Positions 1-64,000 of a stretch of DNA of 64,000 nt are shown piece by piece. The first letter of the stretch is position 1. Each line of letters opens with the position of its first letter. Made by a program: the position numbers and the translations under genes. The DNA is from Buttiauxella sp. B2 (GTDB lineage: Bacteria > Pseudomonadota > Gammaproteobacteria > Enterobacterales > Enterobacteriaceae), in contig NZ_VEXQ01000003.1 in the NCBI RefSeq assembly GCF_006376615.1, positions 1-64,000 of the forward strand, in the 5' to 3' direction. Below the pieces are notes generated by a model, which saw only the letters and a program-made list of their open reading frames with translations, made no database searches and had not been told where the DNA came from.

Positions 1-1
1 A

Positions 2-78
2 TGGTGGCTACTACGGGAATCGAACCTGTGACCCCATCATTATGAGTGATGTGCTCTAACCAGCTGAGCTAAGTAGCC
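2..78 (-). tRNA. metT: tRNA-Met (elongator, anticodon CAT)
   Basis: On the minus strand this 77-nt sequence folds as a complete tRNA: a 7-bp acceptor stem (GGCTACT with AGTAGCC), a TTCGAATCC T-loop region, an encoded CCA end at 4..2, and anticodon CAT (complement of 42-44). The body matches the enterobacterial elongator Met tRNA rather than initiator tRNA, which lacks the first acceptor pair. Its position beside asnB is that of metT, the first gene of the E. coli metT-leuW-gln tRNA operon, so the rest of the cluster probably lies beyond the left edge. The seventh acceptor pair is U-A where I recall G-C in E. coli, a compensated change. Confidence 0.95.
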
Positions 79-117
79 TTCTTTTTTCTGCGTAACCTTA
101 TCGGCGTTGCGGGGCGC

Positions 118-146
118 ATTATGCGTAGTTGGCCTTTGGGCGTCAA
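118..146 (-). promoter_or_regulatory. Strong sigma70 promoter of the tRNA operon
   Basis: The minus strand reads TTGACG (146..141), a 17-bp spacer, then CATAAT (123..118), followed by a G+C-rich stretch (GCGCCCCGC) between the -10 and the start point. A near-consensus promoter with a G+C-rich discriminator is typical of stringently controlled stable RNA genes. It lies about 40 bp upstream of the tRNA. Confidence 0.8.
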
Positions 147-287
147 CAAATTTTTTCCCGAAAAGTGGCGTAAATTGTCTGTTTGACCAGCTTACGAACA
201 GCTTGCTGCAATATTCGTCAATTATCGGTTATTTCGTCGTTTTAACTGAAGCAAAACCCCTAATAGAGAGTGGGGAATATTGTAGAA

Positions 288-311
288 ACAAAAACGGGCC
301 CGCAGGCCCGT
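288..311 (-). terminator. Rho-independent terminator after asnB
   Basis: The minus strand has the hairpin ACGGGCC-TGCG-GGCCCGT directly followed by a T-rich run (TTTTGTTT). It sits about 20 bp past the asnB stop codon. Confidence 0.85.
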
Positions 312-329
312 GTGTTTAATTTTGTTCGC

Positions 330-1994
330 TTATTTGTAAGCAGACTGGTGAACGCCTACTGCACGGCCTGATGGATCATTCATTGTTTTGAACGCTTCAT
401 CCCATTCAATGGCCTTAGCCGAAGAACAGGCAACAGATGGGCCGCCTGGAACACATTGTGCAGCGCTTGGCAGTGGGAATAATTCTTCAAAGATTTCACG
501 ATACAAATACGCTTCTTTAGAACCAGGTGTGTTGTACGGGAAACGATAGCTCGCAGTTTCTAGTTGTTGATCGGTCACTTGGCCGGCAGCAACTTCTTTT
601 AAGGTGTCAATCCAGCTATAACCTACACCATCGGAGAATTGCTCTTTCTGGCGCCATGCAACGCTTGCTGGCAGATAGGATTCAAAACATTCACGCAGGA
701 CATGTTTTTCCATTTTGCCGTTGCCGCACATTTTATCTTTTGGATTGATACGCATGGCGACATCAAGGAATTTTTTGTCCAGGAACGGAACACGCGCTTC
801 CACACCCCAGGCTGACATGGCTTTGTTCGCACGAGCACAGTCAAACATGTGCAGCGCTTGTAACTTACGAACAGTCTCTTCGTGCAGTTCTTTATCATTT
901 GGCGCTTTATGGAAGTACAGATAACCACCAAACACTTCGTCAGAACCTTCACCAGACAGCACCATTTTGATGCCCATGGCCTTGATTTTACGCGACATCA
1001 AATACATTGGGGTTGATGCGCGAATCGTTGTTACATCATAAGTTTCAATGTGATAGATGACATCACGAATTGCATCCAGGCCTTCTTGCACCGTGAAATG
1101 GATTTCGTGGTGAACGGTACCTAAGTGATTTGCTACTTCTTGTGCAGCTTTCAGATCAGGAGAGCCAACTAAACCGACAGCGAAAGAGTGCAACTGCGGC
1201 CACCAGGCTTCAGAACGCTCTTCATCTTCTACACGACGAGCAGCAAATTTCTTAGTGATAGCAGATATAACAGATGAATCCAGACCACCAGACAGCAGCA
1301 CACCGTATGGCACATCAGACATCAAGTGGCTTTTCACGGCATCTTCCAGTGCCTGACGTAATTCGTTTTTATCTGTAACGTTATCTTTTACCGCATCGTA
1401 TTCGAACCAGTCACGTTGATAGTAACTGCGGATTTCACCGTCTTTGCTCCACAGGTAGCTGCCTGCCGGGAATTCTTTAATGGTGCGGCAAACAGGTACC
1501 AGCGCTTTCATTTCTGAAGCAACGTACATATTACCGTGCTCGTCATAACCCATATACAAAGGGATGATGCCGATATGGTCGCGGCCAATCAGGTATGCAT
1601 CTTGTGTTTCGTCATACAGAATGAACGCAAACATGCCTTGCAGATCGTCGAGGAACTCTGGGCCTTTTTCCTGGTAAAGCGCGAGGATGACTTCGCAGTC
1701 TGAACCTGTCTGGAATTCGTAGCGATCACCGTATTCTGCACGTAGAGCCTGGTGGTTGTAGATTTCACCGTTCACAGCCAGTGCGTGAGTTTTTGCTTTG
1801 TTGTACAGCGGCTGAGCACCAGCATTAACGTCAACAATTGAGAGACGTTCGTGAGAAAGAATGGCTTTATCGTTAGCATAAACACCAGACCAGTCAGGGC
1901 CACGGTGGCGCATCAGGCGAGATAACTCGAGCGCTTTCTTACGCAATTCGACCGCATCGGTCTTGATATCCAGAACACCAAAAATTGAACACAT
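330..1994 (-). CDS. asnB: Asparagine synthetase B, glutamine-hydrolysing
   Basis: AsnB makes asparagine from aspartate, glutamine and ATP in the cytoplasm. The 554-residue protein has the usual enterobacterial length. Cys2, which becomes N-terminal after removal of Met, is the glutaminase nucleophile, and the class II amidotransferase domain covers roughly residues 2-190. The synthetase domain carries the PP-loop SGGLDS at residues 235-240, where ATP binds. A GGAGAG Shine-Dalgarno precedes the ATG. The gene stands alone between the tRNA operon and the nag operon, with its own terminator. A CATAAT at 2056..2051 on the minus strand is a possible -10, but I see no convincing -35. Identity is very secure because the sequence is close to E. 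coli AsnB along its whole length. Confidence 0.98.
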   Translation of the reverse strand: MCSIFGVLDIKTDAVELRKKALELSRLMRHRGPDWSGVYANDKAILSHERLSIVDVNAGAQPLYNKAKTHALAVNGEIYNHQALRAEYGDRYEFQTGSDCEVILALYQEKGPEFLDDLQGMFAFILYDETQDAYLIGRDHIGIIPLYMGYDEHGNMYVASEMKALVPVCRTIKEFPAGSYLWSKDGEIRSYYQRDWFEYDAVKDNVTDKNELRQALEDAVKSHLMSDVPYGVLLSGGLDSSVISAITKKFAARRVEDEERSEAWWPQLHSFAVGLVGSPDLKAAQEVANHLGTVHHEIHFTVQEGLDAIRDVIYHIETYDVTTIRASTPMYLMSRKIKAMGIKMVLSGEGSDEVFGGYLYFHKAPNDKELHEETVRKLQALHMFDCARANKAMSAWGVEARVPFLDKKFLDVAMRINPKDKMCGNGKMEKHVLRECFESYLPASVAWRQKEQFSDGVGYSWIDTLKEVAAGQVTDQQLETASYRFPYNTPGSKEAYLYREIFEELFPLPSAAQCVPGGPSVACSSAKAIEWDEAFKTMNDPSGRAVGVHQSAYK

Positions 1995-2236
1995 AGAACT
2001 CTCTCCGTAATGCTTCTTTGAGCCATTAAATTGTTATGTTGCGTTGCATGATTATGAAAATGCGCAATCATTGACGGGAATGCAAGCCCTTTAGTCTTTA
2101 AGGGGTAAATAGTTCAATGGCGATTGTTGATTACTGAAAAATGATAAAGAAATAAGCGGAATTATTAGCGGATCGGCAATTTTTATCAAAATCGCCAGGT
2201 TGGCATTCAGTGAGAGGGGAAAAGATTGTTGAATCA

Positions 2237-2262
2237 GTAAAACGCCCGGAGAAAACCAGGCG
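2237..2262 (-). terminator. Rho-independent terminator ending the nagBACD operon
   Basis: The minus strand has CGCCTGG-TTTTCT-CCGGGCG, a 7-bp stem with one wobble pair, followed by TTTT. It lies 10 bp after the nagD stop codon. Confidence 0.75.
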
Positions 2263-2271
2263 AATGACTAT

Positions 2272-3024
2272 TTAAATGATATCGACTTCAGCTACCGACG
2301 GATATATCCACGAAGGGCGGAACGGCATGGCATCGATGTCGTTTAAGGTCGAAACACCTGACAGTACCAGAATCGTTTCTAAGCCGGCCTGGAATCCGGC
2401 GAGAATATCGGTGCGCAGGTTATCGCCAACAATCACCGTGTGCTCGGAATGGGCCTGCATCTTGTTAAGCGCAGCGCGGATAATCCACGGGCTTGGTTTG
2501 CCAACGCAGAAAGGTTTGCGACCTGAAATTTTTTCGATCCCCGCGCACAGCGCACCACAGGCAGGATAGTAACCGTGGCCGTGAGTGTCTGGGTTGGTGG
2601 CAATAAAGCGGGCACCGTTTGCTACGAAATAGGCGGCTTTATGCATCATTTCCCAGTTATAGGAGCGTGTTTCCCCGACGATAACAAAGTCAGGGTTGAT
2701 ATCGGTTATCGTGAAGCCTGCTTTATACAGTTCGTGAATTAATGCACCTTCGCCCACAACGTAGGCTTTTTTCCCTTCCTGGCGACGCAGGAAATCGGCG
2801 GTTGCCATCGCTGAGGTATAAAAGACACTATCAGGAACATCAATACCTGCGGAAGCAAAGCGGTTTGCCAGATCCTGGCCGGTTTGCGACGGATAGTTGG
2901 TCAGCAAGACCAGTGGCATACCCTTTTCCATGATGCGGGCCAGGAATTCATTAGCGCCTGGTACGGCGACGTTGTCGTGCATCAGCACGCCGTCAATATC
3001 ACAAATTACATTCTGAATGGTCAT
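2272..3024 (-). CDS. nagD: Ribonucleotide monophosphatase of the HAD family (NagD/UmpH)
   Basis: This 250-residue protein has the same length as E. coli NagD, also called UmpH, a HAD-superfamily phosphatase with a preference for UMP and other nucleoside monophosphates. The N-terminal DIDGV motif supplies the aspartate nucleophile, and the C-terminal GDNLRTD motif supplies the Mg-binding acidic residues. It is the last gene of the nagBACD operon, 62 bp after nagC. Its role in amino-sugar use is unclear; an overflow or nucleotide-salvage function is usually inferred. It is followed by the operon terminator. Confidence 0.96.
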   Translation of the reverse strand: MTIQNVICDIDGVLMHDNVAVPGANEFLARIMEKGMPLVLLTNYPSQTGQDLANRFASAGIDVPDSVFYTSAMATADFLRRQEGKKAYVVGEGALIHELYKAGFTITDINPDFVIVGETRSYNWEMMHKAAYFVANGARFIATNPDTHGHGYYPACGALCAGIEKISGRKPFCVGKPSPWIIRAALNKMQAHSEHTVIVGDNLRTDILAGFQAGLETILVLSGVSTLNDIDAMPFRPSWIYPSVAEVDII

Positions 3025-3086
3025 CGACTACTCGGGCTCACCTGAAAGGAAGGCGTAACTATAGCGTAAAAAGGAGAATGACTGGG

Positions 3087-4307
3087 TTAACTTTCCAGCA
3101 AGCGCTGAAGCAGCACGCCATTTAGCATTGATCGCTTTACCAGAGCAAACGCACCAATTGCGGAACGGTCATCCAATTTTGAGCGCACCACAGGCAGATT
3201 TTTGCGGAATGCTTTCAGAACTTGAGTATTGATGCAGCCTTCAATGGCGGGAAGAAGAACTTTCTCAGCTTCAATGATTTCCCCGGCAATCACTACTTTT
3301 TGCGGATTAAACAGGTTAATCGCAATGGCAATTGCTTTACCCAAATGGCGACCAACGTGCTCAATCACTTCGCAAGCCAGCGCATCACCTTTATTTGCTG
3401 CTTTGCAGATAGCGGTAATGCCACAGTCTTCAAGTGTCAGGCGGCTGTTATAACCCTGTTCAAGCAAATGGCGAACGCGGTGTTCGATTGCAGCGTTGGC
3501 GGCAATCGTTTCCAGGCAGCCAAAGTTTCCGCAATGGCAACGTTCGCCTAACGGGTCGACCTGAATATGTCCAATTTCGCCTACGTTGCCGTTGCGTCCG
3601 ATAAAAATGCGTCCATTAGACAGAATCCCCGCGCCAGTACCGCGGTGCACACGCACCAAAATGGAGTCATCGCAATCGTGTGTTGCACCAAAGTAGTGCT
3701 CGGCTAGCGCCAGGCTACGGATATCGTGACCGACATAACAGGTCACTTTGAATCTTTTTTCAAGACTGTCGACCAGTGACCAGTTATTGACCTGGATATG
3801 CGGCATGTAACGAATAACGCCACTTTCTGGATCCACAAGACCTGGTAGGATCACGGAGATAGCAATTAGCTCACGTATTTTGCGCAGATTTTGTTCGAGA
3901 AACTGTTCGATAGCGTTGAGCAGAGCGTGCTCAAGGGTTTCCTGAGTTCGTTCAGGAAGGGCGTAATGTTCTTCGGCAAGAGGTTTAGCGCTCAGATCAA
4001 ACAAGGTGATAGTTGCGTCATGGCGGCCAAGACGCACACCAATTGCATGGAAATTGCGGGTTTCAGTGATAATTGAGATAGCGCGGCGGCCCCCGGTGGA
4101 AGCCTGCTGATCGACTTCTTTGATCAGTCCGCGCTCAATTAGCTGACGAGTAATTTTCGTGACGCTGGCAGGTGCTAGCTGGCTCTGTTCGGCAATCTGA
4201 ATACGAGAGATTGGACCATGTTGGTCAATCAGGCGATACACCGCCGCGCTATTCAGCTGCTTTACCAGGTCGACATTACCAATTTGAGCTTGTCCGCCAG
4301 TCGTCAT
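3087..4307 (-). CDS. nagC: GlcNAc-responsive ROK-family transcriptional regulator NagC
   Basis: NagC represses nag and chitin-uptake genes until it binds GlcNAc-6-phosphate. The 406-residue protein has the ROK layout: an N-terminal winged helix-turn-helix of about 80 residues, then a sugar-kinase-like domain. The ROK zinc signature CHCGNFGCLET lies near residues 255-265. The gene starts 7 bp after the nagA stop codon, so the two are probably cotranscribed and translationally linked. Its likely operators are visible between nagB and nagE and upstream of chiP in this window. Length and sequence fit E. coli NagC closely. Confidence 0.97.
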   Translation of the reverse strand: MTTGGQAQIGNVDLVKQLNSAAVYRLIDQHGPISRIQIAEQSQLAPASVTKITRQLIERGLIKEVDQQASTGGRRAISIITETRNFHAIGVRLGRHDATITLFDLSAKPLAEEHYALPERTQETLEHALLNAIEQFLEQNLRKIRELIAISVILPGLVDPESGVIRYMPHIQVNNWSLVDSLEKRFKVTCYVGHDIRSLALAEHYFGATHDCDDSILVRVHRGTGAGILSNGRIFIGRNGNVGEIGHIQVDPLGERCHCGNFGCLETIAANAAIEHRVRHLLEQGYNSRLTLEDCGITAICKAANKGDALACEVIEHVGRHLGKAIAIAINLFNPQKVVIAGEIIEAEKVLLPAIEGCINTQVLKAFRKNLPVVRSKLDDRSAIGAFALVKRSMLNGVLLQRLLES

Positions 4308-4314
4308 GCCTTAA

Positions 4315-5463
4315 TTACTCAGTTACGACCTCGTTACCATTAACAAAGGTCTTGGTGATTTTAAAATCGCGGGTAAAGGTCGTCAGGTTGGCGACTTTCC
4401 CTGCTTCAATTGTACCTAAATGCTGCTCTACACCCATTGCACGGGCAGGGTAGAGTGCAGCCATACGTAAGACTTCGTCTAATGCGATGCCAGCATGTTC
4501 GACCAGATTGCGTACCCCTTCAATCATTGTCAGGGCGGAACCGCTCAGAGTGCCGTTCTCATCTACACATAAACCATCACGGTAGTATATTGTTTTTCCT
4601 GCGAAAATGAACTCATCGATATTTGCGCCCGCAGGAGCGGTTGCATCGGTGACCAGGCAGAGTTTATCGCCCTTGACCTTCTTCGCAGTACGAATATTGG
4701 CATAGTCCACATGTAAACCATCGGCAATGATACCGCAGTAAACATCTGGCTCATCAAAAATTGCACCCGCAAGACCCGGTTCACGGCCAGTAATGTATGG
4801 CATCGCGTTGAAAAGGTGTGTTGCGAAGGTAATACCTGCTCGGAAGCCAATTTTAGCTTCTTTTGCTGTGGCGTTAGAGTGCCCGGCAGAAACGATAATG
4901 CCGGAAGCAACCAGTTTGCTAATCACTTCAGGCTCAACCATTTCTGGTGCCAGAGTCACTTTGGTGATCACATCTGCGTTTTGGCACAGGAAATCGACCA
5001 GTTCTGCATCAGGTTTACGCACGAAACTCGGGTTGTGAGTTCCTTTTTTCACCATGTTCAGCCATGGGCCTTCAAGATGCAGACCGAGCGCCTGGTGCTG
5101 ATACTTCGCCAGGTACTCACGCATCACTTTCACACCTTGCTTCATCAGCTCATCGCTGCTGGTGATAAGCGTCGGTAAGTAGCTGGTGCAGCCAGAACGC
5201 TCATTGGCTTTCTGCATGATTTCCAGAGTTTCAACAGTCACCGCGTCGGCGGAATCGTTGAACTGCACGCCACCACAACCGTTAAGCTGCACATCAATAA
5301 AACCGGGGGCGATGATTGCACCACCCACATCACGAGTCTCAATACCCGCAGGGAGATCTGAGCGCGGGCAAACGCGTTCAATCAGGCCGTTCGCGATAAT
5401 AACCGCGTGATCATCAAGAATTTCATGGCCGGTATAAATCCGACCGTGAGTTAGTGCAAACAT
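4315..5463 (-). CDS. nagA: N-acetylglucosamine-6-phosphate deacetylase
   Basis: NagA removes the acetyl group from GlcNAc-6-phosphate, giving glucosamine-6-phosphate for NagB and also consuming the NagC inducer. The 382-residue amidohydrolase has the metal-site residues expected of the family: the glutamate in HLEGPWL near residue 131, the histidines in the SAGHS and ATHLFNAM segments, and the catalytic aspartate in VTDATAPAG near residue 273. It follows nagB by 25 bp and precedes nagC by 7 bp in the same operon. No oddities were seen. Confidence 0.97.
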
Positions 5464-5488
5464 AGTTACCCCCGGTGAAAATTAATGC

Positions 5489-6289
5489 TTAAAGACCTTT
5501 GATGTTTTCAGCTTCGAGCTCATTGAAGTACTTCAGCGTCTTCACTTTGAGTTCCATGGTGGACGGTTCATCACACACAACTACTGCTTTTGGATGCAGT
5601 TGCAGACAGCTAATGGTCCACATGTGGTTCACATTACCTTCAACCGCCGCTTGCAGAGCTTGCGCTTTCAAATGACCAATAACCAGAATCATCACTTCTT
5701 CTGCATCAAGCAGGGTACCCACGCCAACAGTCAGCGCGAATTTAGGGACTTGAGAAACATCACCATCGAAGAAGCGGGAGTTTGCTACACGAGTGTCATG
5801 AGTCAGTGTTTTGATACGGGTACGAGATGCCAGGGAAGATGCTGGTTCGTTGAACGCGATGTGACCATCGTTACCCACACCACCCATAAACAGGTGAATT
5901 TTGCCGTATGAACGAATTTTCTCTTCATAACGGCGGCACTCTGCATCAACATCTTCGGCATTGCCATTCAGCAGGTTGATGTTTTCTGCTGGGATATCAA
6001 CGTGATCAAAGAAGTTACGGTGCATGAACGTATGATAGCTTTCTGGGTGCTCTTTTGGCAGACCAACGTATTCATCCATATTAAAGGTGACGACGTTTTT
6101 AAAGCTAACCTGGCCCGCTTTGTGCATCTCTACCAGCGCTTTATACGCTTCGAGAGGAGTACCGCCAGTTGGCAGGCCCAGCACGAAAGGACGATCTGCT
6201 GTCGGGTTAAACGCATTGATACGCTTAACGATATGGCGTGCTGCCCATTTGCCAACTTGCGCTGGGGTAGCCAGGGGAATCAGTCTCAT
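5489..6289 (-). CDS. nagB: Glucosamine-6-phosphate deaminase
   Basis: NagB converts glucosamine-6-phosphate to fructose-6-phosphate and ammonia, feeding glycolysis. I start at the second of two adjacent ATG codons, giving 266 residues and the MRLIPL N-terminus typical of the family; the first ATG sits only one base after the AGGTGA Shine-Dalgarno. The phosphate-binding GLPTGGTP loop and the [15 protein letters not shown] active-site segment, including catalytic Asp and His, are intact. It is the first gene of the leftward operon and diverges from nagE across a region carrying two NagC operators and a CRP site. Confidence 0.97.
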
Positions 6290-6396
6290 CATTCACCTCA
6301 TAAGTTAATAGAAAACAGATATAGCCAGATTGATTGTCCAAACCCTCTAAGGGTAAACCAGTTTTAAGCTAGTCATTACAGGATCAATCCGCCTTG

Positions 6397-6415
6397 ATTT
6401 TTTGGATGATAAAAT
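6397..6415. promoter_or_regulatory. NagC operator on the nagB side (candidate)
   Basis: A 19-bp near-palindrome with five-base A/T arms around a 9-bp centre (ATTTT-N9-AAAAT). The same 5-9-5 geometry recurs in the nagE-side site and in the two chiP sites. In E. coli this intergenic region carries two cooperating NagC operators. Confidence 0.6.
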
Positions 6416-6459
6416 AAGTTTTAGTCGATAGCCAGTCTAAGGGGAGGTGAATAACAATA

Positions 6460-6481
6460 TTTGGTGATTTTAATCACAAAA
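6460..6481. promoter_or_regulatory. CRP-cAMP site between nagB and nagE
   Basis: GGTGA-TTTTAA-TCACA is one base from the CRP core consensus TGTGA-N6-TCACA. It lies between the two NagC operators, as it does in E. coli, where it activates both divergent promoters. Confidence 0.75.
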
Positions 6482-6491
6482 AAAGGGTGTT

Positions 6492-6510
6492 TAATTTGCG
6501 ATACGAATTA
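6492..6510. promoter_or_regulatory. NagC operator on the nagE side
   Basis: TAATT-TGCGATACG-AATTA is a 19-bp near-palindrome closely matching the NagC site I recall upstream of E. coli nagE. Its centre is 95 bp from the centre of the nagB-side site, about nine helical turns, which suits DNA looping. Confidence 0.75.
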
Positions 6511-6623
6511 ATTTTTCACACACTCATAAAGTTGGTGAGTCATCGCCATGATTTCAAGGTTTGTTAAACAATAATAAAACTGCTTTAAACGAGCCTTAAC
6601 GGGGTCTCATAGGGGGAATTAAC

Positions 6624-8645
6624 GTGAGTATTCTAGGTTATATGCAAAAGGTTGGCCGCGCGCTGATGGTGCCGGTAGCCACGCTACCAGCCGCAGCCAT
6701 ATTAATGGGTGTTGGTTACTGGATTGACCCGGTTAGCTGGGGTGGTGATAGCGCATTAGCTGCGTTGTTCATCAAATCTGGTGCTGCAATTATTGATAAT
6801 ATGGGAGTGCTGTTTGCCATTGGTGTGGCTTATGGTATGTCCAAAGATAAAGATGGTGCTGCTGCACTAACCGGTTTTGTCGGTTTTCTGGTATTAACAA
6901 CGCTTTGCTCGCCAGCGGCTGTTTCTATGATCAAGCATATTCCGCTGGATCAGGTTCCATTCGCGTTTTCTAAAATTCAAAACCAATTTGTGGGCATTCT
7001 GGTCGGGATTATTTCCGCAGAGCTGTACAACCGTTTCAGCAGCGTCGAGTTGCCGAAAGCGTTGTCCTTCTTTAGCGGGCGCCGACTGGTGCCGATCATC
7101 ACATCCTTTGTGATGATCGCTGTGGCATTCATCATGATGTTTATCTGGCCAATCGTATTTAGTGGCCTGGTGAACTTCGGTGAACACATTCAGAAATTGG
7201 GTTCTGTTGGCGCAGGTGTTTATGCGTTCTTCAACCGTTTGCTGATTCCAGTCGGTCTGCATCATGCTTTGAACTCTGTGTTCTGGTTTGATGTTGCTGG
7301 CATCAACGACATTCCTAAGTTCCTCGGCGGTGCTAAATCTATCGCTGAAGGTACTGGTATCGTTGGTATTACTGGTCGTTATCAGGCTGGCTTCTTCCCA
7401 ATCATGATGTTCGGCCTGCCAGGTGCTGCGCTTGCAATCTACCATTGCGCGCGTCCTGAAAATAAAGCCAAAGTATTGGGTATTATGATGGCGGGTGCGT
7501 TTGCTGCCTTCTTTACTGGTATCACCGAGCCGTTGGAATTCTCCTTCATGTTCGTTGCTCCAGTACTGTATTTGATCCACGCAGTGCTGACCGGTGTCTC
7601 TGTCTTCATCGCGGCAAGTATGCATTGGATTGCAGGTTTCGGCTTCAGCGCAGGTCTGGTGGATATGGTGCTTTCTTCCCGTAACCCACTGGCAACTCAC
7701 TGGTGGATGCTGATCCCGCAAGGCCTCGTGTTCTTCGTGATTTACTACGTAGTGTTCCGTTTCACTATCACCAAATTCAATCTGTTGACTCCGGGTCGTG
7801 AACTGGCGGTTGCAGGTGATGAGGCTGATGGCCAGGACGTGAATGTTAGCGCCAATACTAAGCAAGATGTTTCTGAGCTGGCTCGTCAGTACATCGCAGC
7901 GGTGGGTGGTTCAGCTAACCTGACGGGGATTGATGCTTGTATCACTCGTCTGCGTTTGAACGTGAAGGATTCTTCACTGGTTAACGAATCTCTGGCTAAA
8001 CGCCTGGGTGCTACCGGTGTTATCCGTCTGAACAAAACGAGTGTGCAAATCATCGTCGGCTTTGTCGCTGAGAAAATTGCTAACGCAATGAAAACAGTAG
8101 GTGATGTTGCCGCAGCACCTGTAAGCGTTGCAGCCACACCAGCTGCCGCTGCTACAAAACCACAGGCTGTACCAAATGCAGTTACTATCGCTGCATTGGT
8201 TTCACCAGTAACGGGTGATGTGGTCGCACTGGAGCAGGTTCCTGATGAAGCCTTTGCGAGCAAAGCGGTTGGTGATGGTGTTGCTGTTAAGCCAACAGGC
8301 AAAACTGTTGTCGCACCAGCAGCTGGTACTATCGTAAAAATCTTTAATACCAACCATGCGTTCTGTCTTGAAACCGAAAAAGGTGCTGAGATCGTTGTCC
8401 ATATGGGCATTGATACCGTCGCACTGAACGGCCAGGGCTTTACTCGGCTGGTAGAAGAGGGGGCTGTTGTGGTTGCAGGCCAGCCTATTCTGGAAATGGA
8501 TCTTGATTTCCTGAACGCGAATGCTCGCTCCATGATTAGCCCAGTAGTTTGCAGCAACATCGACGACTACAGCGGTCTGGTTATCCAGGCGCAAGGTTCA
8601 GTTGTTGCAGGACAAACGCCTCTGTACGAAATTAAAGGCAAATAA
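6624..8645 (+). CDS. nagE: N-acetylglucosamine-specific PTS enzyme IICBA
   Basis: NagE imports GlcNAc across the inner membrane and phosphorylates it to GlcNAc-6-phosphate. The 673-residue protein has a membrane IIC domain (about 1-395, many hydrophobic helices, with the ITEPLEF sugar-site motif), a IIB domain with phospho-Cys439 in IDACITRL, an Ala/Pro-rich linker near 495-520, and a IIA domain with phospho-His593 in VVHMGIDTV. It starts with GTG after AGGGGG. It is about 25 residues longer than E. coli NagE. The IIC part looks clearly different from E. coli NagE, while the IIA part is nearly the same, so the gene may be mosaic. Substrate assignment rests on the nag context and the IIBA half. 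A strong terminator follows. Confidence 0.93.
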   Translation: MSILGYMQKVGRALMVPVATLPAAAILMGVGYWIDPVSWGGDSALAALFIKSGAAIIDNMGVLFAIGVAYGMSKDKDGAAALTGFVGFLVLTTLCSPAAVSMIKHIPLDQVPFAFSKIQNQFVGILVGIISAELYNRFSSVELPKALSFFSGRRLVPIITSFVMIAVAFIMMFIWPIVFSGLVNFGEHIQKLGSVGAGVYAFFNRLLIPVGLHHALNSVFWFDVAGINDIPKFLGGAKSIAEGTGIVGITGRYQAGFFPIMMFGLPGAALAIYHCARPENKAKVLGIMMAGAFAAFFTGITEPLEFSFMFVAPVLYLIHAVLTGVSVFIAASMHWIAGFGFSAGLVDMVLSSRNPLATHWWMLIPQGLVFFVIYYVVFRFTITKFNLLTPGRELAVAGDEADGQDVNVSANTKQDVSELARQYIAAVGGSANLTGIDACITRLRLNVKDSSLVNESLAKRLGATGVIRLNKTSVQIIVGFVAEKIANAMKTVGDVAAAPVSVAATPAAAATKPQAVPNAVTIAALVSPVTGDVVALEQVPDEAFASKAVGDGVAVKPTGKTVVAPAAGTIVKIFNTNHAFCLETEKGAEIVVHMGIDTVALNGQGFTRLVEEGAVVVAGQPILEMDLDFLNANARSMISPVVCSNIDDYSGLVIQAQGSVVAGQTPLYEIKGK

Positions 8646-8673
8646 TCGCTCCTGAGTCATAGATTGTGCCTTT

Positions 8674-8708
8674 AGCGGCTGGAGAGTTTTTCTCCAGCCG
8701 CTTTTTTA
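8674..8708 (+). terminator. Rho-independent terminator after nagE
   Basis: A perfect 12-bp stem (AGCGGCTGGAGA with TCTCCAGCCGCT) around loop GTTTT, followed by TTTTT, 29 bp after the nagE stop codon. Confidence 0.93.
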
Positions 8709-8841
8709 TTGCGATTCAAATCACCTCGTATTTTAACCGCTCGGCGGTAACCCCCTTATTTATGCAACTAAAGGTTGTTTCCAACGCCTGCTTATTAGAT
8801 CATGTGCCGTTAACGAAAGTTTTTGCACTGAGGAACCCGCG

Positions 8842-10509
8842 ATGAGTGAGGCTGAAGCCCGCCCAACAAACTTTATTCGCCAGATTATTGATGAAGATTT
8901 GGCCAATGGTAAGCACAACAGCATTTGCACCCGTTTCCCGCCAGAGCCAAACGGCTATCTGCATATCGGTCATGCAAAATCCATCTGCCTGAACTTTGGT
9001 ATCGCGCAAGATTATCAAGGTCAGTGCAACCTGCGTTTCGATGATACAAACCCGGTAAAAGAAGACATCGAATACGTAGAATCCATTAAGCAAGATGTCG
9101 AGTGGCTAGGTTTTCATTGGTCTGGCGACGTGCGTTATTCCTCCAATTATTTCGATCAGTTGTTCAACTATGCCGTTGAGCTGATCAATAAAGGTCTGGC
9201 GTACGTTGATGAGCTGACTCCTGAGCAGATCCGTGAATATCGCGGCTCATTGACATCCCCTGGGAAAAACAGCCCATTCCGCGATCGCAGCGTTGAAGAA
9301 AACCTCGCGCTGTTCGAGAGAATGCGTAACGGTGAATTTGCCGAAGGGACTGCGTGTTTGCGTGCGAAAATCGATATGGCATCGCCATTTATCGTCATGC
9401 GCGACCCAGTGCTGTATCGCATTAAATTTGCTGAACATCACCAGACTGGCAACAAGTGGTGCATCTACCCGATGTATGACTTCACGCACTGCATTTCCGA
9501 TGCGTTGGAAGGTATTACGCACTCACTTTGTACTCTGGAATTCCAGGACAACCGTCGTCTATACGATTGGGTGTTGGATAACATCACCATTCCTGCACAT
9601 CCACGTCAGTACGAGTTCTCACGCCTGAATCTCGAATACTCCATCATGTCTAAGCGTAAGCTGAACCTGTTGGTGACTGAGAAGGTTGTAGAGGGTTGGG
9701 ATGACCCACGTATGCCGACTATTTCTGGTCTGCGCCGTCGTGGTTATACCGCTGCGTCTATTCGTGAATTCTGTAAGCGCATTGGTGTGACTAAGCAAGA
9801 CAATACCGTTGAAATGGCTTCACTGGAGTCTTGTATTCGTGATGACCTGAACGAGAATGCACCGCGTGCGATGGCAGTACTCGATCCGGTGAAAGTTATC
9901 ATTGAAAACTTCCCTCAGGGCGAAGTTGAAATGGTGACAATGCCTAATCATCCAAACAAGCCAGAAATGGGTAGCCGGCAGGTCCCGTTTAGCCGTGAGA
10001 TCTACATCGATCGTGCTGACTTCCGTGAAGAAGCCAATAAACAGTACAAACGTCTGGTACTGGGCAAAGAAGTTCGCCTGCGCAATGCTTATGTGATTAA
10101 AGCCGATCGTGTTGAGAAAGATGACGCAGGGAATATCACCACACTGCATTGCTCTTACGATCCGGATACATTAAGCAAAGACCCGGCTGATGGTCGTAAA
10201 GTAAAAGGTGTTATTCATTGGGTAAGTGCTGAACATGCGCTGCCGGTTGAAATTCGCCTTTACGATCGTCTGTTCAGTGTTGCGAACCCAGGTGCGGCGG
10301 AAGATTTCCTTGCGACAATTAACCCAGATTCTTTGGTTATCAAGCAAGGTTTCGTTGAGCCAAGTCTGCAAAATGCCGAGAAAGGTAAAGCGTATCAGTT
10401 CGAGCGCGAAGGTTATTTCTGCCTCGATAGCCGTTATACGACCGCTGAAAAATTGGTGTTTAACCGCACCGTTGGTTTGCGTGATACCTGGGCCAAAATG
10501 GGCGAGTAG
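8842..10509 (+). CDS. glnS: Glutaminyl-tRNA synthetase
   Basis: GlnS charges tRNA-Gln with glutamine in the cytoplasm. The 555-residue protein shows the class I signature HIGH (in [10 protein letters not shown], about residues 40-46) and a KMSKS-type loop as IMSKRKL near residue 270. C-terminal beta-barrel anticodon-binding domains follow. The ATG is preceded by GAGGAAC. It stands in its usual place after nagE, with its own terminator. Sequence and length agree with E. coli GlnS throughout. Confidence 0.98.
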
Positions 10510-10540
10510 TCTCCAGGATATATGCGTTAAATCTTCACAA

Positions 10541-10568
10541 AAACGCCGCTAACAGCGGCGTTTTTTTT
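10541..10568 (+). terminator. Rho-independent terminator after glnS
   Basis: Stem AACGCCGCT with AGCGGCGTT around a 3-base loop, followed by eight T residues in a row including the end of the stem. Confidence 0.95.
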
Positions 10569-10600
10569 AGCTTTGTAATCATTCATTTAAACACTCATTA

Positions 10601-10619
10601 ACATTCGCGTTGCGAATTA
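10601..10619. promoter_or_regulatory. Distal NagC operator upstream of chiP (candidate)
   Basis: ACATT-CGCGTTGCG-AATTA has the same 5-9-5 geometry as the nag operators, with a GC-rich palindromic core. It is one of two such sites in the 486-bp glnS-chiP spacer. Apart from these sites, a possible CRP site, the glnS terminator and the ChiX target, I see no gene in that spacer. Confidence 0.6.
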
Positions 10620-10700
10620 ATGTTATTTAGAGTCTTTTCTGCCGCCCTTTCTGTATCCCTTGTCTGGTCAATTTAAGAACATAATAAATTCTTAGTTTAA

Positions 10701-10722
10701 GTGTGTGAGCGCTCTCATGTAG
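10701..10722. promoter_or_regulatory. Possible CRP site upstream of chiP
   Basis: TGTGA-GCGCTC-TCATG has a perfect left half and a three-of-five right half. It lies between the two candidate NagC sites. E. coli chiP is CRP-dependent, but this match alone is weak. Confidence 0.35.
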
Positions 10723-10845
10723 AGTTTTGCATGTAAATAAACGTAATTACCCATATAAAATGCTTGTGTCGCTATTTGTTACAAATACTCATAAATTATG
10801 TGCTCTCTGTCATAATATCGGAATGAACTCTTACAAAGTCATTGA

Positions 10846-10864
10846 TAATTCGCGTCGCGAAAAA
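10846..10864. promoter_or_regulatory. Proximal NagC operator upstream of chiP
   Basis: TAATT-CGCGTCGCG-AAAAA, again 5-9-5 with the same palindromic core as the distal site. The two chiP sites are 245 bp apart centre to centre. Confidence 0.65.
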
Positions 10865-10976
10865 TAGTCTTATGGACAGCAGTAATGCGGGAAAATATTC
10901 ATAACCGCTTTAGCCGTTAGGCATTTTTACTTTTTTTCGCTACACGACGTCTTTAAACGTCCAGCGATTATTTATA

Positions 10977-10992
10977 CGTCAAAGAGGAATTT
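10977..10992 (+). promoter_or_regulatory. ChiX small-RNA pairing site over the chiP Shine-Dalgarno
   Basis: CGTCAAAGAGGAATTT lies immediately upstream of the chiP ATG and includes the AGAGGA ribosome-binding site. It is the exact 16-base complement of the unstructured seed of ChiX (AAATTCCTCTTTGACG) as I recall it from E. coli and Salmonella, where ChiX blocks chiP translation. The ChiX gene itself is not in this window. Confidence 0.85.
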
Positions 10993-10995
10993 TAT

Positions 10996-12393
10996 ATGCG
11001 TACGTTTAGTGGCAAACGTAGTGCGCTGGCGCTTGCAATCGCAGGTGTCACGGCTCTTTCAGGACTGGTTGTTATCCCTCAGGCAAGTGCAGCAGGTTTT
11101 GTTGATGATTCAACACTGACCGGTGGTGTTTATTACTGGCAGCGTGAACGTGACCGTAAAGACGTTACGACGGATAAATACGAAACAAACCTGGCTCACG
11201 CCACCTGGAACGCCAACCTGGACTTCCAGTCTGGTTTTGCTGCTGATATGTTCGGCCTGGATATTGCCGCATTTACAGCGATCGAAATGGCTGAAAATGG
11301 CGACAGCGGCCACCCGAACGAAATCGCATTCTCTTCAATAAACAAAGCTTATGATGAAGATTATTCCGGCGATAAGAGCGGTATCAGTCTTTATAAAGCA
11401 GCAGCTAAATTCAAATATGGTCCAGTCTGGGCTCGTGCAGGTTACATCCAGCCAACGGGTCAAACACTGTTAGCGCCACACTGGAGCTTCATGCCTGGTA
11501 CATACCAGGGTGCAGAAGCGGGGGCGAACTTTGACTATGGTGATTCCGGTGCTCTGAGCTTCTCCTACATGTGGACCAACGAGTACAAAGCTCCATGGCA
11601 CCTGGAAATGGACAAGTTCTATCAAAATGATAAGAACACCAAAGTTGATTACTTACACTCTGTGGGCGCGAAGTACGACTTCAAAAATGACCTGATCCTT
11701 GAAGCGGCATTTGGTCAGGCTGAAGGCTATGTTGACCAGTACTTCACCAAAGCAAGTTACAAATTTGATATCGCTGGAAGCCCGTTGACTACCAGCTATC
11801 AATTCTACGGTACGCGTGACAAAGTATCCGACGGCAGCGTCAACGATCTCTATGACGGCACCGCATGGTTGCAGGCATTAACCCTGGGCTACAGAGTCGG
11901 CCAGGTTGACATGCGTCTTGAAGGAACCATGGTTAAGGCAGACGGCCAGCAGGGCTACTTCCTACAACGTATGACCCCAACTTACGCTTCTTCAAACGGC
12001 CGTCTTGATGTGTGGTGGGATAACCGCTCTGACTTCAACGCCAACGGTGAAAAAGCTTTATTCGCAGGCGCAATGTATGACCTGAGCAACTGGAACCTGG
12101 CGGGTTGGGCTGTGGGTGCTTCTTATGTGTATGCATGGGATGCTAAACCAAGCTCTAAACCAACTACTGACGGCTTCTATGAAGCTGACCGTCGTTTGAA
12201 AGAATCTGCGTATAGCCTTGATGCCTTGTACACCATTCAGGATGGCCGTGCGAAAGGAACTCTGTTCAAACTGCACTTCACTCAGTACGACAACCACTCC
12301 GACATTCCAAGCTGGGGCGGTGGTTACGGCAACATCTTCCAGGATGAGCGCGACGTGAAATTCATCGTTATCGCACCGTTCACCATCTTTTGA
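10996..12393 (+). CDS. chiP: Chitoporin, outer-membrane chito-oligosaccharide channel (OprD family)
   Basis: ChiP lets chitobiose and other chito-oligosaccharides cross the outer membrane. The 465-residue precursor has a signal peptide ending in QASA at residue 32, then a 16-strand OprD-type barrel sequence ending in phenylalanine (VIAPFTIF), as outer-membrane proteins do for Bam recognition. It is close to E. coli ChiP (YbfM). Upstream lie two NagC-like operators and a ChiX target covering the Shine-Dalgarno, so expression should need both sugar induction and removal of ChiX. chiQ follows after 48 bp containing a terminator-like hairpin. Confidence 0.95.
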
Positions 12394-12400
12394 TTTGATT

Positions 12401-12428
12401 CCGGGTGCTAATAACGCCCGGTTTTCTT
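12401..12428 (+). terminator. Intercistronic terminator-like hairpin between chiP and chiQ
   Basis: CCGGGTG-CTAATAA-CGCCCGG, seven pairs with one wobble, followed by TTTTCTT. It begins 7 bp after the chiP stop codon and ends 13 bp before the chiQ start. It could give partial termination, or protect the chiP 3' end, so that ChiQ is made in smaller amounts. Confidence 0.6.
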
Positions 12429-12441
12429 AAGGATATCAAAC

Positions 12442-12768
12442 ATGAAAAAAATCATTATGGTTACGGTGATGGCGTTAGGTCTGAGCGCATGTGCACAACC
12501 TAAAACGGCTCCGGAAGATACAAAGCTGAAAGCTGCATATAGTGCCTGTATTAATACAGCTGAAGGGAATCCGGATAAAATTCAGGCTTGCCAAAGCGTG
12601 TTAAATATACTGGGTCAGGAAAAAGAGCATCAAGAATTTGCGAAGAAAGAAACTGTTCGCACACTTGATTATCAGAACTGCATTCAGGCAACTCGCACCG
12701 GTAACGACCAGGCGGTTAAAGCTAAATGCGATAAAATCTGGCAAGAGATTCGCGCTAACAATCAGTAG
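12442..12768 (+). CDS. chiQ: ChiPQ-operon lipoprotein ChiQ
   Basis: This 108-residue protein is the ortholog of E. coli ChiQ (YbfN). The signal peptide ends in the lipobox LSAC at residues 15-18, so Cys18 should be lipidated. The mature part is short, charged and contains four further cysteines (in the SACINT, IQACQS, YQNCIQ and KAKCDK segments), which could form two periplasmic disulfides. Its function is unknown; cotranscription with chiP implies a role linked to chito-oligosaccharide uptake. The Shine-Dalgarno AAGGATA precedes the ATG. Confidence 0.9.
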   Translation: MKKIIMVTVMALGLSACAQPKTAPEDTKLKAAYSACINTAEGNPDKIQACQSVLNILGQEKEHQEFAKKETVRTLDYQNCIQATRTGNDQAVKAKCDKIWQEIRANNQ

Positions 12769-12786
12769 TCGCCGTATTCTGGTAAT

Positions 12787-12821
12787 AAAAAAACCGGTGA
12801 GTTTCCTCACCGGTTTTTTTA
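12787..12821. terminator. Bidirectional terminator between chiQ and fur
   Basis: A perfect 11-bp stem (AAACCGGTGAG with CTCACCGGTTT) around TTTC, flanked by A and T runs on both sides, so it can serve chiQ and fur, which converge here. Confidence 0.92.
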
Positions 12822-12859
12822 CATCTGACATCTGGGTTAGGGGTGTCAGGATATGCGGA

Positions 12860-13312
12860 TTACTTTTCGCTGATTTCGTGTGCATTCTCGTCGGTACGGC
12901 AATCACCTTCAGCACAATGACCGTAGAGGTACAAGCTGTGGTTAGTCAGACGAATACCATGACGGGAAGCGATTTCACGCTGACGGATTTCAATTGAATC
13001 ATCACTGAATTCAATGACTTTGCCACAATCCAGGCAAATCAAATGGTCGTGATGATGCTGTTGCGTCAATTCGAACACGGATTTGCCGCCTTCGAAATTA
13101 TGACGGGTCACAATGCCTGCATCATCAAACTGATTTAGTACACGATAAACTGTGGCGAGGCCAATCTCTTCGCCCATATCAATCAGACGCTTATATAAGT
13201 CTTCCGCACTGACGTGATGATTCACCGGCCCCTGCAACACTTCAAGGATTTTTAATCGCGGAAGCGTGACTTTCAGGCCGGCCTTCTTTAATGCGGTATT
13301 GTTGTCAGTCAT
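12860..13312 (-). CDS. fur: Ferric uptake regulator Fur
   Basis: Fur is the Fe2+-dependent repressor of iron-uptake genes. The 150-residue protein has the N-terminal winged-helix domain (about 1-80) and the C-terminal metal and dimer domain with the HHHDH stretch near residues 87-91, the CLDCGKV zinc cysteines near 93-96 and the C-terminal GHCAEGDC cysteines. It is two residues longer than E. coli Fur at the C-terminus. Its ATG overlaps the stop codon of a 23-codon upstream reading frame (uof-like), and the nearest Shine-Dalgarno (AGGA) is 10 bases away, which suits coupled translation. A TATAAT promoter lies about 70 bp upstream, and fldA lies further upstream on the same strand. Confidence 0.98.
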   Translation of the reverse strand: MTDNNTALKKAGLKVTLPRLKILEVLQGPVNHHVSAEDLYKRLIDMGEEIGLATVYRVLNQFDDAGIVTRHNFEGGKSVFELTQQHHHDHLICLDCGKVIEFSDDSIEIRQREIASRHGIRLTNHSLYLYGHCAEGDCRTDENAHEISEK

Positions 13313-13380
13313 GCGGAAATTGTCCTGTTGCTTACGAATCGCTCGGACTCAGGGTGAGCGTTAAGATGAATGCGTCTCAT
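13309..13380 (-). CDS. uof: Small leader ORF upstream of fur (uof-like), 23 codons
   Basis: The minus strand has an open frame from ATG at 13380 to a TGA that overlaps the fur ATG in an ATGA. It encodes MRRIHLNAHPESERFVSN plus five more residues. In E. coli a 28-codon ORF, uof, occupies this place; its translation is coupled to that of fur and is the target of RyhB repression. Here the ORF is shorter and its stop lies exactly on the fur start. Its own ATG overlaps the fur -10, so it could only be translated from longer transcripts, for example read-through from fldA. No strong Shine-Dalgarno is visible. Confidence 0.4.
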   Translation of the reverse strand: MRRIHLNAHPESERFVSNRTISA

Positions 13381-13407
13381 TATAGAACTGCCACTTCTAA
13401 ATGGGAA
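13379..13407 (-). promoter_or_regulatory. fur promoter (-10 TATAAT)
   Basis: The minus strand carries a perfect TATAAT at 13384..13379 with a poor -35 (TTCCCA) 17 bp upstream. The surrounding bases (GGCAGTTCTATAATGA) resemble the E. coli fur promoter as I recall it. Confidence 0.6.
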
Positions 13408-13557
13408 CCGCAAGTATTATGCATAATCAAGCTAGAAACTGCGGCTGAGTCGCGATTTGCTTGCCTTACTAGCTATTTTCCAGGAACTCATTGTACAGGG
13501 ACAAACTGAAAAGTTACAAATTTGTAGCAATTATTTTAATCGGAAATATCTATCAAT

Positions 13558-13583
13558 GTGACACGGCCATTTAGCCGCGTCAC
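13558..13583 (-). terminator. Hairpin after fldA, weak terminator
   Basis: A 10-bp stem with one G-U wobble (GTGACGCGGC with GCCGTGTCAC) 8 bp after the fldA stop. No T-run follows, so read-through into uof-fur is plausible. Confidence 0.45.
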
Positions 13584-13591
13584 ATTTAGCA

Positions 13592-14122
13592 TCACGCGTT
13601 GAGGATATCAGCCAGATTCAGTTCTTCAGAAACCTGTTTGACCCACTTCTGAACACGTTCAGCAGTCAGTTCTGGTTGACGATCTTCGTCTATAGCCAGA
13701 CCAACAAAGTGATCGTCGTCTGCAAGGCCTTTAGACGCTTCGAAATGGTAACCCGCAGTTGGCCAATGACCCACGATAGCTGCACCGCGCGGTTCAATGA
13801 TGTCGCGAATTGTGCCTAATGCATCACAGAAGTATTCTGCGTAGTCTTCCTGGTCACCACAACCGAAAATGGCAACCAATTTTCCATTGAAATCAACTTC
13901 TTCCAGCGTTGGGAAAAAATCATCCCAGTCACATTGCGCTTCGCCGTAGTACCATGTTGGAATGCCGAGAAGCAGAATATCGAAGCCTTCCAGGTCTTCT
14001 TTGCTGCTCTTAGCAATGTCATGCACCTCAGCAACGTCTTTACCGAGCTGTTTTTGAATCATTTTCGCGATATTTTCGGTATTACCAGTGTCGCTGCCGA
14101 AAAAAATGCCTACGATTGCCAT
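13592..14122 (-). CDS. fldA: Flavodoxin 1
   Basis: FldA is the FMN-containing electron carrier used by pyruvate-formate-lyase activation, biotin synthase, IspG and IspH and other Fe-S enzymes. I start at the ATG before AIVGIFFG, giving 176 residues as in E. coli; the frame is open 21 codons further up but without a Shine-Dalgarno. The FMN phosphate loop SDTGNTEN is at residues 10-17, and the isoalloxazine-binding tryptophan and tyrosine lie in the TWYYG and GCGDQEDYAEY segments. It is upstream of uof-fur on the same strand, with only a weak hairpin between. Confidence 0.97.
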   Translation of the reverse strand: MAIVGIFFGSDTGNTENIAKMIQKQLGKDVAEVHDIAKSSKEDLEGFDILLLGIPTWYYGEAQCDWDDFFPTLEEVDFNGKLVAIFGCGDQEDYAEYFCDALGTIRDIIEPRGAAIVGHWPTAGYHFEASKGLADDDHFVGLAIDEDRQPELTAERVQKWVKQVSEELNLADILNA

Positions 14123-14262
14123 GAGTAAAATAACCTCTTGATACTTAATGGTATGGTGGCTGCTATTTAGCCACAGATAGGGCAATCATAGCAGAACACT
14201 TCGTGGTGCGGAAACTGCTATCACCCAAGGGTGCACAGACTGCAAAATGGTTTAACATTTCT

Positions 14263-14544
14263 CTAACTGAGATGTTGCTTCAGTTGTTCAAGCAGTATCT
14301 CTTCAATCAATTCACTTCGGCTGATATTGCGCGCTTCAGCCAGTTGATTGAGAGCATCCACCGCATCGTTATTTAGCTTTAGCTCTACTCGCTTCAAGCC
14401 GCGTACTTTATCGCGCTTGAGCTGATTGCGTTTGTTGATACGCAACTGCTCATCACGCGTTAGCGGATTGGTTTTTGGCCGCCCCGGGCGACGCTCGTCC
14501 GCGAACAGATCTAATGTAGTACGGTCCGTTTGTTCTTTTGCCAT
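14263..14544 (-). CDS. ybfE: LexA-regulated CopB-family protein YbfE
   Basis: I start at MAKEQTDRTT, giving 93 residues and matching the E. coli YbfE N-terminus; the frame extends 27 codons upstream without family support. The C-terminal part (LKLNNDAVDALNQLAEAR, then ISRSELIEE) looks like a ribbon-helix-helix DNA-binding fold, and the middle is very basic. E. coli ybfE is a LexA-controlled gene of unknown function. A candidate LexA box sits just before the start. The last few residues differ from E. coli. Confidence 0.85.
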   Translation of the reverse strand: MAKEQTDRTTLDLFADERRPGRPKTNPLTRDEQLRINKRNQLKRDKVRGLKRVELKLNNDAVDALNQLAEARNISRSELIEEILLEQLKQHLS

Positions 14545-14552
14545 GATTAGAC

Positions 14553-14572
14553 TACTGACAGGGAATTCAGGT
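14553..14572. promoter_or_regulatory. Candidate LexA box upstream of ybfE
   Basis: The minus strand contains CTGAATTCCCTGTCAG, which fits the minimal CTG-N10-CAG LexA rule, 10 bp before the ybfE ATG. The centre is less A/T-rich than a strong SOS box. The E. coli ybfE box I recall also begins CTGA, which supports the call. Confidence 0.45.
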
Positions 14573-14694
14573 GGCACGGAGCGGGGTGCTCTGGCGCAAT
14601 TTAGCGCGCAATCATACATCAGCATGGCTTGCGCGCCAACGCGTTAGCCGTATCTTGTGGCCAGTCGGTTTTTTTTTAATCAGTTTGCGGGCAT

Positions 14695-15456
14695 TCAGTC
14701 GATAAAACGATGGATTGCGCGCAAAACAGCATCAGGTTTTTCGGCGTGAACCCAGTGCCCGGCACCCGCAATTACATGAGCGCGAGCCTGAGGGAACTGA
14801 GCAAGCAGTTGGCTGCGATGCGATTCATCTACATAAGGCGATGCGCCACCGCGGATAAACAGCGAAGGTTCGTTCCACGCGGGGATGCTTTGCCAGCCGA
14901 CAATGTTCTCATATTGTTCCCACAACACCGGTACATTGAATTTCCATTCACCATCGGCAAAAGACTTAAGCAAAAATTGAATCACACCTTCTTCTTTAAG
15001 GTACTCGCGCATAATAATTGCAGCCTGTTGGCGTGTTTTAACGCCAGCGGCGCTAACCGCATTTATTGCTGCAAAAATCTCTTCATGGCGACGAACCTGA
15101 TAATCCACAGGTGCGATATCAATCAGCACCAATTTGTCGATGTGCTGGGGCGCAATTGCCGTAAGCGCCATCGCTACTTTGCCGCCCATTGAATGACCAA
15201 TGATAATAGCTTTTTCAAAGCCATATTCTTCAAGCGTTTCAACAACGTCTTGCGCCATTGCGGAGTAGCTCATCTCAGAGCTGCGGGGTGATAATCCGTG
15301 GTTGCGAAGATCGATTTGCAGCAACGTATGATCCTGCCCGAGGTCACGGGCCAGCACGCCAAGATTATCAAGGCTACCAAAAAGACCGTGAATAAGGACA
15401 ATGGGGGAATTACTAGTCGATTGTTGCGCAGTTTGCAGGCGAGCATTCAATTTCAT
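14695..15456 (-). CDS. ybfF: Alpha/beta-hydrolase esterase YbfF
   Basis: This 253-residue protein is the ortholog of E. coli YbfF, an esterase active on short acyl esters including acyl-CoA derivatives in vitro. The oxyanion-hole HGLFGS motif is near residues 23-28, the nucleophile elbow GHSMGG near 87-92, and the catalytic His in GHWVHAEKP near 235. It lies between ybfE and the divergent seqA. The spacer to seqA holds an ERIC repeat. Confidence 0.95.
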   Translation of the reverse strand: MKLNARLQTAQQSTSNSPIVLIHGLFGSLDNLGVLARDLGQDHTLLQIDLRNHGLSPRSSEMSYSAMAQDVVETLEEYGFEKAIIIGHSMGGKVAMALTAIAPQHIDKLVLIDIAPVDYQVRRHEEIFAAINAVSAAGVKTRQQAAIIMREYLKEEGVIQFLLKSFADGEWKFNVPVLWEQYENIVGWQSIPAWNEPSLFIRGGASPYVDESHRSQLLAQFPQARAHVIAGAGHWVHAEKPDAVLRAIHRFID

Positions 15457-15533
15457 GGCAAAGTTCTTTTTTTTTACTTCGTGTGGTTAGGGTATCATAA
15501 CGGCATTCTGCCTTAGTGCCGCAAATTTCCAGT

Positions 15534-15660
15534 TATACCCGTCATACTTCAAGTTGCATGTGCGTTGGCTTTTCTCGCTCACCCCAGTCACTTACTCAAG
15601 TAAGTTCCCGGGGACTCACTGCGTTGCCGCCTTCCTGCCACTTGAATTATTTAGGGTATA
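15534..15660. repeat. Full-length ERIC (IRU) repeat, 127 bp
   Basis: The element runs from TATACCC to GGGTATA, exactly the 127-bp length of the enterobacterial repetitive intergenic consensus. It contains the diagnostic core GTAAGTGACTGGGGTGAGCG on the minus strand. Most of it folds as one long imperfect hairpin. It lies in the 308-bp spacer between the divergent ybfF and seqA genes; besides this repeat, that spacer holds only the seqA promoter region. Confidence 0.93.
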
Positions 15661-15701
15661 GTCTGACTTTGTGGTGTGACAAAAGTTTGGCGCTACCCGA
15701 G

Positions 15702-15728
15702 GTTGGGATTTGTCCTTATAATCCCAAC
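15702..15728 (+). promoter_or_regulatory. seqA promoter -10 inside a perfect inverted repeat
   Basis: GTTGGGATT and AATCCCAAC form a perfect 9-bp inverted repeat around TGTCCTTAT. A consensus TATAAT (15717-15722) spans the loop and the right arm, 43 bp before the seqA ATG. The -35 (TACCCG at 17 bp) is poor. The repeat could be an operator or a 5' hairpin. Confidence 0.45.
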
Positions 15729-15764
15729 AACTTGTATTCAGAAAAGATATCGCACTGGATTAAG

Positions 15765-16310
15765 ATGAAAACAATTGAAGTTGATGACGAGCTCTATCGC
15801 TATATTGCCAGCCATACGCAGCACATTGGTGAAAGCGCGTCCGATATTTTACGGCGCATGTTGAAATTTACCGCCGGTCAAACTCCTGCTACACCAGCAA
15901 CTACCGGCCAGGCAGCAACTGTTGCTGTTGCACCAGAAGCCAAACCAGTAAACAAATCACGCGATCGTGTTCGTGCGGTTCGTGAGTTGCTGCTTTCCGA
16001 TGAATATGCGGAGCAAAAGAAAGCAGTTAATCGTTTCATGATGGTGCTTTCTACTTTATATACCCTTGATGCTCATGCTTTTGGTGAAGCGACCGAGTCG
16101 CTGCATGGTCGTACGCGTATCTATTTTGCAGGTAACGAGCAAACGCTGCTGCAAAACGGTAACCAGACCAAGCCTAAGCATGTTCCAGGCACGCCATACT
16201 GGGTCATTACTAACACTAATACGGGTCGTAAATGCAGCATGATCGAACACATCATGCAATCAATGCAGTTCCCGGCGGAATTGATTGAAAAGGTTTGCGG
16301 CACAATCTAA
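15765..16310 (+). CDS. seqA: Negative modulator of replication initiation SeqA
   Basis: SeqA binds hemimethylated GATC sites, sequesters oriC and the dnaA promoter, and organises new DNA. I start at [10 protein letters not shown], giving 181 residues, the E. coli length. The N-terminal oligomerisation domain (about 1-35), a variable Ala/Pro-rich linker (about 36-65) and the C-terminal DNA-binding domain with the [16 protein letters not shown] segment are all present. The linker is the least conserved part. The frame stays open 83 codons upstream through the ERIC repeat, but that stretch has no family support. pgm follows after 25 bp, as in the E. coli seqA-pgm operon. Confidence 0.97.
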
Positions 16311-16335
16311 CACCTCGCGTCAGAAGGAAAGGTCA

Positions 16336-17979
16336 ATGGCTAACCACCCTCGTGCAGGACAACCGGCACAACAGAGCGATTTGATTAACGTAGCCCAACT
16401 GACGGCTCAGTATTACGTGCTGAAGCCAGAAGTGGGGAATAGCGAACACGCGGTTAAGTTTGGGACTTCCGGCCACCGTGGTAGTGCGGCGCGTCATAGT
16501 TTCAACGAACCTCACATTTTGGCGATTGCTCAGGCGATTGCAGAAGATCGTGCGAAAAATGGCATTACCGGGCCGTGCTACATTGGTAAAGATACCCACG
16601 CGTTATCTGAACCTGCGTTTATCTCGGTGTTGGAAGTTCTGGCGGCAAACGGTGTGGATGTCATTGTGCAACAGGCAAACGGCTACACGCCAACACCTGC
16701 TATCTCTCATGCCATTCTGACGCATAACAAAAAAGGCGGCGCACTGGCGGACGGTATCGTTATTACGCCTTCGCACAACCCGCCTGATGACGGCGGTATT
16801 AAATACAATCCACCAAACGGTGGCCCTGCTGATACTAATGTCACCAAAGTCGTCGAAGACCGCGCTAATGCACTGCTGACTGCTGGCCTGAAAGACGTGA
16901 AACGTATTTCTCTTGATAAGGCTTGGGCAAGCGGCCACGTACAGGAACAAGATCTGGTACAGCCATTTATCGAAGGGCTGGTGGACATTGTTGATATGGC
17001 CGCTATCCAGAAAGCGGGCCTGAAACTGGGTGTTGATCCGCTCGGTGGTTCCGGTATCGAATACTGGCAGCGCATCGCGAAGCACTACAATCTGGATCTG
17101 ACGATTGTTAACGATCACGTTGATCAAACCTTCCGCTTTATGCATCTCGATAAAGATGGTGCTATCCGTATGGATTGCTCCTCCGAGTGTGCAATGGCTG
17201 GTCTGCTGGCGCTGCGTGACAAATTTGATCTGGCATTTGCCAATGACCCGGATTACGACCGCCACGGCATCGTCACACCAGCAGGTTTGATGAACCCGAA
17301 CCATTATCTGGCCGTCGCGATTAATTACCTGTTCCAGCATCGTCCGCAGTGGGGCAAAGATGTCGCCGTGGGTAAAACCCTGGTTTCATCTGCAATGATT
17401 GACCGTGTGGTTAACGATTTGGGCCGTAAACTGGTAGAAGTGCCGGTCGGTTTTAAATGGTTTGTCGACGGTCTGTTTGATGGCAGTTTTGGCTTTGGCG
17501 GTGAAGAAAGTGCTGGGGCATCATTCCTGCGCTTTGACGGCACCCCATGGTCCACTGACAAAGACGGCATCATCATGTGTTTGCTGGCAGCTGAGATTAC
17601 CGCCGTAACCGGTAAGAACCCGCAGCAGCATTATGACGAACTGGCTGCCCGTTTCGGTGCGCCAAGCTACAACCGTATACAAGCACCTGCTACCTCCGCG
17701 CAGAAAGCAGCACTTTCTAAACTTTCCCCGGAAATGGTTAGTGCAAGCACACTGGCGGGCGACCCGATTACCGCACGCTTAACAGCGGCTCCAGGTAACG
17801 GTGCATCCATTGGTGGTCTGAAAGTGATGACCGAAAACGGCTGGTTTGCAGCTCGTCCTTCCGGTACGGAAGATGCATACAAAATCTACTGTGAAAGTTT
17901 CTTAGGCGCTGAGCATCGCCAGAAAATTGAGAAAGAAGCGGTTGATATTGTTAGCGAAGTGCTTTCAAGTGCGAAGTAA
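16336..17979 (+). CDS. pgm: Alpha-D-phosphoglucomutase
   Basis: Pgm interconverts glucose-1-phosphate and glucose-6-phosphate, linking glycolysis to UDP-glucose and glycogen. I chose the ATG after AGAAGGAAAGG, giving 547 residues and an N-terminus like E. coli Pgm. The phosphoserine loop TPSHNPP is near residues 144-150, the metal-binding DPDYDRHG near 303-310, the sugar-recognition GGEESAG near 391-397, and the phosphate-binding RPSGTED near the C-terminus. It is cotranscribed with seqA and followed by a terminator. Confidence 0.97.
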
Positions 17980-17994
17980 GATATCAAATTAAAA

Positions 17995-18018
17995 AGGCGC
18001 CGCAGGGCGCCTTTTTTT
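17995..18018 (+). terminator. Rho-independent terminator after pgm
   Basis: Stem AGGCGCC-GCAG-GGCGCCT with a preceding A run and a following run of T residues. It may also serve the leftward transporter gene ending at 18030. Confidence 0.92.
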
Positions 18019-18029
18019 GTGTCTAAAGC

Positions 18030-18458
18030 TTAACCGAGTGCGACCATCAACGCGCCGCAAGAAATCAGCACCACGCCAATTCCCGCAATTAGCGACAGCT
18101 TTTCACCAAATAAAATTACAGCAAGAATTACTGCGAACACTACGCTGAGTTTATCGATGGGTGCCACGCGGGAAACATCGCCGCTTTTAATCGCCATAAA
18201 ATAAAACAGCCAGGATAACGCTCCAGCAATGCCGCTTAACAGGATAAAAAGCAACGCTTTTTTATCGGCTAATACAGTACCAATGAGATTGAGTTTCCCC
18301 TGAACCACGACTACGCCTACCAAAAACAACGCCATCACGACTGCGCGAATTGCCGTTGCGGTATTTGCGTCTAAATGTTGTAAACCAATCTTGCCGAAAA
18401 TTGCCACCAACGCAGCGGTAGCCGCGGAAAGTAATGCATAAACCAACCAGGCGCTCAT
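18030..18458 (-). CDS. Half-size EamA/DMT-family membrane transporter
   Basis: This 142-residue protein is almost wholly hydrophobic and has one EamA repeat: about four or five helices, with the charged KIGLQHLDANTATAIR loop after the first and the MAIKSGDVSRVAPIDKLS signature in the middle. I start at MSAWLVYA because GGAGG lies five bases before that ATG; the upstream ATG overlaps the Shine-Dalgarno. Full-size EamA carriers have two repeats, so this one probably works as a homodimer. The substrate cannot be told from sequence. In E. coli the pgm-kdpE interval holds speF-potE and ybf genes instead, so this gene marks a lineage difference. Confidence 0.8.
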   Translation of the reverse strand: MSAWLVYALLSAATAALVAIFGKIGLQHLDANTATAIRAVVMALFLVGVVVVQGKLNLIGTVLADKKALLFILLSGIAGALSWLFYFMAIKSGDVSRVAPIDKLSVVFAVILAVILFGEKLSLIAGIGVVLISCGALMVALG

Positions 18459-18494
18459 TGAAACCTCCATTTGAACCTGTCGGACATTACGCCT

Positions 18495-19172
18495 TTAGAG
18501 CATAAAACGGTAGCCGATTCCGGTCTCAGTCAACAGATGGCATGGACGTGCGGGGTCGTTTTCCAGCTTCTGGCGCAAATGCCCCATATAAATACGCAGA
18601 TAGTGGCTGTGTTCCACCGCATTCGGCCCCCAAACCTGGTTGAGCAACTGGCGCTGGGTTAGCACTTTACCGTGGTTGTTCAGAAGGGTGGCCAGCAAGC
18701 GAAACTCAATGGGCGTCAAATGGATTTCCGCGCCATCACGCGTAATGCGACGTGTGGCAAGATCAACGGTGATGTTGGAAAACTGGTAAACTGGATCGGG
18801 CTGGGCAAGGCTTGCATGGCGACGCAGCACCACACGCAGACGCGCTTGTAATTCACCAATGCCAAAAGGTTTGCTGAGATAGTCATCGGCCCCAGCGTCC
18901 AGCGCATCAATCTTTACTTGTTCATCGCTGCGTGCGGAAAGCACTACAATCGGTGTTTGGCTCCATTGGCGAAAATCGCGGATAAAATCAATGCCATCGC
19001 CATCCGGTAAACCAAGGTCAAGAATCACTAAGTCAGGTTTACGCGTAGCGGCTTCCAGTAAACCACGTTGTAGCGTTTCGGCTTCATGCACACGTAATGA
19101 CTCGGCTTCCAGCGCGGTGCGCAGAAAGCGGCGGATCTCTTTTTCATCTTCAACAATCAGAACTGATATCAC
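18495..19172 (-). CDS. kdpE: Response regulator KdpE
   Basis: KdpE activates kdpFABC when phosphorylated by KdpD under K+ limitation. The 225-residue protein has a receiver domain with phospho-Asp52 (VILDLGLPDGD) and conserved Lys in YLSKPFG, then an OmpR/PhoB winged-helix domain (about 128-225). It starts with GTG in a GTGA overlap with the kdpD stop, so translation of the two is coupled. A likely KdpE binding site lies upstream of kdpF. Confidence 0.96.
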   Translation of the reverse strand: MISVLIVEDEKEIRRFLRTALEAESLRVHEAETLQRGLLEAATRKPDLVILDLGLPDGDGIDFIRDFRQWSQTPIVVLSARSDEQVKIDALDAGADDYLSKPFGIGELQARLRVVLRRHASLAQPDPVYQFSNITVDLATRRITRDGAEIHLTPIEFRLLATLLNNHGKVLTQRQLLNQVWGPNAVEHSHYLRIYMGHLRQKLENDPARPCHLLTETGIGYRFML

Positions 19173-21856
19173 AAAGCCTCGTTCATTTCAGCCAGCTCGG
19201 GTTGCGGGGGAAGAGGTAAAATAACATGAAAACTTGCCCCGCCCTCTGGTCGATTGGCGGCAATAATTTTCCCGTCGTGAACTTCAACAATGGCCTGACA
19301 AATCGCAAGGCCTAAACCAACGCCGGGAATGGCTGACTCTTTGTTACCACGGGAAAATTTATCAAAAATATTTCGTTCCTGGCCTGTGGGGATCCCCGGG
19401 CCGCTGTCCCAAACCTCTAGATCCAGTTTATCAGCCAATGCTTGAGCACGAATGCCAATGTTTGCCTGAAAACCTGCGTACTTCACGGCGTTTTCCAACA
19501 AGTTTATCAACACTCGCTCAAATAGCGGGCCATCAACGTGAATCAGCAACAGCGGGTCGGGCAATTGCAGCATAATATGCCGCCCACCCAAGCTCGGTTC
19601 CAGCATCTTCAATGCGCTACCAACCACTTCTTCCAACGTTAACCACTCTTTGCGCAGATTAAACCCACCAGATTGAATACGTGCCATATCCAGTAAGTTA
19701 TTCACCAGGCGTGTGGTATTGAGAACATGCTGGCGAATGTCATTGGCCTGCGGGGCATGTTTTGAACCTTCAGACGCCAAATCCAGAGTCAAAATTTCTG
19801 CCTGGCCGAACAGCACAGTCAGCGGGGTACGCAAATCGTGTGAAAGTGCGGCGAGCAAAGAGTTGCGCACTTGCTCACGTTCACTGGTAATCCTTGCTTG
19901 TTCTTCACTTGCTGTCAGCTGCAATCGCTCAAGCGCAGTGGCTGCCAGCAATGTGAAGGTTTCCAGCAGGCGTTGTTGCTCCGGAATCATCAACTGGCGC
20001 AAATTACTCGGTTCGACAATCAGCAGCCCGAGCGTTTTTTCCGGCGTTTTGAGCGGCAGAATTTGATAGGGTACGCCGGGCAATGTATCTGTTCCTGCCC
20101 CGGCGGGCTGGCCTTTATCAAAACTCCAGCGGGCGATGGCTTCGTCCCAGTTTTGTGATTCGCCCTGTGCATTAACGCGCGTTAAGATGCCATTTTCATC
20201 TGGTAGTAATAACCGCGCATGAGCATGGAAACTGTTATTGATAAACAGCTCGCTGGTGGCGGCAATATCCTGTGGAGTACGTTCTGCTGCGAGGGCTTTT
20301 GACATTTCATAAAGATGGCGTGTGCGCTGTTCCCGATAACGAGCAATACGCGCCTGATAGCGCACACCCGCGGTAAGATTCCCGATGAGCAGGCCGACTG
20401 TGAGCATTACGGCAAACGTTAATAGATACTGGATATCAGAAACCGCCAGTGTGCCGTGTGGAGCAATAAAGAAGAGATCGAAACTGAGCACGCTGATGAC
20501 GGTCGCCAGAACTGAAGGCCAACGGCCATAGAAGAGCGCCACGATAACCACGCCCAGCAAATAGAGCATCACCAGGTTCGCGGCATCAAACCCTATTAAC
20601 CACTGATTGGCGATAAACGTGGTTACCGCGCAAAGGGCAATGGCTGCACCACAGCCGTGTAATTGAACCCGCCATTTATCGGTAAAGCTGCGGGTGTCCG
20701 GCGCGTAAGGGGATGAAACTGAAGGCTTGCTATCCAGTGCTACAATCACCAAATCAAGGTCGGGCGCGCGGCGCGCGAGTCGGTCAGCAAAGGATTCACG
20801 GCTCCACCAGCGCCGCTTCGTACGCCTGCCAATAATTATCTTTCCGAGATTATGTTCCCGCGCGTAACGCAAAATGGCTTTGTCTTCCGCAGGGTCGGCA
20901 AGCGTGGCGGTTTCTGCGCCCAATTCTTGTGCCAGGCGCAGCGCGCTGAGAATCGCGCGACGTTGATGTTCCGGTAAGCGGTGAAGTTGCGGGGTTTCGA
21001 CATAGACTGCATGCCAGGTGCTACCCAGTTTTGCCGCCAGGCGTGCCGCTGTGCGCACCAGTTTTTCATTGCCAGAACTGTAGCCGATGCACAGCAAAAT
21101 AGCGTCGCGCGTGTGCCAGACTTTTTCCTGACCCTGGTTGTCTCGCCAGGCGCGCATTTGGTCGTCAACGCGGTCAGCAGTGCGGCGTAACGCCAGTTCG
21201 CGCAAGGCAATCAAATTCCCTTTACGGAAAAAGTGTTCGATGGCGCGCTCGGCCTGGCCGGAGATATACACTTTTCCTTCGTGCAAGCGTTGGCGCAAAT
21301 CGTCAGGTGGCAAATCGACTAGTACTATTTCGTCGGCGGCATCAAAGATAGGGTCGGGAACTGTTTCGCGTACCTGAATACCGGTAACGCCGCCGACGAT
21401 GTCATTCAGGCTCTCGAGATGCTGCACGTTGACGGTAGTAAAAACATCAATCCCTGCGTCGAGCAATTCGTCAACATCTTGCCAGCGCTTAGGGTGGCGA
21501 GAACCGGGCGCGTTACTGTGCGCCAGTTCGTCCATCAGGATAAGTGCGGGGTTGCGCGCAAGGGCTGCATCCAGATCGAACTCCTGTACCCAGCGGCCAC
21601 GATGATGCATACGTTTTGCTGGCTGGATTGCCAGACCGTTCAGCAGTGCGGCAGTCTCTTTACGACCATGAGTTTCCACCACGCCCACCAGGATATCCAG
21701 CCCCTGCGCCCGCAGGCGTTGAGCTTCCTGAAGCATGGCGTAGGTTTTCCCCACGCCCGCACAGGCACCGAAAAAGATTTTCAGCTTTCCACGTGTCGGG
21801 CGATTGACCTGCTCCAGCAATTTATCTGGATTAGGGCGCAGCGGTTCCTCGGTCAT
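19169..21856 (-). CDS. kdpD: K+-responsive sensor histidine kinase KdpD
   Basis: KdpD senses low K+ and turgor-related signals. I start at MTEEPLRPN, with AAAGGA upstream, giving 895 residues against 894 in E. coli. In order: the KdpD N-terminal domain with Walker A GACAGVGKT near residue 30 and Walker B-like LILMDELAH, a UspA-like domain, four close transmembrane helices around 400-500, a GAF-like domain, the H-box LSHDLRTPLTV (phospho-His near 674), and the HATPase_c domain with VGLGLAIC. It follows kdpC by 10 bp. Confidence 0.97.
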   Translation of the reverse strand: MTEEPLRPNPDKLLEQVNRPTRGKLKIFFGACAGVGKTYAMLQEAQRLRAQGLDILVGVVETHGRKETAALLNGLAIQPAKRMHHRGRWVQEFDLDAALARNPALILMDELAHSNAPGSRHPKRWQDVDELLDAGIDVFTTVNVQHLESLNDIVGGVTGIQVRETVPDPIFDAADEIVLVDLPPDDLRQRLHEGKVYISGQAERAIEHFFRKGNLIALRELALRRTADRVDDQMRAWRDNQGQEKVWHTRDAILLCIGYSSGNEKLVRTAARLAAKLGSTWHAVYVETPQLHRLPEHQRRAILSALRLAQELGAETATLADPAEDKAILRYAREHNLGKIIIGRRTKRRWWSRESFADRLARRAPDLDLVIVALDSKPSVSSPYAPDTRSFTDKWRVQLHGCGAAIALCAVTTFIANQWLIGFDAANLVMLYLLGVVIVALFYGRWPSVLATVISVLSFDLFFIAPHGTLAVSDIQYLLTFAVMLTVGLLIGNLTAGVRYQARIARYREQRTRHLYEMSKALAAERTPQDIAATSELFINNSFHAHARLLLPDENGILTRVNAQGESQNWDEAIARWSFDKGQPAGAGTDTLPGVPYQILPLKTPEKTLGLLIVEPSNLRQLMIPEQQRLLETFTLLAATALERLQLTASEEQARITSEREQVRNSLLAALSHDLRTPLTVLFGQAEILTLDLASEGSKHAPQANDIRQHVLNTTRLVNNLLDMARIQSGGFNLRKEWLTLEEVVGSALKMLEPSLGGRHIMLQLPDPLLLIHVDGPLFERVLINLLENAVKYAGFQANIGIRAQALADKLDLEVWDSGPGIPTGQERNIFDKFSRGNKESAIPGVGLGLAICQAIVEVHDGKIIAANRPEGGASFHVILPLPPQPELAEMNEAL

Positions 21857-21866
21857 AACGATTCCT

Positions 21867-22442
21867 TTATGGTGCCTGAAGAGCGTCCAACGCCCGATTG
21901 ACCAGCAATACATTGACTACCGGTTTACCAATAAAATTCACCAGCGGCTGCGTGGTGCTTTTGGCTATCAGCCGTTGGATTTGTTCAACGGGCAAATTTC
22001 GTGCTGCCGCGATACGCGGGATTTGCCAGGCTGCCGCTTGTGGGGAAATCTGCCCGTCAAGGCCGCTGGCAGATGCTGTGACCAGCTCAACGGGAACCGC
22101 AGGATTGGCATGCGGGTTGGCCTGTCTTAATGCAACCACACGCTCTGTTATCACTTTATCTAACTCAGGATTGCTTCCGGCCAGATTACTGCCGCCTGAG
22201 GCCATTGGATTATATGGGGTTTCTGCCGTAGCAGAAGGGCGACCTTGTAAATACTTCGCCTGGGTAAAGTTTTGCCCAATCAGGCTTGAGCCACGTACCA
22301 CATCGGTATCAATAATCAACGAACCATTGGCCTGGCTCGGGAACCACCATTGACCTAACAATGTTGTCAACAGCGGATAAAGCCCCCCGGTAATCAGGGT
22401 GAGTAAAATCAGTAACAGTATAGCGGGACGTAAGATAGTCAT
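21867..22442 (-). CDS. kdpC: K+-transporting ATPase KdpC subunit
   Basis: KdpC is the single-span subunit of the KdpFABC P-type K+ pump. The 191-residue protein has one N-terminal membrane helix (about 5-27) and a periplasmic domain with the conserved [27 protein letters not shown] and DGQISPQAA segments. It follows kdpB by 12 bp and precedes kdpD by 10 bp. Confidence 0.96.
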
Positions 22443-22454
22443 TTGTTTTTCCTC

Positions 22455-24503
22455 TTAAACCAGTCCGCAGACGGTCAGGAACAGATCGATAGCTTTAATA
22501 CCAATGAACGGCACAATTAATCCGCCCAGACCGTAAATCCACAGGTTGCGACGTAACATGGCTGCGGCACTTAACGGCTTGTAACTCACGCCGCGTAACG
22601 CAAGTGGGATCAGGAAGATAATGATCAGTGCGTTAAAAATGACTGCACTTAAAATGGCCGAAGCAGGGGAGTGCAGGTGCATCACGTTCAGCGCATTGAG
22701 CTGCGGGTAAGTGGCAGCAAACGCGGCGGGGATAATTGCGAAATACTTCGCCACGTCGTTGGCAATACTGAAAGTGGTCAGCGAGCCACGAGTCATCAGC
22801 ATCTGTTTGCCGATATGCACAACTTCAATCAGCTTGGTGGGGTTGGAATCAAGGTCCACCATGTTGCCCGCTTCTTTCGCCGCCTGTGTACCGGAGTTCA
22901 TGGCAACAGCCACATCCGCCTGCGCCAGAGCTGGAGCATCGTTGGTGCCGTCGCCTGTCATAGCAACTAAACGACCTTCAGCCTGATACTGACGAATCAA
23001 TGCCAGTTTGGCTTCAGGAGTCGCTTCTGACAGGAAATCATCCACCCCCGCCTCAGCGGCGATTGCCGCAGCTGTCAGACGGTTGTCACCCGTGATCATG
23101 ATGGTTTTAATGCCCATTTGGCGCAGTTGAGCAAAGCGTTCTTTAATACCGCCCTTAACGATGTCTTTTAGGGCGATAACGCCCAGCACATTTGCACCTT
23201 CAGCAACCACCAGCGGCGTTCCACCCGTGCGAGCAACACCTTCTACCAGCATATCGATCTGTGGTGGGAAGTGGCCGCCGTTGGCTTCAACGTGGCGGCG
23301 AATGGCATCAACAGAGCCTTTGCGAATCATGCGGTCCTGAATGTTGATACCGCTCATGCGGGTTTGAGCTGTAAAAGGCACAAAGGTAGCGTGCAGGTTT
23401 TGCACATCGCGCTCGCGCAGGTTAAAGCGCTGTTTTGCCAGCACCACAATGCTGCGACCTTCCGGTGTTTCATCGGCAAGTGATGAAAGCTGTGCCGCAT
23501 CGGCCAGGGTTTTTTCTTCAATCCCTGGAGCGGGTAAAAATTCAGATGCCTGACGATTACCCAACGTAATGGTGCCGGTTTTATCTAAAAGCAAAACATC
23601 GATATCACCCGCGGCTTCCACGGCTCGCCCGCTGGTGGCAATAACGTTTGCGCCCAGCATCCGGCTCATTCCGGCAACACCAATAGCAGAAAGAAGCCCG
23701 CCGATGGTGGTCGGAATCAAGCAGACCAGCAGTGCAATCAACACCGTGACACTGACCGCAACGCCACCATATTGCGAGAAAGGCCAAAGTGTGGCGGTTG
23801 CCAGTAAGAAGACAATCGTCAATGCCACCAGCAAAATAGTCAGCGCGATTTCGTTCGGTGTTTTGCGACGTTGTGCACTTTCTACCATCGCAATCATGCG
23901 GTCGAGGAAAGTCTCGCCTGGGTTTACGCTGCACTGAATAACCAGCCAGTCGGAGAGGATGCGCGTCCCGCCAGTCACCGAGGCAAAGTCCCCGCCAGAT
24001 TCACGAATAACCGGTGCAGATTCACCCGTAATCGCACTCTCATCTACCGAAGCGCCGCCTTCCAGTACTTCACCATCGCACGGGATAATATCGCCAGCTT
24101 CAACCAGCACAATGTCGCCTTTACGCAAATCAGCAGCGGGTATGTGGTCCATTGGCGCATCATGTTGTGGGGCACGCAGTTTGCGAGCCCAACTGGTTTT
24201 CTTCACACCTTTCAGACTATTGGCTTGTGCTTTGCTGCGGCCTTCTGCCAGCGCTTCGGCAAAGTTTGCAAACAGCACGGTAAACCACAGCCAGACACTG
24301 ATAGCAGTAGTAAACGGTGCGTCACCCTGAAGTTTTCCACTGAACATGGCAATGGCCAGAACAGTGGTCATTACGCTGCCAACCCATACGATAAACATCA
24401 CCGGGTTACGCCACTGCACCTGCGGCGTTAGCTTTTTGAATGAATCTATTAGCGCCTGACGAATCAGCGATGGTTCAAATAGCGCCTGTTGCTTGCGACT
24501 CAT
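22455..24503 (-). CDS. kdpB: K+-transporting ATPase KdpB, catalytic P-type ATPase subunit
   Basis: KdpB hydrolyses ATP to drive K+ import through KdpA. The 682-residue protein has the P-type order: early helices, an actuator domain with TGES near residue 160, the phosphorylation motif DKTGT near residue 307, the nucleotide-binding domain, and the hinge motif [18 protein letters not shown]-like segment (here with VAVAMNSGT following) near 515-535. The length matches E. coli KdpB. It follows kdpA by 13 bp. Confidence 0.97.
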
Positions 24504-24516
24504 GGAAGCCTCTTAA

Positions 24517-26205
24517 TCACAAATTCACTAAGGAAAGATGTTCCGCAACCGGGCCTAATGCGAGGGCGGGAATAAAGGTCAGTGCACCGACTAACAACAC
24601 GGTGCCAATCAGCAAGCCGATAAACAGCGGGCCGTGAGTGGGAAGTGTGCCGACGCCTGCGGCTTGCGATTTTTTCGTCACAAGCGAACCGGCAATGGCC
24701 ATTACTGGCACGATTACGGCAAAGCGACCGAACCACATACAAACCGCCAGAAGCACGTTCCAGAAAGGAGAGTTGGCACTTAACCCGGCAAATGCGCTGC
24801 CGTTGTTGTTTGCGGCCGAAGAAACCGCGTAGAGCACTTCGCTAAAACCATGAATTCCGGGGTTGAAAATCCCTGCGCGGCCTGCGTCGGTCATCATAGC
24901 CAGCGCCGTGCCGAGAAGAACCAGTGTCGGCGTCACCAGTATCGCCATCGCAGTCATTTTCATTTCCGCCACGTCGATTTTTTTACCCAGATACTCTGGC
25001 GTGCGGCCAATCATCAATCCGGCGATAAATACCGTCAGCAGAACGAACAGCAACATGCCGTACAGGCCAGAGCCGACGCCGCCGAACACTACCTCACCAA
25101 TCTGCATCAACCACATTGGGATCATGCCGCCTAACGCCGTAAAGGAGTCATGCATCGCGTTGACCGCCCCGCAGGAAGCGGCGGTGGTGACCACTGAAAA
25201 CAGGCTAGTGGCCAGGATCCCGAAGCGGCTCTCTTTACCTTCCATATTGATATTGCTGTCAGCACCGAGCAGGCTGAAATGCGTGTTTCCTCGCGTTTCA
25301 GCCCACATCACTACCACCACGCAGATAACAAAAATCACAGTCATTGCCCATAAAATGGCGCGGCCCTGGCGTCTGTCTCGTACCGCTTCACCAAACGCAA
25401 AGCACAGAGCGGTGGGTATCAAAAAGATCGCCAGCATCTGTACAAAGTTGGTTAGAGCCGTTGGATTCTCGAAAGGATGCGAGGAGTTAGCATTAAAGAA
25501 GCCGCCGCCGTTGGTGCCCAACATTTTGATAGCTTCTTGCGAAGCAACAGGACCCATCGGTAGGACGTTCTGCACACCTTCAAGTGATGTGAAAGGCTGG
25601 TAAGCCGAGATATTCTGCAACGTTCCCTGGCTGATAAAAAACAGCGCAATCAGTAGTGCAATCGGCAGCAAGATATAGAGCGTGATACGAGTCAAATCGA
25701 CCCACGCGTTACCGAGTGTGGTGGTACTTTGGCGAGAGAATGCGCGGATCAGCGCAAAAACTACTGCAATGCCTGTTGCGGCTGACAAGAAGTTTTGTAC
25801 TGTCAGGCCGACCATCTGGCTGAAATAGCTGAGCGTGGTTTCGCCGCTATAAGACTGCCAGTTAGTATTGGAGACAAAGCTCACTGCTGTGTTCAGCGCC
25901 AGGTGCCAGGAAAGGCCAGGTAATTGTTGTGGGTTGAGCGGCAGCTGTCCTTGTGTTAATAAGATGATGAACAGCGCCAGCAACCCCAAAACGTTAAAGG
26001 CCAGGATTGCAGCCAGATAACGCTTCCAGCTCATTTCGGTTGTAGCGCCGCTCCCCAGTACTTTCCACAACAGCGAATCGATTCCCCGCACGATGGGTAG
26101 CGACTCGCCTTCTATTAAACGCGTTAGTACGTTGCCCAGCGGTTTTGCCAGTACGAAAAGTACCAGCAGGAAACTGGCAATCAGCAAAAATCCAGAAGCG
26201 GCCAT
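24517..26205 (-). CDS. kdpA: K+-transporting ATPase KdpA, channel-like subunit
   Basis: KdpA binds and conducts K+ and belongs to the superfamily of K+ transporters. The 562-residue protein has about ten membrane helices and the filter regions [29 protein letters not shown] and [11 protein letters not shown]. It is five residues longer than E. coli KdpA. Its ATG shares one base with the kdpF stop (TGATG), so the two are translationally coupled. Confidence 0.97.
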
Positions 26206-26294
26206 CAGAATGCCTCCGCATTAATCAGGGCATAAATCAAATAACCCAACAGCACAAAAACCAGCACCACGCCAGCAATCAGTCCTGCACTCAC
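26205..26294 (-). CDS. kdpF: KdpF, small stabilising subunit of the Kdp ATPase
   Basis: A 29-codon frame starting with GTG after a strong GGAGGTGG and ending TGA one base into kdpA. The product is a single hydrophobic helix, [19 protein letters not shown] followed by [10 protein letters not shown], differing from E. coli KdpF at only a few positions. KdpF stabilises the KdpABC complex. Confidence 0.95.
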
Positions 26295-26370
26295 AATCCA
26301 CCTCCAGGGGTGTTAAGGATATGGACAGAGAGTAAGAAATCAGGTGCAAAGATGTCGTAAAAGTCCGGGG

Positions 26371-26395
26371 GCAGGGTGTAAAAAAAGTATAAAAA
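26371..26395 (-). promoter_or_regulatory. KdpE-binding site upstream of kdpF
   Basis: The minus strand reads TTTTATACTTTTTTTACACC then CTGC, matching the E. coli KdpE-protected site (TTTATACTTTTTTTACACCC) as I recall it. It lies 76 to 101 bp before the kdpF start. The 308-bp kdpF-ybfA spacer otherwise holds A/T-rich sequence and the ybfA promoter region, which I cannot place precisely. Confidence 0.8.
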
Positions 26396-26602
26396 TGGCA
26401 AAAGCCATTAATTAACTAATGGTTAGTATTTATTTAACTATTTTGTAACTTAATTACACGGTGGATTGTAAATTAGTGGCAAAAAGTGTCTTTGAGTGGT
26501 CGGAGGAGTAGTAAACTTTCAGGCGATACGATACTATTTTAGCCAGATAACAAGTTCTAATTTCCCGGTGTTTGCTACCGGTCACAAAAAAGGGAGAAGC
26601 CT

Positions 26603-26809
26603 ATGACTTTATATAAAGATTACCCTGCGCATCAGGTCTTCCTGCGTCGCACATTTGTTGTATTGGCAGGTGTTTTGGCCCTGCCCGTGATGCTGTTTTG
26701 GAAAGATCGCTCCCGTTTTTACAGCTACCTGCACCGCGTATGGTCTAAAACCAGTGAAAAACCTGTTTGGATGGCGCAAGCCGAAGCCGCATCCGGTGAT
26801 TTTTACTGA
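26603..26809 (+). CDS. ybfA: Small conserved protein YbfA (DUF2517)
   Basis: This 68-residue protein closely matches E. coli YbfA. It has one hydrophobic helix (about residues 13-33) followed by a basic, aromatic C-terminal part ([18 protein letters not shown]). Its function is unknown. In E. coli it diverges from kdp, as it does here, so it closes the kdp-side block of synteny. Shine-Dalgarno GGGAGAAG precedes the ATG and a terminator follows. Confidence 0.92.
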
Positions 26810-26827
26810 GTTTGCTGACAGATAATG

Positions 26828-26856
26828 AAAACCGCCACTTGCTGGCGGTTTTTTTA
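26828..26856 (+). terminator. Rho-independent terminator after ybfA
   Basis: Stem AACCGCCA-CTTGC-TGGCGGTT followed by TTTTT. It is the last element of the kdp-ybfA block before gene order jumps to elaA. Confidence 0.92.
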
Positions 26857-26898
26857 TGCGTGAAGATAACCACATGAGTAACGTTAAAGGGGCAGAAC

Positions 26899-27348
26899 AT
26901 GTTGATTTGGCAAGATTTACATCATTCAGAATTGAGCGTGACAGATCTCTATACTCTTTTGGCACTGCGCAATGCGGTGTTTGTGGTCGAGCAAAACTGC
27001 CCTTATCAGGATATTGATGGTGACGATTTAGTCGGTGAGAATCGGCATATCCTCGGCAGGCTAGAGGGAACGCTGGTGGCCTATGCCCGCATCCTTAAAA
27101 GCGACGACGAATTTGAACCTGTAGTGATTGGCCGTGTGATTATTGATAAAAGCGTGCGCGGGGAAAAACTCGGGTATCAATTAATGGAGCAAGCGATGGC
27201 TTCCTGCCAACAATACTGGCCGGAAAAAACGGTTTATTTAGGTGCGCAAGCGCATCTGCAATCGTTCTATACACACTTCGGTTTTATCCCAGTCACCAAC
27301 GTGTATGACGAAGATGGTATCCCTCATATTGGTATGGCTAATCGTTAG
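26899..27348 (+). CDS. elaA: GNAT-family N-acetyltransferase ElaA
   Basis: This 149-residue protein matches E. coli ElaA (153 residues). It has the GNAT fold with the acetyl-CoA motif VIIDKSVRGEKLGYQLM near residues 77-93 and the conserved YLGAQAHLQSFYTHFGF segment. Its physiological substrate is unknown. Together with elaB and menF it belongs to a region far from kdp in E. coli. Confidence 0.93.
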   Translation: MLIWQDLHHSELSVTDLYTLLALRNAVFVVEQNCPYQDIDGDDLVGENRHILGRLEGTLVAYARILKSDDEFEPVVIGRVIIDKSVRGEKLGYQLMEQAMASCQQYWPEKTVYLGAQAHLQSFYTHFGFIPVTNVYDEDGIPHIGMANR

Positions 27349-27419
27349 TCTTCAGGCGAAAAGTATTAGTCTTGTCTATAGTTAGCGGACGAGTATTTTT
27401 TTAAACACGGAGAACAGTG

Positions 27420-27719
27420 ATGCAACCGTATGAATCTCGTCTTGATGATGATTTAACTCTGCTGAGTGAAACGTTGGAAGAAGTGCTGCGTTCCTCAGGC
27501 GACCCTGCTGACCAAAAATACATTGAGCTGAAAGAACGTGCAGAACTTGCGCTCAGTGAAGTTAAAGCCCGGGTTAGTCACGCGTCAGATAACTATTACT
27601 ATCGTGCGAAAAAAGCCGTTTATCGTGCCGATGATTATGTACGTGAAAAACCATGGCAAGGCATTGGTGTTGGCGCGGCCGCAGGCTTAGTGTTAGGGCT
27701 TTTATTAGCCAGACGCTAG
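27420..27719 (+). CDS. elaB: Tail-anchored inner-membrane, ribosome-associated protein ElaB (DUF883)
   Basis: I start at the ATG seven bases after GGAG, giving 99 residues; a GTG one codon upstream is less well spaced. The protein has a long helical, charged N-terminal part and a C-terminal glycine-rich membrane helix ending in LLLARR, the YgaM/ElaB/YqjD layout. In E. coli these proteins anchor inactive ribosomes at the membrane in stationary phase under RpoS control. No regulatory site is obvious here. Confidence 0.93.
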   Translation: MQPYESRLDDDLTLLSETLEEVLRSSGDPADQKYIELKERAELALSEVKARVSHASDNYYYRAKKAVYRADDYVREKPWQGIGVGAAAGLVLGLLLARR

Positions 27720-27761
27720 GTGATATCGGCGTATAGATTCGTCTTATGCCGATTAAAGAGA

Positions 27762-27791
27762 AATCTTACCTATTGGGTGGGATTTTTTTTT
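27762..27791 (+). terminator. Rho-independent terminator after elaB
   Basis: AATCTTACC pairs with GGTGGGATT (two G-U pairs) and is followed by eight or more T residues. It separates elaB from menF. Confidence 0.8.
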
Positions 27792-27841
27792 GCCGTCATG
27801 ACCACGTATAATCAAGGGTTTTCAGGGAAGGTGAGGTAAAC

Positions 27842-29143
27842 GTGAATTCAGTTGTCGTCGCGCTGCAACAATTACAGCATGCATTGAACGCAGAATTTGC
27901 GGATGCGCCGGGCTTACAGCAATTATCTTTTGCCATCAGCCTGAGTGATGCCTCAGATGCCCTCGCATGGTTGACCAGCCAACATCTTTACCCCCAGTTT
28001 TACTGGCAACAGCGCAATGGCCACGACGAAATCGCGGCCCTTGGCGCAGTGCGTCAGTTCGAGACCCTGGATGCCGCCAGAGCATTTCTTGACGATTATG
28101 CCAGGAAGCCAACGGTGCGTATCGCTGGCGTGAATGCGTTTTCGCCAACAACGAGTTTTTTGTTTCTTCCACGCCTCGAATGGAGACGCTCTGGCGGTGA
28201 AGCACTTATCTTCCTTAATCTGTTTAGCGAATCTTCCTTACAAGAAGATGCTCTTGCTGCCCACCAGTTTCTGGAACAGCTACTGCCTACGAAGCAATTG
28301 CCACTCCAGCGTTTAAATTGCGTGGGCGAACAGCACATTCCGGCTGAACCTGAATGGCAGCGGATGGTTGAGCGTGCAACAACAGCAATCGAGAAACACG
28401 AACTGGATAAAGTCGTGTTAGCAAGAGCAACCGATCTGCAATTTACCGCTGCGGTTTCTGCTGCAGGTTTTATGGCTGCCAGTCGTCGGGTGAATCTAAA
28501 TTGCTATCATTTTTTGATGGTGTTTGATGCAAACCATGCGTTCCTTGGTTCAAGCCCGGAACGTTTGTGGCGGCGTATTGGTACCGCTTTACGTACTGAA
28601 GCGCTGGCAGGAACGGTGGCCAACCATCCTGATGATCATCGTGCCTGGTCACTGGGGCAGTGGTTACTGAAAGATGATAAAAATCAACGTGAAAACATGT
28701 TGGTTGTTGAAGATATTTGCCAGCGTTTGCATAAAACGGTGGGCGCTATTGACGTGCTGCCGCCGCAAATCGTTCGGTTGCGAAAAGTACAACATTTGCG
28801 GCGCTGTATTTGGACTGACTTAGTTCAACCTGACGATGCCGCATGCCTCGCAATGTTACAGCCTACCGCGGCTGTTGCGGGTTTGCCGCGTGATGTAGCA
28901 CGTGATTTCATCGCCCGAAATGAACCTTTTGAACGCGAATGGTATGCCGGTTCCGCTGGATATTTGTCACAACGCCAGGCTGAGTTCTGCGTCGCATTAC
29001 GCTCGGCAAAAGTAACCAATAATATTGTGCGCCTGTACGCAGGCGCAGGGATTGTCGCAGGCTCTGACGCGGCAGAAGAATGGCAAGAAATAGAAAATAA
29101 AGCCGCCGGGTTGCGTACGTTGCTGATGAAAACAACATTCTGA
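27842..29143 (+). CDS. menF: Isochorismate synthase MenF
   Basis: MenF converts chorismate to isochorismate, the first step of menaquinone synthesis. The 433-residue protein starts with GTG after GAGG. The C-terminal chorismate-binding domain (about 150-425) has the catalytic lysine in LDKVVLARA, the ALAGTVA segment, the Mg-site ENMLVVEDI region and the [12 protein letters not shown] and [10 protein letters not shown] motifs. menD begins 82 bp later, a longer gap than in E. coli. Confidence 0.96.
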
Positions 29144-29225
29144 TTCTTACATTACCGACCCATATCAAAATAACCGTTCCAGCAATATTTATAATGAGTC
29201 AGCAAAATTGACTCAGGACCTAATC

Positions 29226-30896
29226 ATGTCGATAAGCTCATTTAACCGCCGTTGGGCTACGGTAATTCTTGAAGCGCTAACCCGCCACGGGATACGCCAT
29301 GTGTGTATCGCTCCCGGTTCGCGTTCTACACCGCTTACCCTTTCAGCGGCTGAAAACAGGGCCTTTATTTGTCATACGCACTTTGATGAGCGTGGTTTAG
29401 GGCACCTGGCATTAGGCCTGGCAAAAGCCAGTCGGGCTCCGGTTGCGATTATTGTTACTTCGGGTACCGCTGTCGCAAACCTTTATCCGGCAATCATTGA
29501 AGCGGGTCTCACGGGCGAAAAGCTGGTCGTGCTCACAGCCGATCGTCCACCTGAGCTTATTGATTGCGGTGCTAATCAGGCGATTCGCCAGCAAGGAATA
29601 TTCAGTTCCCATCCCACTCAGTCCGTCAATTTACCGCGTCCGACGCAGGATATACCTGCACGTTGGTTAGTTTCGACTATTGATAACGCGCTGGGGCAAC
29701 AAACGGCTGGTGCAGTTCACATTAATTGTCCATTTGCTGAGCCGTTATATGGCGAGCAAGATGAAACCGGCATGAACTGGCTTATGGCACTGGGTGACTG
29801 GTGGCAAGGCGATAAACCCTGGCTGCGCACAGGCTCAGTTCAGGAAGCCATTAAACAGCGAGACTGGTTTTTCTGGCGGCAAAAACGCGGCGTAGTTGTT
29901 GCAGGACGTTTGAGTGCGGATGAAGGTAAACAGGTCGCTGAATGGGCAAAAACATTGGGTTGGCCGCTGATTGGCGATGTGCTATCGCAAACCGGGCAGC
30001 CGCTGCCATGCGCTGATCTATGGCTAAGTAACAGCCAGGCGGTCACTGAACTTGCCGAAGCGCAAATTATTATCCAGTTTGGCAGCAGCCTTACGGGGAA
30101 ACGTGTACTGCAATGGCAGGCGACATGCGAACCGGAAGAATACTGGCTGGTGGATAACCTGCCAAACCGGCTTGATCCTGCTAATCATCGCGGTCGTCGT
30201 TTATCTTGTGATATTTCTCTGTGGCTGGAGCTTCATCCCGCTGAAAAGCGTGGGGTTTGGGCTGAGAAATTAACCACACTAGCAAAAATCGCACAGCAGG
30301 CAGTGAAAAAAGGCACTACCGAATTTGGCGAGGGGCAGGTTGCTGCTCGTCTGCCAGAGCTGTTACCGGACGCCGGGCAACTGTTTGTCGGTAATAGCCT
30401 GATTGTTCGCCTGGTCGATGCCTTTGCGCAAATGCCTGCGGGTTATCCGGTGTTTAGTAACCGCGGTGCCAGCGGTATTGATGGTTTGCTTTCAACGGCC
30501 GCAGGTGTGCAACGGGCTACCGCACGCACGACGCTGGCAATTGTCGGCGATCTCTCCGCACTGTATGACATCAACTCGCTGGCATTATTACGCCAGGTTT
30601 CTGCGCCGTTTGTTCTGCTGATCGTCAATAATAACGGTGGGCAAATTTTCTCTCTATTGCCGACGCCTGCAACGGAACGCGAACGCTTCTACACCATGCC
30701 GCAGAACGTTAATTTTTCCCACGCAGCAGCGATGTTTAGCCTCGCGTATCACAACCCCACAAGCTGGGAAGCATTACAGGAAGCCGTTAATAATGCCTGG
30801 CGGAGCCCGCAAGCGACCATTATAGAGCTAACGGTTGCTGAAACTGATGGCGCACAAACTTTGCAGAATTTGTTGGCGCAGGTTAGCCAGGCATGA
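29226..30896 (+). CDS. menD: SEPHCHC synthase MenD
   Basis: MenD is the thiamine-diphosphate enzyme that joins 2-oxoglutarate to isochorismate. I start at [10 protein letters not shown], giving 556 residues as in E. coli; a TTG six codons upstream is less likely. The catalytic glutamate region SRSTPLTL and FDERGLGH, and the ThDP and Mg motif [12 protein letters not shown] to NNNGG near residues 440-475, are intact. Its stop overlaps the menH start (ATGA). Confidence 0.97.
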
Positions 30897-31675
30897 TTTT
30901 GCATGCAATTTTCCGCGAAGGGCGCGATGCAAACTTGCCATGCCTGGTCTGGTTGCATGGTTTCTTAGGCAGTCAGCAGGAGTGGGAAGTGGTTAGCGAA
31001 CATTTCACTGACTGGCCGCAACTGCGCATCGATTTGCCCGGTCACGGAAAATCAGCAGATATCACGGCGACTAATTTTTCGCAGTTCGAAAAACTACTGC
31101 ACGATACGCTGCTTAGTTACAACATTCTAAATTACTGGATGATCGGCTATTCCCTTGGTGGACGTGTGGCGATGTACCATGCTTGTCAGGGTGAGAATGC
31201 GGGTATGTGCGGACTGATTGTCGAAGGCAGCCATCCGGGACTTATTGATGAAAATGCCCGTCGTGAGCGGCAAGCCAATGACCATCTTTGGGCGCAGCGC
31301 TTGCGTACTGAACCGCTAAAAGACGTGCTGCATGACTGGTATCAACAAGCGGTATTTCAGTCGTTAAGCGACGAGCAACGCAGCGCGCTTATCGCAGTGC
31401 GTAGTCAGAATAATGCACTGACTCTCGCCACCATGCTTGAGGCCACATCACTGGGCAATCAGCCTGATTTGCAGGCAAGGCTAAAACAATTGCCATTGCC
31501 TTTTTACTATCTTTGCGGTGAACGGGATGAAAAATTCCGTGCCGTGGCACAAAGCTTAGGCTTGTCACCGCATCTTATTACTGACGCAGGCCACAATGCG
31601 CACCGGGAAAACCCTGCTGCATTCAGTGCCTGTGTGCTCAACTTATTGCGAAAACCTATCGAGGATACACCATGA
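30893..31675 (+). CDS. menH: SHCHC synthase MenH
   Basis: MenH removes pyruvate from the MenD product, giving SHCHC. The 260-residue alpha/beta-hydrolase has [14 protein letters not shown] near the N-terminus, the nucleophile elbow GYSLGGRV near residue 86, and a catalytic His in [10 protein letters not shown]. It is about eight residues longer than E. coli MenH at the C-terminus. It overlaps menD and menB by four bases each. Confidence 0.95.
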
Positions 31676-32529
31676 TTTACCCAGATGAAAAAATGCTCTA
31701 TGCCCCGATTGAATGGCAGGATTGCTCGGAAGGTTACGCCGATATCCGTTATCACAAATCTGCCGATGGCATCGCTAAAATCACTATCAACCGCCCTGAA
31801 GTGCGCAATGCTTTCCGTCCGTTGACCGTGAAAGAGATGATCAACGCGCTGGCTGATGCCCGCTACGACGACAATATCGGTACCATCATTCTGACTGGCG
31901 AAGGCGAAAAAGCGTTCTGCGCAGGCGGTGACCAAAAAGTGCGTGGCGATTACGGCGGCTATCAGGATGCGAGCGGTACCCATCACCTGAATGTGCTGGA
32001 TTTCCAGCGCCAGATCCGTACTTGCCCAAAACCTGTTGTGGCGATGGTTGCGGGTTACTCCATCGGTGGCGGTCATGTGCTGCATATGATGTGTGACCTG
32101 ACAATCGCTGCTGAAAACGCAGTCTTTGGCCAGACTGGCCCGAAAGTGGGTTCATTCGATGGCGGCTGGGGAGCATCTTACATGGCGCGTATTGTCGGCC
32201 AGAAAAAAGCACGTGAAATCTGGTTCCTGTGTCGCCAGTACGACGCGAAAGAAGCGCTGGATATGGGTCTGGTGAACACTGTTGTACCTAATGCTGATCT
32301 TGAAAAAGAAACCGTTCGCTGGTGCCGTGAAATGCTGCAAAACAGCCCAATGGCACTGCGTTGCCTGAAAGCCGCACTGAATGCTGATTGTGATGGGCAG
32401 GCAGGTTTGCAGGAACTGGCAGGTAACGCCACGATGCTGTTCTATATGACTGAGGAAGGTCAGGAAGGCCGCAACGCGTTCAACCAAAAACGCCAGCCAG
32501 ACTTCAGCAAATTTAAACGGAATCCGTAA
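31672..32529 (+). CDS. menB: 1,4-dihydroxy-2-naphthoyl-CoA synthase MenB
   Basis: MenB closes the naphthoate ring of OSB-CoA. The 285-residue crotonase-family protein has the oxyanion and active-site segments [26 protein letters not shown] and [14 protein letters not shown]. The conserved glycine binds bicarbonate in this MenB type. The length equals that of E. coli MenB. It overlaps menH by four bases and menC by one base. Confidence 0.98.
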
Positions 32530-33494
32530 TGCGTAGCGTCGAACTATGGCGCTTTCAGGTGCCAATGGATGCGGGAGTGGTGCTGCGCGAGCGGCGCCTG
32601 AAAACACGCGATGGGCTTCTGGTGCGTCTGACTGATGGTGATAAACAAGGCTTCGGTGAAATTTCTCCGTTGCCTGGATTTAGCGCTGAAACCGTCGATG
32701 ATGCCCAACAGACGGCACAAGTTTGGTTGCAAGCCTGGCAAGCGGGCGGTTGTGGCGAGTTACCTGAAATGCCCTCAGTCGCCTTTGGTCTGAGTTGTGC
32801 CCTGGCGGAAATCAGCGGTGAATTGCCACAGGCGGCAGATTACCGTACCGCCCCGCTGTGTACGGGCGATCCCGACGAACTGTTCGGCATGCTTGCCGCA
32901 ATCCCAGGCGAGAAAATCGCTAAGGTGAAAGTGGGCTTGTACGAAGCAGTGCGTGATGGAATGGTGGTCAACCTCTTACTGGAAGCGATGCCAGATTTAC
33001 GTTTGCGTCTTGATGCAAACCGCGGATGGACGCCGCTCAAAGCACAACAGTTTGCCAAATACGTCAACCCAGACTTCCGCCCGCGTATCGCGTTTATCGA
33101 AGAACCGTGCAAAACCCGTGAACAATCTCGCGAGTTTGCCCGTGAAACGGGAATTGCGATTGCCTGGGATGAAAGCTTGCGCGAGCCGGATTTTGAGTTT
33201 GTCGCCGAGTCTGGCCTAAGCGCGGTTGTTATCAAGCCAACGTTGACCGGAAGCCTCGCCAAAGTTCGCCAGCAGGTAGAACAGGCTCATTCGTTGGGTT
33301 TGACGGCGGTCATCAGCTCGTCAATTGAGTCCAGCCTCGGTTTGACACAACTGGCGCGAATTGCTGCGTGGTTGACTCCGCAAACTTTACCTGGGCTTGA
33401 TACGCTGTCGTTGATGCAGGCACAACTGGTTCGCGAATGGCCAGACAGTCCATTGCCGTGCTGGTCTTTGGAATCGCTTGAGCGAGTGTTATGA
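32529..33494 (+). CDS. menC: o-Succinylbenzoate synthase MenC
   Basis: MenC dehydrates SHCHC to o-succinylbenzoate. The 321-residue enolase-superfamily protein has the two catalytic lysines in AKVKVGLY (near 133) and VVIKPTL (near 235) and Mg ligands in LDANRGW, IEEPC and WDESL. Its ATG uses the last base of the menB TAA, and its end overlaps menE by four bases. Confidence 0.96.
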
Positions 33495-34846
33495 GTTTTC
33501 AAGATTTTCCCTGGCAGCACTGGGCGCAAATTCGGGGTACAGAGCCAGCTCTTACTTTAGGTGATAGAAGTTTGAGCTGGCGAGAGTTAAGCCAGCAGGT
33601 TGACGTACTGGCAGGCGGCTTTTATCAACAAGGTGTGCGTGAAGGGCAAGGTGTTGCGCTGCGCTCTAAAAACTGCCCCGAAATGTTATTGGCGATTCTT
33701 GCGTTGTGGCAATGTGGTGCGCGTGTTTTACCGCTCAATCCGCAGTTGCCTGAATCGCTGCTCGAACAGCTGTTACCCGATCTGACTATCAGCCACGGCC
33801 TAACTTTTGGTTCATCGCTCTCCATCGCGGATATCAATCCGTTAACCATGTTGAAAGGTGAACATTTTAAGATTGCCTGGGAGCCTTCACGGTATGCGTC
33901 GATGACGCTGACCTCGGGCTCCACCGGTTTACCCAAAGCGGCGGTTCATACCTGCAACGCACATCTGGCGAGTGCCGCAGGCGTGCTTGCGGTAATGAAT
34001 TATGGCGCGAATGACAGTTGGTTGCTTTCGCTACCGTTGTTTCACGTTTCAGGCCAGGGCATTTTGTGGCGTTGGTTATTGGCGGGCGGTAGCCTTGTGG
34101 TGCGTGATTTACATCCTTTATGTGATGCACTGCAAGGTTGTACTCACGCATCGCTTGTGCCAACACAGCTCTGGCGTTTGCTGGAGCAATCACCGCCGTT
34201 AACTTTGCGTGAAGTGCTGTTGGGTGGCGCGGCCATTCCTGTCGAGCTTACGCAAGCCGCGCAGGAAAAAGGCATAAACTGCTGGTGCGGTTATGGGTTA
34301 ACGGAACTTGCTTCCACAGTTTGCGCTAAACGGGCTGATGGCTTGCCTGATGTCGGAGAAGCGCTGCCTGGGCGAGAAGTTTCAATCATTGACGAAGAAG
34401 TGTGGGTACGCGCAAGTAGCCTGGCGTCGGGATACTGGAAAGCCGGGAAAGTGCTGCCGTTATTAAATTCTGAAGGTTGGTTTGCCACTCGCGATCGCGG
34501 TGTGTTAAACGGGAAGCGGCTGACGATTATTGGCCGTCTCGATAACCTGTTTTTTAGCGGCGGGGAAGGGGTACAGCCTGAAGAGATCGAGCGCGTTATC
34601 GAAAAACATCCGGCGGTTAAACAAGCATTTGTCGTGCCGATTGATGATGCTGAATTTGGCCAGCGCCCGGTAGCGGTAGTTGAAGCCGCACCAGATTTTG
34701 ATATCACATTGCTTGCCGGCTGGCTGGAAGGGAAGATTGCCCGTTTTCAGCAACCGGTGCGTTGGTTACGTTTGCCTGATGAATTAAAACAAGGCGGGAT
34801 TAAAATTTCACGCTTGCAGTTAACTCAGTGGGTTACCGCCCTATAA
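33491..34846 (+). CDS. menE: o-Succinylbenzoate-CoA ligase MenE
   Basis: MenE activates o-succinylbenzoate with CoA and ATP. The 451-residue adenylate-forming enzyme has the AMP-binding loop [10 protein letters not shown] near residue 139, the YGLTE motif near residue 258, TRDRG near 331 and a C-terminal catalytic lysine in [10 protein letters not shown]. It is the last gene of the menFDHBCE run. Its TAA stop lies in the loop of the following terminator. Confidence 0.96.
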
Positions 34847-34856
34847 ATAGGGCGGT
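34835..34856. terminator. Terminator between convergent menE and tctA
   Basis: A perfect 9-bp stem (ACCGCCCTA with TAGGGCGGT) around loop TAAA, followed by AAATTTT on the plus strand. The menE stop codon (34844-34846) lies in the loop, and the tctA stop lies 6 bp past the stem. Confidence 0.8.
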
Positions 34857-34861
34857 AAATT

Positions 34862-36373
34862 TTATGCCACGTCTACAGTCGCTTTACGCTGACGACGAAT
34901 CAATCGCAAAACCGGTGGTACGGTAATCACGACAATCGCCATAATCAGCAGACCTTTCGCCACACCACTTTCCCACAGAATGCTCAACCCACCGTTGCTG
35001 ATAGACAGCGCGCGACGCAGGTTTTGCTCCAACATTTCACCCAAAACGAAGCCCAGAATTAATGGTGACATTGGGAAGTGCATTTTGCGCAAAATATAGC
35101 CCAGCACACCCAGTCCAACCATCAGCAACAAATCGAAGGTGGTGCTGTGTACCGCGTAAACACCAACCGCAGAAACAGCGGCAATCGCAGGCACCAGGAA
35201 CCACAACGGAATGCTCAGCATCTTGGTGAAGAAACCGATTAACGGGATGTTCATGATAAGCAGCATGACGTTGGCAATCAGTAGTGAAGCAATCAACCCC
35301 CAAACGATATCTGGCTGTTCGGTAAACATTGCCGGACCCGGTGTGATGTTATAAAGGGTCAGCGCTCCCATCATCACCGCTGTGGTGCCTGAACCCGGTA
35401 CGCCAAGCGTTAGCATTGGGATAAACGACCCACACGCAGAAGCGTTATTTGCCGCTTCCGGTGCGGCCACGCCACGAATATCGCCTTTCCCGAATGTCTC
35501 GCTATTGCCACTGATTTTCTTCTCGGTCATGTAGGCGATGGCGGAGGCAATGGTGGCACCAGCACCAGGTAAAATCCCCACAAAGAAGCCGATAACAGAA
35601 GATCGCAGTGCCACGCCAGAACACTGTGCGGCTTCTTTCATGTTAAACATCATGCGCCCGGTTTTACGCACCAGTACCTGACCGCTGCTGGTGCTTTCCA
35701 GCATGAGCAGAATTTCAGAAACCGAGAAAAGACCAATCACGACAACAATAAATTGCACACCGTCGGAGAGGTGAACGCTATCAAATGTGAAGCGATATAC
35801 CCCGGTGTTGGCATCCACTCCGACAGTGGCAAGACCCAGACCAATCAACGCTGCAAGGAAAGATTTAAGCGGGTTTTGCGCCATCATGCTACCGAGGCAG
35901 GCAATGGCAAAGACCATTAGTGCAAAATATTCGGCGGGTCCGAAAGCCAGTGACCACTGCGCGAGTGCCGGTGCAAAAAGAATGATACCGATAATGGCCA
36001 GCAGTGAGCCGATAAAGGAACTCACCGCGGAAATGGATAATGCTACGCCGCCACGACCTTGTTTCGCCATTGGATAACCGTCGAGCGCGGTCATAATGGC
36101 GGCTGCATCTCCCGGAACGTTAAGCAATATCGACGAGATGCGTCCCCCGTATTCGCATCCGATGTAAACCGTAGCCAGCAAAATCAGCGCTGACTCCGGC
36201 GGTAATTTAAGAGCGAATGCGAGCGGCAGTAAAATCGCCACTCCGTTAATTGGGCCAAGGCCCGGCAGTAATCCGACGATGGTGCCGACAAAGCAACCAA
36301 TCAGGGCAATCATCAAGTTTTCCGGCGTCAGAGCAACGGCGAACCCTTGTGATAAGTAGAACCAGGTATCCAT
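34862..36373 (-). CDS. tctA: Tripartite tricarboxylate transporter large membrane subunit TctA
   Basis: TctA is the large permease subunit of the TctABC citrate/tricarboxylate importer. The 503-residue protein has about 12 membrane helices and the family motifs [17 protein letters not shown] near the N-terminus and [16 protein letters not shown] near residue 265. It is last in the tctC-tctB-tctA operon and converges on menE. It is close in length to Salmonella TctA. Confidence 0.95.
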
Positions 36374-36383
36374 AAATTCTCCG

Positions 36384-36815
36384 TTAGCTCAGCCAAACAC
36401 CGAGAGGAAGCGTGACGTCCAGCAGGCGGTCAAAGGAGTAGAACAACACCCCGCCCATGACGGCACCGGAAATTAATGCAGCCGGAATTGTTGCGCCAAA
36501 CAGCAGACCAATGCTGGCGGTGAGGAGCGTCGTTGCCAGTGGGAAGCCGAGCCATTCAAACGCCCATGCATAAAGAGCAAGGCTGATGACCATAACCGCC
36601 AAACGTTGTAGCGTCCGGCGATGTGGCCACTCCACCACGTCTGGGTGGCGCAGTATCAGCAACACTGCGCACATCAACATCAGGCCAATAATGGCTAAAG
36701 GAAACGGGCGTGGCCCTAAGGGTTCGTAACTGTATTCGCTTTGGATTTGCCAGCCGACAAACAGGCCAGCAATACACAGAGCAATCCAGATCCCGGCAAA
36801 AATACGATCGCTCAT
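36384..36815 (-). CDS. tctB: Tripartite tricarboxylate transporter small membrane subunit TctB
   Basis: I start at the second ATG (MSDRIFAG), five bases after GGAGG, giving 143 residues like Salmonella TctB. It has four hydrophobic helices and the LGPRPFPLAI motif. TctB is the small, poorly conserved permease subunit. It lies between tctC (12-bp gap) and tctA (10-bp gap). Confidence 0.93.
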   Translation of the reverse strand: MSDRIFAGIWIALCIAGLFVGWQIQSEYSYEPLGPRPFPLAIIGLMLMCAVLLILRHPDVVEWPHRRTLQRLAVMVISLALYAWAFEWLGFPLATTLLTASIGLLFGATIPAALISGAVMGGVLFYSFDRLLDVTLPLGVWLS

Positions 36816-36827
36816 CATTGCCTCCGG

Positions 36828-37808
36828 TTACTTAGCCAGGCCAAATGCTTTGGCTTGTTCGCGGTAGCCAGTGACCTGCTTCTTCACGTAAGCATCCAGC
36901 TCCTGGCCTGTCATGTTGAATTCGAATAGGCCACGGAGATCGCGCTGCTTTTTAAAATCTTCGGTTTGCTGGAGTTTGTTGAAGGTTTCGACCCACCACT
37001 GGTATTCCGCATCGCTGACTTTCGGGCCAACGTAGAAGCCACGAATAATCGGCCAGACCAGATCAAAACCTTGCTCTTTAGCGGTAGGGATTTTTGCCAG
37101 CTCGCCTGGTAAACGTTCGTTTGAGAACACCGCCAGCACGCGCAGTTTGTCGCCATTGAGATAAGGCACCATTTCGCTCAGGTCACCAGAAACCGCCTGC
37201 ACGTGGTTGCCCATCAGTGCTGTAACTGGTTCGCCGCCGCCTTCAAAGGCGACGTAACGCATCTTGTGAGGATCAACATTGGCTTTTTGCGCCAGCAACG
37301 CGGTTTTCATCCAGTCCTGGCTGCCGATAGATGCTCCGGCACCAATCACCACGCTGTTAGGGTCTTTTTCCATCGCAGCAAGCAGGGACTTCAGATCGGT
37401 CCAGGGTGAATCAGCACGCACGGCAATCATTCCGTAGTCGGTGCCGACGCTCGCCAGCCAGCGCACATCGTCCACGCCATAACGGCCAAACTTGCCTTGC
37501 GACAGGTTCAATAACGAACCACCGGAGAAGGCTACAACGGTGCCGGCTTCAGCAGGACGCTGGGCAACAATCGCATTGTACGCAACAGCCCCAACGCCGC
37601 CAGGCATGTAGGTGACACGCATGGGTTTCTCAAGCACACCGGTTTCTTGCAGGCTGACCTGAATCAGTTTGCAGGTCAGATCAAAACCGCCTCCAGGCTT
37701 AGCCGGGGCGATGCATTCAGTGCGCGATGGCACTTCTGCTGCCAGTGTATTGAAAGCGGTTAATAACAACGCTGAAGCGGTAAAACCAGAAAGTAGAGTA
37801 CGTTTCAT
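36828..37808 (-). CDS. tctC: Periplasmic tricarboxylate-binding protein TctC
   Basis: TctC captures citrate or related tricarboxylates in the periplasm for TctAB. I start at MKRTLLSG, giving 326 residues; two in-frame ATG or GTG codons upstream are possible. A signal peptide ends near residue 24 (NTLAA), and the mature protein begins EVPSRTECIAPAKPGGGFD, the BUG-family ligand-loop motif. Close to Salmonella TctC. It is first in the operon and diverges from tctD. Confidence 0.94.
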   Translation of the reverse strand: MKRTLLSGFTASALLLTAFNTLAAEVPSRTECIAPAKPGGGFDLTCKLIQVSLQETGVLEKPMRVTYMPGGVGAVAYNAIVAQRPAEAGTVVAFSGGSLLNLSQGKFGRYGVDDVRWLASVGTDYGMIAVRADSPWTDLKSLLAAMEKDPNSVVIGAGASIGSQDWMKTALLAQKANVDPHKMRYVAFEGGGEPVTALMGNHVQAVSGDLSEMVPYLNGDKLRVLAVFSNERLPGELAKIPTAKEQGFDLVWPIIRGFYVGPKVSDAEYQWWVETFNKLQQTEDFKKQRDLRGLFEFNMTGQELDAYVKKQVTGYREQAKAFGLAK

Positions 37809-37900
37809 TCTTATCTTCATCCTCACGTCAAAAAAGCCGGTAGATGTTTCGCATTATGTGAACCGCCTTGCAGTAGCTCGGTTGCGTGATTGTTAAAGCA

Positions 37901-37922
37901 TTAACCTTTCATTTACCTTTCA
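37901..37922. repeat. Tandem 11-bp direct repeat between tctC and tctD (candidate TctD site)
   Basis: TTAACCTTTCA is followed at once by TTTACCTTTCA, two 11-mers identical at 10 positions. Response regulators of the OmpR/PhoB class bind tandem repeats with 11-bp spacing, and TctD is of that class. A CATAAT (37858..37853) with a poor -35 on the minus strand is a likely tctC -10, which would put the repeat about 55 to 76 bp upstream of the tctC start point. Confidence 0.45.
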
Positions 37923-37950
37923 CGGCAGCAGAAACTTTACAGGATGTGAT

Positions 37951-38625
37951 ATGCGTCTCTTACTCGCAGAAGATAACCGTGAGCTGGCTCACTGGCTGGA
38001 AAAAGCCCTGATACAAGCAGGCTTTGCTGTGGATTGTGTGTTTGACGGCCAGGCCGCCGACCATCTCTTACAAAACGAACGCTATGCGGTCGCGGTAATG
38101 GATATCGGGATGCCAAGAATGGATGGTCTTGAAGTGTTACAGCGTTTGCGTAAGCGCGGGCAGACGTTGCCAGTGCTGTTACTGACAGCGCACAGCACAG
38201 TGAGTGACCGCGTTAAAGGGCTGAATACGGGGGCCGATGACTATCTGCCCAAACCGTTTGATCTCGAGGAACTGGATGCGCGGCTGCGGGCACTGGTGCG
38301 GCGCAGCGAAGGCCAAATTCACGAGCAACAACAATTAGGGCAGCTTACGCTTCATGATGAAGGTTACTTCTTACTGGAAAACAAACCGTTGGCATTAACG
38401 CCGCGTGAACACGCCATTTTGACGGTGTTGATGTATCGCCGCACGCGTCCGGTACCCAAGCAGCAATTGTATGAACAAGTGTTCAGTTTAAGCGACGAAG
38501 CTAGCCCGGAATCTATCGAGCTTTATATCCATCGTCTACGCAAAAAATTAGCCACCAGTAATGTACAAATCACCACGCTACGCGGGCTTGGTTACGTGCT
38601 GGAGTGCAGTGATGCGCACCTTTAA
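37951..38625 (+). CDS. tctD: Response regulator TctD
   Basis: TctD activates tctCBA in response to tricarboxylates sensed by TctE. The 224-residue protein has a receiver domain with phospho-Asp51 (VMDIGMPRMDG) and YLPKPFD, then an OmpR/PhoB winged helix (about 125-222). AGGATGTGAT precedes the ATG. Its end overlaps tctE by 14 bases. Confidence 0.95.
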   Translation: MRLLLAEDNRELAHWLEKALIQAGFAVDCVFDGQAADHLLQNERYAVAVMDIGMPRMDGLEVLQRLRKRGQTLPVLLLTAHSTVSDRVKGLNTGADDYLPKPFDLEELDARLRALVRRSEGQIHEQQQLGQLTLHDEGYFLLENKPLALTPREHAILTVLMYRRTRPVPKQQLYEQVFSLSDEASPESIELYIHRLRKKLATSNVQITTLRGLGYVLECSDAHL

Positions 38626-40018
38626 ACCGAAGTCTTTGTTTGGGCAACTGCTGCTTTTCCTCGGTTTACCGTTATTTATTTTGTGGGGTTTTTCGGCGGC
38701 TAGTAGTTATTTAAGTGCCATGAATGCTGCCACTCAAGCTTACGATCGCACATTGCTTGCCTCGACGCGTACCGTTGCGGAGCAGCTCGTGGTGCATGAC
38801 GGAAAGCTTGCGGTTGATGTTCCGTGGGTGGTGCTCGATAGCTTTGAGCGCAACATGGACGACAGATTGTATTACAAAGTCACTGATACGCACGGCAACG
38901 TTATCTCGGGATACGACGACCTGCCTGATATGCCAAAAAATACGCCGGGCACGGAGTTGTATCCGGCACTGGCATGGTTCTATGACGCCGAATATCGAGG
39001 ACAAACGTTGCGCGTTGCGCGTTTGCTTCAGCCCGTTAACGAGGGTGGAGTGAATGGCATGGCACAAATTATTGTCGCTGAAACTATTCAGTCGCGGCGC
39101 TATCTGGCGGTGCGGTTGTTAATGTCAGCAGCACTCACGCAAGGCGGTCTGGTTTTGCTGACACTGACGCTTGCCTGGCTACTTTTGAGACGAGTGCTTA
39201 AACCGATGCGCCAGCTTTCGGTGCAGATGGCCCGACGCGACTCAGGTGACTTAACGCCGCTGCCGGATTTACTACCGTGGTCGGAAACACGCTTGCTGAT
39301 TGTCTCGTTTAACCGTTATATCGACCGATTGCGTAGCCTGGTTGCTCGCCAGGCGCGATTCAGCGCCGATGCGTCTCACCAGCTTCGCACACCGTTAACG
39401 GTGCTAAAAACTCAGGCATCCGTAGCGCTCAGCAGTTCTGACCCAATGCAGTGGCGAGAAAGCCTGGTAGCGATGCAAAGCACACTCGATAACACCATTC
39501 ATTTGACCGAGCAATTATTACAGCTCTCACGCCTTAGCCGGCTTGACCAGACAGACGGGCAGGCAATGGAAGCGGTTGATTTGGTGAAAATCGCGCAGGC
39601 GTGTTGTTTCTCAAGCCTTGCGCAGGCAAGAAGCAAAAATATCGATTTGGGTTATGAAGGGTTGCCCACGGCCTGGATAACCGGCGAGCCAGTTTTGCTG
39701 GGGGAAATGTGCATGAACCTGCTGGATAATGCCCTCAAATACACGCCAGATAACGGTATTGTCACCATTCGTGTGACCCGCGATGAATCGCAAATTGTAT
39801 GGCTTGAGATTGAGGACAACGGCCCCGGCATTGAAAACGGGCAGGTTCGCCACGCGCTGATGCCGTTCCACCGTTTAGATAACAGTGCAGAGCAAAGTGG
39901 CGCAGGAATTGGATTGGCACTGGTGAATGATATTGCGCGTTATCATCGGACACGGCCTGAATTGTTACGTTCAGCATTGGGTGGGTTACTGGTCAGAGTT
40001 AAATTGGCTGCGATTTAA
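38612..40018 (+). CDS. tctE: Sensor histidine kinase TctE
   Basis: I start at MRTFKPKSLF inside the end of tctD, giving 468 residues, close to Salmonella TctE (about 471). The order is an N-terminal membrane helix (about 10-35), a periplasmic sensor region, a second helix (about 165-190), HAMP, the H-box ASHQLRTPLTVL and the HATPase_c domain with NLLDNALKYT, EDNGPGI and GAGIGLALV. The longer upstream frame would overlap tctD by 65 bases and lacks family support. Confidence 0.95.
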   Translation: MRTFKPKSLFGQLLLFLGLPLFILWGFSAASSYLSAMNAATQAYDRTLLASTRTVAEQLVVHDGKLAVDVPWVVLDSFERNMDDRLYYKVTDTHGNVISGYDDLPDMPKNTPGTELYPALAWFYDAEYRGQTLRVARLLQPVNEGGVNGMAQIIVAETIQSRRYLAVRLLMSAALTQGGLVLLTLTLAWLLLRRVLKPMRQLSVQMARRDSGDLTPLPDLLPWSETRLLIVSFNRYIDRLRSLVARQARFSADASHQLRTPLTVLKTQASVALSSSDPMQWRESLVAMQSTLDNTIHLTEQLLQLSRLSRLDQTDGQAMEAVDLVKIAQACCFSSLAQARSKNIDLGYEGLPTAWITGEPVLLGEMCMNLLDNALKYTPDNGIVTIRVTRDESQIVWLEIEDNGPGIENGQVRHALMPFHRLDNSAEQSGAGIGLALVNDIARYHRTRPELLRSALGGLLVRVKLAAI

Positions 40019-40040
40019 AAAGGCGGGGATACACCCCGCC
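40015..40040 (-). terminator. Rho-independent terminator after katA
   Basis: On the minus strand GGCGGGG-TGTAT-CCCCGCC is followed by TTTTTA, 11 bp after the katA stop and just inside the end of the convergent tctE gene. Confidence 0.88.
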
Positions 40041-40050
40041 ACAATACGTG

Positions 40051-41490
40051 TTATTTCAATTCGTTAAGTGCTGCCGCTACACCCGCGCCATACTCCGGAT
40101 GCACCTGGTTAAACAGAGCAATCTGGCGCTCCTGAATAAACTCTGGAACATCTTTCATATCACCGGCAATACGGTTAAACATGCGTTGGTGCTCTTCATT
40201 ACTCAACAGGTTATACAGCGCGCGTGGCTGCGTGAAGTAGTCAGTATCTTCACGATGGTTCCAGTGATCCGCCGCGCCTTCCAGACTTAACGGCGGTTCG
40301 CTGAAATCAGGCTGCTCCTGGAACACATTAAAGCTGTTTGGCTCATAGGTTGGGCCATTGCCGCTGTTTCCATCAATACGCATCGCGCCATCACGGTGGT
40401 AGTTATGGAACGGGCATTTCGGTGCGTTAACCGGGATTTGATGATGGTTAACACCCAAACGGTAGCGGTGCGCATCACCGTAAGAGAACAGGCGGCCTTG
40501 CAGCATACGGTCTGGAGAGAAACCAATGCCTGGTACCACGTTCGCCGGAGACATTGCCACTTGCTCAACATCGGCAAAGTAGTTGTCTGGGTTACGGTTC
40601 AGTTCAAGTTCACCCACTTCAATCAGCGGATAATCACCGTGTGGCCAGACTTTTGTCAGGTCAAACGGGTTGTATGAAGTCTGCGAGGCTTCCGCTTCCG
40701 GCATGATTTGCACGTAGAATTTCCAGCGTGGGAAATCACCGCCTTCAATGGAATCAAACAAGTCGCGCTGTGAGCTTTCACGGTCATTTGCGATAATTGC
40801 TGCTGCTTCATCGTCCATCAGGTTGGCGATTTGCTGCTGTGTTTTCAGGTGGAATTTCACCCAGAAACGCTCGTTGTCGCTATTGATAAAGCTGAAGGTG
40901 TGGCTACCAAAACCATGGATATGACGGTAAGAACGTGGCAGGCCGCGGTCGCTAAAGTCGATGGTTAACTGGTGCACAGATTCAGGAAGCTGTGAGAAGA
41001 AATCCCATTTGTAGGTGGCGTTACGCAGGTTGGTACGTGGGTCGCGCTTCACTACGTGGTTTAAATCAGGGAATTTTAGCGGGTCGCGAAGATAGAACAC
41101 GGGGGTGTTGTTGCCGACTAAATCCCAGTTGCCTTCTTCGGTATAAAATTTCATGGAGAAGCCGCGAATATCACGCTCGGCATCTGCGGCGCCACGTTCG
41201 CCTGCTACGGTTGAGAAACGAAGGAACAGCTCGGTTTTTTTGCCAATCTCAGAGAAGATCTTTGCACGGGTGAACTGTGTAATATCGTGTGTGACAGTAA
41301 ACGTACCAAATGCACCAGAGCCTTTGGCGTGCATACGACGCTCCGGAATAACTTCACGGTCAAAGTGGGCGAGTTTCTCTAGAAACCATACGTCCTGTAG
41401 TAGCATTGGGCCACGGGGGCCAGCGGTTGCGACATTATTATTGTGGGCTACTGGAGCCCCGGATGCAGTCGTTAATCCTTTCTTGCTCAT
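40051..41490 (-). CDS. katA: Monofunctional haem catalase, small-subunit type
   Basis: KatA breaks down H2O2 to water and oxygen in the cytoplasm. I start at [11 protein letters not shown], five bases after GGAGA, giving 479 residues, the size of the small-subunit clade 3 catalases. The catalytic His is in [12 protein letters not shown] near residue 54, the Asn in [10 protein letters not shown] near 127, and the haem-ligand Tyr in [12 protein letters not shown] near 337. The E. coli K-12 catalases KatE and KatG are of other types, so this gene marks a lineage difference. I see no clear OxyR site in the 261-bp spacer to yfaZ. Confidence 0.93.
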
Positions 41491-41677
41491 TGTTGTCTCC
41501 ATGTATCAATGTGAATTGCGGCCAAAAGCGGATCGAGGTGTTCTGTTTATTTATGGGGAAGTTATGGCCTATGAGCAATTTGGCACTTTCTATCGCTGCC
41601 ATTCATTGATCCTGTCACGAGATTGCCAGTTTTTTTCATTTTCTTACAAACGAATAACAAAAAGCATCTCTAACGCA

Positions 41678-41705
41678 TTGATTGAATGATTAGTGGCTGT
41701 AGAAT
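41678..41705 (+). promoter_or_regulatory. Candidate promoter of yfaZ
   Basis: TTGATT, a 16-bp spacer and TAGAAT (41700-41705), about 46 bp before the yfaZ ATG. Confidence 0.4.
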
Positions 41706-41751
41706 CGGCCTTTTTTAAAGGATCTCCCTTTTTTTGCTAAGGATCGAAAGC

Positions 41752-42294
41752 ATGAACAAATTATTAATGGCGGGTGTTGCTGGTTTAGCCCTCGTTTCAG
41801 CATCTGCAAGCGCCATCAGTGTCAGCGGTGAAGCGGGTGAAAAATATACTAACGTTGGCGTTGGTTTTGGTACGGAATCAGCCGGTATTGCTGTCACCGG
41901 TAACTATGCGCACAACGATGACGATGGCGATACTGTCGGTCTTGGCTTAGGTCTGAATGTTCCATTGGGGCCGATGATGGCAACTGTGGGTGGTCGCGCG
42001 GTTTATCTGAACCCGAACGACAGCAAAGAAGGTTATGCGGTTGCTGTAGGTGGCGGTCTGAGCTGGCCGATTTTTGAAAGCTTCACCGTGTTTGGTGATT
42101 ACTATTACTCCCCGGATTCACTGTCCAGTGGCGTGAAAAACTACCAGGAAGGCAGCGCAGGTGCGCGTTGGGCTATTCTTCGCCCAGTTAGCATTGAAGC
42201 GGGTTATCGTTACATTGGCGTTGAAGGTAAAGACGGCGATCGTAATAACACCATCGCTGATGGCCCATATGTAGGTGTGAGCGCGCGTTTCTAA
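41752..42294 (+). CDS. yfaZ: YfaZ-family outer-membrane protein
   Basis: I start at MNKLLMAG, giving 180 residues, the same as E. coli YfaZ. A signal peptide ends near residue 21 (SASASA). The mature protein shows alternating beta strands, such as YTNVGVGFG and GVGARF-like repeats, and ends in YVGVSARF, a C-terminal Phe typical of outer-membrane barrels. Its function is unknown. It stands alone between katA and yfaY. Confidence 0.9.
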   Translation: MNKLLMAGVAGLALVSASASAISVSGEAGEKYTNVGVGFGTESAGIAVTGNYAHNDDDGDTVGLGLGLNVPLGPMMATVGGRAVYLNPNDSKEGYAVAVGGGLSWPIFESFTVFGDYYYSPDSLSSGVKNYQEGSAGARWAILRPVSIEAGYRYIGVEGKDGDRNNTIADGPYVGVSARF

Positions 42295-42302
42295 TATCGT
42301 CT

Positions 42303-42324
42303 GGCCGTAGCGCCCGCTACGGCC
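42303..42324 (+). terminator. Hairpin after yfaZ
   Basis: A perfect 10-bp stem (GGCCGTAGCG with CGCTACGGCC) with a two-base loop, 8 bp after the yfaZ stop. The T-run is broken (TATCTATTT), so termination strength is uncertain. Confidence 0.55.
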
Positions 42325-42399
42325 TATCTATTTGCCCCCCAATCCATTTCCATTTCGTATAGGTTATAGTGAGCTGTTCCCTTCCCGCGGAGTACAACG

Positions 42400-43596
42400 A
42401 TGATAAAAGTGGAAATGCTGTCTACCGGCGACGAAGTTCTGCATGGCCAAATTATTGACACCAATGCAGCCTGGCTTGCTGATTACTTTTTTAACCAGGG
42501 TTTACCGATGTCGCGCCGCAATACGGTGGGTGACAGTCTTGATGATTTAATCGCGGTGCTCAAAGAACGTAGCGAGCATGCCGATATTCTGATTGTGAAC
42601 GGCGGACTTGGGCCAACCAGCGATGATCTTAGTGCGCTAGCAGCCGCTACCGCAGCAGGCGTTGAGCTTGTGATGCATCAGGAATGGCTCGCACACATGG
42701 AACGTTTCTTTGCAGAGCGCGGGCGCGAAATGGCTCCCAGCAATCGCAAACAAGCATTAATTCCCGCTACCAGCGAAATGGTTGATAACCCGGTCGGCAC
42801 TGCGTGCGGGTTTGCTTTGCAACTTAACCGCTGTTTGATGTTCTTCACACCCGGAGTGCCTTCAGAATTTAAAGTGATGGTTGATAGGCAAATCATGCCG
42901 CGTCTGCGTGAGCGCTTCGTGCTGCCAGAACCGCCAGTTTGCCTACGTCTGACCACTTTCGGGCGTTCTGAAAGTGAGCTGGCTCAAAGCCTGGATCCGC
43001 TGCCGTTACCGGAAGGTGCGGTGATGGGCTACCGCTCATCAATGCCAATTATTGAACTGAAACTGACTGGGCCTGCCAGTCAACGCGAAGCAATGGAGGC
43101 TGTATGGCCGCGAGTGCAGCGTGTGGCGGGTGAGAGTGCGATATTTGAAGGAACGGAAGGACTACCTGCGCAATTGGCCGAGCGCCTGAGAGCACAATCA
43201 CTCAACATTGCAGTCAGCGAGCAATTCACTGCCGGTTTGCTGTGTTTGCAACTTTCAAGCGCACAAGCCCCGCTTGGCAATAGCGAAGTTCTCTCATCAC
43301 GCCCTGAAACACTGGCGCAGCTTACCGCGCGCGCGCGCAATTTCGCGCAACTTGCAGGGAGTGCGTTAACGCTGGTGGTGGGAAGTCTGGATGATGAACA
43401 TCTTAATTTCGCATTGCACACGCCGACAGGCACTTACGGCCTGCATGTGAAATTCAGTGTTAATCGCCATGCCCTTCGTACATGCCAGGAAGTCTGCGCG
43501 ATGATGGCATTAAACATGCTGCGTCGCTGGCTCAATGGCTGGGATGTCGCTGCAGAACATGGCTGGATTAATGTTGTTGAATCCGTAGAAATTTAA
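42400..43596 (+). CDS. yfaY: CinA-like protein YfaY
   Basis: This 398-residue protein matches E. coli YfaY (400 residues). The N-terminal MoCF/MoaB-like domain (about 1-165) has STGDEVLHG, NGGLGPTSDD and FFTPGVPSEF. The C-terminal part (about 240-390) resembles the CinA NMN-deamidase domain but is diverged, and its serine active-site segment is replaced (ALNIAVSEQFTAGLL). NMN-deamidase activity has not been established for YfaY-type proteins, so function is uncertain. It converges on glpC. Confidence 0.9.
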   Translation: MIKVEMLSTGDEVLHGQIIDTNAAWLADYFFNQGLPMSRRNTVGDSLDDLIAVLKERSEHADILIVNGGLGPTSDDLSALAAATAAGVELVMHQEWLAHMERFFAERGREMAPSNRKQALIPATSEMVDNPVGTACGFALQLNRCLMFFTPGVPSEFKVMVDRQIMPRLRERFVLPEPPVCLRLTTFGRSESELAQSLDPLPLPEGAVMGYRSSMPIIELKLTGPASQREAMEAVWPRVQRVAGESAIFEGTEGLPAQLAERLRAQSLNIAVSEQFTAGLLCLQLSSAQAPLGNSEVLSSRPETLAQLTARARNFAQLAGSALTLVVGSLDDEHLNFALHTPTGTYGLHVKFSVNRHALRTCQEVCAMMALNMLRRWLNGWDVAAEHGWINVVESVEI

Positions 43597-43599
43597 GTA

Positions 43600-44799
43600 T
43601 TACGCGAGTGCCTGAGCCAACAGAGTAATCGGGTGCTCGCATTTTTTACTGGTGGACATCTCAATCTGCCATTTACATGTTTCACAATCCGTTACCACCA
43701 AATCAACACCACTTTCCTCTATTTGCTGGAATAATGGTGCGCCGATACTCTGCGAAGTTTGATAGTTTTCCTTTTTAAATCCATACGTTCCGGCAATTCC
43801 GCAGCATTGAGAATCCAGCATTACCAGCTCGACTCCCGGCAGACGACGCAATAGATCAAGCGTATACAATGACCATCCCATTTTCTCCATATGGCAGGGT
43901 GTGTGATAGGCAATACGCAGTGGTAACGCTTTTAGTTTTAGCTCTCGACCCTCTTCCAGTAATTTCCAGATAAACCGTGTTGCCAGTTCGATATGGTCGC
44001 GCATTGGACGAGTGTCGATATCCAGTACTTGCGGGTATTCATCGCGCAGGGTAAAGGTGCAGGTCGACGAGGTGGCGATAACCGGAAGATTACGTTCCAA
44101 TACGGCCTTGCGCAGGGAATCCGCATTAATATTCGCCTGCTTTTTGGCTTTATCAATAAAACCGTTAGCAATCAATGGCACACCGCAGCATTTTTCTCGC
44201 TCCAGCAATTGCACGCCGACTCCCATGGCATTCATTACGCACAGCAGATCTTTACCTAGTTGTGGATGATTGTAGTTCACGTAGCAACCGTGGAAAAACG
44301 CGACTTGTTGCGCAAAATCTTGCTGCTGGCTCGCCTGGTTTCGATACCAACGGCGAAAAGTTCCGGCTGAATATTTGGGTAATTCGCGATGGCTGTCGAT
44401 GCCCAAGGTTTTATCGAGCAAGCTTCTCACCGGTTTTAGTGACGTTGCTGTATTCACCAGTGGTGCAAATGGCGTTGAAAGCGTTCCCATCAAATCGGTG
44501 TGGCTGAGAATGGTGTCTCTTAAGTTGAAAGGTGATTTGCCGAAGCGGGCTTTAGCGCGCTGGATAATATCGCCAATTTTCACATCAGACGGGCAGGCCA
44601 CTTCGCAACGTTTGCAGTTGGTGCAATATTTAAGGGCATCATCGTAAAGCGCGCTATCTTTCAGACGTAGGCGTTCGCCATCTGGCCCGGACTGCTTTGG
44701 GCCTGGATAATCGGGATTAACCCGGCTTACCGGGCAGACGGTGGTGCAAACGGTGCATTTAATACAGTTTTCAAAACCAGTTTCATCGAGCAGATTCAT
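43600..44799 (-). CDS. glpC: Anaerobic glycerol-3-phosphate dehydrogenase subunit C
   Basis: GlpC anchors the GlpAB dehydrogenase to the membrane and passes electrons toward menaquinone. The 399-residue protein has two ferredoxin-type [4Fe-4S] motifs, CIKCTVCTTVCPV (near residue 12) and CTNCKRCEVACPS (near 60), and two CCG domains with CCGVPL and CCGIAGTYG. Its start overlaps glpB by four bases. Its stop is 3 bp from the convergent yfaY. Confidence 0.95.
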   Translation of the reverse strand: MNLLDETGFENCIKCTVCTTVCPVSRVNPDYPGPKQSGPDGERLRLKDSALYDDALKYCTNCKRCEVACPSDVKIGDIIQRAKARFGKSPFNLRDTILSHTDLMGTLSTPFAPLVNTATSLKPVRSLLDKTLGIDSHRELPKYSAGTFRRWYRNQASQQQDFAQQVAFFHGCYVNYNHPQLGKDLLCVMNAMGVGVQLLEREKCCGVPLIANGFIDKAKKQANINADSLRKAVLERNLPVIATSSTCTFTLRDEYPQVLDIDTRPMRDHIELATRFIWKLLEEGRELKLKALPLRIAYHTPCHMEKMGWSLYTLDLLRRLPGVELVMLDSQCCGIAGTYGFKKENYQTSQSIGAPLFQQIEESGVDLVVTDCETCKWQIEMSTSKKCEHPITLLAQALA

Positions 44800-46055
44800 G
44801 CGCCAGCCCCCTTAGAATCAAGAATTTGTTGTGCGACATGCAATGCGCCAGTCATGGATACCCCGGCACCGCAGCCTTGCTGTAGCGGGTCAAATCCGGC
44901 AAGTACAGAACCGATGGCATAAAGATTTTCGATGCGCTGCCCAGCGAGTGTTGGGTGAAAATATTCATCTATGCCGACGCCTGCCTGTAGGTATGGTTGA
45001 GGGCAGAAAAAGTCTTCTTTACACCATTCTTCACGCAGCAATGGGCCACGAATATCAAGGCCGAAAATTGGCTCTCGTATCCCGCTAAATTTCGCTTCCA
45101 GACCGTTACTGAAAAAGCTACCGCTGGCAAGGATATAGCTCGTGGCTCGCAGCGGGATTTCTGCGTGATTGCGCGTGAAAATGGCGCTGACATTGTTCTG
45201 GCCCATTTTTGTGTTAAGCACCGCATCGCCAGGCATCATTATCCCTTTGAGCTGCTGGAAGCGGCGATGCAATTGATGGTACATCCTCATACCAAGCACT
45301 GATGGTGGCAGTGTGGGTAATAGGCGAAGCTGGCACGGTAATTCGCGACTTATTGTCTGCCAGATTTTCTCATCATGACTTCCCAGACAAGCGGGAAGGA
45401 ACAGGGCGTCAGTTTTGTTCGCCAGCGCTTTAAGTTCTTTAATCAGTAGCAACTGCTGCTCGGGCATATCCAATAAGCGGGCGATGTTGGCGGCGCGAAA
45501 CTCGCTGGGGTTATTACGAAGGGTGTCTAATGCGGGGAGCGTAAGCTCGGCGGTTTGTACCGCGATATTGTTTTCTGCCAGTGAACCGGCAACCAGTTCG
45601 GGCTGAAAATCGAGAAACCCAGCGATGCCCACCACTGTTATGTGTTTCCAGGGGAGCGGGGCGGTGGGAATTTCTTCTGGGCTGAGCCACGTTGCGCGTT
45701 GCGTACCAAGCGGCGTAATGCGCTGATGATTTTGCTGATAGCTTCCTTGTAGCGTGATATTGCAACGAGCAAGCAGCGCTTCGCTATCTGCGGCATAACG
45801 AGATACATTATCTGCTCCCATCAAGCTGTAAGGGTGCTCGGGTGCTTGTTGTTTCAATGCTTCCAGTGCCTGCAAAGGGAAATTCACCGGGCTGCCGTCG
45901 GGCAATTCCGCCAGCAAGTCCAGTGAGCCGGATGAAAAATGCAGTGCACTTTGCCCTCGGCTGATGATGGCACAACGTTGACCCGCTTCCGCCAGACGGA
46001 TACCGCATACTAACCCGGCTAAGCCACCGCCAATAATCAGGTTGTCGAATTTCAT
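44796..46055 (-). CDS. glpB: Anaerobic glycerol-3-phosphate dehydrogenase subunit B
   Basis: I start at MKFDNLIIGGGLAG, giving 419 residues, exactly the E. coli GlpB length; the frame is open 35 codons upstream but that part lies in glpA. The N-terminal GGGLAG dinucleotide fold binds FMN or FAD, and a C-terminal flavoprotein motif precedes GCGAGVSMTGALH. It overlaps glpA and glpC by four bases each (ATGA). Confidence 0.95.
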   Translation of the reverse strand: MKFDNLIIGGGLAGLVCGIRLAEAGQRCAIISRGQSALHFSSGSLDLLAELPDGSPVNFPLQALEALKQQAPEHPYSLMGADNVSRYAADSEALLARCNITLQGSYQQNHQRITPLGTQRATWLSPEEIPTAPLPWKHITVVGIAGFLDFQPELVAGSLAENNIAVQTAELTLPALDTLRNNPSEFRAANIARLLDMPEQQLLLIKELKALANKTDALFLPACLGSHDEKIWQTISRELPCQLRLLPTLPPSVLGMRMYHQLHRRFQQLKGIMMPGDAVLNTKMGQNNVSAIFTRNHAEIPLRATSYILASGSFFSNGLEAKFSGIREPIFGLDIRGPLLREEWCKEDFFCPQPYLQAGVGIDEYFHPTLAGQRIENLYAIGSVLAGFDPLQQGCGAGVSMTGALHVAQQILDSKGAGA

Positions 46056-47671
46056 TGTGGCGTTCCTTTTTTTAATCCACACAATCCCTGATAAACCCAG
46101 GCGGTGAATTCGCTTTCCCGCAGTGCATCGTCCCAGGCAATGGGTCGGATTCCTTTCCAACGCTCGTTGAGAAAAATAGAAAGTTCGTCGAGCGATTGTG
46201 CAGACGACGAGGAGTTAAAGCGCTGTAATAACCCTGCCGCCCGACAGGCGCAAAGCTCGCCCTGACAAGTGCCCATACCAACGCGAGTACGGCGGCGTAA
46301 ATCGCCAAGATTGCTGACTGCAAGATTGTTGGCCGCGTAGCGAACTTCACCTGCGGTGACGGCTTCGCACTCGCAAACCAGGCTATTGCTTAGTCGGTCA
46401 CCAGCCAGAAGTTGCCCGGCACGATCGCCATGTCTCCAGACCGCAGAACGTCTAATTGTTGGCGGCAGTGAGATGACTTTACTGAGTGTTTCTTCTTGCG
46501 AGCTACCGGAACCTGGTAGCGGGGAAGTTGCTGTGGTGCAGGGGTGGGTGTTACCGAGTTTTTCACATATGGAATTGGTCGCCCATTCAGCCATCAGGCG
46601 ATAAGTCATCAGTTTGCCACCGGTGATGGTGATAAAACCGTCCATTCCGTCGCGCAGTGCATGATCCAACAACACGATACCGCGGCTGGCATTTCTTCCT
46701 GTCGGATCGTTATCGCTTGCCACCAATGGGCGGACACCAGCATACGCACGCAGAATACGGGTTGTAGCAAGTTTTGGGGCAAGCTTCGCGCCTTCACGAA
46801 TCAGAATATCGACCTCCTGCGGCGTGACGCGCATGTTATCGATCTGATCGTACTCGATTGGTGTTGAGGTAGTACCAATCAGCGAAATGGTATCGCCGGG
46901 GACTAAAATATCTGCATCAGCGGGTTTACGGCAGCGGTTAATCACCATGTTATTGATGCGATGCCCGAGTATCAGCAATGAGCCTTTGGCGGGCAGCATT
47001 CGAACACGCAAATCGGCATATTCTGCAATGTGTTGTCCCCAGATCCCGGCGGCGTTTACCACCATATTGGCGTACAAATCGTGATGTTGCCGGGTTTTGT
47101 GGTTATAGACCCGAACACCGGTTACCCGAGACCCGCTACGGATAAGTCCTGTAACTTCCTGGCCGGTGAAAATTTCTGCGCCATGCTCTCTGGCATCCAG
47201 CATATTGGCAGCGGTAAGGCGGAAAGGATCGACAGTGCCATCGGGTACACGAACGGCACCTATAAGTTCAGGATTGGCGGCGGGTTCCAGATGTAAGGCT
47301 TCTTTGGGGGAAAGTATCTGCGCGTCAATCCCAGCGTTCTGACAAGAGATGATAAACGTGCTTTGTACGGCTAAATCATCTTCAGGAAGCGTGATAAACA
47401 AGCCATCTGTTCGTTCAATACAATGGTGAGCAATGCGTTTAAGAATACGGTTTTCTTCAATACACTCCCTGGCAGATTCACCATCTGTCATGGCGTATCG
47501 CGCACCGCTATGGAGTAATCCATGATTGCGTCCGGTTGCCCCGGTGGCAATATCATGCCTTTCCAGCAACAAAGTTTTTAACCCGCGCCGTGCACAGTCT
47601 CTGGCAATTCCCGCGCCCGTTGCTCCACCACCGATAATAATGACATCCATTTCTTTGCGTCCCGCTGTCAT
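46052..47671 (-). CDS. glpA: Anaerobic glycerol-3-phosphate dehydrogenase subunit A
   Basis: GlpA is the FAD-containing catalytic subunit oxidising sn-glycerol-3-phosphate to dihydroxyacetone phosphate. The 539-residue protein has the FAD motif IIIGGGATGAGIARDC at the N-terminus and RNHGLLHSGAR near residue 50. A C-terminal BFD-type [2Fe-2S] domain has CECEAVTAGE and GTCQGELCACR. The GGAGAAGAG Shine-Dalgarno supports the start. It leads the glpABC operon and diverges from glpT. Confidence 0.96.
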   Translation of the reverse strand: MTAGRKEMDVIIIGGGATGAGIARDCARRGLKTLLLERHDIATGATGRNHGLLHSGARYAMTDGESARECIEENRILKRIAHHCIERTDGLFITLPEDDLAVQSTFIISCQNAGIDAQILSPKEALHLEPAANPELIGAVRVPDGTVDPFRLTAANMLDAREHGAEIFTGQEVTGLIRSGSRVTGVRVYNHKTRQHHDLYANMVVNAAGIWGQHIAEYADLRVRMLPAKGSLLILGHRINNMVINRCRKPADADILVPGDTISLIGTTSTPIEYDQIDNMRVTPQEVDILIREGAKLAPKLATTRILRAYAGVRPLVASDNDPTGRNASRGIVLLDHALRDGMDGFITITGGKLMTYRLMAEWATNSICEKLGNTHPCTTATSPLPGSGSSQEETLSKVISLPPTIRRSAVWRHGDRAGQLLAGDRLSNSLVCECEAVTAGEVRYAANNLAVSNLGDLRRRTRVGMGTCQGELCACRAAGLLQRFNSSSSAQSLDELSIFLNERWKGIRPIAWDDALRESEFTAWVYQGLCGLKKGTPQ

Positions 47672-47726
47672 GCTCTTCTCCAGGAAAGATCCGCGTGAAC
47701 ACTATTCAGCCACATATAACTTTTTA

Positions 47727-47746
47727 AATGTTTGATATCGAGCAAA
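47727..47746. promoter_or_regulatory. Candidate GlpR operator between glpA and glpT
   Basis: AATGTTTGATATCGAGCAAA matches the GlpR consensus (WATGTTCGWTAWCGAACATW) at 17 of 20 positions by my alignment. A second half-site, TTCGATAA, lies about 60 bp to the right. Confidence 0.5.
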
Positions 47747-47767
47747 TTCGAGCATAAATCGAAAGTG

Positions 47768-47789
47768 AAATGTGACTTCATGCACTATT
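47768..47789. promoter_or_regulatory. Candidate CRP site between glpA and glpT
   Basis: TGTGA-CTTCAT-GCACT has a perfect left half and a partial right half. CRP activates both divergent glp operons in E. coli from this spacer. Confidence 0.55.
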
Positions 47790-47911
47790 TCGATAATTTG
47801 TAATAAAAATGTAATATGTTGTGGGGTGTTTCACACTAACTAAGCACGATAATCCTTAACATGCGCTCGCAAAAGAACATTGCCTGATAAAACCCTGCCA
47901 CGGAGGCATTT

Positions 47912-49270
47912 ATGCTGAGCATTTTCAAACCCACCCCACACCAGCCACGGCTGAAGAGCGAGCACATCGACCCAACTTATCGGCGCCTGCGCTGGCAAAT
48001 CTTTATGGGGATTTTCTTTGGTTACGCAGCCTATTATCTGGTGCGTAAAAACTTCACGCTTGCAATGCCATATCTGGTGGATCAGGGCTTTTCCCGTGGG
48101 GACCTGGGCTTTGCACTTTCAGGAATTTCCATCGCTTACGGTTTTTCAAAATTCATTATGGGGTCAGTTTCTGACCGCTCTAATCCGCGTGTTTTCTTAC
48201 CTGCTGGTTTGATTCTGGCGGCGTTAGTCATGCTGTTTATGGGATTTGTTCCATGGGCAACATCAAGCATTGCAGTGATGTTTGTGCTGCTGTTCCTCTG
48301 TGGCTGGTTCCAGGGGATGGGGTGGCCGCCGTGTGGGCGCACCATGGTGCACTGGTGGTCACAGAAAGAGCGTGGAGGAATTGTTTCCATCTGGAACTGC
48401 GCGCATAACGTGGGTGGTGGCCTTCCGCCATTGCTGTTCCTGTTGGGAATGGCGTGGTTCAACGACTGGCATGCCGCTCTGTATATGCCTGCGTTTGCGG
48501 CGATACTCGTGGCGTTGATTGCTTTTGCGTTAATGCGCGATACACCGCAGTCTTGCGGGTTGCCGTCAATTGAAGAATACAAAAACGATTATCCTGACGA
48601 CTATAGCGAAAAGGCAGAAGAAGAGCTGACAGCCAAACAGATCTTCATGCAGTACGTTTTCCCTAACCGTCTGTTGTGGTACATCGCCATTGCTAACGTT
48701 TTCGTTTATTTACTGCGTTACGGCATCCTCGACTGGTCACCAACGTATCTGAAAGAAGTGAAACACTTCACGCTGGATAAGTCTTCGTGGGCCTACTTCC
48801 TCTATGAATATGCAGGTATCCCAGGAACGCTACTTTGCGGCTGGATGTCGGACAAAGTATTCAGAGGGAATCGTGGTGCAACCGGTGTGTTCTTTATGAT
48901 TCTGGTAACGATTGCGACCGTGGTTTACTGGTTGAACCCACCGGGTAATCCTGGTGTTGATATGGCGTGCATGATTATCATCGGCTTCTTGATTTATGGG
49001 CCGGTCATGTTGATTGGTCTGCATGCGCTGGAACTGGCACCGAAAAAAGCAGCCGGAACCGCAGCAGGATTCACCGGGCTCTTCGGTTATCTTGGCGGCT
49101 CGGTCGCGGCGAGCGCAATTGTCGGCTACACCGTTGACTTCTTTGGCTGGGACGGCGGTTTTATGGTGATGATTGGCGGCGGCGTGCTGGCGGTTGTTCT
49201 GTTGCTGGTGGTGATGGTGAGTGAGAACAAACACCATCAACAAATGAAAGCCAGAGAAGGTCAGAACTAG
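47912..49270 (+). CDS. glpT: Glycerol-3-phosphate:phosphate antiporter GlpT
   Basis: GlpT imports glycerol-3-phosphate in exchange for phosphate and also takes up fosfomycin. The 452-residue MFS protein has 12 predicted helices, the substrate-site arginine in YYLVRKNF near residue 45, and the conserved His in [11 protein letters not shown] near 165. Its length is that of E. coli GlpT. CACGGAGG precedes the ATG. A terminator follows directly, so the glpQ gene that follows glpT in E. coli is absent here. Confidence 0.96.
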
Positions 49271-49275
49271 ATACT

Positions 49276-49308
49276 AAAAAACCTCCCACGGGAGGTTTTT
49301 GTTTTTTT
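49276..49308. terminator. Terminator between convergent glpT and yfaE
   Basis: Stem AAACCTCC-CACG-GGAGGTTT with a T-run (TTTTTGTTTTTTT) on the plus strand and an A-run upstream that gives T residues for the opposite strand. Confidence 0.88.
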
Positions 49309-49561
49309 ACATCTCTATTTCAATATCACCTTGAGCCTGGCAGCAACAAGGTAATATTTCACCGGGTTGGATAAATGCCAGTGGCTCAGTGAGCCACTTA
49401 ACCTGTCCGGAAATCAGACGTGTACGGCATGAGCCGCAATAACCTTCCCGACATTGGTATTCTACGGCAACCTGATGAGACTCAAGTGTTGCCAGTAAGG
49501 AAGGATGGTCTTCTTTACACAGAAGCTGCGCCCCTGTGATTCGTAACGTAACGCGGCTCAT
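49307..49561 (-). CDS. yfaE: [2Fe-2S] ferredoxin YfaE, ribonucleotide reductase cofactor maintenance
   Basis: This 84-residue plant-type ferredoxin has the cluster cysteines in CREGYCGSC (CX4CX2C) and LPCCCQ. YfaE reduces the NrdB diferric centre to help regenerate the tyrosyl radical. It starts 3 bp after the nrdB stop and is the last gene of the nrdAB-yfaE operon. Confidence 0.95.
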   Translation of the reverse strand: MSRVTLRITGAQLLCKEDHPSLLATLESHQVAVEYQCREGYCGSCRTRLISGQVKWLTEPLAFIQPGEILPCCCQAQGDIEIEM

Positions 49562-49564
49562 AAA

Positions 49565-50695
49565 TTACAGCTGGAAGTCGCTTAAATCATCGGTATTAAC
49601 GTTTGAGTCAATCTGACCCACCAGATAAGAACTCACTTCCACTTCTTGTGGCGCAACCTGCACGTTATCGGACACCAGCCATGCGTTGATCCATGGGATT
49701 GGGTTTGAACGCGTTTTGAATGGCAAATCAAGGCCGACCGCCTGCATACGAATGTTGGTGATGTAATCAACATACTGGCAAAGAATATCTTTATTCAGAC
49801 CGATCATCGAACCGTCGCGGAACAGGTAGCTTGCCCACTCTTTTTCTTGCTCGGCTGCCAGCACGAACAAGTCGTAGCATTCCTGTCGGCATTCCAGTGC
49901 GATTTCAGCCATTTCAGGATCGTCTTCACCGGAGCGCATCAGATTCAGCATGTGCTGAGTGCCGGTCAGGTGCAGCGCTTCGTCACGGGCAATCAACTTG
50001 ATGATTTTCGCGTTGCCTTCCATCAGTTCGCGCTCGGCGAAGGCGAAAGAGCAGGCGAAGCTGACGTAAAAGCGAATTGCTTCCAGTGCGTTAACGCTCA
50101 TCAGGCAGATATAAAGCTGTTTTTTTAGCGCGCGCAGGTTAACGGTAACGTTTTTACCGTTCACGCTATGCGTACCTTCACCCAACAGATGCCAGTAGCT
50201 GGTCATCTTGATCAGATCGTCGTAATAGCCAGAGATATCTTTGGCACGTTTGAGGATCTCTTCGTTTTCCACAATGTCGTCAAAAACAATCGCTGGATCG
50301 TTAACGATATTACGGATGATATGGGTGTAAGAGCGTGAGTGAATCGTTTCGGAAAACGCCCATGTTTCAACCCAAGTTTCCAGTTCAGGGATAGAGATCA
50401 GCGGCAGCAATGCCACGTTCGGGCTACGGCCCTGAATGGAGTCCAGCAATGTCTGGTATTTCAGGTTACTGATGAAGATGTGTTTTTCGTGATCGGGCAG
50501 GGCCTGATAGTCAATACGGTCACGGGAGACGTCCACTTCTTCTGGGCGCCAGAAGAAGGAAAGTTGCTTTTCGATCAGTTTTTCGAAGATGTCATATTTT
50601 TGCTGATCGTAGCGTGCCACGTTAACCGGCTGGCCAAAGAACATTGGCTCAGCAAGTTGATCGTTTTTCGTCTGTGAAAAAGTGGTGTAAGCCAT
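49565..50695 (-). CDS. nrdB: Ribonucleoside-diphosphate reductase 1 subunit beta
   Basis: NrdB holds the diiron-tyrosyl radical needed by NrdA. The 376-residue protein has the radical Tyr in [10 protein letters not shown] near residue 123, and iron ligands in [13 protein letters not shown]-type upstream segments and [14 protein letters not shown] near 236-242. Its C-terminus (TDDLSDFQL) is the tail that docks on NrdA. It follows nrdA after a 59-bp spacer with a strong hairpin. Confidence 0.97.
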
Positions 50696-50721
50696 GAGGT
50701 CAAATCCTGTAATACGTCGAA

Positions 50722-50751
50722 AAAATCCCCTCAGCTAAGTGAGGGGATTTT
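50722..50751 (-). other. Intercistronic hairpin between nrdA and nrdB
   Basis: A perfect 12-bp stem (AAAATCCCCTCA with TGAGGGGATTTT) around a 6-base loop, just after the nrdA stop. On the minus strand the end of the right arm supplies only a short T-run, so it could be a partial terminator or an mRNA-stabilising structure that sets the NrdA to NrdB ratio. Confidence 0.75.
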
Positions 50752-50754
50752 AAG

Positions 50755-53040
50755 TTAGATTTTACATGCGCCGCTTTCGCAGCCATCGTCCTGGATTGAA
50801 GGCGCCAGGTCGTCTTGCGCATCTTCCGCACCGTCGCGGGTGTTCTGATAATAAAGCGTTTTGACACCAAATTTATAGGCGGTGAGCAAATCTTTGAGCA
50901 ACTGTTGCATCGGCACTTTTCCTGACGGGAAGCGTGATGGGTCGTAGTTGGTGTTTGCAGATATCGACTGGTCGATAAATTTCTGCATCAGGCCCACTAA
51001 TTGCAGGTAACCGTCATTGTTTGGCAGCTCCCACAGCAGCTCGTAGCTATCTTTCAGTGTTTCGTAATCCGGCACGACCTGGCGCAGGATACCGTCTTTC
51101 GACGCTTTAATGCTGATATGTCCACGCGGTGGCTCGATACCGTTGGTCGCGTTGGAAATTTGCGACGAAGTTTCAGACGGCATCAAAGCAGAAAGCGTGG
51201 AGTTACGCAGACCGTGAGTTTTGATGGATTCACGCAGCGTTTCCCAGTCGAGATGCAATGGTTCGTTGCTGATGACATCCAGGTCTTTCTTGTAAGTGTC
51301 GATTGGCAAGATGCCTTTAGCGTAGGTGGTTTCGTTGAACCACAGGCATGGGCCTTGCTCTTTTGCCAACTCGTTCGAGGCTTTCAACAGGTAGTACTGG
51401 ATTGCTTCGAAGGTTTTGTGCGTCAGGTTATTGGCGCTGCCATCGGAGTAACGAACGCCATTCTTCGCCAGGTAGTAAGCGAAGTTAATCACGCCAACAC
51501 CCAAGGTGCGGCGACCCATTGCACCGCGTTTAGCGGCAACCATTGGGTAGTCCTGGTAATCCAGCAACGCATCCAGAGCACGTACCGCAAGAATCGCCAG
51601 TTCTTCCAGCTCATCCAGGCTCTTGATTGCGCCAAGATTGAATGCAGACAACGTACACAGTGCAATTTCACCGTCTTCGTCGTTGATGTCATTCATTGGT
51701 TTGGTCGGCAGCGCGATTTCCAGACAGAGGTTGGACTGGCGCACTGGCGCGATAGCTGGGTCAAACGGGCTGTGGGTATTGCAGTGGTCAACGTTCTGAA
51801 TATAGATACGGCCAGTTGAAGCACGTTCCTGCATCATCAACGAGAACAACTCAACGGCTTTCACACGTTGTTTACGGATGCTGTCGTCTTTTTCGTATTT
51901 GGTGTACAGCTGCTCAAATTTTTCCTGGTCAGCAAAAAATGCATCATACAGACCTGGAACGTCAGACGGGCTGAACAGCGTGATGTCTTCGCCTTTCAGC
52001 AAACGGGTGTACATCAGTTTGTTGATTTGCACGCCGTAATCCATATGACGCACGCGGTTGCCTTCAACACCACGGTTGTTTTTCAGCACCAACAGGCTTT
52101 CAACTTCCAGATGCCACATTGGATAGAACAACGTTGCTGCACCGCCGCGTACACCGCCCTGAGAGCAGGATTTCACTGCGGTCTGGAAGTGTTTGTAGAA
52201 CGGAATACAACCGGTGTGGAACGCTTCACCACCGCGAATTGGGCTGCCCAGTGCACGGATACGACCGGCGTTGATACCGATCCCGGCACGTTGGGAAACG
52301 TATTTTACAATCGCGCTGGACGTGGCGTTGATGGAGTCCAGGCTGTCGCCGCATTCGATCAGTACACAAGAGCTGAACTGGCGAGTTGGGGTACGCACGC
52401 CAGACATAATCGGCGTAGGCAAAGAAATTTTGAATGTGGAAACTGCATCATAAAAACGCTTCACGTAGCTCAGACGGGTTTCACGCGGGTAGCCGGAGAA
52501 CAGACACGCAGCGACCAGAATATAGAGGAACTGTGCGCTTTCGTAGATTTCACCGGTGACACGGTTTTGAACCAGGTACTTGCCTTCAAGCTGTTTTACA
52601 GCCGCGTATGAGAAGCTCATGTCACGATCATGGTCGATGTAATCGTCCATCTGCTTGAACTCTTCTTCCGTGTAGTCTTCCAGCAGATGTTGATCGTATT
52701 TACCCATCTCAACCATTTTCACAACATGGTTATAAAGTTTAGGTGGTTCGAACTCACCGTAAGCTTTTTTACGCAGATGGAAAACGGCCAGGCGTGCAGC
52801 CAGATATTGATAATCAGGCGCTTCGCGAGAGATTAAATCTGCCGCCGCTTTGATGATGGTTTCATGAATGTCAGAAGTCTTGATGCCGTCGTAAAACTGG
52901 ATGTGCGAGCGCAGTTCAACCTGTGATACGGATACGTTATTTAAGCCTTCGGCGGCCCAATCCAGAACTCGATGGATTTTATCCAGATCGATACGTTCAG
53001 TGCGACCGTCACGTTTTGTAACCAGCAGACTCTGATTCAT
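50755..53040 (-). CDS. nrdA: Ribonucleoside-diphosphate reductase 1 subunit alpha
   Basis: NrdA is the catalytic subunit of the class Ia reductase that makes dNDPs. The 761-residue protein has an N-terminal ATP cone (about 5-95) for activity control, the active-site cysteines in the SSCVLIECGD, NLCLEI and related segments of the 10-stranded barrel, and the C-terminal redox pair in ESGACKI. Its length is that of E. coli NrdA. It leads the nrdA-nrdB-yfaE operon, downstream of a region with DnaA and NrdR boxes. Confidence 0.98.
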   Translation of the reverse strand: MNQSLLVTKRDGRTERIDLDKIHRVLDWAAEGLNNVSVSQVELRSHIQFYDGIKTSDIHETIIKAAADLISREAPDYQYLAARLAVFHLRKKAYGEFEPPKLYNHVVKMVEMGKYDQHLLEDYTEEEFKQMDDYIDHDRDMSFSYAAVKQLEGKYLVQNRVTGEIYESAQFLYILVAACLFSGYPRETRLSYVKRFYDAVSTFKISLPTPIMSGVRTPTRQFSSCVLIECGDSLDSINATSSAIVKYVSQRAGIGINAGRIRALGSPIRGGEAFHTGCIPFYKHFQTAVKSCSQGGVRGGAATLFYPMWHLEVESLLVLKNNRGVEGNRVRHMDYGVQINKLMYTRLLKGEDITLFSPSDVPGLYDAFFADQEKFEQLYTKYEKDDSIRKQRVKAVELFSLMMQERASTGRIYIQNVDHCNTHSPFDPAIAPVRQSNLCLEIALPTKPMNDINDEDGEIALCTLSAFNLGAIKSLDELEELAILAVRALDALLDYQDYPMVAAKRGAMGRRTLGVGVINFAYYLAKNGVRYSDGSANNLTHKTFEAIQYYLLKASNELAKEQGPCLWFNETTYAKGILPIDTYKKDLDVISNEPLHLDWETLRESIKTHGLRNSTLSALMPSETSSQISNATNGIEPPRGHISIKASKDGILRQVVPDYETLKDSYELLWELPNNDGYLQLVGLMQKFIDQSISANTNYDPSRFPSGKVPMQQLLKDLLTAYKFGVKTLYYQNTRDGAEDAQDDLAPSIQDDGCESGACKI

Positions 53041-53079
53041 GTGCGTTTGTACCTGTCCGTGAAATTAAAAAAGCCCCAT

Positions 53080-53088
53080 TTATCCACA
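53080..53088 (+). promoter_or_regulatory. DnaA box upstream of nrdA (perfect)
   Basis: TTATCCACA, a perfect match to TTATNCACA, 40 bp before the nrdA start. E. coli nrdA is also DnaA-regulated. Confidence 0.8.
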
Positions 53089-53110
53089 GCCAGCCTCTTG
53101 TGGCTAACTT

Positions 53111-53119
53111 TGTGGATAA
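53111..53119 (-). promoter_or_regulatory. Second DnaA box upstream of nrdA (perfect, inverted)
   Basis: TGTGGATAA, the reverse complement of TTATCCACA, 22 bp from the first box. A third near-match (TGTGGATTA) lies at 53138-53146 between the NrdR boxes. Confidence 0.8.
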
Positions 53120-53135
53120 ATACTATATGTAGGGG
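53120..53135. promoter_or_regulatory. NrdR box proximal to nrdA
   Basis: The core CTATATGTAG fits the NrdR pattern CWATATATWG with one change. It abuts the second DnaA box. Confidence 0.65.
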
Positions 53136-53151
53136 GTTGTGGATTACTTAA

Positions 53152-53167
53152 TCACTATATGGTGAGT
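53152..53167. promoter_or_regulatory. NrdR box distal to nrdA
   Basis: The core CTATATGGTG fits the NrdR pattern with two changes. Its centre is 32 bp (three helical turns) from the first box, the spacing expected for paired NrdR boxes. The rest of the 355-bp nrdA-ubiG spacer (53168-53395) holds only A/T-rich sequence, a TGACAATTGTCA palindrome near 53270 and a hairpin after ubiG. Confidence 0.65.
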
Positions 53168-53341
53168 ATTCTAGTAACTAATCGCTTGAGAACAAGTATT
53201 GATTTCGTGACAGAATTGAGGTTGTGACAATGCAGTTTTCGCTAAGTCCACGCCACGTAAGGCTTGTGACAATTGTCAATGGGATGCAAAAAAAATGATA
53301 TTTTTGATCGAGTGCTGATTTCTTAAACTTCATTGATAAGA

Positions 53342-53360
53342 GCGTGGTTTGATACCACGC
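53342..53360 (-). terminator. Hairpin after ubiG, possible terminator
   Basis: GCGTGGT and ACCACGC form a perfect 7-bp stem around TTGAT, 36 bp after the ubiG stop. The following T-run on the minus strand is poor. Confidence 0.4.
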
Positions 53361-53395
53361 AATTTTCATCAAATTCGCTTATGACAAACTCTGAA

Positions 53396-54115
53396 TTAAC
53401 CTTGGGTGTGCAACATATAGTTAACATCAACGCCGGGAGCGAGTTTAAACTTGTTAGTCAGTGGGTTGAAATGCAACCCAGTCATATGACGTTCGCGCAG
53501 TTGTGTATCATCAACCCAGGCCAGTAACTCAGCGGGTTTGATAAATTTCTTCACGTCATGCGTGCCTTTTGGCACCATGCGCAGAATATATTCCGCACCG
53601 ACCACCGCCATCAACCATGACTTGCCGTTACGGTTGAGAGTGGAGAAAAAGACGTGGCCGCCCGGTTTTACTAATTTTGCACAAGCGGTGACGACCGATT
53701 TCGGGTCGGGCACATGCTCAAGCATTTCCATACATGTCACCACGTCGTACTTTCCGGCAAATTTTTCCGCGTGCTGTTCAACGGTTTCCTGAACGTAATC
53801 CACCTGAATACCGCTTTCCAGTGCATGAAGCTTCGCCACCTGTAATGGTTCGAAACCCATATCCAGCCCGGTGACATTGGCACCTTCGCGTGCCATGCTT
53901 TCTGCCAAAATCCCGCCGCCACAGCCGACATCAAGCACCGTTTTACCGAACAGACCATCGGCACGTTGGGTGATATAACCCAAACGCAGCGGGTTAATAC
54001 GGTGTAGAGGTTTAAACTCGCCTTCTAAATCCCACCAGCGTGAAGCAACGGCTTCAAATTTGGCGATTTCATCATGGTCGACGTTGTGGATTACCGGTTG
54101 GTTTTCGGCATTCAT
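53396..54115 (-). CDS. ubiG: Ubiquinone O-methyltransferase UbiG
   Basis: UbiG performs both O-methylations of ubiquinone synthesis. I start at [11 protein letters not shown], giving 239 residues, one fewer than E. coli; the frame extends 16 codons upstream without support. The SAM motif [12 protein letters not shown] is near residues 60-71, followed by [13 protein letters not shown]. It diverges from gyrA. In E. coli yfaL lies between ubiG and nrdA; it is absent here. Confidence 0.97.
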
Positions 54116-54274
54116 GGGGCTACTTACTCCTTGCTCGTTTCGTGGCGGGAGTATATCAGCCAATTCCGACGAATAAAGCTATTCGCAAATGTGTTCTGGT
54201 TTCCCCACAGTAGGGCGATTGTGTTATAATTTGCGACCTTTGAATCCGGGACACAGTAGAGGGATAGCGGATAC

Positions 54275-56923
54275 ATGAGCGACCTTGCCAGAGAAATTAC
54301 ACCGGTCAACATTGAGGAAGAGCTTAAGAGCTCATATCTGGATTACGCGATGTCGGTTATTGTCGGCCGCGCACTGCCAGATGTCCGCGATGGACTCAAG
54401 CCGGTACACCGTCGCGTACTTTACGCCATGAACGTATTGGGCAATGACTGGAATAAAGCGTACAAAAAATCCGCCCGTGTTGTTGGTGACGTAATCGGTA
54501 AATATCACCCGCATGGTGATACTGCTGTCTATGACACTATCGTGCGTATGGCGCAGCCATTCTCATTGCGTTACATGTTGGTAGATGGCCAGGGTAACTT
54601 CGGCTCTGTAGACGGTGACTCCGCCGCTGCGATGCGTTATACGGAAATCCGTATGTCCAAAATCGCGCATGAGCTGATGGCTGATCTCGAAAAAGACACG
54701 GTAGACTTTGTCGATAACTACGACGGCACCGAGCGCATTCCTGATGTTATGCCAACCAAAATTCCTAACCTGCTGATAAACGGTTCGTCCGGTATCGCAG
54801 TAGGTATGGCAACTAACATCCCGCCTCATAACATTACTGAAGTGATCAACGGCTGCCTTGCGTTTATTGAAGACGAAGACATTACCGTTGAAGGGCTGAT
54901 GGAATACATCCCAGGCCCGGACTTCCCAACTGCGGCAATCATCAATGGCCGTCGTGGCATTGAAGAAGCGTACCGTACCGGTCGCGGAAAAATTTATATC
55001 CGTTCGCGTGCAGAAGTCGAAGCCGATGCTAAAACGGGTCGTGAAACCATCATCGTTCACGAACTCCCATATCAGGTCAACAAAGCGCGTCTGATCGAAA
55101 AAATCGCCGAACTGGTCAAAGAGAAACGCGTTGAGGGCATCAGTGCCCTGCGCGATGAATCTGACAAAGACGGGATGCGCATTGTCATCGAAATCAAACG
55201 CGATGCAGTGGGCGAAGTGGTCCTGAATAATCTTTATTCTCAGACTCAGCTTCAGACCTCCTTCGGTATTAACATGGTTGCGCTGCACCAGGGCCAACCG
55301 AAGATCATGAACCTGAAAGACATTCTTTCTGCGTTCGTGCGTCACCGTCGTGAAGTCGTTACGCGCCGTACCATTTTCGAACTGCGTAAAGCGCGTGATC
55401 GTGCGCACATTCTTGAAGGTCTGGCGATCGCTCTGGCGAACATCGACCCGATCATCGAACTGATTCGTCATTCTCCAAACGCAGCAGAAGCGAAAGCTGG
55501 CCTGATCGCCCGTTCTTGGGATCTGGGCAATGTTTCCGCGATGCTGGAACGTGCAGGCGATGACGCTGCGCGTCCTGAATGGCTGGAACCTGAGTTCGGT
55601 ATTCGTGACGGCCAATATTTCCTGACCGAGCAACAAGCACAGGCGATTCTGGATCTGCGTTTGCAGAAACTGACCGGCCTTGAGCACGAAAAACTGCTCG
55701 ACGAGTACAAAGAGTTGCTGGAACAGATTGCTGAATTGCTGCACATTTTGGGCAGTGCTGAGCGTCTGATGGAAGTGATCCGCGAAGAACTGGAAGCCAT
55801 GCGCGATCAGTTTGGCGACAAACGTCGTACTGAGATCACCGCAAATACCTCTGATATCAACATTGAAGATTTGATCAACCGCGAAGATGTGGTTGTGACT
55901 CTGTCCCACCAGGGCTATGTGAAATATCAGCCGCTAACTGACTACGAAGCACAACGTCGTGGTGGTAAAGGTAAATCTGCAGCACGTATTAAAGAAGAAG
56001 ATTTCATCGACCGTCTGCTGGTCGCCAATACCCACGATACCATTTTGCTGTTCTCCAGCCGTGGCCGTCTGTATTGGATGAAAGTTTATCAGTTACCGGA
56101 AGCGAGCCGTGGTGCGCGTGGCCGTCCAATTGTGAACTTGCTGCCACTGGAAGCTAACGAACGTATTACTGCGATTCTGCCAGTGCGTGAATATGCCGAA
56201 GGCGTTAACGTGTTTATGGCTACCGCCAGCGGTACCGTGAAGAAAACTGCGTTAACTGATTTCAGCCGTCCACGTTCTGCGGGCATCATCGCCGTTAACC
56301 TCAACGAGGGTGACGAGCTGATTGGTGTTGATTTGACCGACGGTAGCAACGAAGCCATGTTGTTCTCGGCTGCGGGTAAAGTGGTGCGCTTCAAAGAAGA
56401 TGCCGTTCGTACCATGGGTCGTACTGCAACTGGTGTTCGCGGTATCAAACTGGCGGGTGAAGACAAAGTTGTTTCCCTGATCATTCCACGCGGTGAAGGT
56501 TCTATCCTGACCGTAACGCAGAATGGTTATGGTAAACGTACTGCGGCTGAAGAGTATCCGACTAAGTCGCGTGCGACTCAGGGCGTTATCTCCATCAAAG
56601 TTACCGAACGTAACGGCAGTGTCGTTGGTGCGGTGCAGGTGGAAGACACCGACCAGATTATGATGATTACCGATGCCGGTACTCTGGTTCGTACTCGCGT
56701 TTCCGAAGTGAGTGTCGTTGGCCGTAACACTCAGGGCGTTATCCTCATCCGTACTGCGGAAGATGAAAACGTTGTGGGTCTGCAACGTGTTGCAGAACCG
56801 GTTGATGAAGAAGAACTGGATGCCATCGACGGCACCGTTGCTGAAGGTGATGACGAAATTGCACCTGAAGCAGAAAGTGATGACAATACCGACGATGCAG
56901 CAGACGACGAAGCGGACGAATAA
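54275..56923 (+). CDS. gyrA: DNA gyrase subunit A
   Basis: GyrA cuts and rejoins DNA for negative supercoiling. The 882-residue protein has the winged-helix and tower domains with catalytic Tyr122 (AAMRYTEIR), a coiled coil with the GDKRRTEI gate, and a C-terminal beta-pinwheel with the GyrA box QRRGGKG near residue 565. The quinolone-determining region has Thr83 ([10 protein letters not shown]) and Asp87. The C-terminal tail is very acidic and about seven residues longer than in E. coli. The gene has its own terminator. Confidence 0.98.
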
Positions 56924-56980
56924 TCCGAATTTGTGGTTTGATATGACTCGTTGTCGCAAAGGTTGACACTTTCAACCCTA

Positions 56981-57018
56981 AAAAACGCCTGATGCATTGC
57001 ATCGGGCGTTTTGTATTT
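56981..57018 (+). terminator. Rho-independent terminator after gyrA
   Basis: A 14-bp stem with one wobble (AAAACGCCTGATGC with GCATCGGGCGTTTT) around loop ATT, followed by a short T-rich tail. Confidence 0.88.
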
Positions 57019-57086
57019 TAATACCCTGTACTATTCTGGTGAATACAGGTCTGGTGAATTTAAAGCTCAATTAATAAGGCGAAACA

Positions 57087-57473
57087 ATGGCAATTCCTGA
57101 GAAGTATGAAGATGTAGAACGCTGGGCGTTCGGTGATACAGAGCAACAGGCAGATGAACTGGTCAAATTGGTGTTGGATGGTGTGAAAACGGCTACCTGT
57201 GCCAACCTTGATGGTGAAGGGATTGCACAGCCGGGTGACATCTTTGTGGTGGTGGATGGCAAGAATAAGCCGGTTTGTTCGATAGAACTGACCACGGTGG
57301 AAATGACCACTTTTGAGCAGGTAAATGAAGCTCATGCTTTGGCAGAAGGTGAGGGTGACCGGACGCTGGCTTACTGGCGCACTGAACATAAACGCTTTTT
57401 TGAAGAGTACGATCTGTTCTCACCAGATATGACACTGGTGCTGATGCACTTCAAGGTTATCGAAAAGTTCTGA
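57087..57473 (+). CDS. ASCH-domain protein (YhfF-like)
   Basis: This 128-residue protein has the ASCH/PUA-like layout: an early VERWAFGDTEQQADELVKL segment, the GxKTAT motif (DGVKTATCANL near residues 31-41), a strand with GDIFVVVDGKNKPVCSIE, and a C-terminal EGDRTLAYWR and HKRFFEEY signature. ASCH domains are linked to RNA or nucleotide-derivative binding, and one E. coli ASCH protein (YqfB) is an amidohydrolase of N4-acetylcytidine; the function here is unknown. AAGGCGAAAC precedes the ATG. E. coli K-12 has no such gene between gyrA and rcsC. It stands alone with a terminator after it. Confidence 0.85.
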   Translation: MAIPEKYEDVERWAFGDTEQQADELVKLVLDGVKTATCANLDGEGIAQPGDIFVVVDGKNKPVCSIELTTVEMTTFEQVNEAHALAEGEGDRTLAYWRTEHKRFFEEYDLFSPDMTLVLMHFKVIEKF

Positions 57474-57514
57474 TTGTTTTGCTTCATGCCTGGAGTCATC
57501 CAGGCTGAGTAACC

Positions 57515-57540
57515 ACCAGCAAATTGCTGGTTCTTTCTTT
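57515..57540 (+). terminator. Terminator after the ASCH gene
   Basis: CCAGC-AAATT-GCTGG, extendable by flanking pairs, is followed by TTCTTTCTTT. A second small hairpin (GCCTGGA with TCCAGGC) lies just before it at 57488-57505. Confidence 0.65.
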
Positions 57541-57615
57541 GCCGTTGCGGGCTGCCATTTTTGCGGCTACCTTAACGGCATCCAAAGTTTTGCAATTTCC
57601 ACGACCAGGCTCAAT

Positions 57616-60465
57616 TTGAAATATCTTGTCTCCTTTCGCACTACGCTAAAAGTCTCCCGTTACCTGTTCCGGGCTCTGGCTTTATTGCTTTGGCTGTTGA
57701 TTGCACTCTTTTCGGTGTTCTACATCGTGAATGCCCTACATGAAAAAGAGTCAGAGATTCGTCAGGAATTTAACATCAGCTTTGATCAGGCGCAGCGTTA
57801 CATTCAACGTACGTCTGATGTAGTCAAAGAGCTAAAATACATCGCGGAAAACCGTCTTACCGCCACCAATGGCGTATTACCGACTATTGAAAACGATGAT
57901 AACAAAGTCGACCCGCCGAGTTTCATGCCGCTGTTCCCAGACTCCGACTGTTCAGCCGTCAGTACGACATGGCGCACTTCATTACAATCGCTGGCGTGGT
58001 TTTTACGCTATTGGCGCGACAACTTCTCTGCGGCCTATGATCTCAATCGTGTCTTTTTAATTGGCGGCGACAATCTCTGCATGGCGGATTTCGGGCTGCG
58101 TGAAATGCCTCTTGAGCGTGAAAAAGCGCTGAAAGCATTGCATGAACGCATCATGAAATATCGTAACGCGCCGCAAGATGAACGCAGTAATAGCATTTAC
58201 TGGATTGGCCAGGGTGCTCGTCCAGGTGTGGGGTATTTCTACACGCTTACTCCTGTTTATCTCGCTAACCGTTTACAGGCGTTGCTAGGTGTTGAACAAA
58301 CCATTCGCATGGAAAACTTCCTTTCGCCGGGTTCAATGCCGATTGGCGTAACCATTCTTGATGAAAACAGCCATCCGTTGATTTCACTTACCGGCCCGGA
58401 AGCGCGTATTGAGCCTGAAAGTAAATGGGTGCAAGAGCGTTCATGGTTTGGCTACACCGCAGGTTTTAAGCAATTTATTCTCAAGAAGAACTTACCGCCG
58501 TCATCAATGAGCGTGGTGTACTCCGTACCTGTGGATATGGTGCTTGAGAGTATCCGCATGCTGATTCTCAATGCCGTGCTGCTAAATCTTCTGGTCGGGG
58601 TTGTGCTGTTCACCCTGGCACGCATGTATGAAAAACGGATATTTATTCCCGCGGAAAATGACGCCCTACGCCTGGAAGAACACGAACAGTTCAACCGTAA
58701 AATAGTGGCTTCGGCCCCGGTGGGGATCTGCATTCTGCGCACTCAGGATGGGACTAACATTCTGAGTAATGAACTGGCACACAACTATCTCAACATGCTG
58801 ACCCACGAAGACCGGCAGCGGTTAACGCAAATTATCTGCGGCCAGCAGGTTAACTTTGTCGATGTGCTCACGAGTAGCCATACAAACTTGCAGATTAGCT
58901 TTGTCCATTCTCGTTATCGCAATGAAAACGTGGCGATTTGCGTGCTGGTGGATGTTAGCGCACGCGTCAAAATGGAAGAGTCGCTTCAGGAAATGGCACA
59001 AGCCTCTGAGCAGGCGAGTCAGTCAAAATCCATGTTCCTGGCAACGGTGAGCCACGAATTACGCACCCCTCTGTATGGCATAATTGGTAACCTTGATTTG
59101 CTGCAAACCAAGGAACTGCCTAAAGGGGTGGATCGCCTGGTTACGGCGATGAACAACTCTTCGAGTCTGTTGCTGAAAATCATCAGTGATATTCTCGACT
59201 TCTCGAAGATTGAATCAGAACAGTTAAAAATAGAGCCGCGCGAGTTCTCACCGCGTGAAGTAATGAGCCACATTACCGCGAACTATTTACCGCTGGTGGT
59301 GCGTAAACAACTTGGCCTCTACTGCTTTATTGAACCGGATGTACCGTTGACCCTGCAAGGCGACCCGATGCGTTTGCAGCAGGTGATTTCCAACTTGCTT
59401 AGCAACGCCATCAAATTTACCGATATCGGCTGCATTATTTTGCATGTCAGCGTTGAAGGAGATTATCTCTCTTTACGTGTACGCGACACGGGCGTGGGCA
59501 TTCCGGCCAAAGAGGTCACGCGCTTATTCGATCCGTTCTTCCAGGTTGGCACCGGCGTGCAGCATAACTTCCAGGGCACCGGGCTTGGCCTTGCTATCTG
59601 TGAGAAGTTAATCAGCATGATGGATGGCGATATCTCCGTTGATACTGAAGTCGGCATGGGTAGCCAGTTCACCATCCGCATTCCGTTATACAGTGCGAAT
59701 TATGCCGAGCAAGAGCAGGTGGAAGGGTTGGTGAACAAACGGTGTTGGTTGGCGGTGCGTAATGCTTCGCTGAACCATTATCTGGAGTCTTTGCTAGCCA
59801 GAAACGGTATCGACGCTCATCAGTATGAAGGGGAAACACCGGATAGCGATGATATTTTGATAACCGATGATGAACTGGAAAAAGTCTGGGAAGGGCGCGC
59901 GGCGATTATTTTCAGCCGTCGCCATATTGGTATTCCAATCGAAGCATCACCGGGTTGCTGGCTACATAGCCTTGCAGCACCTCATGACCTCATGCTGCTA
60001 TTGGGCCGTATCTATAGCGTTACTGTTAATGTGCCGGGTGCGGATTGCGCAGCACCTGTACCTTCAGACAACAATGAACAAAACGATGACATGATGATCC
60101 TCGTTGTCGACGATCACCCTATCAACCGGCGTTTATTGGCCGATCAACTGGGGTCATTGGGTTATCAATGTAAAACGGCGAACGACGGTGTAGATGCTCT
60201 CAATGTGTTGAGCAAAAATCATATCGATATTGTGCTCAGCGACGTGAACATGCCAAATATGGATGGCTATCGTCTGACACAGCGAATTCGTCAGTTAGGT
60301 TTGACGTTACCGGTCGTAGGTGTCACAGCAAATGCACTGGCAGAAGAGAAGCAACGTTGTCTGGAGTCGGGAATGGATAGCTGTTTGTCGAAACCGGTGA
60401 CGCTGGATATCCTCAAAAAGACGGTGGATCTTTATGCAGACCGCGTTCGTAATAGCAGGGGGTAG
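57616..60465 (+). CDS. rcsC: Hybrid sensor kinase RcsC of the Rcs phosphorelay
   Basis: RcsC starts the Rcs envelope-stress phosphorelay, passing phosphate via RcsD to RcsB. The 949-residue protein has exactly the E. coli length and begins at TTG (MKYLVSFRTT). Two membrane helices (about 20-42 and 312-333) flank a periplasmic domain. Then come a PAS-like region, the H-box ATVSHELRTPLYG (His near 479), HATPase_c with GTGLGLAICEK, the RcsC ABL domain and a receiver domain with phospho-Asp near 875 (VLSDVNMPNMDG). It converges on rcsB. The Shine-Dalgarno is weak. Confidence 0.97.
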   Translation: MKYLVSFRTTLKVSRYLFRALALLLWLLIALFSVFYIVNALHEKESEIRQEFNISFDQAQRYIQRTSDVVKELKYIAENRLTATNGVLPTIENDDNKVDPPSFMPLFPDSDCSAVSTTWRTSLQSLAWFLRYWRDNFSAAYDLNRVFLIGGDNLCMADFGLREMPLEREKALKALHERIMKYRNAPQDERSNSIYWIGQGARPGVGYFYTLTPVYLANRLQALLGVEQTIRMENFLSPGSMPIGVTILDENSHPLISLTGPEARIEPESKWVQERSWFGYTAGFKQFILKKNLPPSSMSVVYSVPVDMVLESIRMLILNAVLLNLLVGVVLFTLARMYEKRIFIPAENDALRLEEHEQFNRKIVASAPVGICILRTQDGTNILSNELAHNYLNMLTHEDRQRLTQIICGQQVNFVDVLTSSHTNLQISFVHSRYRNENVAICVLVDVSARVKMEESLQEMAQASEQASQSKSMFLATVSHELRTPLYGIIGNLDLLQTKELPKGVDRLVTAMNNSSSLLLKIISDILDFSKIESEQLKIEPREFSPREVMSHITANYLPLVVRKQLGLYCFIEPDVPLTLQGDPMRLQQVISNLLSNAIKFTDIGCIILHVSVEGDYLSLRVRDTGVGIPAKEVTRLFDPFFQVGTGVQHNFQGTGLGLAICEKLISMMDGDISVDTEVGMGSQFTIRIPLYSANYAEQEQVEGLVNKRCWLAVRNASLNHYLESLLARNGIDAHQYEGETPDSDDILITDDELEKVWEGRAAIIFSRRHIGIPIEASPGCWLHSLAAPHDLMLLLGRIYSVTVNVPGADCAAPVPSDNNEQNDDMMILVVDDHPINRRLLADQLGSLGYQCKTANDGVDALNVLSKNHIDIVLSDVNMPNMDGYRLTQRIRQLGLTLPVVGVTANALAEEKQRCLESGMDSCLSKPVTLDILKKTVDLYADRVRNSRG

Positions 60466-60486
60466 TGCGTTAATTAATTGAAAAAT

Positions 60487-60558
60487 GGTGGATGTCGCTT
60501 GCGCTAATCCACCTTACAATAACTTTCTCGTTGGTCGGATGAGCATTGCGCATCCGAC
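60487..60558. repeat. Pair of REP-like palindromes (BIME) between rcsC and rcsB
   Basis: Two imperfect palindromes lie in the 108-bp convergent spacer. The first runs from GGTGGAT (60487) to ATCCACC (60513); the second from GTCGGATG (60534) to CATCCGAC (60558). Both have the stem length and central asymmetry of enterobacterial REP units. They may also end transcription of both genes. Confidence 0.7.
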
Positions 60559-60573
60559 ACACTGCCTCAGCGT

Positions 60574-61224
60574 TTATTCTTTATCAGCCGGGGACAGACT
60601 TACAGAAGAAAGGTAATTCAGCAGGGCGATGTCATTCTCCACGCCCAGTTTCATCATTGCAGATTTTTTCTGGCTACTGATGGTCTTGATACTGCGGTTC
60701 AGTTTGCGCGCAATTTCGGTGACCAGGAACCCTTCTGCGAACAGGCGTAATACTTCGCTCTCTTTTGGAGATAAACGCTTGTCGCCATAACCGCCAGCAC
60801 TGATTTTTTCCAGCAGACGAGCAACGCTCTCTGGGGTGAATTTTTTACCTTTCTGCAATGCTGCCAGCGCTTTGGGTAGGTCAGTTGGCGCACCTTGCTT
60901 CAATACAATCCCTTCGATATCAAGCTCTAATACCGCACTCAAAATAGCAGGGTTGTTGTTCATCGTCAGAACGATGATAGAAATGCTAGGGAAGTGACGC
61001 TTGATGTACTTGATAAGCGTAATGCCGTCGCCGTATTTGTCGCCAGGCATTGAGAGATCGGTTATCAAAACATGGGCATCAAGCTTTGGTAAGTTATTGA
61101 TAAGCGCTGTGGAATCTTCAAACTCGCCGACAACATTCACCCACTCGATCTGCTCGAGTGATTTACGAATGCCGAACAGGACAATCGGATGGTCGTCGGC
61201 AATAATTACGTTCATACTGTTCAT
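60574..61224 (-). CDS. rcsB: Response regulator RcsB
   Basis: RcsB is the DNA-binding regulator of capsule, motility, RprA and envelope-stress genes. I start at MNSMNVIIADD, giving 216 residues as in E. coli; the longer frame runs into rcsD. Phospho-Asp56 (LITDLSMPGD) and a LuxR-type helix-turn-helix (VTEIARKLNRSIKTISSQK near 168-186) are present. It starts 16 bp after the rcsD stop. Confidence 0.98.
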   Translation of the reverse strand: MNSMNVIIADDHPIVLFGIRKSLEQIEWVNVVGEFEDSTALINNLPKLDAHVLITDLSMPGDKYGDGITLIKYIKRHFPSISIIVLTMNNNPAILSAVLELDIEGIVLKQGAPTDLPKALAALQKGKKFTPESVARLLEKISAGGYGDKRLSPKESEVLRLFAEGFLVTEIARKLNRSIKTISSQKKSAMMKLGVENDIALLNYLSSVSLSPADKE

Positions 61225-61240
61225 GTAATAGGCTACCTTG

Positions 61241-63898
61241 CTACAGCAAACTCTTGACGTAAGCGTCAATATCGCTGGTATATTTTTGTATGTTGGTAGC
61301 ATCACTTTCACGAATGTGATGCTCTAACGTTTCACATAACTGCTTGCCGGGTATCAGATTGAGCATTGCAAACACCCCCTTCAATCGATGAGCTGTCTGC
61401 GCTAATGCTGCGAAATCATGCGCCGCAGATTCAGTATACAATCTCCTAACATCTTCCGGTACTGTGTCGACAAACAGCGCGTAATAGCCACTGGCATGAA
61501 GTTGCGCATTTTCATCGCCACCTAACGGTGACTCCGAAACACCCTCTTGCGCCAGTTGCTCTTCTATCAGTTGTAACACCGCATCCTGCATGGCATTACT
61601 GATATTAAAATTAACCCGGAACTGGCCTGGGCCTAGTTTCCGCATTCCGTTCTCATCATCGCTTAAAAGCAAACCCGAAGATGTAAGATTAGACGGATTA
61701 TCTGTCAGGAAGATATCAAATTCTTGACTTGCCAGTCTTTCATCCGGCGTTATGCACTGCGCACCCCAATTTTCCAGCAGGCGAGTGACGATATTTCGTA
61801 CTTCATTTGAGGTGATATCAACCATCGCCACCACATCATCAAGTAGCTTTTCTTCTTGCTCTACATTCTGCGGTTCAGCGGTCATCTTGATGTGCAGATT
61901 ATAGCGTGTACCAATGCCCTCACGAGTTTTGATATTCAGATGCCCGCCCAGTTTGCGTGACAATTGGTCACAGAGATAGAACGTCAATCCGTTAGCTTGC
62001 CCGTAACGATCTTCACTGGTTTCGTTAAGGAACGGGAAATGAAGATTGTCGACTTCACCGTTGCTGATGCCGTCGCCGGTATCCAGAATGCGGAACAGCA
62101 GGCGGTCAGGACCGGACTCTTCTTCTGTGATATCCAGCGTGATTTTACCAATGTGGGTCGTTGTCACCGAATAATGAAGTAATAACTGCAGGACTTTACG
62201 CAGTGCTTCGCGGTCGCCATGACGTTCTTCATCCGCTGCCAGGTGATTGTTGATCAGCAGTTGCAAGCCTTTGCGCTTAATAATCGGCAGCATCTCCAGC
62301 GCAACTTCATCAATTAATGGCTGGATGGCGAACTGCGTAGCATTGGTTTTCCATACATCGGTTTCCAGCATATTCAGTAACTGAATTTCATCCACCAGAC
62401 GCAAAATATTTTGTGCTTCATTGGCGACAGACTGTGCTTCTGGCGAGTTTAGACTGCTTGCATGTTCAGCAATATTTTTCACCGGTTGCTGTAACGCTTC
62501 ACCAATGTGTTGCATGAACGTAATTCGCCCCTGCTGATTTTTTTCATATAAGCGCTGGGCTTGTTTGAGTTTTTTGTTCACCAGAATCTCGCGATCCTGA
62601 TCGCGAATCACAAAGATTTGCGTACGTGGTGCGATCTGGCTGCGGAACTGGCGAATCTCGTAGAGTTCATTGTTGATAGTCGCCTGAATGACCCCCTGAT
62701 GCTGGTCGGCCATGGCAATAATATTTTGCAGATTCAGGTGCGGCAGCAGATGGTCGGCAATTTTATTGCTGATGACCGTGCGATTTGAATCCAGGTTATG
62801 CACCAACAGGCCAAGTGGCAATTGCGCGACAATCTCTTCATTTAATGCACGTAAGATTTGTAATTCGCCATTGTCGTTTTGCACTTCGGTAGGGCGCGCA
62901 GCATGTTGGCGGAAAGTCGTGAAACCAAATAACGCCAGTGCCAGCAGGCCAATATTGATCAATAGCGGCAGTAAAATATTCTGCAAGGTGTCCATCAGCA
63001 AGGTGCCAAGCGGCACCTGCCACACCAGATTAAGCTGAGTTGTAGCAAGCGGGGAGGCTATTTCAATTTTCGTACCATTAAAGTTAATGGTGACGCTATC
63101 AGGGCCTTCTTTATCTGAGCTATTGACTGGAAGCTGGGCATCATTATTTTCCAGACGGAAACTATCCAGCGACATTGTCGGCGGGATCAAATCGTTGATA
63201 GGTAAATCAAACGCCACAACGGTTGCCAGATGGCCCGGCTGGTTAAAGGTGGTACGAAGAGTAAAGTAGTGGCCGTTTTGCCATGCCAGATTGCGCAATG
63301 GGGAAAAGCTTTCACGTTCATCCAGTGCGTTTGCCTGCTGAAGCATTTCAGCGCGACGGGAGTCAACTATCGAACCCACACCGCTTTCTTTAAGACCGGA
63401 TGAGAGATCTTTGAGCGGCAAAGTAGAGACCAGGATCATGCTGTTATCCTGACCGTTTAAATAGTACATCGACCACGGGCTATTTTCAGCACCCCACAGC
63501 GTATCAAGATATGTGGAGATCCGTTGGGTCATATCCAGCGTTGAGCTATCGTGGGAACCAAAAATCAGGGCTTCAGTTTTGCGGCGCGGTTTTTCTAAAT
63601 AGTAAACATCCTGGCGCAGGCGCGTTTCCTGTAAACCGTCACTTGCCGGTGCCGTTGACACAGCGATGTTGTCATAAATTTGCCAGGTGGCGTAACGATA
63701 GGTATCAACCCGCTTATGCAACGCATGGGTGATATCAATAATCTGGTAGCTCTTATCTTTCAGCCAGGTGTTGACGGCGCTTTGCACCATAACGCCCATC
63801 GCCACCAATAACACCACGATTAATAAAAAGAAGAAGCGCGTGATATTGCCGGGGATAAGCGAGAATTTATTAGGGATCATACTGTCTGACTGACTCAT
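61241..63898 (-). CDS. rcsD: Phosphotransfer intermediate RcsD
   Basis: RcsD carries phosphate from RcsC to RcsB. I start at MSQSDSMIPN, giving 885 residues against 890 in E. coli, with an N-terminal extent that aligns well; the open frame continues to the window edge without support, and the Shine-Dalgarno is weak. It has two membrane helices (about 20-40 and 300-325), a PAS-like and inactive histidine-kinase-like region, and a C-terminal HPt domain with the phospho-His in AQTAHRLKGVFAM near residue 837. Confidence 0.96.
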   Translation of the reverse strand: MSQSDSMIPNKFSLIPGNITRFFFLLIVVLLVAMGVMVQSAVNTWLKDKSYQIIDITHALHKRVDTYRYATWQIYDNIAVSTAPASDGLQETRLRQDVYYLEKPRRKTEALIFGSHDSSTLDMTQRISTYLDTLWGAENSPWSMYYLNGQDNSMILVSTLPLKDLSSGLKESGVGSIVDSRRAEMLQQANALDERESFSPLRNLAWQNGHYFTLRTTFNQPGHLATVVAFDLPINDLIPPTMSLDSFRLENNDAQLPVNSSDKEGPDSVTINFNGTKIEIASPLATTQLNLVWQVPLGTLLMDTLQNILLPLLINIGLLALALFGFTTFRQHAARPTEVQNDNGELQILRALNEEIVAQLPLGLLVHNLDSNRTVISNKIADHLLPHLNLQNIIAMADQHQGVIQATINNELYEIRQFRSQIAPRTQIFVIRDQDREILVNKKLKQAQRLYEKNQQGRITFMQHIGEALQQPVKNIAEHASSLNSPEAQSVANEAQNILRLVDEIQLLNMLETDVWKTNATQFAIQPLIDEVALEMLPIIKRKGLQLLINNHLAADEERHGDREALRKVLQLLLHYSVTTTHIGKITLDITEEESGPDRLLFRILDTGDGISNGEVDNLHFPFLNETSEDRYGQANGLTFYLCDQLSRKLGGHLNIKTREGIGTRYNLHIKMTAEPQNVEQEEKLLDDVVAMVDITSNEVRNIVTRLLENWGAQCITPDERLASQEFDIFLTDNPSNLTSSGLLLSDDENGMRKLGPGQFRVNFNISNAMQDAVLQLIEEQLAQEGVSESPLGGDENAQLHASGYYALFVDTVPEDVRRLYTESAAHDFAALAQTAHRLKGVFAMLNLIPGKQLCETLEHHIRESDATNIQKYTSDIDAYVKSLL

Positions 63899-64000
63899 TG
63901 TTAGTGCGCAACCCGGCGAGCATTCGCCACTTAAAAAATCGACTGTTCTGCCAGCAGGCAGGCATTGTACAGGCTGGAGCTGTAAACAAAAAAACCGCAT

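Follow-up and report, generated by a model that had tools for sequence, protein, structure and literature searches.

The ybfA-elaA junction of Buttiauxella very probably marks one end of a terminus-spanning inter-replichore inversion

The window analysed here comprises the first 64 kb of the 372-kb contig C23 in the 75-contig draft assembly of Buttiauxella sp. B2 (genome G000). In E. coli K-12, 1.65 Mb separates ybfA from elaA; in this genome the two genes are adjacent on the same strand with 89 bp between them. The ybfA/elaA junction is confirmed as real. Its features, with the interpretation developed below, are as follows.

1-26809: unmoved block, asnB to kdpFABC plus ybfA (K-12 0.70-0.73 Mb; tblastn with K-12 proteins, K-12 annotation)
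26603-26809, plus strand: ybfA (Pfam DUF2517, 1.1e-35), the last gene of the unmoved side, which reads into the junction
26810-26827: putative breakpoint, the spacer from the ybfA stop codon to the moved terminator (from comparison of the ybfA 3', nuoN 3' and elaA 5' regions of Buttiauxella and outgroups)
26828-26855, plus strand: predicted hairpin terminator T1, found after nuoN in relatives and here behind ybfA (the nuoN terminators of Dryocola, Cedecea and others are almost identical to it)
26856-26898, plus strand: elaA leader, which moved with elaA (contains the GAAGATAA element)
26899-27348, plus strand: elaA (NCBIfam equivalog PRK10314, 272 bits, cut-off 171), the first gene of the exchanged side
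26828-64000: window part of exchanged block L1 (ORF map against genome G020, tblastn)

Searches with K-12 proteins (tblastn) placed asnB to kdpA in K-12 order to the left of the junction. To the right are elaB, menF, menD, menH, menB, menC, menE, yfaZ, yfaY and glpCBA, followed by glpT, yfaE, nrdB, nrdA, ubiG and gyrA. Block L1 thus contains elaA, elaB and the men, glp, nrd and gyrA genes, among others, and it continues past the window to about C23:72,070. The left side corresponds to 0.73 Mb in K-12 and the right side to 2.34-2.38 Mb in descending (i.e., reversed) order, with strands as an inversion predicts. An earlier, sequence-only reading of this DNA had described a kdp-ybfA block in E. 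coli order joined to an elaA-menF block in reversed order, and it is borne out on both points by the profile matches for ybfA and elaA and by tblastn for the flanking genes. It also holds that the junction carries neither an IS nor a tRNA: there is no room for an IS in the 89-bp spacer, and the one tRNA of the 64-kb window (ARAGORN) is at 2-78. A promoter and terminator scan was uninformative (no promoters against 1.4 expected; one terminator-like site, on the minus strand, against 1.3 expected). Where the arn operon would stand, the menE-yfaZ interval (34862-41502) has five ORFs of 224-503 aa, and probes for K-12 arnB, arnA, arnT, pmrD, ais and nudI had no match within the window.

The gene pair was sought in 60 genomes: 12 of the genus (the window's own included), 24 others of the family and 24 others of the order. 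All 12 genus genomes encode ybfA and 11 encode elaA. Either elaA-elaB or elaB is next to ybfA in all 12: ybfA and elaA occur together in 11, and the twelfth (G002) has ybfA-elaB and no elaA match. The gap between ybfA and elaA is about 92 bp in five genomes (G000, G001, G009, G010 and G011) and 1.6-1.9 kb in six (G003-G008). On the other side of ybfA, kdp is present in 11 of the 12; the G005 contig begins 680 bp upstream of ybfA. Outside the genus, ybfA and elaA are adjacent in none of the 11 same-family genomes that have both (the elaA match of G023 is weak). The eight named elaA loci closest to that of the window are from Buttiauxella (89-95% identity). Among the best 80 of 411 named elaA loci, the eight named Buttiauxella have ybfA upstream and 71 of the other 72 have nuoN upstream; in the Ewingella locus L092, no probe gene lies within 10 kb upstream of elaA. 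A misassembly or chimeric contig could be suspected in a window from a 75-contig draft, but the junction recurs in the 11 other genus genomes, including three of one or two contigs (G008, G009, G011), and the probability of such an artefact is negligible.

The junction region varies within the genus. In G002 (L102), ybfA, T1 and elaB are retained and elaA is absent. The G007 junction contains a phosphoethanolamine-transferase-like ORF (L107:8372-9922), whose best NCBIfam match, to the CptA subfamily, is below the cut-off; the gaps of G003-G006 are similar in size to that of G007, and the transferase-like ORF was read in L107 only. In G008, a decayed yfbK-like stretch with split frames lies between ybfA and elaA (L108:8709-9786). 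We considered this remnant as proof of a breakpoint beyond yfbK and rejected it, given that a T1-like hairpin sits between the remnant and elaA; a later insertion is as likely a source for it.

An inversion should leave a second junction. The sequence-only reading had predicted one that joins rbn (elaC) to the genes downstream of ybfA. Such a junction exists, with a different partner: phr or phr-ybgA adjoins nuoN in all nine genus genomes covered (G000-G002, G004, G005 and G008-G011), including the window's own (G000:C9, L096), and the strands are as predicted. The nuoN-ybgA spacer is about 100 bp in G000. We identified rbn in none of the 12 genus genomes, nor any remnant of it in the seven gaps tested; thus the predicted rbn junction does not exist, and rbn was rejected as the partner. 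Of the 12 same-family genomes outside the genus that have both genes, 11 have ybfA less than 1.4 kb from phr, and in G014 the two are on separate contigs. The genus therefore has two reciprocal junctions with inverted relative strands, as expected of an inversion.

Two side observations concern the nuoN neighbourhood. In G008 (L098:12292-14079), an ORF similar to methyl-accepting chemotaxis proteins is inserted between nuoN and ybgA. Also, rbn is absent between nuoN and elaA in Cedecea sulfonylureivorans (L024), the metagenome-assembled genome (MAG) L027 and Mangrovibacter (L086), and loss of rbn at this spot seems recurrent.

The hairpins at the two junctions allow the breakpoint to be placed closely. 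T1 (AAAACCGCC...GGCGGTTTTTTT) is located 3' of nuoN in relatives. The Dryocola copy agrees with window positions 26828-26858 in the CTTG loop and in the ATG behind the T-run. A script run on 71 outgroup nuoN loci found T1 at 32, another hairpin at 30 (many of them a CCCGCC variant) and none at nine. The T1 hairpin folds at -16.3 kcal/mol, which none of 200 shuffles equalled. With up to three mismatches allowed, its pattern occurs once per genome in all four Buttiauxella searched and is absent from G020. T1 is directly behind ybfA in six of the 12 genus genomes (G000, G001, G002, G009, G010 and G011) and in front of elaA in G008; the other five (G003-G007) have a different hairpin and a 1.9-kb stretch behind ybfA instead. 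The GAAGATAA element of the elaA leader is common to other Buttiauxella and to the nuoN-T1-elaA spacer of C. sulfonylureivorans (L024).

A second predicted terminator, T2 (AAAAGGCTACC...GGTAGCCTTTTTT or close variants, then TTGCTACACTT), follows nuoN in all nine genus genomes covered (seven by script; G001 and G002 have an imperfect stem), and its TTGCTACACTTA flank is present in eight of the nine, the exception being G008. In outgroups T2 follows ybfA at three of eight loci. These putative terminators have changed places, T1 from nuoN to ybfA and T2 from ybfA to nuoN, and each transcription unit kept a predicted terminator. A point against the exchange is that C. sulfonylureivorans (L130), in the uninverted order, has a CCGCC-type hairpin with a different loop after ybfA; hairpins of this type can thus arise independently behind ybfA. 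The loss of T1 from behind ybfA in G003-G007 and its presence at only 32 of the 71 outgroup nuoN loci weigh in the same direction. Since T1 went to ybfA and T2 to nuoN, the breakpoint in the window is placed at 26810-26827 and is readable to about 20 bp. Two details of the sequence-only reading are thereby overturned: the hairpin at 26828-26855 is not ybfA's own terminator, as it matches the nuoN terminator of relatives and came with the elaA side, and the junction is not within the approximately 40 bp to the right of the hairpin but to its left.

The exchange also bears on transposition, in which the elaA-gyrA block would have been inserted by ybfA and the ybgA-gltA block by nuoN, independently and with no inversion. 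The exchanged stretch beside the junction is only about 45 kb in the window's genome, and block moves would look alike locally. Two independent insertions would, however, hardly be expected to exchange both terminators between one pair of sites, or to produce the alternation of blocks on both arms at matching distances that is described below. We consider transposition very unlikely.

The event was dated with a quick tree of menF-menD-menH-menB (30 rows, Winslowiella having been dropped from 31), in which Pantoea and Mangrovibacter have long branches and several rows are uneven in letter composition. The 12 genus genomes form one clade (SH-aLRT 100). The sister clade comprises Dryocola, C. colo, C. 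sulfonylureivorans, Enterobacter sp. R1 and a MAG labelled Buttiauxella, and all five have the ancestral order, in which nuoN precedes elaA and ybfA is next to ybgA or phr; thus, the event is placed on the Buttiauxella stem. G009, the first branch within the genus, has the ybfA-elaA junction. T1 follows nuoN in four of the five sister-clade genomes, and the three outgroup loci with T2 after ybfA are all within this clade (three of the five). The MAG (L027), whose title is 'uncultured Buttiauxella', clusters with the Dryocola clade and does not carry the junction, and its Buttiauxella label looks doubtful.

In G008, G009 and G011 the endpoints are on opposite replichores, with dif between the two junctions. 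The distances from dnaA to the two junctions are 1.44 and 1.50 Mb (G008), 1.40 and 1.32 Mb (G009) and 1.41 and 1.50 Mb (G011), which agree within about 6%; those from dif are 1.13 and 1.07, 1.04 and 0.88, and 1.26 and 1.05 Mb, respectively. The endpoints in G020, which has the ancestral order, differ by 93 kb in their distance from dnaA. This similarity is suggestive yet weak for one pair alone, since about 7% of random pairs are as close.

Gene order inside the interval is more complex than one inversion predicts. We tested a single-inversion model with 13 conserved markers; the guaB piece was left out, second copies and paralogues of gyrA, ackA, gltA, glnS and hisD and one weak row (pieces 501-604) were set aside, and matches running into an adjoining piece were assigned by their main part. 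The order in G008 and G011 is glnS-ybfA/elaA-gyrA-rpsA-icd-yeaC-dif-topA-hisD-gltA-phr/nuoN-ackA (slashes mark the junctions). The original side is kept by rpsA in G008, G009 and G011 and by icd and hisD in G008 and G011, so that the outer blocks alone are exchanged. G009 differs from the other two in an extra terminus-spanning inversion of the icd-hisD part (G009:C2), in which dif is flipped. In all seven genomes searched icd and yeaC are 23-82 kb apart, against about 0.67 Mb in K-12, which suggests that the E. coli side underwent a rearrangement of its own.

Finer maps placed ORFs against two regions of G020 at identities of at least 50% or at least 55% (e.g., 105 of 160 ORFs of G000 C23), with a few single ORFs out of order. 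Along the window's arm, L1 extends to C23:72.1 kb and is followed by R2 (72.2-104.4 kb), L3 (104.4-123.2 kb), more R2 (124.4-153.6 kb) and then R4; the original arm thus returns beyond about 72 kb of C23, and alternation follows. The other arm reads R1, L2, R3 and L4 in G008; for G009 the map showed R1, L2 and a portion of R3. The alternation of arm of origin is identical in G000, G008 and G009. Gene order in the outgroup G033 matches that of G020 at each of the six inner boundaries, and by this outgroup comparison Buttiauxella is derived there. From outer to inner, the paired boundaries differ in their dnaA distances by 93, 72, 52 and 29 kb in G020. Judged by gene strands, each of the inner boundaries E1-E3 joins a convergent intergenic region to a divergent one; thus, terminator exchange was seen at the outer junction only.

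One clean inversion that turned the whole terminus half, with no other event, would account for the two reciprocal junctions and their strands. At present the interval is not inverted as one piece: rpsA has kept its original side in G008, G009 and G011, as have icd and hisD in G008 and G011, and blocks alternate in the fine maps of G000, G008 and G009. This explanation is refuted for the present gene order and highly improbable overall. The symmetric inter-replichore inversion proposed by the sequence-only reading accordingly survives in its reciprocal junction, the position of dif and the similar dnaA distances, and gives way in that the alternating blocks are not the product of one simple inversion. 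The simplest reading, made by eye and not as a computed minimum, invokes local moves and no fewer than four nested terminus-spanning inversions, the outermost of which is the ybfA/nuoN inversion.

We conclude with high confidence that a terminus-spanning inversion between the replichores took place on the Buttiauxella stem and that the junction is one of its ends, with crosswise terminator exchange and further inversions nested inside it. The ancestor would have had ybfA-T2-ybgA-phr on one replichore and nuoN-T1-(rbn-)elaA on the other, with ybfA and nuoN each transcribed toward the terminus. At each site a break would have fallen between stop codon and terminator hairpin (an interval defined to about 20 bp), and the ends would have been rejoined crosswise, so that ybfA gained T1-elaA (the window junction) and nuoN gained T2-ybgA-phr (the reciprocal one). 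Three or more additional terminus-spanning inversions, nested within this one, together with local moves would have brought most of the interval back and left an alternation of exchanged blocks. The most likely mechanism would be breakage or template switching at a pair of replication forks that were similarly far from the origin, and replichore balance, strand bias and the keeping of both terminators may have favoured survival of the product.

With regard to a repeat at both junctions, no IS fits the 89 bp, and the T1 pattern is present once per genome in the four Buttiauxella searched; a mediating repeat may since have been lost. A rather unlikely variant is that recombination took place at the two intrinsic terminators themselves. 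On this view their similar A-tracts, GC hairpins and T-tracts, mutually inverted and at similar origin distances, would have been substrates for short-homology or template-switch events. Inversion there would swap the terminators and leave neither gene without one.

Symmetric inversions round the origin-terminus axis (Eisen et al., 2000; Tillier & Collins, 2000; as cited in PMC12863080) are, in the excerpts available of four sources, common and often repeat-mediated (PMC9584773, PMC5850607, PMC2483231, PMC12863080). The Buttiauxella event resembles those described there in having one endpoint per replichore, the terminus inside, similar origin distances and repeated nested events. Unlike them, it is old and fixed in the genus, and its breakpoint is legible to about 20 bp via the swapped terminators. 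Within-species inversions are flanked by the same repeat at both ends in the available part of PMC9584773, whereas no repeat or IS was seen at the Buttiauxella junction. Host-specific Salmonella, according to the portion available of PMC2957434, have inversions by recombination between rRNA operons; these and the Buttiauxella event are both large enterobacterial chromosomal rearrangements, but the Buttiauxella spacers (89 bp for ybfA-elaA and about 100 bp for nuoN-ybgA in G000) are too short for an rRNA operon. The literature searched on Buttiauxella inversions and synteny yielded no paper on the ybfA-elaA junction. The event is of a well-known kind, and the base-level terminator exchange is its distinctive part.

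The junction is a genus-wide structural marker for Buttiauxella, acquired on the stem after the split from the Dryocola/C. colo clade. If terminators did act as recombination sites, and did so generally, they would influence where inversions arise or can be tolerated. Old junctions such as this one, with no visible repeat, are useful for studying how symmetric inversions arise and what intergenic sites can accommodate them.
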